This document shows positions 1-32,974 of a stretch of DNA of 32,974 nucleotides, piece after piece. The notes under the pieces are model-generated. The model had not been told where the DNA came from. It was given only the letters and a program-made list of their open reading frames with translations, and searched no databases. The stretch covers positions 1 through 32,974 of the forward strand of contig JACRDC010000022.1 of assembly GCA_016218705.1 (NCBI GenBank), in the 5' to 3' direction. Source of the stretch: Desulfarculus sp. GTDB taxonomy: Bacteria; Desulfobacterota; Desulfarculia; Desulfarculales; Desulfarculaceae. A program made the translations under genes and the position numbers. Each line of letters begins with the position of its first letter. Within the stretch, counting starts at the first letter, position 1.

Positions 1-135
1 CCCATCAAGGCTAGAAGCCAACACCGTAACAAAGCCAAGGCCGCATATAACCAACACCTCGTCTACACGGCCTCGGCAATAAACCAAGGGGACATTTTCC
101 CGTTGCACTTAAGGGGACACATTGACTTGGCTTAA
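1..135 (+). pseudogene. Possible 3' tail of a mobile-element ORF (partial)
   Basis: An open frame enters from the left edge and stops at TAA 133-135, giving 44 codons rich in Lys, Arg, Gln and His. Its codons end in A or T far more often than those of neighbouring genes, suggesting foreign origin. The bases AAGGGGACA occur twice, at 86-94 and 111-119, which resembles the repeated end sequences of some insertion sequences. I cannot name a family from this fragment, and it could be non-coding. Confidence 0.25.
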
Positions 136-311
136 ACAGCCATGTCTTGGGCGGGCGAGGCTGGGGGTGGCGAGGAACGTCAAACCGGCGGGGCCGGTCC
201 AGCCCCTTGGGCGCGGGTGGGGGGCATACGAAAGCGTAATCGGCGGCCAGTCACGGCTTACGTAATGGTAACGAGCCCCAGGCCTGCCCCCGGGGCCGGG
301 GAGGGCGGGTC
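136..311. other. Intergenic region, nothing recognised
   Basis: This GC-rich stretch lies between the edge fragment and the 3' end of the HDOD gene. I see no plausible coding frame with a ribosome binding site, no RNA gene and no clear terminator with a T tract. Confidence 0.4.
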
Positions 312-1190
312 CTACATCGGGGGCAGCATCTCCAGGCGCTGCTTGAGCCCCTGGCGGCAGGCCTCCAGGGCCGCCGGCCCCAGGCCCAGGACCTGAAGGC
401 CGTGCTCCCAGGCGGCCCCTCCGGCTGGGGAGGGCGGGCCGGGCTGGGGTTGATCCAAGGCAAGGACCAGGGCGTCGGCCAGGTGGACCAGTGCCACCGT
501 GGGGCCATGCTCCAGTTGACCCTGGGGTTGGTGATGCCGGCCGATCACCTCGGCCAAGAGGGGCGGCAGGCCCCAGCGCTGGGCCAGGAAGAGGCCCATG
601 GACTGGTGATCCAGGTTCAGGCGGTCCTCGGCCTCCCGCCAGGTCAGGCCCTCCCGCTGCTGTATCTGGCGCACCGATTGATAGGCCAGGGGGAAGCAGG
701 CCGCCAGGAGCACCTTGCCCAAATCGTGCAGCAGGCCGGCGGCAAAGGCGGTTTCGCCGTCGCCGCGCCCCACTTCCCGGGCCAGCAGGGCGGCGGCCTC
801 GGCGGTCAGCAGGGCGTGCCGCCACAGCATCTGGCCCTCGGCCTGGCGGTAGAGCCGGGAGGCGCGCATGAGTTGCCCGATGCCGTCGCCCAGGCACAGG
901 CGCCGCGCCTCTTGCAGGCCCAGCACCTGCAAGGCCATCTTGACGTTGGTCACCCGGCCGGAGAACCCGTAGAAGGAGCTGTTGGCCTGGGACAGGACCC
1001 GGGCGCTGAGGCCCTGCTCCTGGCGGATCAGGGCCTCCATCTCCCCCAGGGAGCTCCAGGGGTCCTCCAGGCAGGTCAAGAGCCGTTGCCACACCGCCGG
1101 CAGTACCGGCAAGGTGCTGATGCCGCGCAGGACCTTTTCGTTTATAAGGGGCGGCGTCTCGTCCCTGCGCTCCAGCCGCGCCAGGTGCAT
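312..1190 (-). CDS. HDOD domain signalling protein
   Basis: This is a 292-residue protein dominated by an HDOD domain (about residues 18-215). These are HD-superfamily relatives used in bacterial signalling, often linked to stress, motility or cyclic-di-nucleotide networks. The family pattern is visible in residues 22-90 (ISTLPVLPAVWQRLL, LSARVLSQANSSFYG), and an HDLGK motif follows at about 155-159. The rest of the HD phosphohydrolase metal set is not evident, so it may be non-catalytic. The ATG at 1190 was chosen because AAGGGAG lies just upstream; the frame stays open to 1274 but that extension is low-complexity. There is no signal peptide, so it is cytoplasmic. It lies 163 bp downstream of the RND pump gene on the same strand and may be co-transcribed; a functional link to efflux is only inferred. 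Confidence 0.85.
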   Translation of the reverse strand: MHLARLERRDETPPLINEKVLRGISTLPVLPAVWQRLLTCLEDPWSSLGEMEALIRQEQGLSARVLSQANSSFYGFSGRVTNVKMALQVLGLQEARRLCLGDGIGQLMRASRLYRQAEGQMLWRHALLTAEAAALLAREVGRGDGETAFAAGLLHDLGKVLLAACFPLAYQSVRQIQQREGLTWREAEDRLNLDHQSMGLFLAQRWGLPPLLAEVIGRHHQPQGQLEHGPTVALVHLADALVLALDQPQPGPPSPAGGAAWEHGLQVLGLGPAALEACRQGLKQRLEMLPPM

Positions 1191-1353
1191 GGTGTCTCCC
1201 TTGGTGCGAGGGACCGGCGCGGGTGCCCGCCGCCGGCCAGGCCCCAGGGGCGGGCTACCCGATGAGCGCAGCAAATTGGGTGCCAGACTGGCCGGGGCCG
1301 CCGGGGTAGGGCCGGGGGGGGCGCCGGCCCCGGCCCGGCCCTTGGGGCGGGGG

Positions 1354-4300
1354 CTAGGCCTGGTCCGGGGCCGGGGGCTGGGCCTGCTCCGGGCCGGACG
1401 GCGGCTGGGCCGCCGGGCCCTGCCCCAGATAACGCTCGCTCAGGCCCTGGATCACCACGAAGAACACCGGCACGATGAGCACCGCCAGCACGGTGGAGGC
1501 GATCATGCCGCCGAAGACCGCCGTGCCCACGGCCCGCTGGCTGGCCGCCCCCGCCCCCGAGGCGGTGAGCAGGGGCACCACGCCCAGGATGAAGGCGAAG
1601 GAGGTCATGAGGATGGGGCGGAAGCGTAGCCTTGAGGCGGTGAGCGCCGCTTCGCTGATGGTGGCCCCCTGGGCGCGCAGCTCGCGGGCGAACTCTACGA
1701 TGAGGATGGCGTTCTTGCTGCTCAGGGCGATGAGCAGCACCAGGCCGATCTGGGTGTAGATGTTGTTGTCCATGCCGCGCAACCACAGGGCCACCAGGGT
1801 GCCCAACAGGGCCAGGGGCACCACCAGTATCACCGCCAGGGGGGTGGTCCAGCTCTCATATTGGGCGGCCAGCACCAGGTAGACCAACAACACGGCCATG
1901 GCGAAGATGAAGTAGGCCTGGTGGCCGGCTTTCTTTTCTTGGTAGGACATGCCGGTCCAGGAGAAGCCCATGGACTGGGGCAGCTTGTCGGCGGCCATCT
2001 GCTCCATCAGGTCCAGGGCCTGGCCGGAGCTGAAGCCGGCTGCCGCCGAGCCGATGAGCGAGGCCGACAGGTAGAGGTTGTAGCGGGTGATGACCTGGGG
2101 GCCCACGATGTCCTTGATCTGCACCAGGGAGCCCAGGGGCACCATCTTGCCCTGGGAGTTGCGCACCTCCAGCACCCTGATGTCGTCGGCCTTGAGGCGG
2201 TGGGCGGCCTCGGCCTGGGCGCGCACCTGGTACACGCGGCCGAACTTGTTGAAGTCGTTGATGTAGGAAGACCCCAGGTAGGTTTGCAGGGTGGTGAAAA
2301 GGTCCTTGAGCGGCACCCCGGCGTTGAGGGCCTGGGAGCGGTCCACATCCACGTAGACCTGGGGGGTGCTGGCCGAGAAGGTGAAGTTCACCGGCCCCAG
2401 GGCCGGCTGGCCGGCGCCGGCGTGCGCCATCTCCCATAGGGCCTGCTCCAGATCGGCCGGCCCCAGGTTGCCCCGGTCCAGCACCACCATCTCGAAGCCG
2501 CCGGCCGAGCCCAGGCCCTGGATGGCCGGCGGGATCACCGCGAAGGCCATGGCCTCCTGAATGGCGCCCATGCGCTTGCGCACGTTGGCCAGTATCTTCT
2601 CCTGCGTCAGGTCCTTGCCGCGGGCGTGCCAGTCATCGAAGATCACGTACACCGCGGCGGCGTTGGGCAGGCTGGCCCCGTCCAGGACGGACATGCCGCC
2701 AAAGGTGATCCAGTCCCTGATGCCGGGGGTGGTCTTGAGGATTTCGTCAACCTGGCGGACCACCTCCCGGGTGCGGACCTGCGAGGCGGCCGGCGGCAGT
2801 TGCACGGCGATTATGGCGTAGCCTTGGTCCTCGGTGGGCAAAAATCCGGTGGGCAGCTTGGAGAAACCCCAGCCGGCCAGCGCGATGAGCACCAGGTAAC
2901 CTATCATGGCCATTTTGGTGTGGCGCACCACGACCCCCACCAGGACCAGGAACTTCTCCTCCAGCCAGGCGTAGCAGCGGTTGAACCCGCGGTAGAAGGC
3001 GTTGGGGCGCTTCGTGGACAGCCTCAGCCACAGGGCGCACTGGGTGGGCTTGAGGGTGGCGGCGTTGATGGCGCTGATGACGGCGGTGGCCGCGATGACC
3101 AGGGCGAACTGGCGGTAGAGCTGGCCGGTGATGCCCGGCATGAAGGAGGCGGGTAAAAACACCGAGCACAGCACCAGGGTGACGCCGACGATGGGCCCGA
3201 ACAGCTCGCTCATGGCCTTGATGGCCGCCTCCTTGGAGGTGGCCCCGCGCTCCATGTGGTGGGCGGCCCCCTCCACCACGATGATGGCGTCGTCCACCAC
3301 GATGCCGATGGCCAGGATCACGCCGAAGAGGGTGATGAGGTTGACGCTGAAGCCCAGGGCATACATGGCGATGAAGGAGCCCAGAATGGTCACGGGCACC
3401 GTGGTGGCCGGCACCAGCATGGCCCGCCAGTTCTGCAAGAACAGCATGATGACCAACAGCACCAGCAGGGCGGCCTCCAGCAGGGTGCGGTAGACCTCGT
3501 CCACGGCGCTTTCCACGAAGCGGGTGGTGTCGAAGGGCACCTCCCACTTGAGGCCCGGCGGGAAGTCCTTGGTCATGCCTTGCATGGCGGCCTTGACCAG
3601 CGTGGCCACGTCCAGGGCATTGGCCCCGGGCAGCAGGTAGATGGCCAGCAGGCCGGCGGGGTGGCCCCGCCGCTCGGCGAACATGTCGTAGGTGCGCCCA
3701 CCCAGCTCCACGCGGGCCACGTCCTTGACCTTGACGGGCTTGCCCGTCTGGTCCCAGGCGGTCTTGATGATGATGTCCTCGAACTGGCTCACCTCGCTCA
3801 GGCGGCCCTGGGTCTGTATGGTGTACTGGAAGTTCTGGTCGTCGGGTATGGGCGGCTGGCCCACCTGGCCGCCCGCTACCTGCAGGTTCTGCTGGTTGAC
3901 GGCGTTGATGACGTCCTGGGGCGACAGGCGCAGGGCCTTGAGCCGGGTGGGGTCCAGCCACAGGCGCATGCCGTACTCGTCGGCGCCGAAGACGTTGACG
4001 TCGCCCACCCCCGGGATGCGCGACAGCTCGTCCTTGATGCGCAAGGAGGCGAAGTTGGAGATGAACAGGCTGTCGTAGCGCCCGCCCTCGGAGTCCAGGG
4101 TGATGACCAGGAGGATGTTGGAGGAGGTCTTCTTGACCGTGACGCCCTGGCGTTGTACCTCCTCGGGCAGGCGCGACAGGGCGCTGTTGACCCGGTTCTG
4201 CACCATCACCGTGGCCATGTCCAGGTTGGTGCCCACCTCGAAGAGCACCGTCAGGGCGTAGCTGCCGTCGCCGCTGGAGCGCGAGGACATGTAGAGCATG

Positions 4301-4524
4301 TTCTCCACGCCGTTGACCTGCTGCTCGATGGGGGCGCCCACCGTCTCGGCGATGGTCATGGGGTTGGCGCCGGGGTAGCTGGCCGAGACCACCACGCTGG
4401 GCGGGGTGATGCGGGGATACTGGGCCACGGGCAGGCCCCACAGGGCCACCACGCCCAAGAGCATGGTCACCACGGCGATGACGTTGGCCAGCACCGGTCT
4501 TTCGATGAAGAACTTGGAGAACAT
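1354..4524 (-). CDS. RND multidrug efflux pump, inner-membrane subunit (HAE1/AcrB family)
   Basis: At 1056 residues this has the normal length for a hydrophobe/amphiphile RND pump of the AcrB/MexB type, a proton-driven trimer that captures substrates from the periplasm and inner membrane. The start MFSKFFIERPVLANVI is the classic first membrane helix. The porter domain follows (about 40-335, 560-870), split by two bundles of membrane helices (about 340-540 and 875-1035). The proton-relay aspartate pair is present in TM4 (VVDDAIIV, residues 411-412), and the partner lysine is in SSKNAILIVEF near residue 945. It is the third gene of a minus-strand operon, 50 bp after the adaptor gene. The C-terminal tail is Pro/Gln/Ala-rich. 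The substrate cannot be told from sequence. Confidence 0.96.
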   Translation of the reverse strand: MFSKFFIERPVLANVIAVVTMLLGVVALWGLPVAQYPRITPPSVVVSASYPGANPMTIAETVGAPIEQQVNGVENMLYMSSRSSGDGSYALTVLFEVGTNLDMATVMVQNRVNSALSRLPEEVQRQGVTVKKTSSNILLVITLDSEGGRYDSLFISNFASLRIKDELSRIPGVGDVNVFGADEYGMRLWLDPTRLKALRLSPQDVINAVNQQNLQVAGGQVGQPPIPDDQNFQYTIQTQGRLSEVSQFEDIIIKTAWDQTGKPVKVKDVARVELGGRTYDMFAERRGHPAGLLAIYLLPGANALDVATLVKAAMQGMTKDFPPGLKWEVPFDTTRFVESAVDEVYRTLLEAALLVLLVIMLFLQNWRAMLVPATTVPVTILGSFIAMYALGFSVNLITLFGVILAIGIVVDDAIIVVEGAAHHMERGATSKEAAIKAMSELFGPIVGVTLVLCSVFLPASFMPGITGQLYRQFALVIAATAVISAINAATLKPTQCALWLRLSTKRPNAFYRGFNRCYAWLEEKFLVLVGVVVRHTKMAMIGYLVLIALAGWGFSKLPTGFLPTEDQGYAIIAVQLPPAASQVRTREVVRQVDEILKTTPGIRDWITFGGMSVLDGASLPNAAAVYVIFDDWHARGKDLTQEKILANVRKRMGAIQEAMAFAVIPPAIQGLGSAGGFEMVVLDRGNLGPADLEQALWEMAHAGAGQPALGPVNFTFSASTPQVYVDVDRSQALNAGVPLKDLFTTLQTYLGSSYINDFNKFGRVYQVRAQAEAAHRLKADDIRVLEVRNSQGKMVPLGSLVQIKDIVGPQVITRYNLYLSASLIGSAAAGFSSGQALDLMEQMAADKLPQSMGFSWTGMSYQEKKAGHQAYFIFAMAVLLVYLVLAAQYESWTTPLAVILVVPLALLGTLVALWLRGMDNNIYTQIGLVLLIALSSKNAILIVEFARELRAQGATISEAALTASRLRFRPILMTSFAFILGVVPLLTASGAGAASQRAVGTAVFGGMIASTVLAVLIVPVFFVVIQGLSERYLGQGPAAQPPSGPEQAQPPAPDQA

Positions 4525-4574
4525 GCCGCGCTACCCCGCTTGAGCTGTGGCCAGGTGAATCAAGACCGCCAAGC

Positions 4575-5723
4575 TCACTTCCCGGGCTTGGCCGGGGCCT
4601 CCTCGGGGGTGACCGGGCTGCCCGGCCGCGCCTTTTGCAGCCCGTTGACCACTATTCTCTCGCCGCCGGTCAGGCCGGAGGTGACGATGCGCTTGCCGTC
4701 CAGGCTGGCGCCCACCTTTACCGGCCGCGCCTCCACCAGGTTCTGCTCGTTGACCACCAGCAGGTAGTGCCCCAATTGGCCGCTGCCCACCGCCGTCTCG
4801 GGCACCAGGATGCCCTCCACCGGGTCCAGGGGCACCCGCACCCGGGCGAACATGCCCGGCAGTATCTGGCCCCTGGGGTTGGGGAAGACGGCCCTTAGCA
4901 GGATGGTGCCGGTCTGGGCGTCCACGCCCAGGTCCATGAAGTCCAGGCGTCCACGGTGGGGATAGCCCTCGTCATCGGTCAGGGCCATCTCCGCGTTGAT
5001 CTGCCTGGTGGGGCTCTCCTGCCTGACCTTGGGGTAGCGCATCATCATCTGTAGATCGCGCTCGTTGAGGGCGAAGTAGACGTAGATGGGGTCTAGGCGG
5101 TTGATGGTGGCCAAAAGCGTCTTGTCGCTGGCCCCCACCAGGTTGCCCGGGTCCACCAGGCGCCGGCCGATGCGGCCGTCAAAGGGCGCCACCAGGCGGG
5201 TGTAGCCCAGGTCCAGGCGGGCCAGCTCCAGCTTGGATTTGGCCACCTCGATGTTGGCCTTGGCCGAATCACGCTCGGCCTGCCACTTGATGACGTCGGT
5301 CTGGGGGCCGGCCCGCTCCTCCAGGAGCTTCTTGGCCCTGGTCAGCTCGATCTCGGCCCGGTTGAGGGAGGTTTGCTGGCTGTTCAGGTCGGCCTCGGCC
5401 GAGCGCACCTTGGCCTCGAAGGTCTGGGGGTCAATAATGAAAAGAGTCTCGCCCTTTTTTACCATGGCCCCGTCGCGGAAGTTGGCCGAGAGCAAGAAGC
5501 CCTCCACCCTGGCCCGCAGGTCCACGGTCTCGGAGGTCTGGGTGTTGCCGGTGAACTGGGCGTACTCGGTGACTTGGCGCGTCTCGGGGTTGGCCACCGT
5601 GACCTTGGGCGGCGGAGGCGGGGCGTATTTGCTCTGACCGTCGCAGCCGCCCAGCCAGACCAGGGCGGCCAGGCAGGCGGGCCAGAGGGTCAGGCCCAGG
5701 ATGGAGCGATGATTGGGCGGCAT
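4575..5723 (-). CDS. RND efflux periplasmic adaptor lipoprotein (AcrA/MexA family)
   Basis: This 382-residue membrane-fusion protein links the inner-membrane pump to the outer-membrane channel. The N-terminus is a lipoprotein signal with lipobox LGGC (Cys27), so it should be lipid-anchored. The order then follows the family: a first lipoyl half (VDLRARVEGFL, about 67-77), a long alpha-helical hairpin (about 100-170, rich in Ala/Glu/Lys/Arg), the second lipoyl half (RLVAPFDGRIGRRLVDPG, about 176-193), and beta-barrel and membrane-proximal domains (about 205-365, including ILLRAVFPNPRGQILPGMFA). It lies between the outer-membrane-factor gene (48 bp upstream) and the pump gene, so the three are very likely one operon. 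Confidence 0.95.
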   Translation of the reverse strand: MPPNHRSILGLTLWPACLAALVWLGGCDGQSKYAPPPPPKVTVANPETRQVTEYAQFTGNTQTSETVDLRARVEGFLLSANFRDGAMVKKGETLFIIDPQTFEAKVRSAEADLNSQQTSLNRAEIELTRAKKLLEERAGPQTDVIKWQAERDSAKANIEVAKSKLELARLDLGYTRLVAPFDGRIGRRLVDPGNLVGASDKTLLATINRLDPIYVYFALNERDLQMMMRYPKVRQESPTRQINAEMALTDDEGYPHRGRLDFMDLGVDAQTGTILLRAVFPNPRGQILPGMFARVRVPLDPVEGILVPETAVGSGQLGHYLLVVNEQNLVEARPVKVGASLDGKRIVTSGLTGGERIVVNGLQKARPGSPVTPEEAPAKPGK

Positions 5724-5771
5724 GGCGCTACCTTTGGGCGTTTGGGGTTTGCGGGGTGATGTCTCCCCGCT

Positions 5772-7400
5772 CTACCACACGGGGGCCTGGGGCCAGGGTT
5801 CGCCGGCCGGCTGGTCTTTTTTCTCCTGGGTCCGCTCGGGGAGCAGCGCGCCCCAGTCGGTACGGCCGGACATCTCCTCTTGCACGGCGGCGGGCACGAA
5901 GTCGCGGCCCTCGCGCAGTTCCCAGCCCCCGCCCAGCCCCTTGAAGAGGGTTATCAGGTTCAGGGCGATGGCCCCCTGCGCGGATGCCAGGTTGTCCTCG
6001 GCGGTGAGCAGGTTCTGCTGGGCCACCAGCACGGTGGTGTAGTAGGTCTGCCCCTCGCGGTACTGGGTGTAGGATAGATCCACCGCTTGCCGGGCCGACT
6101 TGGCGGCCTCGCCCAAGAAGACGCTCTGGTCCTGGGCGCGCAGGAAGGAGACCAGGGCGTCCTCCACGTCCTTGAGGGCCGAGAGCACCTTGCCCTGGTA
6201 ATCGGTCAGGGCCTGTTGCAGCTTGGCGTCCTGCACCCGCATCTTGTTGACGATCTGGCCGTAGTTGAAGATGTTCCAGGTCAGGGTGGGCGAGAAGCCG
6301 GCGGTGAAGGCCTGGGAGGAGGCGATGTCGGCCAGGCCGTAGGCCCCCACGTTGCTGGCCTGCAAGCCCAGGTTGCCGCTCAGGGAGAAGGAGGGGTACA
6401 GGTCGGCCTTGGCCACCCCCACCCGGGCGCACTGGGCGGCGGCGTCCCGCTCGGCCTTGCGGATGTCGGGCCGGCGGCGCAACAGGTCGGCGGGGATGCC
6501 CGTGGCCACCTGGGGCGGGGCGTTGGGGATGGCCCCGGCGTTTTCCTCCAACTCCCGCCAGGCCATGGGAGGCCGGCCCAGGTAGAGGCTCAGGGCGTGG
6601 CCGGCCTGGCGAACGCTTTTTTCCAGGTCGGGGATGGTGGCCTGGGTGGAGTGCAGGACGTTCAAGGCCTGCTGCACGTCCAGTTCGCTGGTGGCGCCGT
6701 GGCGGTGGCGCGCCTCGGCTATCTTGAGGCCCTCGCGCTGCACCGCCACGTTGCCCCTGGCGATGGCCAGGCGGCGCTGGGCGGTGCGCAGGGTCACGTA
6801 GCTGGTGGCCACCTGGGCGGTCAGGCTGACCAGGGCGTTGTCGTAGTCGGCGATCTGGCTCTCCAGGGCGGCCTGGTAGCCCTCCACCCCCCGGCGGTAC
6901 TTGCCCCAGAAGTCCAGCTCCCAGGCCAGGTTCAGACCGGCGCTGTCCTGCCAGAAGGAGGTTGCTCCGCCCCGCATGCCGGGCTGGGCAGCCGTGGCGC
7001 CGCGCTGACTGGGCACGCTGTAGGCGTTGGAGGCGGATATCTGCTGGGTCTGGGGATAGAGGCTGCCCACGGCCACGGCCAGTTGGGCCCTAGCCTCCAG
7101 CACCCTGAGGCCCGCCGTGCGCAGGTCCAGGTTCTGCTCGTAGGCCTCCAGCACCAACGATTCCAACCGGGGGTCGCCGAAGACCTTCCACCACTGTTTG
7201 GTCAAGGGCTGCCCGGCCAGGATGCGGGTGTCCTGGGCCTCCAGCCAGGCCTGGGTTAGGGCGGAGTCGGGGCGGCTGAAATCCGGCCCCACCTTGAGGC
7301 AGCCCGCCAGCAGCCAGACCGGCAGGGCCAGGGAAACCAGGGCCAGCCACAACGTCCGCCAGGGGCGGCAAGCGCGGCTATGGGGGAGCATCGGCCTCAT
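5772..7400 (-). CDS. Outer-membrane efflux lipoprotein (NodT/OprM/TolC-like)
   Basis: This 542-residue outer-membrane factor is the exit duct of the tripartite pump. I chose the ATG at 7400 because it gives a clean lipoprotein signal peptide ending in lipobox LAGC (Cys34), followed by VGPDFSRPD, typical of the NodT/OprM class. An ATG three codons later is also possible, and neither has a strong Shine-Dalgarno. The body is two repeated halves of long helices and short strands, with family motifs WELDFWGKYRR, GIPADLLRRRPDIRKAE and DYQGKVLSALKDVEDAL. The frame is open 312 bp further upstream, but that stretch overlaps the divergent GNAT gene and does not look coding. It is the first gene of the efflux operon. 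Confidence 0.93.
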   Translation of the reverse strand: MRPMLPHSRACRPWRTLWLALVSLALPVWLLAGCLKVGPDFSRPDSALTQAWLEAQDTRILAGQPLTKQWWKVFGDPRLESLVLEAYEQNLDLRTAGLRVLEARAQLAVAVGSLYPQTQQISASNAYSVPSQRGATAAQPGMRGGATSFWQDSAGLNLAWELDFWGKYRRGVEGYQAALESQIADYDNALVSLTAQVATSYVTLRTAQRRLAIARGNVAVQREGLKIAEARHRHGATSELDVQQALNVLHSTQATIPDLEKSVRQAGHALSLYLGRPPMAWRELEENAGAIPNAPPQVATGIPADLLRRRPDIRKAERDAAAQCARVGVAKADLYPSFSLSGNLGLQASNVGAYGLADIASSQAFTAGFSPTLTWNIFNYGQIVNKMRVQDAKLQQALTDYQGKVLSALKDVEDALVSFLRAQDQSVFLGEAAKSARQAVDLSYTQYREGQTYYTTVLVAQQNLLTAEDNLASAQGAIALNLITLFKGLGGGWELREGRDFVPAAVQEEMSGRTDWGALLPERTQEKKDQPAGEPWPQAPVW

Positions 7401-7611
7401 ATATGGAGGGTACTCAAGTGCCGACGGCCTAGTCAATCTTATTGCATGGGGCCTATCCCCCGGCCGGCCGGTCCCACCTTGCCGGCCCGTTCCAAGCCAG
7501 CATTGAAAATCTCCGCGAAAAGGGGCAAGGTGAACAGGGCAAGGTGCTGGTATTCGCCACCGGCGGGTGCGTGGCCCCTGCCAAGCTAAAACTTGCATAC
7601 AGGGAGAATAC
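7401..7611. promoter_or_regulatory. Divergent intergenic region between the efflux operon and the GNAT array
   Basis: This 211 bp gap separates the efflux operon (minus strand) from the GNAT-like array (plus strand), so promoters for both should lie here. On the minus strand TTGACT at 7430-7435 could be a -35 element, but I see no good -10 at the right distance. I find no convincing operator. Confidence 0.4.
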
Positions 7612-8667
7612 ATGCCGCATGAAGATTGGCCCCTGGGCATCGAGCCCGGCCAGGAGGTGGAGATTGACCTGTTCCGGTCCGAGGACGCCCCCGGCGTGGC
7701 CGCGCTCTTCAAGGCCGTGTACGGTGATAATTATCCCGTGAAGACCTACTACGACCCCGGGCTGCTGGCCCGGGAGAACGCCCAGGGCCGCATCATCTCC
7801 TCGGTGGTGCGCACCCCGCGCGGCGAGGTGGTGGGGCACAACGCCCTGTTCAACTCGGCGCCCAACCCCAAGCTCTACGAGTCCGGGGCCGGGGTGGTGC
7901 TACCCTCCTACCGCAACACGGCCAAGCTCTTCACGCGCATGGTGGACCACGGCCCCCAGGTGACCGCCCAGCGCTTCGGCATCGAGGCGGTCTTCGCCGA
8001 CCCCCTGTGCGCCCACGTCTACTCGCAGAAGCTCTGCCACGGCCTGGGCTTCATCACCCACGCCATGGAGGTGGACATGATGCCGGCCCAGCTCTACGAC
8101 CCCCGGGCCGGCCAGGAGGCCCGCGTCTCCACCATCATGGATTTCATGACCCTGGTGCCCAAGCCTCACACGGTTTACCTGCCGGCGGTTTATGAACAGC
8201 AACTGCGCTTTCTGTACCAGGGCCTGGACGACAGCCGGGAGCTGGTGGTGTCCACGGGCTCCGCGCCGGCCAGCCAGGCCACGCGCATTGTCAGCCAGGT
8301 GTATGAGTTCGCCAATTTGGCCCGCCTGGCGGTGTGGGAGGCTGGCCCCGGCCTGGTGGCGGCGGTGGAACGCGAGGAAGAGGCCGCCTTTCAGCGCGGG
8401 GTGCGGGTGATCCAGCTTTGGCTTCAGCTCTCCTGCCCCTGGGTGGGCCAGGCGGTGGAACAGTTGCGCGGGCGGGGCTACTTCCTGGGAGGGCTGCTGC
8501 CGCGCTGGTTCGATGGCGACGGCCTGTTGATGCTGCGCATGGAGCACGCTCCCCACTGGGACGGCGTGCGCCTGGAATATGACCGGGCCAAGGAACTGTT
8601 GGCGCTGGTACAGGAGGACTGGCGCCAGGTTCGCGGACTCGGCCAGGCCACGGGGAGGACATCGTGA
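7612..8667 (+). CDS. GNAT-like protein, tandem copy 1
   Basis: This 351-residue protein is the first and most diverged of four tandem paralogues. It starts at ATG 7612 after AGGGAG. The shared signature begins IEPGQEVEIDLFR (from residue 10), then EDAPGVAALF, an AVYG-x2-YPVK block and VRTPRGEVVGHNALFNSAP. The segment VVLPSYRNTAKLF sits where GNAT acetyltransferases carry acetyl-CoA motif A (R/Q-x-x-G-x-G/A), but the glycines are missing, so this copy may not bind acetyl-CoA. The C-terminal part (about 200-345) has a second conserved block ending FFLGGLLPRWFDGDGLLML. There is no signal peptide or membrane helix. The stop overlaps the next GTG start by 4 bases. GNAT membership is a motif-level judgement; the substrate is unknown. 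Confidence 0.8.
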   Translation: MPHEDWPLGIEPGQEVEIDLFRSEDAPGVAALFKAVYGDNYPVKTYYDPGLLARENAQGRIISSVVRTPRGEVVGHNALFNSAPNPKLYESGAGVVLPSYRNTAKLFTRMVDHGPQVTAQRFGIEAVFADPLCAHVYSQKLCHGLGFITHAMEVDMMPAQLYDPRAGQEARVSTIMDFMTLVPKPHTVYLPAVYEQQLRFLYQGLDDSRELVVSTGSAPASQATRIVSQVYEFANLARLAVWEAGPGLVAAVEREEEAAFQRGVRVIQLWLQLSCPWVGQAVEQLRGRGYFLGGLLPRWFDGDGLLMLRMEHAPHWDGVRLEYDRAKELLALVQEDWRQVRGLGQATGRTS

Positions 8668-9719
8668 GCCAGGGGCAACACCAGCCTGGGATCGAGCCCG
8701 GCCAGGAGGTGGAGATAGGCCTGTTCCGGCCCGAGGACGCCCCTGGCGTGGCGGCCTGCTTCCGGGCGGTCTACGGCGAGGGCTACCCGGTCAAAACCTA
8801 CTACCACCCCCGGGAACTCATAGCCGCCGTGCAGCGGGGCCAGATCATCCCCGTGGTGGCGCGCACGCCCCGGGGCGAGGTGGTGGGCGTGGTGAACATG
8901 TTCAACTCGGCGCCCTTCAAGGGTGTCTACGAGGTCGGCGCCGGCCTGGTCCTGCCCAGCTACCGCGAGCGCAGGCTCAACCACGACATGATCGGCTATC
9001 TGCTGGAAACGGCCGTGCCGCTCGAGAAGGTGCCCATGGGCTATGGCGAGGCGGTGCTCAATCACGTCTATCAGCAGAAGACCCAGCATGCCATGCGCTA
9101 CGTGGCCACGGCCCTGGAGGTGGACCTCATGCCGGCCGCGGCCTACAGCAAGGAAAAGAGCGCCACCGGCCGGGTGGCGGCCATGATGGCCTTCAGGAGC
9201 TACCAGCCCCATGCCCGCCAGGTGACGCTGCCCCCCCGCTACGCCGCCGCCCTGCGCGAGATATACGCAGGCATTGACCTGCAACGCACCTTCCTGGAGG
9301 CCGACCCCGGGGCCGCCTTGCAGGGCGTTACGGAACTCGAGGTGGAGGTCTTTGATTTCGCGAGCGCGGCCCGGGTGACTGTGCGTGAGATCGGCGCCGA
9401 CCTGACCCGGCGGATGGATGATCTCCTGGCCGAGATGCGGGGCAGGGGAGTGGTGGTGATCCAGGTGTGGCTCAACCTGGCCTCGCCCCTGGTGGCCGCC
9501 GCCGTGGAGGTCTTGCGGCCGTGGGGTTTCTTCCTGGGCGGGCCGCTGCCCCGCTGGTTCGATGAAGACGGCCTGCTGATGCAGAAGGTCCCGGCCCAGC
9601 CCAACTGGCGGGACATCAAGATACAGGGCCAGCAGAACCAACGCATCTTCGATCTGGTGCGCCAGGACTGGCAGGAGCTTCAGGGTGGTGACCCGGCCCG
9701 GGAGGGAACGTCGGCATGA
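8664..9719 (+). CDS. GNAT-like protein, tandem copy 2
   Basis: This 351-residue paralogue starts at GTG 8664 inside the GTGA overlap with copy 1, with GGGGAGGA upstream in the preceding gene, so translational coupling is likely. It follows the same plan: IEPGQEVEIGLFRPEDAPGV near the N-terminus, YPVKTYYHPRELIAAV, VVARTPRGEVVGVVNMFNSA, then LVLPSYRERRLNHDM at the GNAT motif-A position, where the R-x-x-G-x-G/A glycines are not kept. The second half contains FLEADPGAAL, VIQVWLNLASPL and FFLGGPLPRWFDEDGLLMQK. It looks much closer to copies 3 and 4 than to copy 1. The conserved acidic and aromatic positions suggest the fold is maintained; the activity is unknown. Confidence 0.8.
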   Translation: MSQGQHQPGIEPGQEVEIGLFRPEDAPGVAACFRAVYGEGYPVKTYYHPRELIAAVQRGQIIPVVARTPRGEVVGVVNMFNSAPFKGVYEVGAGLVLPSYRERRLNHDMIGYLLETAVPLEKVPMGYGEAVLNHVYQQKTQHAMRYVATALEVDLMPAAAYSKEKSATGRVAAMMAFRSYQPHARQVTLPPRYAAALREIYAGIDLQRTFLEADPGAALQGVTELEVEVFDFASAARVTVREIGADLTRRMDDLLAEMRGRGVVVIQVWLNLASPLVAAAVEVLRPWGFFLGGPLPRWFDEDGLLMQKVPAQPNWRDIKIQGQQNQRIFDLVRQDWQELQGGDPAREGTSA

Positions 9720-10765
9720 GCCTGACCCAGGGCCAGCCTGAGATCGAGCCCGGCCAGGAGGTGGAGATCGGTCTGTTCCGCCCCCAGGACGCGGACGGGG
9801 TGGCGGCCAGCTTCCGGGCGGTGTACGGCGAGGGCTATCCGGTCAAGGTCTACTACCAGCCACCCGAGCTCATCGCCGCCGTGGGGCGGGGCGAGATCAT
9901 CTGCGTGGTGGCGCGCACTCCCCGGGGCGAGGTGGTTGGCGTGGTCAACTTTTTCAACTCGGCGCCCTTCAACGGCATCTACGAGATCGGCGCCGGCCTG
10001 GTCCTGCCCTCCTTTCGCCAGCGGGGCCTCAATACCCTGATGATTAACTACATGCTGGACCAGGCCGTGCCCCAGAGGGGCGTGCCCATGGGTTTTGGCG
10101 AGGCGGTGTGCAACCACACTCACCTGCAGAAGACCCAGGAGGCCAGGGGCTACGCGCACACGGCCCTGGAGGTGGACCTGATGCCCGCGGCGGCCTATGG
10201 CAGAGAGCAGAGCGCCAGCGGCCGCGTGGCGGTCATGGCCAGCTTCAGGGCCTATGAGCCCAACAGCCATGCCGTGTACCTGCCTCCTCGTTACGCCGCC
10301 GCCCTGCGCGAGATATACACCAGCAGCGGCCAGGAGCGCGCCTTCCTGGAGGCCGACCCCGGGGCCACCTTGCTAGGCTCCACGGAATTGAAGGCCCAGG
10401 TCTTCGACTTCGCCCAGGCCGCGCGGGTGGCCGTGCACGAAACCGGCGCCGACCTGGAGGGCCGCTTGGATGAACTGCTGGCCGGCCTGGAGGACCAGGG
10501 CGTGGTGGTGGTGCAGGCCTGGCTCAAGCTGGCCTCGCCCCTGGTGGGCCGGGCGGTGGAGGTCTTCAGGGCGCGGGGCTTTTTCCTGGGCGGGGTGCTC
10601 CTGCGCTGGTTCGACCAGGACGGCCTGCTGCTGCAAAAGGTCCATGGCCGGCCCAATTGGGAGGAGATACAGGTCTACTCGCCCCAGTGCCGTTGCATCC
10701 TGGACCTGGTGCGCCAGGACTGGCAAGAAGTCCAGGGCGAATTGCCCCAGGGAGCAACAGCATGA
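9716..10765 (+). CDS. GNAT-like protein, tandem copy 3
   Basis: This 349-residue paralogue starts at ATG 9716, overlapping the stop of copy 2 as ATGA; GGGAGG lies just upstream. The layout matches copies 2 and 4: IEPGQEVEIGLFRPQDADGV, YPVKVYYQPPELIAAV and VARTPRGEVVGVVNFFNSAP. The motif-A region reads LVLPSFRQRGLNTLM. It has R-x-x-G, so it is closer to a working acetyl-CoA loop than copies 1 and 2, although the final Gly/Ala is Asn. The C-terminal block FFLGGVLLRWFDQDGLLLQK is conserved. It is a soluble protein with no targeting signal. Confidence 0.8.
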   Translation: MSLTQGQPEIEPGQEVEIGLFRPQDADGVAASFRAVYGEGYPVKVYYQPPELIAAVGRGEIICVVARTPRGEVVGVVNFFNSAPFNGIYEIGAGLVLPSFRQRGLNTLMINYMLDQAVPQRGVPMGFGEAVCNHTHLQKTQEARGYAHTALEVDLMPAAAYGREQSASGRVAVMASFRAYEPNSHAVYLPPRYAAALREIYTSSGQERAFLEADPGATLLGSTELKAQVFDFAQAARVAVHETGADLEGRLDELLAGLEDQGVVVVQAWLKLASPLVGRAVEVFRARGFFLGGVLLRWFDQDGLLLQKVHGRPNWEEIQVYSPQCRCILDLVRQDWQEVQGELPQGATA

Positions 10766-11790
10766 CTAATCAGCAGGCCCCGCCGGAGATAGAACCCGGC
10801 CAGGAGGTGGAGATAGGCCTTTTTTGCCCGGAAGACGCGCCAGGCGTGGCCGCCTTGTTCCAGGCGGTGTATGGCCAGGGCTATCCGGTCAAGGTCTACT
10901 ATCATCCCCAGGAACTAGCCGCCGCCGTGGCCCGTGGCGAGATCATCCAGGTGGTGGCGCGCACGCCCCGGGGCCAGGTGGTGGGCGTGGAGAACATGTT
11001 CAACTCGGCGCCGTTCAAGGGGGTTTACGAGATGGGCGCGGGCCTGGTCCTGGCCTCCTTTCGCAACCGCGGGCTGAGCAGGGCCATGAACCAGTACCTG
11101 GTTGACGAGGTGATCCCCCAAAAAGGGGTGCCCATGACCTTTGGCGAGCCGGTGTGCAACCACGTGTTTCAGCAGAAGGCCCGCGAGGGCATGGGCTATG
11201 TCAACACGGCCCTGGAGGTGGACCTGATGCCAGCGGCGGCCTACAGCCGGGAGCAAAGCGCCAGCGGCCGGGTGGCGGCCCTGATGAGCTTCAAGGGCTA
11301 CCAGGACCATGAGCACGCCGTGCACCTGCCCGTCCGTTACGCCGCCGCCCTGCTTGAGATCTACGCTGGCAGCGGCCAGGGGCGCGCCATCCTGGAGGCC
11401 GACTCCGGGGCGGCGTTGCGGGGGACCACGGAATTCAAGGTGGAGCTCTTCGATTTCGCCCAGGCGGCGCGGGTGGCCGTGCATGAGACCGGGGCCGATC
11501 TGGAAGAGCGTTTGGACGCGCTGCTGGCCGATCTGCGCGGCCAGGGCATGTTGGTGGTGCAGGCCTGGCTCAAGCTGGCCTCGCCCCCGGTGGCGGCGGC
11601 GGCGGAGGTCTTCAGGGCGCGGGGCTTCTTCCTGGGCGGGGTGCTGCCCCGCTGGTTCGATGAGGACGGCCTCTTGCTGCAAAAGGTCCATGGCCGGCCC
11701 AACTGGGAGGAGATACAAGTGCACTCGCCCAGGAGCCGGCGCATCCTGGAACTGGTGCGCCAGGACTGGCGGGAAGCGGGCCAGGCCTAG
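10762..11790 (+). CDS. GNAT-like protein, tandem copy 4
   Basis: This 342-residue paralogue starts at ATG 10762 in an ATGA overlap with copy 3. The frame is open further upstream, but only inside copy 3, so the overlap start is preferred. It shares IEPGQEVEIGLF, YPVKVYYHPQELAAAV and VARTPRGQVVGVENMFNSAP. Motif A reads LVLASFRNRGLSRAM, with R-x-x-G kept and Ser at the last position. The C-terminal half ends FFLGGVLPRWFDEDGLLLQK and is nearly the same as in copy 3 (both share VHGRPNWEEIQV). The copy 3/copy 4 similarity in the final 100 residues suggests a recent duplication or gene conversion. Confidence 0.8.
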   Translation: MTNQQAPPEIEPGQEVEIGLFCPEDAPGVAALFQAVYGQGYPVKVYYHPQELAAAVARGEIIQVVARTPRGQVVGVENMFNSAPFKGVYEMGAGLVLASFRNRGLSRAMNQYLVDEVIPQKGVPMTFGEPVCNHVFQQKAREGMGYVNTALEVDLMPAAAYSREQSASGRVAALMSFKGYQDHEHAVHLPVRYAAALLEIYAGSGQGRAILEADSGAALRGTTEFKVELFDFAQAARVAVHETGADLEERLDALLADLRGQGMLVVQAWLKLASPPVAAAAEVFRARGFFLGGVLPRWFDEDGLLLQKVHGRPNWEEIQVHSPRSRRILELVRQDWREAGQA

Positions 11791-11828
11791 CCGGCGGGCC
11801 AGCACGCCTTGCCGAGGCCACCCGCCGG
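11791..11828 (+). terminator. GC hairpin after the GNAT array, weak terminator candidate
   Basis: CCGGCGGG at 11791-11798 is complementary to CCCGCCGG at 11821-11828, giving an 8 bp stem with a 22-base loop directly after the copy 4 stop codon. No T tract follows, so a rho-independent terminator is doubtful. Confidence 0.3.
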
Positions 11829-11916
11829 GGGTATCTTTCCTCGAAGCGCCTGCCGGGCAGCCGCCCAGGCCGGTGGGTGGCCGCATCATCCAGCCTCCCA
11901 ACCGTGACGAGGCCCC

Positions 11917-13113
11917 GTGGACTTCAAGGCCCTGCTGCTTCTCATCGTGGGCCACCTAGTGGTGGACACCCCCCAAGGCGCCCTGCCGGCGCTCTTGCCC
12001 CTGCTCAAGCAGGCCCATGGCCTTAGCTATGCCCAGGCCGGGGCCATCGTCATGGTCATGAACCTCACCTCCTCGGTGATCCAGCCCCTGTTCGGTTACC
12101 TGAGCGACCGCTGGCCCCTGCGCTGGCTCTTGCCCGTGGGCCTGGCGGTTTCCGGCCTGGGCATGGCCCTTCTGGGCCTGGCGACCTCCTACGGCCTCAT
12201 GCTGGCCCTGGTGGTGGTCAGCGGCCTGGGGGTGGCCAGCTTCCATCCCGAGGCCTTCAAGGCCGTGCTGGGCTCGGCCACCACCCGCAAGGTGGTGGGC
12301 GTGTCCTGGTTCATGGTGGGCGGCAACATGGGCTTCGTGGTGGGGCCGCTCTTGGCCGGCGCCTTCTGTGCCTGGCTGGGTCTGGCCGGCACCGCCGTCT
12401 TCGCCCTGCCGGGTGTCCTGATGTCGGGCCTTTACCTTTTTACCTGGCCGCGCCTGCTGGCCCTGCGCACCGTGGAGCAGGCCCACGGCAAGCCCCTGTC
12501 CCCCCAGCCCCTGCGGGGGCGCCTGGGCGCCTTAAGCATGCTCATCACCTCGGTGATCCTCCGGTCCTGGGTACACAGCGGGGTCACGGCCTTTGTGCCC
12601 TTTTATTACGTCAGCGTGCTGGGCGGCCAGGAGGTGGACGCCTGGCGGATGCTGACCACCTTTTTGCTGGCCGGGGTGACCGGCACGGCCCTGGGCGCGC
12701 CCCTGGCCGAGAAGGTCGGTCCCAAGCGCTTTTTTGTCTTGGCGGTGGCCCTGACCACGCCGCTATTGCTCTGGTTTTTACAGGCGCGCGGGGTGTGGGT
12801 GTACGTGTCCCTGGCCCTGGCGGGGGCCTTCCTCATCTCCACCTGGTCCATCATCATGGTCATGGCCCAGCAGATACTGCCCGATCGCGCCGGCATGGCC
12901 TCGGGGCTCATGGTGGGCTTCGCCCTGGGCACCGGCGGCATCGGCGCCGCCGTGCTGGGGGCCGTGGCCGACCGCTGGGGAGTGACCACGGTGCTGTACA
13001 TCGTGGCCGGGCTGCCCCTGTTGAGCGCCCTGACCGGCTGGCTGGTGCCCACCGTCAAGCCCCCCGCGCGGGCGGCCGGCCAGGCGCCCGCCGCCGGGGT
13101 GCCTGACGCCTGA
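11917..13113 (+). CDS. MFS exporter of the fosmidomycin-resistance (Fsr) type
   Basis: This 398-residue major-facilitator protein is read from GTG 11917, with GACGAGG upstream. It is hydrophobic throughout, with about 12 predicted helices. The first part closely follows the Fsr group: GHLVVDTPQGALPALLPLLK, LSYAQAGAIVMVMNLTSSVI, QPLFGYLSDR (the MFS loop 2-3 motif), and FHPEAFKAV in TM4-5. Fsr-type proteins export fosmidomycin and other small compounds by proton antiport; the natural substrate is usually unknown. It follows the GNAT array by 126 bp on the same strand, so an acetylation-plus-export partnership is possible but unproven. Confidence 0.88.
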   Translation: MDFKALLLLIVGHLVVDTPQGALPALLPLLKQAHGLSYAQAGAIVMVMNLTSSVIQPLFGYLSDRWPLRWLLPVGLAVSGLGMALLGLATSYGLMLALVVVSGLGVASFHPEAFKAVLGSATTRKVVGVSWFMVGGNMGFVVGPLLAGAFCAWLGLAGTAVFALPGVLMSGLYLFTWPRLLALRTVEQAHGKPLSPQPLRGRLGALSMLITSVILRSWVHSGVTAFVPFYYVSVLGGQEVDAWRMLTTFLLAGVTGTALGAPLAEKVGPKRFFVLAVALTTPLLLWFLQARGVWVYVSLALAGAFLISTWSIIMVMAQQILPDRAGMASGLMVGFALGTGGIGAAVLGAVADRWGVTTVLYIVAGLPLLSALTGWLVPTVKPPARAAGQAPAAGVPDA

Positions 13114-13131
13114 GGGCCTGGCCGCCGGTGG

Positions 13132-13158
13132 TAGACGGTATGCTAGAATGCTTATAAT
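13132..13158 (+). promoter_or_regulatory. Candidate sigma-70 promoter for the kor operon
   Basis: A perfect TATAAT lies at 13153-13158, unusual in this GC-rich DNA. A partial -35 (TAGACG, 13132-13137) sits 15 bp upstream, which is short. Transcription would start near 13165, about 55 bases before the korD start at 13220. Confidence 0.45.
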
Positions 13159-13219
13159 GGTATCCGCCGGGTGTTTAAGGCGGTCCGGCGCGTGGCTTTC
13201 CCTTCCAGGAGATGAAACC

Positions 13220-13558
13220 GTGAGCCCCAAGGCGGCCCCGACCCCCGAGAACAAGGCGGCGGTGGACAAGGTCAGCTTCTACTCGGCCTGGTGCAAGCGC
13301 TGCGGCAACTGCGTGGCTTTTTGCCCGCGCAAGGCCTTGGGCCACGACGAGTGGGGCTACCCGGTGCTGGCCGACCCGGAGCGCTGCACCACCTGTGGCC
13401 TGTGCGAGATGCTCTGCCCCGACTTCGCCTTGAGCGTGGGCGAGGCGCCGGCCCAGCCTGGCGCCGCCGCCGTGCCCAAGGGCTCGCGGGTGGCCCCCAC
13501 CACCAGCCCCGAGCGCCTGGCCCCCGAGCCCGCCCCCAAGGAGAACGGCCATGGCTAG
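13220..13558 (+). CDS. korD: 2-oxoacid:ferredoxin oxidoreductase, delta (ferredoxin-like) subunit
   Basis: This 112-residue protein carries two [4Fe-4S] motifs: C25-x2-C28-x2-C31-x3-CP and C56-x2-C59-x2-C62-x3-CP. It is the small electron-transfer subunit that passes electrons from the catalytic core to ferredoxin. GTG 13220 was chosen as start because AGGAG lies 8-12 bases upstream; the frame is open to 13148 but that part looks non-coding. The last 40 residues form a Pro/Ala-rich tail not needed for the ferredoxin fold. It overlaps korA by 8 bases. The korD-korA-korB-korC order is typical of 2-oxoglutarate synthase operons, so 2-oxoglutarate is the favoured substrate. Confidence 0.9.
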   Translation: MSPKAAPTPENKAAVDKVSFYSAWCKRCGNCVAFCPRKALGHDEWGYPVLADPERCTTCGLCEMLCPDFALSVGEAPAQPGAAAVPKGSRVAPTTSPERLAPEPAPKENGHG

Positions 13559-14687
13559 ACCACGGGCGCGCCTGTTGCAAGGCAACGAGGCCATTTCCCT
13601 GGGCGCCCTGGCCGCGGGCTGCAACTTCTTCGCCGGCTACCCCATCACCCCGGCCAGCGAGATCACCGAGATCATGAGCCGGGAGCTGCCGGCCCTGGGC
13701 CATCCCTTCATCCAGATGGAGGACGAGATCGCCTCCCTGGGGGCCTGTATCGGCGCCAGCCTGGCCGGCAAGAAGGCCATGACCGCCACCAGCGGGCCGG
13801 GCTTTTCGCTGATGCAAGAGAACCTGGGCTACGCGGCCATCGCAGAGGTGCCCCTGGTGCTAGTCAACGTCATGCGCGGCGGGCCCTCCACGGGGCTACC
13901 CACCAACGTGGCCCAGGGCGACGTGCAGCAGGCCCGCTGGGGCACCCACGGCGACCATCCGGCCATCGTGCTCTGCCCGGCCACGGTGGGTCAGTGCTTC
14001 GAGCTGACGGTGATGGCCTTCAACTGGGCCGAGCGCTTTCGCACGCCGGTGATCCTGCTCGGCGACGAGGTGGTGGCCCACATGCGCGAGAAGGTGGCCT
14101 TGCCCGCGCCCGAGGAGGTGGAGGTCATCGAGCGCCGCCAGCCCACGGTGCCGCCCGACTGGTACGTGCCCTACAAGACCGACGGCAGCCTCATCCCCCG
14201 CCTGGCCAGCTTGGGCCAGGGCTACCGCTACCATGTCACCGGCCTGGTGCACGACGAGCGCGGCTTCCCCACCCGGCGGCCCGACGAGGTGGAGCCCTTC
14301 TACGCCCGGCTCTTCGGCAAGATCAGCCGCCACTTCTCCGACCTGGAGCTGGTGCGCGCCTTCGAGCTGGACGACGCCGAGGTGGTCTTCATCGCCTATG
14401 GCTGCACGGCCCGCGCCGCCCAGGCGGCGGTGCGTATCGGCCGCGAGAAGGGCCTCAAACTGGGCATGCTGCAACTGCTCTCCCTGTGGCCCTTCCCCCG
14501 CCGGCCGGTGGAGGAGGCCTTGACCGGCCGCCGGATGGCCCTGGTGCCCGAGCTGAACATGGGGCAAATCAGCCGCGAGGTCAAAAGGGTCAACAACGGC
14601 CGCACCCAGGTCTTGCGGCACGGCAAGATGGACGGCAACATGATAACCCCCGACGAGCTCTTGAACCGCCTGCGCGAGGTGAAGTGA
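13551..14687 (+). CDS. korA: 2-oxoacid:ferredoxin oxidoreductase, alpha subunit
   Basis: This 378-residue alpha subunit makes part of the thiamine-diphosphate active site. It shows GYPITPASEI (residues 29-38), the QMEDEIASLGACIGASLAG region, TATSGPGFSLMQEN and VNVMRGGPSTGLPT, all hallmarks of the KorA/VorA branch. The enzyme interconverts a 2-oxoacid and CoA with the acyl-CoA, CO2 and reduced ferredoxin. In an anaerobe it typically serves the reductive or incomplete TCA cycle (2-oxoglutarate/succinyl-CoA). A branched-chain 2-oxoacid enzyme cannot be excluded by eye. The ATG at 13551 follows AAGGAGAA inside korD. Its stop overlaps the next ATG by one base (TGATG). Confidence 0.92.
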   Translation: MARPRARLLQGNEAISLGALAAGCNFFAGYPITPASEITEIMSRELPALGHPFIQMEDEIASLGACIGASLAGKKAMTATSGPGFSLMQENLGYAAIAEVPLVLVNVMRGGPSTGLPTNVAQGDVQQARWGTHGDHPAIVLCPATVGQCFELTVMAFNWAERFRTPVILLGDEVVAHMREKVALPAPEEVEVIERRQPTVPPDWYVPYKTDGSLIPRLASLGQGYRYHVTGLVHDERGFPTRRPDEVEPFYARLFGKISRHFSDLELVRAFELDDAEVVFIAYGCTARAAQAAVRIGREKGLKLGMLQLLSLWPFPRRPVEEALTGRRMALVPELNMGQISREVKRVNNGRTQVLRHGKMDGNMITPDELLNRLREVK

Positions 14688-15040
14688 TGCACGAGAAGTG
14701 GACAGCCGGCCTGGTGGCAGCGGCCCTGTTGCTCGCCGTCTTGGCCCTGGCCGCCCCGGCCCAGGCCAAGGACGACAACGTCTTTATGCTGTACAACGAC
14801 AGCGACCGGGTCATCACCAGCTTTCGCACCAAGGAAGGCAACGAGGAGTTCAGCAACAACTGGATCAAGGGCGACAGGTTGCTGCCGGGCGACAGCTTTG
14901 AGATGGAGTTTTTTGAGGGCGGTCCCTGCGAGGCGCAGGTCAGGGTGACCAGCGAGGACGGCTACGTGCACGACCATGTCATAGACTTCTGCCGCGCCCG
15001 GGAGATATTCATCAAGAACCGGGGTATCTCCTACCGCTAG
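14687..15040 (+). CDS. Small secreted protein between korA and korB, unknown function
   Basis: This 117-residue protein starts at ATG 14687, sharing one base with the korA stop. Residues 1-27 form a clear Sec signal peptide (hydrophobic core VAAALLLAVLALA, cleavage after AQA). The mature part of about 90 residues is mixed polar and aromatic (NVFMLYNDSDRVITSF, GDSFEMEFFEGGPCEAQV, FCRAREIFIKNRG) with two cysteines about 25 residues apart that could form a disulfide. The pattern suggests a compact beta-rich periplasmic domain; I do not recognise the family. Its place inside a cytoplasmic enzyme operon is odd: see findings. Confidence 0.82.
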   Translation: MHEKWTAGLVAAALLLAVLALAAPAQAKDDNVFMLYNDSDRVITSFRTKEGNEEFSNNWIKGDRLLPGDSFEMEFFEGGPCEAQVRVTSEDGYVHDHVIDFCRAREIFIKNRGISYR

Positions 15041-15112
15041 GGACCGGCTCACGACCCGAACTCCAGGGGCCGCGCGCCGCCGGCGCCGCCCCGCAGGCAA
15101 GCGAGGTATGGC

Positions 15113-15961
15113 ATGCCCCCCGTGCACCGAAGCGTGGTCTACGGCTGGCTACGGCACGACAAGAAGTTCCCCCACGTGTGGTGCCCGGGCTGCGGCCTGG
15201 GCATCCTGCTGGGCTCCCTGCTCCGGGCCTTGTCCCAGAGCGGCCTGGACAAGAATCAGGTGGTGCTGGTCTCGGGCATCGGCTGCTCCGGGCGGCTGCC
15301 GGTGTACGTGGACGTGGGCAGCGTGCACACCACCCACGGCCGGGCGCTCACCTTCGCCACGGGCATCAAGCTGGCCAAGCCCGAGCTGACGGTCATCACC
15401 GTCATGGGCGACGGCGACGCCACGGCCATCGGCGGCAACCACCTCATCCACGCCGCCCGCCGCAACCTGGACATCAAGACCGTCATCATCAACAACCAGA
15501 CCTACGGCATGACCGGCGGCCAGTACAGCCCCACCACTCCCCTGGGGGCCAAGGCCACCACGGCCCCCTACGGCCACATCGAGCCCAGCTTCGACATCAG
15601 CGCCCTGTCGGCCACCGCCGGGGCCTCCTTCGTGGCCCGCTCCACGGTCTACCACGTCACCCAACTGGACCAGCTCCTGGGCCAGCTCATCGCCAAGCCG
15701 GGCTTTGGCGTGGTGGAGGTGCTCTCGCCCTGCCACACCAACTTCGGCCGCCAGAACCGCCTGGGCTCCCAGGTGGACATGATGCTGGAGTTCAAGAAGC
15801 GCGGGGTACGCGTGGAGCGCTGGCAGAAGCTCGGCCCCCAGGAGAGGGAAGGGCGCTACCCGCTGGGGGTGCTGGTGGACCGCCAGCAGCCAAGCTTCGA
15901 TGATTCCTACCAGGCCATGGCCGCGCAGGCCGCGGCCCTGCGCCGGGAGAAGCAGCCATGA
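15113..15961 (+). CDS. korB: 2-oxoacid:ferredoxin oxidoreductase, beta subunit
   Basis: This 282-residue thiamine-diphosphate and iron-sulfur subunit has the TPP/Mg motif GDGDATAIGGNH (99-110) with NN at 127-128. The cluster ligands of this enzyme class are C24-x2-C27 (WCPGCG), C58 (GIGCSG) and C207 (SPCHTNFG). VHTTHGRALTFATGIKLAKP is a family signature. The ATG at 15113 is preferred to an ATG at 15108 because GAGGT lies at a proper distance only for the former. It ends in an ATGA overlap with korC. A 72 bp gap separates it from the inserted secreted-protein gene. Confidence 0.93.
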   Translation: MPPVHRSVVYGWLRHDKKFPHVWCPGCGLGILLGSLLRALSQSGLDKNQVVLVSGIGCSGRLPVYVDVGSVHTTHGRALTFATGIKLAKPELTVITVMGDGDATAIGGNHLIHAARRNLDIKTVIINNQTYGMTGGQYSPTTPLGAKATTAPYGHIEPSFDISALSATAGASFVARSTVYHVTQLDQLLGQLIAKPGFGVVEVLSPCHTNFGRQNRLGSQVDMMLEFKKRGVRVERWQKLGPQEREGRYPLGVLVDRQQPSFDDSYQAMAAQAAALRREKQP

Positions 15962-16566
15962 ACCAGAAGGAATCGCCCTCCCTGGGCCGCGTGGAGGTGC
16001 GCCTGGCCGGCTCGGGGGGCCAGGGTCTGCTCTTGGCCGGGCTGGTGCTGGCCGAGGCCGCCGGCCTGCACGACGGCCGCGAGGTGGCCATGGTGCAGTC
16101 CTACGGACCCGAGGCCCGGGGCGGGGCCAGCAAGGCCGAGGTAATCATCAGCGACGCAGCCATTGACTACCCCCTGTGCAGCCGGGTGGATTTGTTCCTG
16201 GCCTTGACCCAGGAGGCGGCCGACGCCTACTCCTGGGACCTCAAGCCAGGCGCCTGGACCCTGGTGGACTCGGACCTGGTCAAGCACCCGCCCACCAGCC
16301 GCGCCTTGCGGCTGCCCTTCACCGCCGTGGCCCGCGAGAAGCTCAAGAAACCCATGGTGGCCAACGTGGTGGCCCTGGGCGCCCTGGCCGAGGTGACCGG
16401 CGTGGTCAGCCGCCGGGGCCTGGAAAAGGCCCTCCTGGCCCGGGTGCCCCCCGGCACCGAGCCCCTGAACAAGAAGGCCCTGAGCCTGGGGGCCAGGATG
16501 GCCCGCGAGTACCTGGGCCAGGACGCCTCCCAGCCCCAGCCCGAGGCCCACAGCGAGGATATCTGA
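15958..16566 (+). CDS. korC: 2-oxoacid:ferredoxin oxidoreductase, gamma subunit
   Basis: This 202-residue gamma subunit starts with the family pattern VEVRLAGSGGQGLLLAG (GSGGQG at 18-23), followed by AMVQSYGPEARGGASKAEVI and a conserved C-terminal region around PMVANVVALGALAEVTG. It completes the alpha-beta-gamma-delta enzyme; in related enzymes this domain helps bind CoA and organise the complex. It starts at ATG 15958, four bases before the korB stop, so it should be translationally coupled. It is the last gene of the operon; the following 167 bp contain a small GC hairpin (16578-16591) without a proper T tract. Confidence 0.92.
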   Translation: MNQKESPSLGRVEVRLAGSGGQGLLLAGLVLAEAAGLHDGREVAMVQSYGPEARGGASKAEVIISDAAIDYPLCSRVDLFLALTQEAADAYSWDLKPGAWTLVDSDLVKHPPTSRALRLPFTAVAREKLKKPMVANVVALGALAEVTGVVSRRGLEKALLARVPPGTEPLNKKALSLGARMAREYLGQDASQPQPEAHSEDI

Positions 16567-16733
16567 GCGCGCCCCCGGGGCGGGAGCGCCCACGGAGGCC
16601 GCAAAAAAATCTGCCTTAAGCCCTACCGAGGAGGTTAGAATTTTTATATGGGGACCGGGCCGCCGGGTGACCGCCGCCGCGGGACAACCAGGCCCGGCCC
16701 GCGCCTGAGTGCCTAGCGGAGAGGAGGTCGGTC

Positions 16734-16976
16734 ATGGCAACGCCTGACGGAACCAATCCCCAAAGGCTCCTCGGTTACCGCAACCTGGAATGCCCCCACT
16801 ACCAGATGTGCCTGGACCAGGCCGTGCGCCTGTCCTGGCAGACCTTCACCTGCCGCCACTGCGCCCACCAGAACCTGAGACAACCGCTGCGCGCCGAGGA
16901 CATGGAGATGGAGGCCCCCGGCTGGGAGGACCTGTGGTCACAGGCCGGCTGGCTCAGCGAGCCCACTTCCTGGTAG
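16734..16976 (+). CDS. Small cysteine-rich (zinc-ribbon-like) protein
   Basis: This 80-residue protein has a strong ribosome site (GGAGAGGAGG) before ATG 16734. Four cysteines are arranged as C20-x5-C26 and C40-x2-C43, with conserved-looking tryptophan and aromatic residues between them (LSWQTFTCRHC), a pattern consistent with a small zinc-binding ribbon. The C-terminal third is acidic and Trp-rich. I cannot assign a function. It lies 167 bp after korC on the same strand; an AT-rich patch at 16636-16650 (TAGAAT, TATATG) could hold its own promoter. Confidence 0.75.
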   Translation: MATPDGTNPQRLLGYRNLECPHYQMCLDQAVRLSWQTFTCRHCAHQNLRQPLRAEDMEMEAPGWEDLWSQAGWLSEPTSW

Positions 16977-17083
16977 CCGTCCCGGAGGAGGGGCCGCGAC
17001 CCTGACCGGCCTTGGGCCGGCATGGCCGGGTGCGGCCCATGGCCGCCGCCCGGCCCCGTGGCGATCGCACCGCAAGCCTGGTT

Positions 17084-17287
17084 ATACCAAGTTGCGATCA
17101 AACGAATAGTTTGATCGCAACTTGGTATGCGGGCCATGGATCCACCCCAAGCAAACTGCGTTTGCTTGGGGACCCCGGGGAATGGCCCGCCGGGCGCGAA
17201 AGCGCCCGGGAGGCCGGGCAAAACCACGTTTTTGCCCGCTCGAGGGCAAATCAAAGAGCCATGGATGGCTTTGATTGCATATTGGTA
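17084..17287 (+). repeat. Multi-hairpin dispersed repeat, copy 1
   Basis: This ~200 bp element recurs almost base for base at 32753-32953. It is a chain of inverted repeats: a perfect 20 bp stem with loop GAATA (17084-17128); a 9 bp outer stem GCGGGCCAT/ATGGCCCGC (17129-17137 with 17182-17190) enclosing a 12 bp stem with loop TGC (17145-17171); a GC stem capped by a GAAA tetraloop (17190-17209); a GGGCAAAA/TTTTGCCC stem (17216-17237); and a last stem around 17247-17278. The outer ends are also imperfectly complementary (17085-17102 against 17270-17287, 15 of 18 positions), like the terminal inverted repeats of a miniature element. Confidence 0.85.
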
Positions 17288-17381
17288 AAAGAGGGTCAGC
17301 AGCATGGGCGGGAAGGCGGCCTTCATGTACTGCAAAAAGCTGATGTGATAACTAGTTTGGCCGGGCGGCCCTAGCGGGACA

Positions 17382-17408
17382 CAAAAAGAAACCGCTTAGG
17401 TCTTTTTG
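17382..17408. terminator. Possible bidirectional terminator hairpin
   Basis: CAAAAAGA (17382-17389) pairs with TCTTTTTG (17401-17408) around an 11-base loop. It lies between converging genes. The stem is AT-rich, so strength is doubtful. Confidence 0.35.
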
Positions 17409-17495
17409 GGCGGCCGAAACTGTAAGGGCTGTACCCAGGGGAAATATGCCGAAAAAACCATGCGTATGATCTGAAATGCGTATGAGCCCGGTAGA

Positions 17496-18488
17496 TCAGC
17501 GCACCTGGAAGAAGGCGCTGCCCTGCAATTGGCGGCCCAGGTAGATGTCCACCCGGTACTGGCCGGCGGGGAACTTGCTGTCCGGGTTGATGGACAGATT
17601 GAACTGGCCCCAGGTGATGGCCGGGTCCTGCACCTTGGTGGTGGTTTCGGCCGCCTTTTGCATCTTGCCCTGCTCGCCGAAGTACCACTCGGAGCGCAGC
17701 TCGGTGCCGGCCGGCAGGCCCCGTAAGCGGAACCACACGTAGATGCGTGGGGTGTCCGGGGCGAAGGCCTGGCTGACCCCCGTGGGTCCCTGCTCGCCGA
17801 TGCCGGTGGCCACGCGCAGGTCATAGACCTGGGGCTCCTGGCCGGCGGGCGGGGCCTGGCCGGCCGGGGCCGGCGGCTGGCCCAGGGGGGCCGGTGCCTG
17901 GCTGGGGGCCGCGGGGGGCTGACCAGGCGGGGACGCGCCCTGGGCGCCGCCCAGGGGCAGGAAGGTCAGGCTGGCCACCGCCCGGGCCATGAGGGCATGG
18001 TGCCTGTCAAAGAGGTCCACCGGCGCCGTGTAGGCCAGCCAGAAATAATAGGGCGCGCGGTTGGCCACGAACTGCTCCTGCCGAAAGACCTGGCTGGAGC
18101 CCGGCAACTGGTATTCCACCAAGAGGCGCACGCCCCTCTTGCCGGCCAGGGTGCCGGTCTGGCGGGCCAACAGGCGGTACTGGGGATTGTTGCCTATCTG
18201 CCCCAGGAACTCCTGGGCCTGGACCTCCAGGGTGGAGGCGGGGTTGTGCACCAGTTGGGCGTTGAGGGTGGTGTAGTACTCCTCGCTGCCCTGGGGGCCG
18301 GCGAAAATGTAGGTGGCCGGGGGCTTGGTGCTGGGGGGCGGCCAATGGCCGGGCACCTGGCAGGCAAAGCCAAGGGCCTCGTTGCTGTAGTTGGCGAATT
18401 CAGCGGCCAGGGCCGGGGCGGCGCCCAGTCCCACAAGTAGAAGCAGCGCCACCAGCGCGGCCATGGACATCCGTTTCGCCCTCGTCAT
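17496..18488 (-). CDS. Exported protein with proline-rich linker, unknown function
   Basis: This 330-residue protein starts at ATG 18488, preceded by AAGGAGGGG. It has a signal peptide (AALVALLLLVGLGAA, cleavage near ALA-AEF). The mature N-terminal domain (about 30-185: YSNEALGFACQVPGHWP through ARAVASLTFLPLG) resembles PsbP/DcrB-type exported domains. A linker of about 50 residues follows, made of Pro, Ala, Gly and Gln. The C-terminal domain (about 225-330; YVWFRLRGLPAGTELRSEWY, FPAGQYRVDIYLGRQL) looks like an immunoglobulin-like beta domain. It probably acts in the periplasm or at the envelope. The next gene upstream is divergent and also encodes an exported protein. Confidence 0.8.
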   Translation of the reverse strand: MTRAKRMSMAALVALLLLVGLGAAPALAAEFANYSNEALGFACQVPGHWPPPSTKPPATYIFAGPQGSEEYYTTLNAQLVHNPASTLEVQAQEFLGQIGNNPQYRLLARQTGTLAGKRGVRLLVEYQLPGSSQVFRQEQFVANRAPYYFWLAYTAPVDLFDRHHALMARAVASLTFLPLGGAQGASPPGQPPAAPSQAPAPLGQPPAPAGQAPPAGQEPQVYDLRVATGIGEQGPTGVSQAFAPDTPRIYVWFRLRGLPAGTELRSEWYFGEQGKMQKAAETTTKVQDPAITWGQFNLSINPDSKFPAGQYRVDIYLGRQLQGSAFFQVR

Positions 18489-18735
18489 GCCTGGCCCCTC
18501 CTTGACCTCGCGGCGCGTCCCGCGTCTTGATACCTTGCCAGCCCGCTCTCCGGGAAGGCCGCGTCCCCAGCCTCCCGCCGGTGGCTCGAGAAAAATTTTA
18601 TCACACCTGGCCACGCAAATAGCGTACATCATCCCCAGACGGCAATGACAGGCAACAAGGCCGGCCTGCCCGCGCTGGGTGGCCGCCAGTTAACCGCCAG
18701 CGGCCCAACCGGCCGTGGCCAAGGGAAGGAGCACC
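18489..18735. promoter_or_regulatory. Divergent promoter region for two exported-protein genes
   Basis: These 247 bp separate two divergently read genes. An AT-rich island at 18590-18602 (AAAAATTTTATCA) stands out. On the minus strand it reads TGATAAAAT, a fair -10 for the 18488 gene. I see no clear -35 or operator. Confidence 0.35.
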
Positions 18736-19338
18736 ATGAAGAAAATCATAGCCTGCGCCCTGATGGTGGCCAGCACCCTGGCCCTGGGGGCCGCCCCGCT
18801 TTGGGCCGACGAGATCAGCCAGCAACTGGAACGCGGACTCAAGCTCTACAAGGATGGCAAGGTCAACGAGGCCCTGGCCGAGGTGGAGTTCGCCGCCGCC
18901 CAGATGCGCCAGAAAAAGGCCGAGGGCTTCGCGGTGATATTCCCCGAGGCCCCCGCCGGCTGGAAGGCAGACAAGCCCGAGTCCCAGTCCATGGGCCAGG
19001 CCATGTTCGGCGGGGTCATCAGCGCCAGCCGCGCCTACCACAAGGGCGAGGCCCAGGTGCGCGTGGAGATCATGAGCGACTCGCCCCTCATCCAGTCCCT
19101 GGCGGTGGTGCTGAACAACCCCATGATGATGCAGGGACAAGGCCTGAAGCTGGCGCGGGTGGGCGACCAGAAGGCCCTGGTGCAGCAGCAGGAGGACGAC
19201 CAGGCCGAGTTGCAGATGCTGGTGGACAGCAAGGTGCTGGTCAGGGTGGAGGCCAGCCAGACCCCCAAGGCGGGGGAGGTGGTCAAGGACTTCGCGGCCA
19301 AGGTCAACCTGGCCAAGCTGCGTGAACTGACCAAGTAG
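18736..19338 (+). CDS. Exported protein, unknown function
   Basis: This 200-residue protein starts at ATG 18736 after GGAAGGAG. The signal peptide KKIIACALMVASTLALGAA has a likely cleavage after WAD or PLWA. The next part (DEISQQLERGLKLYKDGKVN) is helical and resembles a single TPR-like helix pair. A mixed domain then follows from about residue 60 (FAVIFPEAPAGWKADKPES) to the end, with a Met-rich segment (NNPMMMQGQGLKL). It probably works in the periplasm. It ends 163 bp before a converging regulator gene, with a large inverted repeat in between. No family is recognised. Confidence 0.78.
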   Translation: MKKIIACALMVASTLALGAAPLWADEISQQLERGLKLYKDGKVNEALAEVEFAAAQMRQKKAEGFAVIFPEAPAGWKADKPESQSMGQAMFGGVISASRAYHKGEAQVRVEIMSDSPLIQSLAVVLNNPMMMQGQGLKLARVGDQKALVQQQEDDQAELQMLVDSKVLVRVEASQTPKAGEVVKDFAAKVNLAKLRELTK

Positions 19339-19384
19339 CACCAATTCCGTTTTGACCGCATGGCCCCGGTAGGTAACGAATACA

Positions 19385-19468
19385 CGGGCGGGGATAAACC
19401 CCGCCCCTACATCAAGAAAAATTCGCCATTACAATATCTTAATGTAGGGGCGGGGTTTACTCCGTCCG
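19385..19468. repeat. Large inverted repeat of TGTAGGGGCGGGGTTTA units at a convergent junction
   Basis: The left arm (19385-19412, reading GGGATAAACCCCGCCCCTAC in part) is nearly the reverse complement of the right arm (19442-19468, ATGTAGGGGCGGGGTTTAC in part), separated by 29 AT-rich bases. A further unit occurs at 29650-29677. The position between converging genes suggests a terminator or a repeat-element insertion pair. Confidence 0.75.
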
Positions 19469-19501
19469 TCTTTTGTCCTTGAGACGTTGGAACCAGGTGC
19501 C

Positions 19502-20885
<1,384 letters not shown>

Positions 20886-20893
<8 letters not shown>

Positions 20894-23300
20894 GGCTGTC
20901 CTCCGGAGGGGCCAGGGGCAGGCTCAGGGTGAAGACGGCCCCGTCTTGGTTCTCCACCTTCACCGCGCCGCCCATGTCCCGCAGTAAACCGTAGACCACG
21001 GCCAGGCCCAGGCCGGTGCCCTGGTCCGGCTCCTTGGTGGTGAAGAAGGGATCGAATATCTGCTCCATGATGGCCGGGTCCACGCCGGGGCCGTTGTCGG
21101 CCACCTCCAGGAGGGCCTGGCGCAGTTCCGGCTGGGGCCGGGCGCCCAGGGTGATGCGACCACCGGGGCTGGGCACCGCGTCCAGGGCGTTGAGGATGAG
21201 GTTGGCCAATATCTGGTCCAGGGCGTGGGGGTCGGCCAGGGCCAGCAGGGGTCCGTGGGATTTCTCGTGGCTCAAAACAACCTTGCGGGCCTCGGCCTGG
21301 GGGGCGAAGAACAACAGCGCCCGCTGCACCGCCTCGCCCAGGTCCACCCTGGTAATCTCGCCACGCTCGGCCCGGGCGAAGTCCAGGAGGTCCTTGAGCA
21401 CCCGTTGGGCCTGCCGGGTGTGGCGGATGATGACCTCCAGGTCGCGGCGGGGCTGCTCCTGGTCCAGGGTGGTTTCCAACAGCTCGGCGTAGCAGAGGAT
21501 GACGCCCAGGGGGTTGTTGATCTCGTGGGCCAGGCCGGCGGCCAGCTTGCCCACGGCCACCAGGCGCTCGCTACGCTGCATGTCGGCCAGCACCCTGCGC
21601 TCCAGGGTCACGTCGCGGATGTAGGCCACCAGGCGCCCCTGGCGGCCCTGGGGGTCGGTGAGGGGGTAGAGGGTCAGGCGCAGGGCGCGGTGGCCCTGCT
21701 GGGCCTCCCGGGTGATGGGGCCGCCCTGGGCCAGGGCCTCTTGGATAAGCTCGCGGGGGTCGGGGGTGCCCTGGCCCCAGGCCAGGCCCAACAGCTCGCC
21801 CTCCTGGGCCAGGGAGCGGCCGGCCTGGTTGGTGGCGATGACCCGGCCCTGCTCGTCCAACAACGCCATGGGGTCGCTGACGCCCTCGAAGATGGAGGCC
21901 AGGATGTCGCGCTGCTTGAGCAGGTTGTCCAGGGCGATGAGGTTTTCCAGCGCGATGCCCAACTGGCGGGCCAGGGCCTGCATCACCTGCTGGTCCAGCT
22001 CGCTCAAGTCGCTGTCCAGGGGCCAGTCCAGGCAGAGCACGCCCTGCACGGCCTCCTGGGAGGCAACTGGCAGATAGGCCCGCCGGGCCTGGAACACCGG
22101 CTGGCCGTCCAGCAGGCGGTCGCGCAGCTCGGCGGTGAGCGCCGGCGGCTGGGCGCCCAGCGGCCAGGAGTGACCGGTCTCCTCGGAAAAGGCGCAGAGG
22201 TAATGGGCCTGGCCGGCCTGGAAGCGCCTGGCCAGGCGGGGCAGGACCATCTCCAGCAGACCGCGCCGGCTGGCGCTGTGGCTCATGCCGGCCAGCATCT
22301 CCACGAATAGCTCCACGTCCTGGCGGCGCTCGGCGGCCTCGCGCTTGAGCTCGCCGGTGCGCTCGGCCACCCGGCGCTCCAGGCCGGCGGCGTGCTCGGC
22401 CAGGTCGCGGCGGGCCTGGTAGAGGTGGCGGCCCAGTTCCTCCATGCCCGTGACCACTTCCTCGATCTCGTCGCCCCGGCGCAGGCGGTTCAAGAGGGCC
22501 GGGTCGGCCTCCTCGTGGAAGGTGCGGCGGAAGAACTCCGACAATCGCCCCATGTTCACCGCCACCAGGCGGTGGAAGAAGACCTGTATCAGGGCGAAGA
22601 CGGCCAGGATGCCGGCGGCGAAGGCCAGGGCGAACCACACCGTGGCCTCCTTGATGGAGGCCAGGGCCAGGCGAATGGGCAGGCCCACCACGTCCAGGCC
22701 GGCCAGGTCCCCCACCTGGTGGCCGAAGCCCCGCTGGTCCCCGTAGCTGGCCAGCATCTCCCGGGGAGCGTCCTGGGGCAGGCCATGGCAGCGCAGGCAG
22801 GAGGTCTCGAAGCGCACCGGCCGGGCCTTGATGAACAGCTCCTCCTCATCCAGGCGGCGCAGGTCAGACCAACTGGCGGCCTCGGGGTTGTCCTTGAAAT
22901 ATTGCAGCAGCTCCATCTCCAGGCCTTGGGCCTGGAATTGGGGGTTGCGCGGAGCCTCGGAGACCCGGCGGTAGAGATGGCCGGGCAGTGCCCCGCCCAG
23001 GCGTTCCATGACCCGCCGGGAGACGAAGGAGGTGCTCATGGCCTCGATGACGAACTGGTCGGCGGGCAGCAGGGAGAGCATGCGCGGCCGCAGGGACTCG
23101 CGCACATAGCCCTGCACCGAGTCCACCTGGGCCAGCACCAGGTCGGCCTGGTGGGAGACCTCGGAGCGCAAAAGGCGCTGCAAATGCACGTAGAGAGTGC
23201 CGGCGAAGATGATGCCCAGCACCGCCATCAACAGGCCCAGACCCAGCAGGAAGCGGGCCTGGAGGGAATGTATGCGCCAAATGCCGGAAGCCATGGCCAT
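20886..23300 (-). CDS. Membrane sensor histidine kinase with heme-binding CxxCH sensor domain
   Basis: This 804-residue protein carries membrane helices at about 14-39 and 220-242 flanking an extracytoplasmic sensor of about 180 residues. The sensor contains CLRCH (168-172), a c-type heme attachment motif, in the context of the DUF3365/Tll0287-like family (ASYGDQRGFGHQVGDLAG). After a HAMP segment and coiled coil (about 243-335) come a GAF-like domain (about 335-455), a PAS domain (about 465-570), HisKA with phospho-acceptor His592 (LAHEINNPLG) and an HATPase domain with N, G1 (DNGPGVD) and G2 (GTGLGLA) boxes. It probably senses redox state or a gas/sulfur ligand at a heme and phosphorylates the adjacent regulator. 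The start could also be ATG 23294; neither has a strong Shine-Dalgarno. Confidence 0.93.
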
Positions 23301-23342
23301 GCCGCGCGGGGGTGGTGTCGCAAGGCGGCCAAGACCGCCTGG

Positions 23343-23352
23343 TTACCGGTAA
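23343..23352. promoter_or_regulatory. Short palindrome upstream of the kinase gene
   Basis: TTACCGGTAA is a perfect 10 bp palindrome 43 bp before the kinase start. It shares ACCG/CGGT character with the larger palindrome at 23401-23422, so it could be a second regulator site. This is weak evidence on its own. Confidence 0.3.
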
Positions 23353-23400
23353 TAGTAGAGGCATGGGGTAGGAATGACAACTGCCGCCAGGGGCTGGCAA

Positions 23401-23422
23401 GGTGCTAACCGCGGTTGGCACC
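23401..23422. promoter_or_regulatory. 22 bp palindrome, candidate enhancer site for the NtrC-type regulator
   Basis: GGTGCTAACC and GGTTGGCACC flank a GC centre, giving an inverted repeat with one mismatched pair. Its centre lies about 100 bp upstream of the start site predicted for the sigma-54 promoter at 23485-23500, the usual distance for an NtrC-family enhancer. The regulator itself is encoded in the adjacent divergent operon. Confidence 0.6.
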
Positions 23423-23484
23423 CACGCGGTCGAGCCATGGCGTCAACTAGTTGATAAAGCTAAATTATTATCCGTGGCCGCCTT

Positions 23485-23500
23485 GGGCATGGTGCTTGCT
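23485..23500 (+). promoter_or_regulatory. Sigma-54 (-24/-12) promoter of the stress-protein/transport/Apr-like cluster
   Basis: GGGCATGGTGCTTGCT matches the consensus TGGCACG-N4-TTGCW at 10 of its 12 defined positions. The invariant GG (23486-23487) and GC (23498-23499) are separated by exactly 10 bases. Transcription would begin near 23511, leaving a short leader of about 39 bases before the ATG at 23550. Confidence 0.7.
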
Positions 23501-23549
23501 TTTAAGACATGCTTGGGAAGTCATCAGCCAATTGCGTAGGAGGTATTTC

Positions 23550-23972
23550 ATGAAGATACTCGCGGCCCATGACGGCTCGGCCCCAGCCGACCAGGCGCTT
23601 TTGTTCGCCGCGGAGGTGGCCCAGAAACTGGGGGGGCAGCTTCACCTGGTCACGGTGGTGCCCGACCTGTGCCTCAGCTCCGAGGAAGTCTCGCCCAACG
23701 AGTGCAGCCTGATCTCCAGCTCCCTGGAGCACGACGCCCAGGGCGGCCTCAAGAAGGCCCAGGAGCTCCTGACCCAGCAGGGGGTCAAGGCCCTGACTCA
23801 CTTCAAGACCGGCCGGCCGGTGGACGGCATCCTGGACGCCGCCGAGGAGATCGGCGCCGACATGATCGTGGTGGGCAGTCACGGCAAGCACGGGGCCAAG
23901 CGCTGGCTCTTGGGCAGCGTCTCCACCAAGGTGGCCGAGTATGCCAAGTGCAAGGTCCTCATCGTGAAGTAA
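23550..23972 (+). CDS. Universal stress protein (UspA family), ATP-binding type
   Basis: This 140-residue single-domain Usp starts at ATG 23550 after GTAGGAGGT. The N-terminal strand and Asp are present (KILAAHDGSAPADQAL). The C-terminal nucleotide motif G-x2-G-x9-G-S fits VGSHGKHGAKRWLLGSVS (about 110-127), so it should bind ATP. Usps are small cytoplasmic dimers induced by stress or by energy and redox limitation; several bind and regulate neighbouring membrane transporters. It is the first gene after the sigma-54 promoter and lies 20 bp before the YeiH-family transporter gene, which suggests a regulatory role for that protein. Confidence 0.93.
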   Translation: MKILAAHDGSAPADQALLFAAEVAQKLGGQLHLVTVVPDLCLSSEEVSPNECSLISSSLEHDAQGGLKKAQELLTQQGVKALTHFKTGRPVDGILDAAEEIGADMIVVGSHGKHGAKRWLLGSVSTKVAEYAKCKVLIVK

Positions 23973-23992
23973 AGGACGAGGGGTAAGGGAAC

Positions 23993-25120
23993 ATGGAAGA
24001 GAAAAGCTTGATACAGAAGCTGCCGCGCATCCTGCCCGGCCTGCTGTTCATGGTGGGGTCGGTGATACTCTTGCGGCTCTACGTGGAGCCCTGGATCAAG
24101 GACATCACGGTCTTCGGCACCAAGGGCTGGCTGGCCCGCGAGCTCAACCTCAACTACATCCTGCTCAGCATCATCCTGGGCATGCTCTACCGCAACGTGC
24201 TCTTCGGCGGCAAGATACCGGCCTGGGCCGAGGAGGGCTTCCGCACCACCCGCCTGTTCATCAAGGGCGGCGTCATCATGCTGGGCTGCCTGTACACGGT
24301 CATGAGCCTGGCCAAGGTGGGCGGCTGGGCCATCGTGCTGATCCTCACCTTCGTCTTCGGCACCGTGCTCTTCGTCATGTGGGTGGGGCGCATGCTGGGC
24401 GCCGACCGCTCCACCATCGGCACCATGGGCGCGGCCTGCGGCGTCTGCGGCGTCAGCGCCTGCATCGCCACGGCGCCGGGCGTCAAGGCCAAGGCCACCG
24501 AGGTGGCCATGGCCATTGCCACCATCCTGGGCTTCGGCCTGATGACCATGTTCATCAGCCCCTTCATCGGCAAGGCCCTGGGCCTGTCGGACCTGCAGTA
24601 CGGCGCCTGGGTGGGCACGGGCATATTGAACTCCGGCCAGGTGCTGGCCACCTGCCTGGCCTTCAACCCCACCATCGCCAAGGGCACGGCGGTCTACTAC
24701 GGCGAGCTGTGGAACCTGGTGCGGGTCATCTCCATCCCCTTCGTGGTCTTCATCATCACCGCCTGGTACTACAGCAAGGAGGCCAAGGAGGAACAGGGCG
24801 GCCAGGCCCAGAAGCAGAGCTTCGGTCAGATCCTCAAGGAAAAGTTCCCCATGTTCGTGCTGGGCTTCATGGCCATGACCATCCTCTCCACCCTGGGGCT
24901 CTTCGGCCCCGAGAAGTCGGAGACCAACCACCTGCTGCGCGAGGCCATGCAGTGGATCTTCGCCATCGGGCTCATCGGCCAGGGCGCCTACATTGACTTC
25001 CGCGAGATCAAGCAGGCCGGCGGCAAGCCGCTGAAGATCGGCCTGGCGGCCGGCGCCACCAAGTACGTCCTGGCGCTCATCATCATCAAGCTGTTCGTCC
25101 CCAGCGATTACGACGTTTAG
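23993..25120 (+). CDS. YeiH/UPF0324 family transporter (putative sulfate/sulfite exporter)
   Basis: This 375-residue integral membrane protein has about 10 hydrophobic helices. Family features are NYILLSIILGMLYRNVLF, FIKGGVIMLG, the glycine/cysteine-rich ACGVCGVSACIATAPGVKAK (about 144-163) and WVGTGILNSGQVLATCLAF. The family (Cons_hypoth698/YeiH; relatives called TauZ in sulfonate degradation) is annotated as putative sulfate exporters, with limited experimental proof. The C-terminal part ends IGQGAYIDFREIKQAGGKP, as in the family. It starts at ATG 23993 with a weaker AAGGGAAC ribosome site. Flanking Usps, a sulfate-reducer setting and the downstream Apr-like genes fit a sulfur-anion role; direction and substrate are inferred. 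Confidence 0.88.
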   Translation: MEEKSLIQKLPRILPGLLFMVGSVILLRLYVEPWIKDITVFGTKGWLARELNLNYILLSIILGMLYRNVLFGGKIPAWAEEGFRTTRLFIKGGVIMLGCLYTVMSLAKVGGWAIVLILTFVFGTVLFVMWVGRMLGADRSTIGTMGAACGVCGVSACIATAPGVKAKATEVAMAIATILGFGLMTMFISPFIGKALGLSDLQYGAWVGTGILNSGQVLATCLAFNPTIAKGTAVYYGELWNLVRVISIPFVVFIITAWYYSKEAKEEQGGQAQKQSFGQILKEKFPMFVLGFMAMTILSTLGLFGPEKSETNHLLREAMQWIFAIGLIGQGAYIDFREIKQAGGKPLKIGLAAGATKYVLALIIIKLFVPSDYDV

Positions 25121-25159
25121 GCGCGGGGACCCCGGGTCATAAGGAAGGAGAGATAGCTC

Positions 25160-25567
25160 ATGGCAGGTGCTGCTGACGCCAAGGGCGGCAAGATGACCGT
25201 GTTCAAGTCCGACCGCCACGAGGACTACGCCTCCATGGTCATGGTGGGCATCGTGACGGCGGCCATATTGTTCTACATGGCCTTTTTGGTCGGCGAGATC
25301 AAGCTCAAGGCCACCGACGACGGCAAGGTGATGGAGATCCTGGTGAAGCCCGACACGATGGTCAAGAAGGGCGACAAGCTGGCCACCCTGGCGGCCAAGG
25401 ACAAAAAGATGGTGGGCGGCAAGCTGGAGGAGAAGCCGGTGACCCGCACCGTCACCTCCACCCTCAACGGCAAGGTGCTGTCGGTCAAGGCCAAGCCTGG
25501 CGACGCCGTCAAGAAGGGCAAGGATACGCTGATGGTGCTGGTGCCCGAGAAGGGGCAACTGCCCTAG
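25160..25567 (+). CDS. Membrane-anchored biotinyl/lipoyl-like small protein
   Basis: This 135-residue protein has a short hydrophilic N-terminus, one membrane helix at about 25-45 (SMVMVGIVTAAILFYMAFLV) and then a barrel-sandwich hybrid domain. Two half-motifs are clear: DGKVMEILVKPDTMVKKGDKL (54-74, one residue shorter in the core) and GKVLSVKAKPGDAVKKGKD (104-122). In biotinyl and lipoyl domains the hairpin between the halves carries a modified Lys (MKM or DKA). Here the hairpin is longer and reads AKDKKMVGGK, so modification at Lys83 is possible but not assured. The ribosome site AAGGAAGGAGAG precedes ATG 25160. Its place between the transporter and the second Usp suggests an accessory subunit. 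Confidence 0.8.
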   Translation: MAGAADAKGGKMTVFKSDRHEDYASMVMVGIVTAAILFYMAFLVGEIKLKATDDGKVMEILVKPDTMVKKGDKLATLAAKDKKMVGGKLEEKPVTRTVTSTLNGKVLSVKAKPGDAVKKGKDTLMVLVPEKGQLP

Positions 25568-25577
25568 GGTCTGACGG

Positions 25578-26039
25578 TTGCCACGCATTCTGCTCATACT
25601 GGACGGCTCCGGCCCGGCCCTGGACGAGGCCCTGCGCCTGGCCGCCGAGCGCCGCGCCGAGCTGAGCGCCCTGTTCGTGCAGGAGGGCGGCTGGCGGGGG
25701 TTCACGGGCAACGACTGGCTCTCCACCAGCAATTCCTACGTCGGGTTTTTAGAGTACATCGAGGACCAAGAGGCGGACGAGGCCCGGCGCGCGATGCAAG
25801 AATTCGTGCGCCGGGCCACGGCCCAGGGCGTGGAGCACCGGGTCAAGCTGGTCCGGGGCAGCCTCTCCCAGGAGGCCCTGGCCGAGCTGGGTCAGGGCTA
25901 CGACCTGTTGGTCATGGCCCATCCCCTGAGCCGGGGCCTGGAGTCCCTGCAGGGCGCCGCCGCCAAGATCATCAAGCTGGCCCCCTGCTCCATCCTGCTA
26001 GTCAAGGCCGGGGCGCCCGGCGGCCAGACCCCCTCCTAA
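25578..26039 (+). CDS. Degenerate universal stress protein (UspA-like)
   Basis: This 153-residue Usp-fold protein is read from TTG 25578, the only start near the beginning of homology because an in-frame stop lies two codons upstream. It opens RILLILDGSGPALDEALRLA, the usual first strand and helix, and ends CSILLVK. The nucleotide-binding region reads MAHPLSRGLESLQGAAAKI, without the G-x2-G-x9-G(S/T) motif, so ATP binding is unlikely, unlike the first Usp of this operon. It lies 10 bp after the biotinyl-like gene. The pairing of one ATP-type and one non-ATP Usp around a transporter is notable. An insert at about 40-65 (WRGFTGNDWLSTSNSYVGF) is unusual. Confidence 0.82.
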   Translation: MPRILLILDGSGPALDEALRLAAERRAELSALFVQEGGWRGFTGNDWLSTSNSYVGFLEYIEDQEADEARRAMQEFVRRATAQGVEHRVKLVRGSLSQEALAELGQGYDLLVMAHPLSRGLESLQGAAAKIIKLAPCSILLVKAGAPGGQTPS

Positions 26040-26252
26040 AGCCTTCGCCCGCCGGCGGCCGGCGCCGTCCTTTCTCCCCCCACCCCGCCACTTGGCTGAT
26101 TTTTTTCTCCCCGCCGGGCCGATTATCGCCCAGGCGATAAAAGCGGCCGCGGTTTCGTGTGAGCATTGGGTTCGATGGCCCGCCCCAGTGGGGGCCGTCC
26201 CGGGCGGGAGGGCCCCCGGACCGGCATAACCGTCAGGCAGGGGAGCAAGGCC
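26040..26252. promoter_or_regulatory. Intergenic region with a possible terminator and operator
   Basis: These 213 bp lie between the second Usp gene and the DASS transporter gene. A short GC hairpin (26051-26063) is followed by only a loose pyrimidine stretch, and a T7 tract occurs at 26100-26106. A perfect palindrome follows at 26123-26140. This could be an internal control point that lets the transporter/Apr-like genes be regulated apart from the Usp genes. Confidence 0.4.
26123..26140. promoter_or_regulatory. Perfect palindrome before the DASS/Apr-like genes, operator candidate
   Basis: TTATCGCC and GGCGATAA flank the dinucleotide CA, giving 8 bp perfect arms. It is AT-richer than its surroundings and 112 bp before the transporter start. 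With so short a loop it is more likely a protein-binding site than an RNA hairpin. The cognate regulator is not identifiable. Confidence 0.45.
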
Positions 26253-27803
26253 ATGGAGTCGGCGGCTACCGTATCGAGAGAGGGCAGGGGCGCGCTGGCC
26301 TGCCTGGGCGACAACATCCGGGCCTGCGGCAAGAGCCCCGGCAAGCTATTGTGGGGCTTCGCGGCGGCCTGGTTGGTCTTCTTCCTGATGCTCTGGGTGC
26401 TGCCCGCCCCGGCGGGGCTGAGCAAAAGCGGCATGGCCGTGGCGGCGGTGGTCATGTGGGCCACCATCATGTGGGTCACCGAGGCCCTGCCCGTGGGCAT
26501 CACCGGCATCTCCATACCCACCCTGCTCATCCTGACCCAGGCCCTGCCGGCCAAGGGCGGCAGGCCGCCCATGGCCGAGGTCTTCTCGGGCTTCACCGAC
26601 CACGTGGTGTGGCTGTGCCTGTTCGCCTTCATGGTGGGGGCGGTGATGCAGCTCTTGAAGCTGGACCGGCGCATCGCCCTGGCCATCCTGGACAAGGTGA
26701 AAGCAAGCAACGTGGGCCGGGTGATCTGGGGCTTCTTCGGGGTGAACATCGTCCTGTCGTTCCTGATCCCCGCCGCCAACGCCCGCGCCGCCACCCTGCT
26801 GCCGGTCATCGGCGGCATCACCAACCTGTTGGGCGACAGCCAGTCCGAGCGCCAGGCCAAGAAGGCCATCGTCATCCAGTCCATGGTCTACGCCTCCATG
26901 ATCTGCGGCGTCTTCATCATGACCGCCCACCTGCCCAACATGATCATGGTGGGCATCTTCGACAAGGCCGGCATGAAGATAGACTACCTGCACTGGATGC
27001 TGTTGCAGTTCCCCTACCTGGGCATGTTCGTGCTCACCCAGTGGTGGGTGCGCTATCACTTCCAGACCGCCGGGGTGGAGATCGGCGGCGGGCACCAGGC
27101 CATCAAGCAGATGCACCAGGACCTGGGACCCATGAGCCAGGCCGAGTGGATTCTGCTGGCCGTCTTCGCCCTCATGGGCCTGGCCTTCCTGCTGGGCAAG
27201 GGCAGCCCCCTGTTCGAGCTGCACACCTTCCAGCTGGGCATCATCGGCCTGGTGGGCATGATGGTGCTGTTCATCCCCGGGCTTTTCCCTTTCACCTGGA
27301 AGCAGGTGCAGGAAAAGACCACCTGGGGCACTTTCCTGCTCTTGGGCGGGGCACTGTCCATGACCTCGGCCATGACCAAGAGCGGTCTGGCCGGCTGGCT
27401 GGCCGACACCATCCACGGCCTGGTGGCAGGGCTACCCTGGTGGGGGGTGGTGCTGGCCATGATGGCCGGCACCCACGTGATGCGCATCGGCATGCTCAGC
27501 AACGTGGCCGCCGTGGCCATGCTGGCCCCCATCGTCTTCGCCATGGCCCCCAAGCTGGGCCTGCACCCGGTGGCCTTCACCCTCCTGGTCTGCGACACCG
27601 ACACCTACGCCTACCTGTTGCCCACCCAGATCACGGCGGCGGTCATCGCCTACGGCACCGACACCTTCAGCACCACCGATTACGCCAAGGCGGGCTGGGT
27701 CTGCATCCTCATCGCCATGGCCTACGGCCTGCTGGTGATGGCCCCCTGGTACGCACTCCTGGGCCTGCCGGTCTGGGACCCCCAGGCCCCCTGGCCCTGG
27801 TAG
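26253..27803 (+). CDS. DASS-family (SLC13) anion transporter
   Basis: This 516-residue transporter of the divalent anion:sodium symporter family has about 11-12 hydrophobic helices. Family features are MWATIMWVTEALPVGITGIS (about 70-89), FSGFTDHVVWLCLFAFMVGA, and the paired re-entrant Ser/Asn-Thr-type regions around AANARAATLLPVIGGITNLL and MRIGMLSNVAAVAMLAPIV. Known members carry dicarboxylates, citrate or sulfate using sodium. ATG 26253 was chosen for the GGGGAGCAAGG upstream; an earlier ATG at 26166 would add a Gly/Arg/Pro-rich stretch that does not look real. It lies 38 bp before the AprA-like gene, so import of that enzyme's substrate (an oxyanion or organic anion) is a reasonable inference. 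Confidence 0.88.
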   Translation: MESAATVSREGRGALACLGDNIRACGKSPGKLLWGFAAAWLVFFLMLWVLPAPAGLSKSGMAVAAVVMWATIMWVTEALPVGITGISIPTLLILTQALPAKGGRPPMAEVFSGFTDHVVWLCLFAFMVGAVMQLLKLDRRIALAILDKVKASNVGRVIWGFFGVNIVLSFLIPAANARAATLLPVIGGITNLLGDSQSERQAKKAIVIQSMVYASMICGVFIMTAHLPNMIMVGIFDKAGMKIDYLHWMLLQFPYLGMFVLTQWWVRYHFQTAGVEIGGGHQAIKQMHQDLGPMSQAEWILLAVFALMGLAFLLGKGSPLFELHTFQLGIIGLVGMMVLFIPGLFPFTWKQVQEKTTWGTFLLLGGALSMTSAMTKSGLAGWLADTIHGLVAGLPWWGVVLAMMAGTHVMRIGMLSNVAAVAMLAPIVFAMAPKLGLHPVAFTLLVCDTDTYAYLLPTQITAAVIAYGTDTFSTTDYAKAGWVCILIAMAYGLLVMAPWYALLGLPVWDPQAPWPW

Positions 27804-27841
27804 GCGCCCCGCAACGCAATAACCGGATCAAGGAGATTCCC

Positions 27842-29611
27842 ATGGCTCAGATGCTTCCCCAAAACCTGGCCGACATACCCGACGAGGTGGTGGACTGCGG
27901 CCTGCTCATCATCGGCGGGGGCAACGCCGGCTGCTTCGCCGCGGTGGAGGCGCGCAAGCTCTCTCCCGACCTGGACATCGTCATCATGGAGAAGGCCCAC
28001 ATCAGCCGCAGCGGGGCTACAGCCGCCGGCATGGACGCCATCAACACCTACATACCCCCCGGCAAGACCCCCGAGGACCTGGTGCGCTGGAGCCGCTCGC
28101 AGGTGGGCGGCGGCCCCATCCGCGAGGACCTGGCGCTCAGCAACGCCCAGGAACTCAACCAAGCCGTGGACGACCTGGAGGAGTGGGGCCTGCCCATCGT
28201 GCGCGACGAGGAGGGCAACATCAAGTACCGGGGCGGCTGGGACATCAGCATCCGGGGCGAAGCATTGAAGCCCATCATGGCCGAGAAGGCCGTGGAGACC
28301 GGGGCGCGGGTCTACAACCGGGTGGTGGCCAGCAACTTGCTCATGGACCAGGGACGCTGCATCGGCGCCATGGGCTTTGGCCTGCGCGACGGTAAGTTCT
28401 ACGTGTTTCGCGCCAAGGCCACCATCGTGGCCACCGGCGGGGCCTGCGGCCTGTACAAGTCCTACACCGCCGACGCCACCACCAGCCATCACCAGACCTG
28501 GATGTGCCCCTTCAACGTGGGCACCGGTTACGCCATGGGCATCCGCCAGGGGGCCGAGATGACCTCCCTGGAGCAGCGCTGGGTGGCCACGCGCACCAAG
28601 GACTTCTGCGGGCCGGTGGACACCATCAGCGTGGGCTACCGCTCGGCCATGATTAACGCGCGTGGCGAACTGATCCTGGCCGAACGCTACGCCCACCTGG
28701 GCGGCGACAAGGCCCCCCGCTACATCCGCGCCAACGCCCCCATGGACGAGTGGCTGGCCGGACGCGGCCCCACCTACGTGGACACCACCCATCTGTCGCC
28801 CCAGGAGGCCAAGGAACTCAAGATAGACTATCTCTGCGAGCGCCCCTCCTTCGTGCTCTTCCTGGCCAGCCGGGGTCACGACGTCACCAAGGAACCCATA
28901 GAGATTTACGGCTCCGATCCCTACATCGTGGGCGGCCACACCCAGAGCGGCTATTGGGTGGACATAAAGCGCATGACCACCATGCCAGGCCTCTTCGCGG
29001 CGGGCGAGACCGCCGGCGGCAACCCCAATAAGTTTGTGGGTGGCTGCGCCGCCGAGGGCAAGCTGGCCGCCCGGGGGGCGTTGGAATACATGAGCGGCCT
29101 CACTCTGCCCCCCCTGGACCTGAACCAGGTGGCCGCTGAGAAGACCCGCGTCTTCGCGCCGCTGCTACGCGGCCCGGAGTTCGACGGCGTCAGCCCCTTG
29201 GAGATGGAGGAGCGCATGCAGCGGCTCATGGACGAGTACGCCGGCGGTACCTCCCAATTCTACCGCACCAACGAGGAGCGGCTGGACTACGCGCTCAGGC
29301 ACCTGCGCATGCTCATGGGGCAGACCGGCCTCTTGACCGCCCGCGACCTGCACGAGCTGATGCTGGCCCACGAGGTCATTGACCGCCTGGACGTGGCCGA
29401 GGTGCTCTGCCATCACCTGAAGCACCGCCGCGAGACCCGCTGGCCGGGCTGGCAGACCCGCTCCGACTTCCCCCAGGTGGACCCGGCCCTGGATTGCTTC
29501 GTGGAGACGGTGCGCGACCCCGCCACCGGCCAGGTGCGGGCCTTTACCCGGCCCTACGAGCAGGTGGTGCCCGGCGACCGCTACACCCCCACCCTGGACG
29601 GCAAGTTCTAG
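27842..29611 (+). CDS. AprA-like flavoprotein (APS reductase alpha-subunit paralogue)
   Basis: This 589-residue flavoprotein of the fumarate reductase/APS reductase superfamily starts at ATG 27842 after CAAGGAG. The FAD motif is LLIIGGGNAGC (GGGNAG, 25-30). It aligns by eye with sulfate-reducer AprA to the end: RSGATAAGMDAINTYI, LEEWGLP, RARDLHEL-type TARDLHELML, and RWPGW...RSDF near the C-terminus. Positions I match to AprA active-site residues are kept: Asn68 (AINTY), Trp220 (QTWMCPF), Arg251 (VATRTKD) and His366 (VGGHTQSG). It is about 70 residues shorter than typical AprA, lacking internal insertions. With the AprB-like protein it probably forms a soluble redox enzyme acting on an adenylylated or other sulfur oxyanion; the substrate is not proven. 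A plain fumarate-reductase-like role is less likely. Confidence 0.87.
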   Translation: MAQMLPQNLADIPDEVVDCGLLIIGGGNAGCFAAVEARKLSPDLDIVIMEKAHISRSGATAAGMDAINTYIPPGKTPEDLVRWSRSQVGGGPIREDLALSNAQELNQAVDDLEEWGLPIVRDEEGNIKYRGGWDISIRGEALKPIMAEKAVETGARVYNRVVASNLLMDQGRCIGAMGFGLRDGKFYVFRAKATIVATGGACGLYKSYTADATTSHHQTWMCPFNVGTGYAMGIRQGAEMTSLEQRWVATRTKDFCGPVDTISVGYRSAMINARGELILAERYAHLGGDKAPRYIRANAPMDEWLAGRGPTYVDTTHLSPQEAKELKIDYLCERPSFVLFLASRGHDVTKEPIEIYGSDPYIVGGHTQSGYWVDIKRMTTMPGLFAAGETAGGNPNKFVGGCAAEGKLAARGALEYMSGLTLPPLDLNQVAAEKTRVFAPLLRGPEFDGVSPLEMEERMQRLMDEYAGGTSQFYRTNEERLDYALRHLRMLMGQTGLLTARDLHELMLAHEVIDRLDVAEVLCHHLKHRRETRWPGWQTRSDFPQVDPALDCFVETVRDPATGQVRAFTRPYEQVVPGDRYTPTLDGKF

Positions 29612-29649
29612 TGCGGACTGGCACGGAACGGTAGTGCCGCTGACTCTTG

Positions 29650-29677
29650 ATGTAGGGGCGGGGTTTACCCCCGCCCG
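29650..29677 (+). repeat. TGTAGGGGCGGGGTTTA repeat unit inside the operon
   Basis: This unit matches the arms of the inverted repeat at 19385-19468. Here it is self-complementary: GGGCGGGG (29656-29663) and CCCCGCCC (29669-29676) around TTTAC. It sits in the 147 bp gap between the AprA-like and AprB-like genes. Confidence 0.7.
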
Positions 29678-29758
29678 GTTTTCCACCCTGGATGCGCGGG
29701 TGATGGCAAGCAGGCAAACAAACAGGCCCCAGGCGGCCTGAGGAACAAGGAGGCGTTC

Positions 29759-30088
29759 ATGCCACCCAAGGTTGACATCAACAAGTGCGACGGCTGCCAG
29801 GCCCAGGACGAGCCCCTGTGCGAACAGGTCTGCCCGGGCAACCTCATGACCCTGGGCCAGGACGGCAAGGCCCTCTGCCGCGCCCTGCGCGACTGCTGGG
29901 ACTGCATGTCCTGCACCAAGGTCTGCCCCAAGGGGGCCATCGAGACCCGCATCCCCTATCAACTGGGCTATCACGGGGCCTCGCTCACGCCCATGCTGGG
30001 CACCAACTCCATCACCTGGACCTGCGTGGACATCGAGGGCAACGTGGAGCGCTTTAGGGTCAAGACCCGCGGGCGTTTCGGCCAGTGA
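29759..30088 (+). CDS. AprB-like ferredoxin (APS reductase beta-subunit paralogue), short form
   Basis: This 109-residue protein starts at ATG 29759 after AACAAGGAGG. It carries two [4Fe-4S] sites: C10-x2-C13-x7-C21-x3-CP and C46-x2-C49-x2-C52-x3-CP. The CWDC at 46-49 matches CWEC of AprB, whose Trp lies between the cluster and the flavin. Homology continues through a beta segment (LTPMLGTNSITWTC, VERFRVKTRG) and stops there. Canonical AprB is about 150-165 residues and ends in a tail that wraps around AprA; that tail is absent. It should shuttle electrons between the QmoB-like partner and the FAD of the AprA-like subunit. It overlaps the next gene by 4 bases (GTGA). Confidence 0.87.
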   Translation: MPPKVDINKCDGCQAQDEPLCEQVCPGNLMTLGQDGKALCRALRDCWDCMSCTKVCPKGAIETRIPYQLGYHGASLTPMLGTNSITWTCVDIEGNVERFRVKTRGRFGQ

Positions 30089-32460
30089 GCCTCGCGCCCC
30101 GCATCGGCCTGCTGGCCTGGGACCAGGGCCAGGCCCTGGCTCAGGCCCTGGACTGGCCCGGCCTGCTCCTGGCCCTGGGCAAACAGAAGGACGTGAAGCT
30201 GGTCCTGGCTCCCACCAGCCTGGGGCAGGGCCGGGCCGAGTTGGCCGCGGCCCTGGCCGAGGGGCAGGTGGAGCGCCTCCTGGTGCTGGGCGCCCCCAGC
30301 CACACCCAGCGCCAGGACCTGCTGGCCGCCCTGGCCCCGGCGGGTCTCAACCCCCACCTGGCGGCTTGGCTGGACCTGGAGGCCGAGGGTGTGCTGGACC
30401 TCGGCCTGCCGGCGGCCCAGCGCCAGAAAAAGGCCCTTACGCTGGTCAAGATGCACCTGGCCCTCCTGCGCTTGGCCGCGCCCCTGGAGCCCGTGGAGGC
30501 GCCGGCCACGCGAGCCGCCCTGGTGCTGGGCGGCGGGGTGGCCGGCCTGGAGGCGGCCAAGCGCCTGGCCGCCTGTGGGGTGGAGGTTCACCTGGCGGAG
30601 CGCGCCGCTAGCCTGGGCGGCCGGGTGGCCCAGTTGTCGGGGCTCTACCCCCTGGGCTGCGATCCCCTATGCGGCCTGGTGGTCAGCTTGCGAGAACTAT
30701 GCGCCAATGGCCAGGTCCACATCCACACCTTGAGCCAACTCACGGACCTGGCCGGCGCTCCCGGGGCCTTCAGCGCCACCCTGAGCCGGGCGCCGCGTTT
30801 CGTGGACCCCGAGCTGTGCAATGGCTGCGGCCAATGCGCTACGGTCTGCCCGGTGGAGGTGCCGGCCGCCCAGGCCTGGTGGCAGGACGAGCCGCCGGTC
30901 AACCCGCGAGCCTTTGCCCTGGCAGGGCTTAAGCCGGCCAAGGCCATCGGCCCCGGCGGCCCCCTGGCCTTCCCGCCGGCCTGGCGGGTGCGCCGCGAGC
31001 TATGCCCGCCGGGCTGCCGGGCCTGCGCCGAGGCCTGCCCGTCCCGGGCCCTCTGCCTGGAGCAGGGCGAGGAGCATTTCACCATCGAGGCCGGCGCCCT
31101 GATCCTGGCCACCGGTTGGGACCCCTATCCGCTGTCGCGCCTGGAGCGCTGGGCCTACCAGCAATCGCCGCGCGTGGTGGGCAACCTGGAGCTGGAGCGC
31201 CTGCTCTCGCCGGCGGGCGCCGCCGCCCTGGCCGGCATGGAACCCCGGACGGTGGCCTTCATCCAGTGCGCCGGCTCCCGCGACCAGGCCCACCTGCCCT
31301 ATTGCTCCGGGGTCTGCTGCTCGGCCAGCCTGAAGCAGGCGCGCCGCCTCAAGGAGCTCTACCCCGACCTGCTCTGTTACGTGTTTTACCAGGACATCCG
31401 TACCCTCGGCTTCGAGGAGGACCTCTACCGCCAGGTGGCGGCCCTGCCGGGGGTGGTCCTCGTGCGCGGCCTGCCGGCCCAGGCCCAGTTGTTGGAGGAC
31501 GGGCGCCTGGGCATCCGCGCCGAGGACGCCTTCTCTGGGGTGGAGTTGAAGCTGCGGCTGGATTTGCTGGTGCTGGCCGGGGGCATGACCCCCAGCGCCG
31601 GCAGCGTCGAACTGGCGGCCCGGCTAGGCCTGCCGCCTGGGCCTCACGGCTTCTACTGGTCCCACCCCCAGTGCCGCCCGGCCGACTCGGGGCGTAACGG
31701 TATCTTCGCCGCCGGCTGCGGCCGCGAGCCCATGAACGTGACCCGGTCCCTGGAATCCGCCGCACTGGCCGCTTGCCACGCCTTGCCCCTGATGAGCGGC
31801 CAAGTGCGGCTTGCCCCCCACCTGCCCCGGCTGGACAAGGGCAAGTGCGACCAGTGCAAGCGCTGCCTGGAGGAGTGCCCGGCCGGGGCCTGGTCCCTGG
31901 ACGAGCGCGGCTTCCCCCTGCTGGCCCCCACCCGCTGCCGCCAATGTGGGGTGTGCATGGGCGCCTGCCCGCTGGCCGCCATCTCCCTGCCGGGCTCCAC
32001 CATCAGGCAGATGGCGGCGGCCATCGAGGTGCTGGGCGACGATGCCGCCTTCGCCGGCCAGGCCCCGCTGGTCCTGGCCCTCTTGTGCCAGAACGACGCC
32101 TGGCTGGCCGCCCGCCAGGCCGCCCGCGCCGGCTTGGCCCTGCCGCCGGGCCTGGTGATGCTGCCCTTGACCTGCGCGGGGGCGCTGAACAACGCCCTGG
32201 TGGCCGACGCCCTGTCCCTGGGCGTGGACGGGGTGCTCATCGGCGGTTGCCCCGGCCAGCAGTGCCACTACCGCACCGGCGGCGAGTTGGCCAGCCGGCG
32301 GGCGCGGGACCTGGGCGGCAAGCTTACGCAGATGCGCCTGGAGCCCCAGCGGGTGCGCTTCGAGCCCCTGGAGGTGGGGCAGGCCGAGGACTTCGCCCGG
32401 CTGGCGGCCGGTTTCGCCCAGGAACTAAAGGCCCTGGGTCCCAATCCCTTCAGGATGTGA
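30085..32460 (+). CDS. QmoB-like HdrA-MvhD fusion electron-transfer flavoprotein
   Basis: This 791-residue cytoplasmic protein starts at GTG 30085 in a GTGA overlap. Domains in order: an HdrA N-terminal domain (1-135), which has lost the CSPR-type cysteine (here LGAPSHTQRQ); an FAD domain (LVLGGGVAGLEAAKR, 146-160); two [4Fe-4S] motifs (C245-x2-C248-x2-C251-x3-CP and C307/C311/C314/C318); the HdrA signature CAGSRD...YCSGVCC (395-412); two more ferredoxin motifs (C588-C598 and C618-C628); and a C-terminal MvhD-like domain (about 661-785, with GGCPGQQCHY). QmoB, which feeds electrons between the quinone pool and APS reductase, has the same HdrA-MvhD design. A bifurcating Hdr role is an alternative. 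It is most likely the redox partner of the AprAB-like pair. Confidence 0.88.
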   Translation: MSLAPRIGLLAWDQGQALAQALDWPGLLLALGKQKDVKLVLAPTSLGQGRAELAAALAEGQVERLLVLGAPSHTQRQDLLAALAPAGLNPHLAAWLDLEAEGVLDLGLPAAQRQKKALTLVKMHLALLRLAAPLEPVEAPATRAALVLGGGVAGLEAAKRLAACGVEVHLAERAASLGGRVAQLSGLYPLGCDPLCGLVVSLRELCANGQVHIHTLSQLTDLAGAPGAFSATLSRAPRFVDPELCNGCGQCATVCPVEVPAAQAWWQDEPPVNPRAFALAGLKPAKAIGPGGPLAFPPAWRVRRELCPPGCRACAEACPSRALCLEQGEEHFTIEAGALILATGWDPYPLSRLERWAYQQSPRVVGNLELERLLSPAGAAALAGMEPRTVAFIQCAGSRDQAHLPYCSGVCCSASLKQARRLKELYPDLLCYVFYQDIRTLGFEEDLYRQVAALPGVVLVRGLPAQAQLLEDGRLGIRAEDAFSGVELKLRLDLLVLAGGMTPSAGSVELAARLGLPPGPHGFYWSHPQCRPADSGRNGIFAAGCGREPMNVTRSLESAALAACHALPLMSGQVRLAPHLPRLDKGKCDQCKRCLEECPAGAWSLDERGFPLLAPTRCRQCGVCMGACPLAAISLPGSTIRQMAAAIEVLGDDAAFAGQAPLVLALLCQNDAWLAARQAARAGLALPPGLVMLPLTCAGALNNALVADALSLGVDGVLIGGCPGQQCHYRTGGELASRRARDLGGKLTQMRLEPQRVRFEPLEVGQAEDFARLAAGFAQELKALGPNPFRM

Positions 32461-32462
32461 GC

Positions 32463-32753
32463 ATGACCACGCCCGCCACCCCGGTGGCCTTCGGCCTGGC
32501 CTCGCCGCCCGCCTGGTCCTGCGTGCAGTGCGGGGCCTGCGTCTCCGGCTGCCCCCAGGCCCGCCCGCCGGAACTGTCACCCCGCCGGGTGCTGCGCCTG
32601 GCCCAACTGGGCCTGAGGGAGCAGGCGGCCCGCCACCCCTTCCTGCACGCCTGCCGCTACTGCGGCAAGTGTCTGGTGCATTGCCCCCAGGGCGTGGAGG
32701 TGGCCCGCATCCTCAGGCGCCTGGCCTTCGAGCGGCTCGTGATCTGGTACTAA
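32463..32753 (+). CDS. Short HdrC-like iron-sulfur protein, possibly truncated
   Basis: This 96-residue protein starts at ATG 32463, two bases after the previous stop. It has the two CCG-independent [4Fe-4S] motifs of HdrC: C20-x2-C23-x2-C26-x3-CP and C64-x2-C67-x2-C70-x3-CP, the second followed by QGVEVARILRRLAFERL. HdrC proteins and the HdrC part of QmoC normally continue for some 80 or more residues beyond this point. The stop TAA (32751-32753) coincides with the left end of the multi-hairpin repeat, so the 3' part may have been lost by its insertion. It would relay electrons to or from the QmoB-like protein. No membrane QmoC-type subunit is visible before the window ends. Confidence 0.8.
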   Translation: MTTPATPVAFGLASPPAWSCVQCGACVSGCPQARPPELSPRRVLRLAQLGLREQAARHPFLHACRYCGKCLVHCPQGVEVARILRRLAFERLVIWY

Positions 32754-32953
32754 TACAAGTTGCGATCAAACGAATAGTTTGATCGCAACTTGGTATGCGG
32801 GCCATGGATCCACCCCAAGCAAACTGCGTTTGCTTGGGGACCCCGGGGAATGGCCCGCCGGGCGCGAAAGCGCCCGGGAGGCCGGGCAAAACCGCGTTTT
32901 TGCCCAGCCGATCAGCAATCAAAGCCATGGATGGCTTTGATTGCATATTGGGA
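32753..32953 (+). repeat. Multi-hairpin dispersed repeat, copy 2
   Basis: This copy is in the same orientation as that at 17084-17287 and is almost the same over the first 150 bases. The stems are the long stem with loop GAATA (32753-32796, one base deleted from the left arm); the outer stem 32797-32805 with 32850-32858 around the 12 bp stem 32813-32839; the GAAA-tetraloop stem 32858-32877; the GGGCAAAA stem 32884-32905; and a perfect 14 bp stem 32915-32928 with 32931-32944. The linker before the last stem differs from copy 1, but the stem is kept and is even more perfect, which argues that base pairing matters. Confidence 0.85.
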
Positions 32954-32974
32954 TGGGCCGCGCGCAAGGGCCAC

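Follow-up and report, generated by a model that had tools for sequence, protein, structure and literature searches.

Here, our analysis of 32,974 nucleotides of Desulfarculus sp. DNA (contig JACRDC010000022.1, the whole of which we call the window) revealed a five-gene module built around an AprA-like flavoprotein that forms its own clade within the APS reductase (Apr) family, keeps the catalytic residues of that family and carries altered residues around the nucleotide site. With a probability of roughly 0.5, the sequence comparisons suggest that the module encodes a soluble reductase that would release sulfite from an imported non-sulfate sulfur anion and thereby feed DsrAB. All five open reading frames described in the earlier note were found, with the same order and strand:

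26253–27803, plus strand: DASS-family anion transporter, 516 aa (PF00939, 216 bits; TIGR00785, 201 bits, above cut-off).
27842–29611, plus strand: AprA-like FAD subunit of the DASS-linked clade, 589 aa (NF005331, TIGR02061, phmmer, tree, pocket and fold).
29656–29676, no strand assigned: GC-rich hairpin with 8-bp perfect arms and a trailing TTTT, in the spacer between the AprA-like and the AprB-like gene.
29759–30088, plus strand: AprB-like subunit with two [4Fe-4S] clusters, 109 aa (TIGR02060, 83 bits; 1jnr_B, 82 bits; 8a8o_C, 70 bits).
30085–32460, plus strand: HdrA-MvhD fusion (NF040770, HdrA2-like), 791 aa, GTG start (NF040770, 473 bits; PF02662, 97 bits).
32463–32753, plus strand: HdrC-like protein with two [4Fe-4S] clusters, 96 aa (TIGR03290, 50 bits; PF13187/PF13534; eight cysteines).

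This spacer measures 147 bp, but only 29 bp in L011, an 88% relative, and the hairpin in it (z of -1.8 versus shuffles) is possibly an attenuator or partial terminator. The four-base overlap reported previously holds for the AprB-like and HdrA-MvhD genes, while the HdrC-like gene starts 2 bases past the HdrA-MvhD stop codon. Since the contig, and with it the window, ends 221 bp after the HdrC-like gene, genes farther downstream are not visible. No sat, qmoA or membrane qmoC was found near the five genes within the window, in agreement with the earlier note, but sat is present elsewhere in the same genome (contig C56). A YeiH/PF03601 exporter-like gene lies upstream of the module in this genome and near dsrAB in the related locus L038.

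Profile searches placed the AprA-like subunit above the cut-off of NF005331 (581 versus 557 bits), whose name, "adenylyl-sulfate reductase subunit alpha", is an annotation and not a tested function. Its scores lay below the cut-offs of the TIGR02061 equivalog (366 versus 642 bits) and of TIGR01812, the fumarate reductase/succinate dehydrogenase flavoprotein profile (127 versus 567 bits). With phmmer, it matched 8a8o_A at 486 bits and 2fja_A at 319 bits, thus making the Methanothermococcus PAPS reductase 8a8o its closest solved relative. In our tree, the protein belongs to a clade of its own in the Apr family (SH-aLRT 95–100), sister to canonical AprA, the PAPS reductases (PAPSR) and two further types; the 13 canonical AprA sequences formed one clade (100) and the nine Methanothermococcus-type (Mt-type) sequences, the group of 8a8o, another (100), neither of which included it, and it also fell outside the fumarate-reductase-like outgroup. 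The phylogeny proposed in the earlier note therefore recovered a separate clade with conserved neighbours, outside both canonical AprA and the fumarate reductases. Its description as a second Apr is apt for many relatives but not for this genome bin, where it is the sole AprA found, and both subunits are indeed shorter than the canonical ones, but so are those of the solved 8a8o (571 and 104 aa). The earlier note had overlooked the methanogen PAPS reductase as nearest relative, the regulatory gene and the module's link to DsrAB. The AlphaFold model confirmed the fold, that of the fumarate reductase superfamily (TM 0.86/0.91 versus 8a8o), but pLDDT fell below 50 at residues 199–227, 244–258 and 357–369, leaving the active site weakly modeled, and we therefore took no pocket geometry from it.

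Alignment of the pocket showed that the catalytic N68, R251, R296 and H366 are kept, with N68, R251 and H366 aligned to N74, R265 and H398 of A. fulgidus, and that N74, W234, R265, R317 and H398 (A. fulgidus numbering) are invariant throughout the DASS-linked clade. The claimed persistence of Asn68, Arg251 and His366 is thus borne out, as these residues are homologous and present in 69/69 clade members, while the substrate-side residues are altered and fixed. W83, D134, D260 and N396 (A. fulgidus W95, D145, D274 and N446) occurred in all 69 clade members and in none of 33 other Apr sequences, and these clade-only positions surround the nucleotide site of APS reductase. Position 145, located at the substrate ribose (PMC10322725), is Asp in 69/69 clade members (Asp134 here) and Gln in 13/13 canonical sequences. 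The Mt-type Lys120/Arg121/Ser122, associated with the 3'-phosphate (a loop that we tested as Lys/Arg-Arg-Ser/Asn), is replaced by Gly132/Trp133/Asp134, of which the Asp is invariant in the clade. R265 and R317 together were found in 69/69 clade members versus 0/8 fumarate-reductase-like proteins of the same genomes. Membership in three known groups was rejected: canonical APS reductase by the TIGR02061 and TIGR02060 scores, the tree, the lack of the canonical Gln145 and the missing AprB tail; Mt-type PAPS reductase by the tree and the lack of the 3'-phosphate loop; and fumarate reductase by the TIGR01812 score, the tree and the Apr-type R265, R317 and H398.

The AprB-like subunit, whose TIGR02060 score is under the cut-off of 136 bits, does not have the canonical C-terminal tail (109 versus 150–166 aa), and its cluster cysteines and Trp47 are kept among 53 homologues. 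The HdrA-MvhD protein combines an FAD domain, several [4Fe-4S] sites and a C-terminal MvhD domain (PF02662 FlpD, residues 663–785), with conserved cysteines and a match of 314 bits to the HdrA of 5odc. HdrB was absent from the window and from its 88% relative; related loci carry HdrA/HdrC/HdrB or Flx-HdrA as electron genes, several with Flx A-C-like genes. Membership in QmoABC was rejected, with one HdrA-MvhD, a 96-aa HdrC-like protein without a membrane domain and the contig end 221 bp later.

Most of 62 related loci, spanning Desulfobacterota, Nitrospirota, Bacillota and Chloroflexota, show the order DASS-AprA-AprB, as do 8/8 complete loci of an independent genome sample (DASS 9/9, AprB 8/8, Crp 7/8); the arrangement is not due to chance. 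A Crp/Fnr regulator gene adjoins the module in 50 loci, HdrA-type electron genes likewise recur over several phyla and in the independent sample, and a TctABC system replaces DASS in a few relatives. Both canonical SNT motifs of the DASS protein are altered (PAANARA and SNVAAV), and it is distant from the solved SLC13 carriers. Some loci are flanked by genes for solute-binding proteins, about eight of them of PF12974 and one of PF13531, which are compatible with an oxyanion, although not decisive. Among 97 neighbour proteins beyond the core set, no family occurred in more than three and no substrate-specific helper enzyme emerged; TauE-like genes were seen near two loci. Within the Negativicutes, the DASS type was found in Anaerospora only, too few for a test, and the other 81 matches had 40–48% identity, with 28/28 of those extracted being Mt-type. 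The genuinely Mt-like bacterial enzymes fall into another clade, with CysD, CysN and CysC genes beside their own.

Among 398 genomes of one phylum, DsrA was present in 15/15 carriers versus 55 genomes overall (P 2e-14, uncorrected for kinship), whereas ATP sulfurylase was present in 7/15 carriers and no commoner than in other DsrA genomes. ATP sulfurylase was missing in 17/51 carriers, several of them also without a CysD-strength match, and Moorella stamsii and Anaerospora combine the module and DsrAB without it. Six 49–56% homologues nearer to PAPSR do not have the pocket and the module neighbours; DsrA was found in one of these six and ATP sulfurylase in five. No DsrAB was detected in two carriers, both with incomplete genomes. 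Many carriers also hold Sat and canonical AprAB, with canonical AprA in at least 29 of 51, and a 95% relative has a canonical aprA that is split in its assembly; the present genome holds Sat and DsrAB, and no other AprA was found in it. The pocket signature of the clade was also identified in the AprA-like gene of the archaeon MV2-Eury, a gene interrupted by a single internal stop as assembled; Colman et al. (2020; PMC7174415) describe this sulfite-reducing archaeon as possessing DsrAB but no Sat and no canonical Apr. The genomes are related by descent, and the co-occurrence with DsrAB is an association, not proof of a common pathway. The distribution of the module follows that of DsrA rather than that of ATP sulfurylase, a gene content that fits a substrate other than sulfate or APS.

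We infer a route in which DASS (TctABC in a few relatives) would import a sulfur-containing anion other than sulfate, and the cytoplasmic AprA/AprB-like enzyme would cleave it reductively by APS reductase chemistry, the reduced FAD attacking the sulfonate sulfur and sulfite then being released from the flavin adduct. Electrons could pass from HdrA-MvhD/HdrC, elsewhere from HdrABC or NADH-linked Flx-HdrA, to the two clusters of AprB, and the Crp/Fnr-type regulator may control the module in relatives. The sulfite would go to DsrAB, thus allowing sulfite respiration without the ATP cost of sulfate activation. Since the module resides in sulfite respirers that often do not have a gene for sulfate use, its enzyme probably generates sulfite from another imported compound, with thiosulfate/polythionate or a small organosulfonate as leads. 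The proposal of an Apr/Qmo-like enzyme for another substrate gains partial support from the separate clade, the changed pocket and the gene content. More tentatively, the module might constitute a widespread and previously unrecognised entry into sulfite respiration, in which an Apr-family enzyme would use a non-adenylylated imported sulfur compound (thiosulfate, polythionate or organosulfonate) and HdrA/Flx electrons to serve Sat-less DsrAB microbes at no ATP cost.

An APS reductase, be it an isoform or, in this genome, a stand-in for canonical AprBA, with APS from Sat, electrons from HdrA/HdrC and sulfate imported by DASS, would agree with the retained catalytic residues, the NF005331 name, a sole AprA in a genome with Sat and DsrAB, and the known DASS sulfate carriers of sulfate reducers (PMC5840216). 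We nevertheless consider it unlikely, given the carriers without ATP sulfurylase (8/15 and 17/51, several lacking even a CysD-strength match), the canonical AprA that at least 29/51 carriers and the 95% relative (split in its assembly) retain as well, and the replacement of the canonical Gln145 (13/13) by Asp in 69/69. That the enzyme is an assimilatory PAPS reductase of the Methanothermococcus type is highly improbable despite the nearest solved structure and equal subunit sizes, as Lys120/Arg121/Ser122 gives way to Gly132/Trp133/Asp134, with the Asp invariant in the clade, the true bacterial Mt-like enzymes sit in another clade beside CysD, CysN and CysC, and the module is linked to the dissimilatory DsrAB.

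Carboxylates are at least as common as sulfur anions among the cargoes of DASS and TctABC transporters, and the substrate may therefore contain no sulfur. A cytoplasmic reductase or dehydrogenase for an organic acid (e.g. an unsaturated di- or tricarboxylate) taken up by these transporters, both typical carboxylate carriers, would also suit the fumarate reductase superfamily fold; this, too, appears unlikely in view of the Apr-like pocket, with R265/R317 in 69/69 versus 0/8 fumarate-reductase-like proteins, and it leaves the tight DsrAB link unexplained. The reaction might also run in reverse, with excess DsrAB-linked sulfite oxidised onto AMP or another acceptor and the product exported by the transporter. 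APS reductase is reversible, and the YeiH/PF03601 and TauE-like genes near some loci would fit such export, but the related MtPAPSR did not perform the reverse reaction (PMC10322725), Sat-less carriers have no known use for APS, and NADH-linked Flx-HdrA partners suit electron delivery, so we regard this direction as quite improbable.

The module, co-occurring with DsrAB over several phyla, offers a testable candidate for the source of sulfite in those DsrAB microbes that are unable to activate sulfate. The role of DsrAB in Moorella is called unclear in PMC7174415, and the thiosulfate pathway of its relative Calderihabitans maritimus KKC1, a thiosulfate reducer with Dsr, was called unknown because phs genes were not detected (PMC7306483). 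Surveys of sulfate reduction that rely on AprA may include an enzyme for which APS is probably not the substrate. Our literature search found no paper on the DASS-AprA-AprB module itself. AprA-like paralogues have been mentioned in passing: the main text of Colman et al. (2020; PMC7174415), while excluding sulfate reduction, notes those of sulfite-reducing Diaforarchaea as a "divergent family of paralogous proteins", and describes no module, pocket or DsrAB association.

Compared with known systems, the module shares the FAD-containing HdrA, the MvhD domain and the HdrC clusters with HdrA-MvhD/HdrBC and FlxABCD-HdrABC but has an Apr-like partner, and no HdrB in the window or the 88% relative. 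With AprBA and QmoABC it shares an FAD subunit, a 2x[4Fe-4S] ferredoxin, the catalytic Asn/Arg/His and an HdrA-type donor; it differs in its alpha-beta gene order, the missing AprB tail, the changes at positions 95, 141, 145, 274 and 446, the lack of sat, QmoA and membrane QmoC, and its occurrence in Sat-less genomes. MtPAPSR (8a8o) is the best sequence and structure match, with equally short alpha and beta subunits, the same catalytic residues and, among bacterial relatives, alpha 5' of beta. However, it belongs to another clade, bears the Lys-Arg-Ser signature that the module does not have, and is accompanied by CysD/N/C, whereas the module is accompanied by DASS, HdrA, Crp and DsrAB.

The five-gene set described in the earlier note, which encodes a DASS protein, an AprA-like and an AprB-like protein, an HdrA-MvhD fusion and an HdrC-like protein, is present as described there, with slightly corrected spacing. 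The window comprises an entire contig, which stops 221 bp 3' of the HdrC-like gene; the draft genome measures 4.2 Mb and is 99% complete. The features of the locus are as follows:

23550-26039, upstream of the module: usp, yeiH (PF03601), a gene for a small membrane protein of biotin/lipoyl-like type, and another usp
26253-32753, forward strand: the five-gene module
29612-29758: 147-bp gap that separates the AprA-like gene from the AprB-like gene and contains a GC-rich hairpin and a T-run
17088-17285 and 32756-32955: two copies of a ~200-bp element with several near-perfect hairpins

The same four genes lie upstream of the module in a 95% relative (L010), and a YeiH-family gene is also found close to dsrAB in a Chloroflexota locus (L038). 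An 88% relative (L011) carries a Crp/Fnr-type regulator gene 3' of hdrC and has an AprA-like/AprB-like gap of only 29 bp; the hairpin-bearing gap of the window may have a role in setting the subunit ratio. The ~200-bp element (100% matched arms of 16 bp and 12 bp; z -8.5 for folding) has at least 40 genome copies of 86-100% identity, many of which begin at contig ends, and only fragments of it occur in both relatives; its features resemble those of a dispersed palindromic or MITE-like repeat, which would have interrupted the assembly. Elsewhere in the genome, Sat is encoded on contig C56 and DsrAB-like genes on C10. No canonical AprA was found in this genome, and the 95% relative possesses one that is split in its assembly; the missing gene is probably an assembly gap and possibly a loss.

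In profile searches, the AprA-like protein scored 581 bits against the adenylyl-sulfate reductase alpha model NF005331 (cut-off 557) and 366 bits against the canonical aprA model (cut-off 642). Its closest solved structure was the alpha subunit of the Methanothermococcus thermolithotrophicus PAPS reductase (8a8o; 486 bits, versus 319 bits for A. fulgidus AprA), a ranking repeated by fold comparison. Since the 8a8o subunits are as short as those of the window, short subunits are no evidence for a new enzyme. In a phylogeny of 71 sequences rooted on fumarate-reductase-like proteins, the window protein fell in a clade of its own outside canonical AprA. Canonical AprA, the PAPS reductases resembling 8a8o (Mt-type), and a type adjoining sat-aprBA-qmo in Gram-positive sulfate reducers each formed a distinct group (support 100). 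A fast-evolving archaeal member (L064) branched just outside the main clade; it comes from the organism of Colman et al. (MV2.Eury.2014, an archaeal MAG), who mentioned divergent AprA-like paralogues of sulfite-reducing Diaforarchaea when excluding sulfate reduction, and it carries the pocket signature, and the one internal TAA stop in its assembled gene is either a sequencing error or a sign of decay.

A 43% identical AprA paralogue with Asn at position 145 (L082-L085, L092) is found in Gram-positive sulfate reducers next to sat and the canonical aprBA-qmo genes; in most cases its AprB, which shares about 60% identity with that of the window, and an HdrA come after it. Mt-type alpha subunits are common in Negativicutes (L086, L087, L094-L122), where up to 81 of 300 genomes matched at 40-48% identity and all 28 extracted sequences were Mt-type; one (L086) lies beside CysD/CysN/CysC-like genes. 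These matches and neighbours suggest that FAD-type PAPS reductases serving assimilation are widespread among bacteria.

Within the clade, N74, W234, R265, R317, and H398 (A. fulgidus numbering) are invariant, while W95, D145, D274, and N446 are fixed in 69/69 members and in 0/33 other Apr sequences; residue 141 is Arg in every non-canonical Apr type. Gln145 of APS reductase sits where a 3'-phosphate would clash, and PAPS binding has been assigned to Lys120-Arg121-Ser122 (Jespersen et al., PMC10322725). At the latter positions the window aligns Gly-Trp-Asp, and the Asp argues against PAPS, though not by itself against a nucleotide without a 3'-phosphate. The AprB-like protein keeps its cluster cysteines and flavin-side Trp, and HdrA and HdrC keep their cluster cysteines, so that an electron route may be assumed. 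The usual SNT motifs are absent from all sampled module-linked DASS proteins (window 26253-27803 and related loci), which instead display one of two motif types, PA..R../SNV[AG]AV or PTV[SA]ET/SA[AV]AMGA, pointing to putatively unusual substrate binding.

Across 62 loci chosen by similarity through a pattern search, DASS-AprA-AprB formed the constant core, with a Crp/Fnr-type gene near 50, an HdrA fusion near 31, HdrC near 20, and HdrB near 16; some loci instead had HdrA, a separate MvhD and Flx A/B/C-like proteins, and in four TctC/TctB/TctA genes replaced the DASS gene. Because of this selection, the pattern was rechecked in loci from 398 genomes sampled evenly across one phylum, where DASS was found at 9/9 loci and, at complete loci, AprB at 8/8, Crp at 7/8, and an HdrA-type protein at 6/8. 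DASS, Crp, and HdrA were absent beside all six homologues of 49-56% identity in that sample. In L038, a stretch of about 13 kb holds DASS-AprA-HdrA-HdrB together with dsrAB.

Siroheme sulfite reductase-type genes, mostly adjacent DsrA/DsrB-sized pairs, occur in 49/51 module genomes, ATP sulfurylase in 34/51, and canonical AprA above cut-off in 29/51. The isolates Moorella stamsii and Anaerospora hongkongensis are among the carriers that have no ATP sulfurylase, and a PF01507 match as strong as that of CysD is likewise missing from several such carriers. In the even sample, DsrA was present in 15/15 carriers versus 55/398 genomes (hypergeometric P 2e-14, uncorrected for kinship), while ATP sulfurylase occurred in 7/15 carriers and 16/40 other DsrA genomes and so was not more frequent in the former. 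The presence of the module therefore follows sulfite reduction rather than sulfate activation. The six 49-56% homologues had DsrA in 1/6 and ATP sulfurylase in 5/6.

We infer a scheme in which the DASS protein would import a substrate, the AprA/AprB-like enzyme would cleave it reductively via a flavin-sulfite intermediate with electrons supplied by HdrA/HdrC, and the sulfite would be handed to DsrAB. Thiosulfate or polythionates are candidates for the substrate, given the physiology of Sat-less carriers and the oxyanion-type binding proteins near some loci, and so are small organosulfonates, as DASS and TctABC carry organic anions. The NADH-linked Flx partners would fit better with an acceptor whose potential exceeds that of thiosulfate, which speaks for polythionates or sulfonates. 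Moorella reduces thiosulfate, and the role of its DsrAB was therefore called unclear (Colman et al., PMC7174415); in its relative Calderihabitans, Dsr is present and no phs genes were found (PMC7306483). No prior description of the module was found in the literature open to search.

The earlier note had proposed a second Apr/Qmo-like enzyme for a different oxyanion or organosulfur substrate. That reading stands in part: the enzyme is a separate one, with a pocket of its own, and is DsrAB-linked. The module offers a testable candidate sulfite source for DsrAB organisms unable to activate sulfate, and it is a variant form of the known pairing of Apr-family enzymes with Hdr electron donors.
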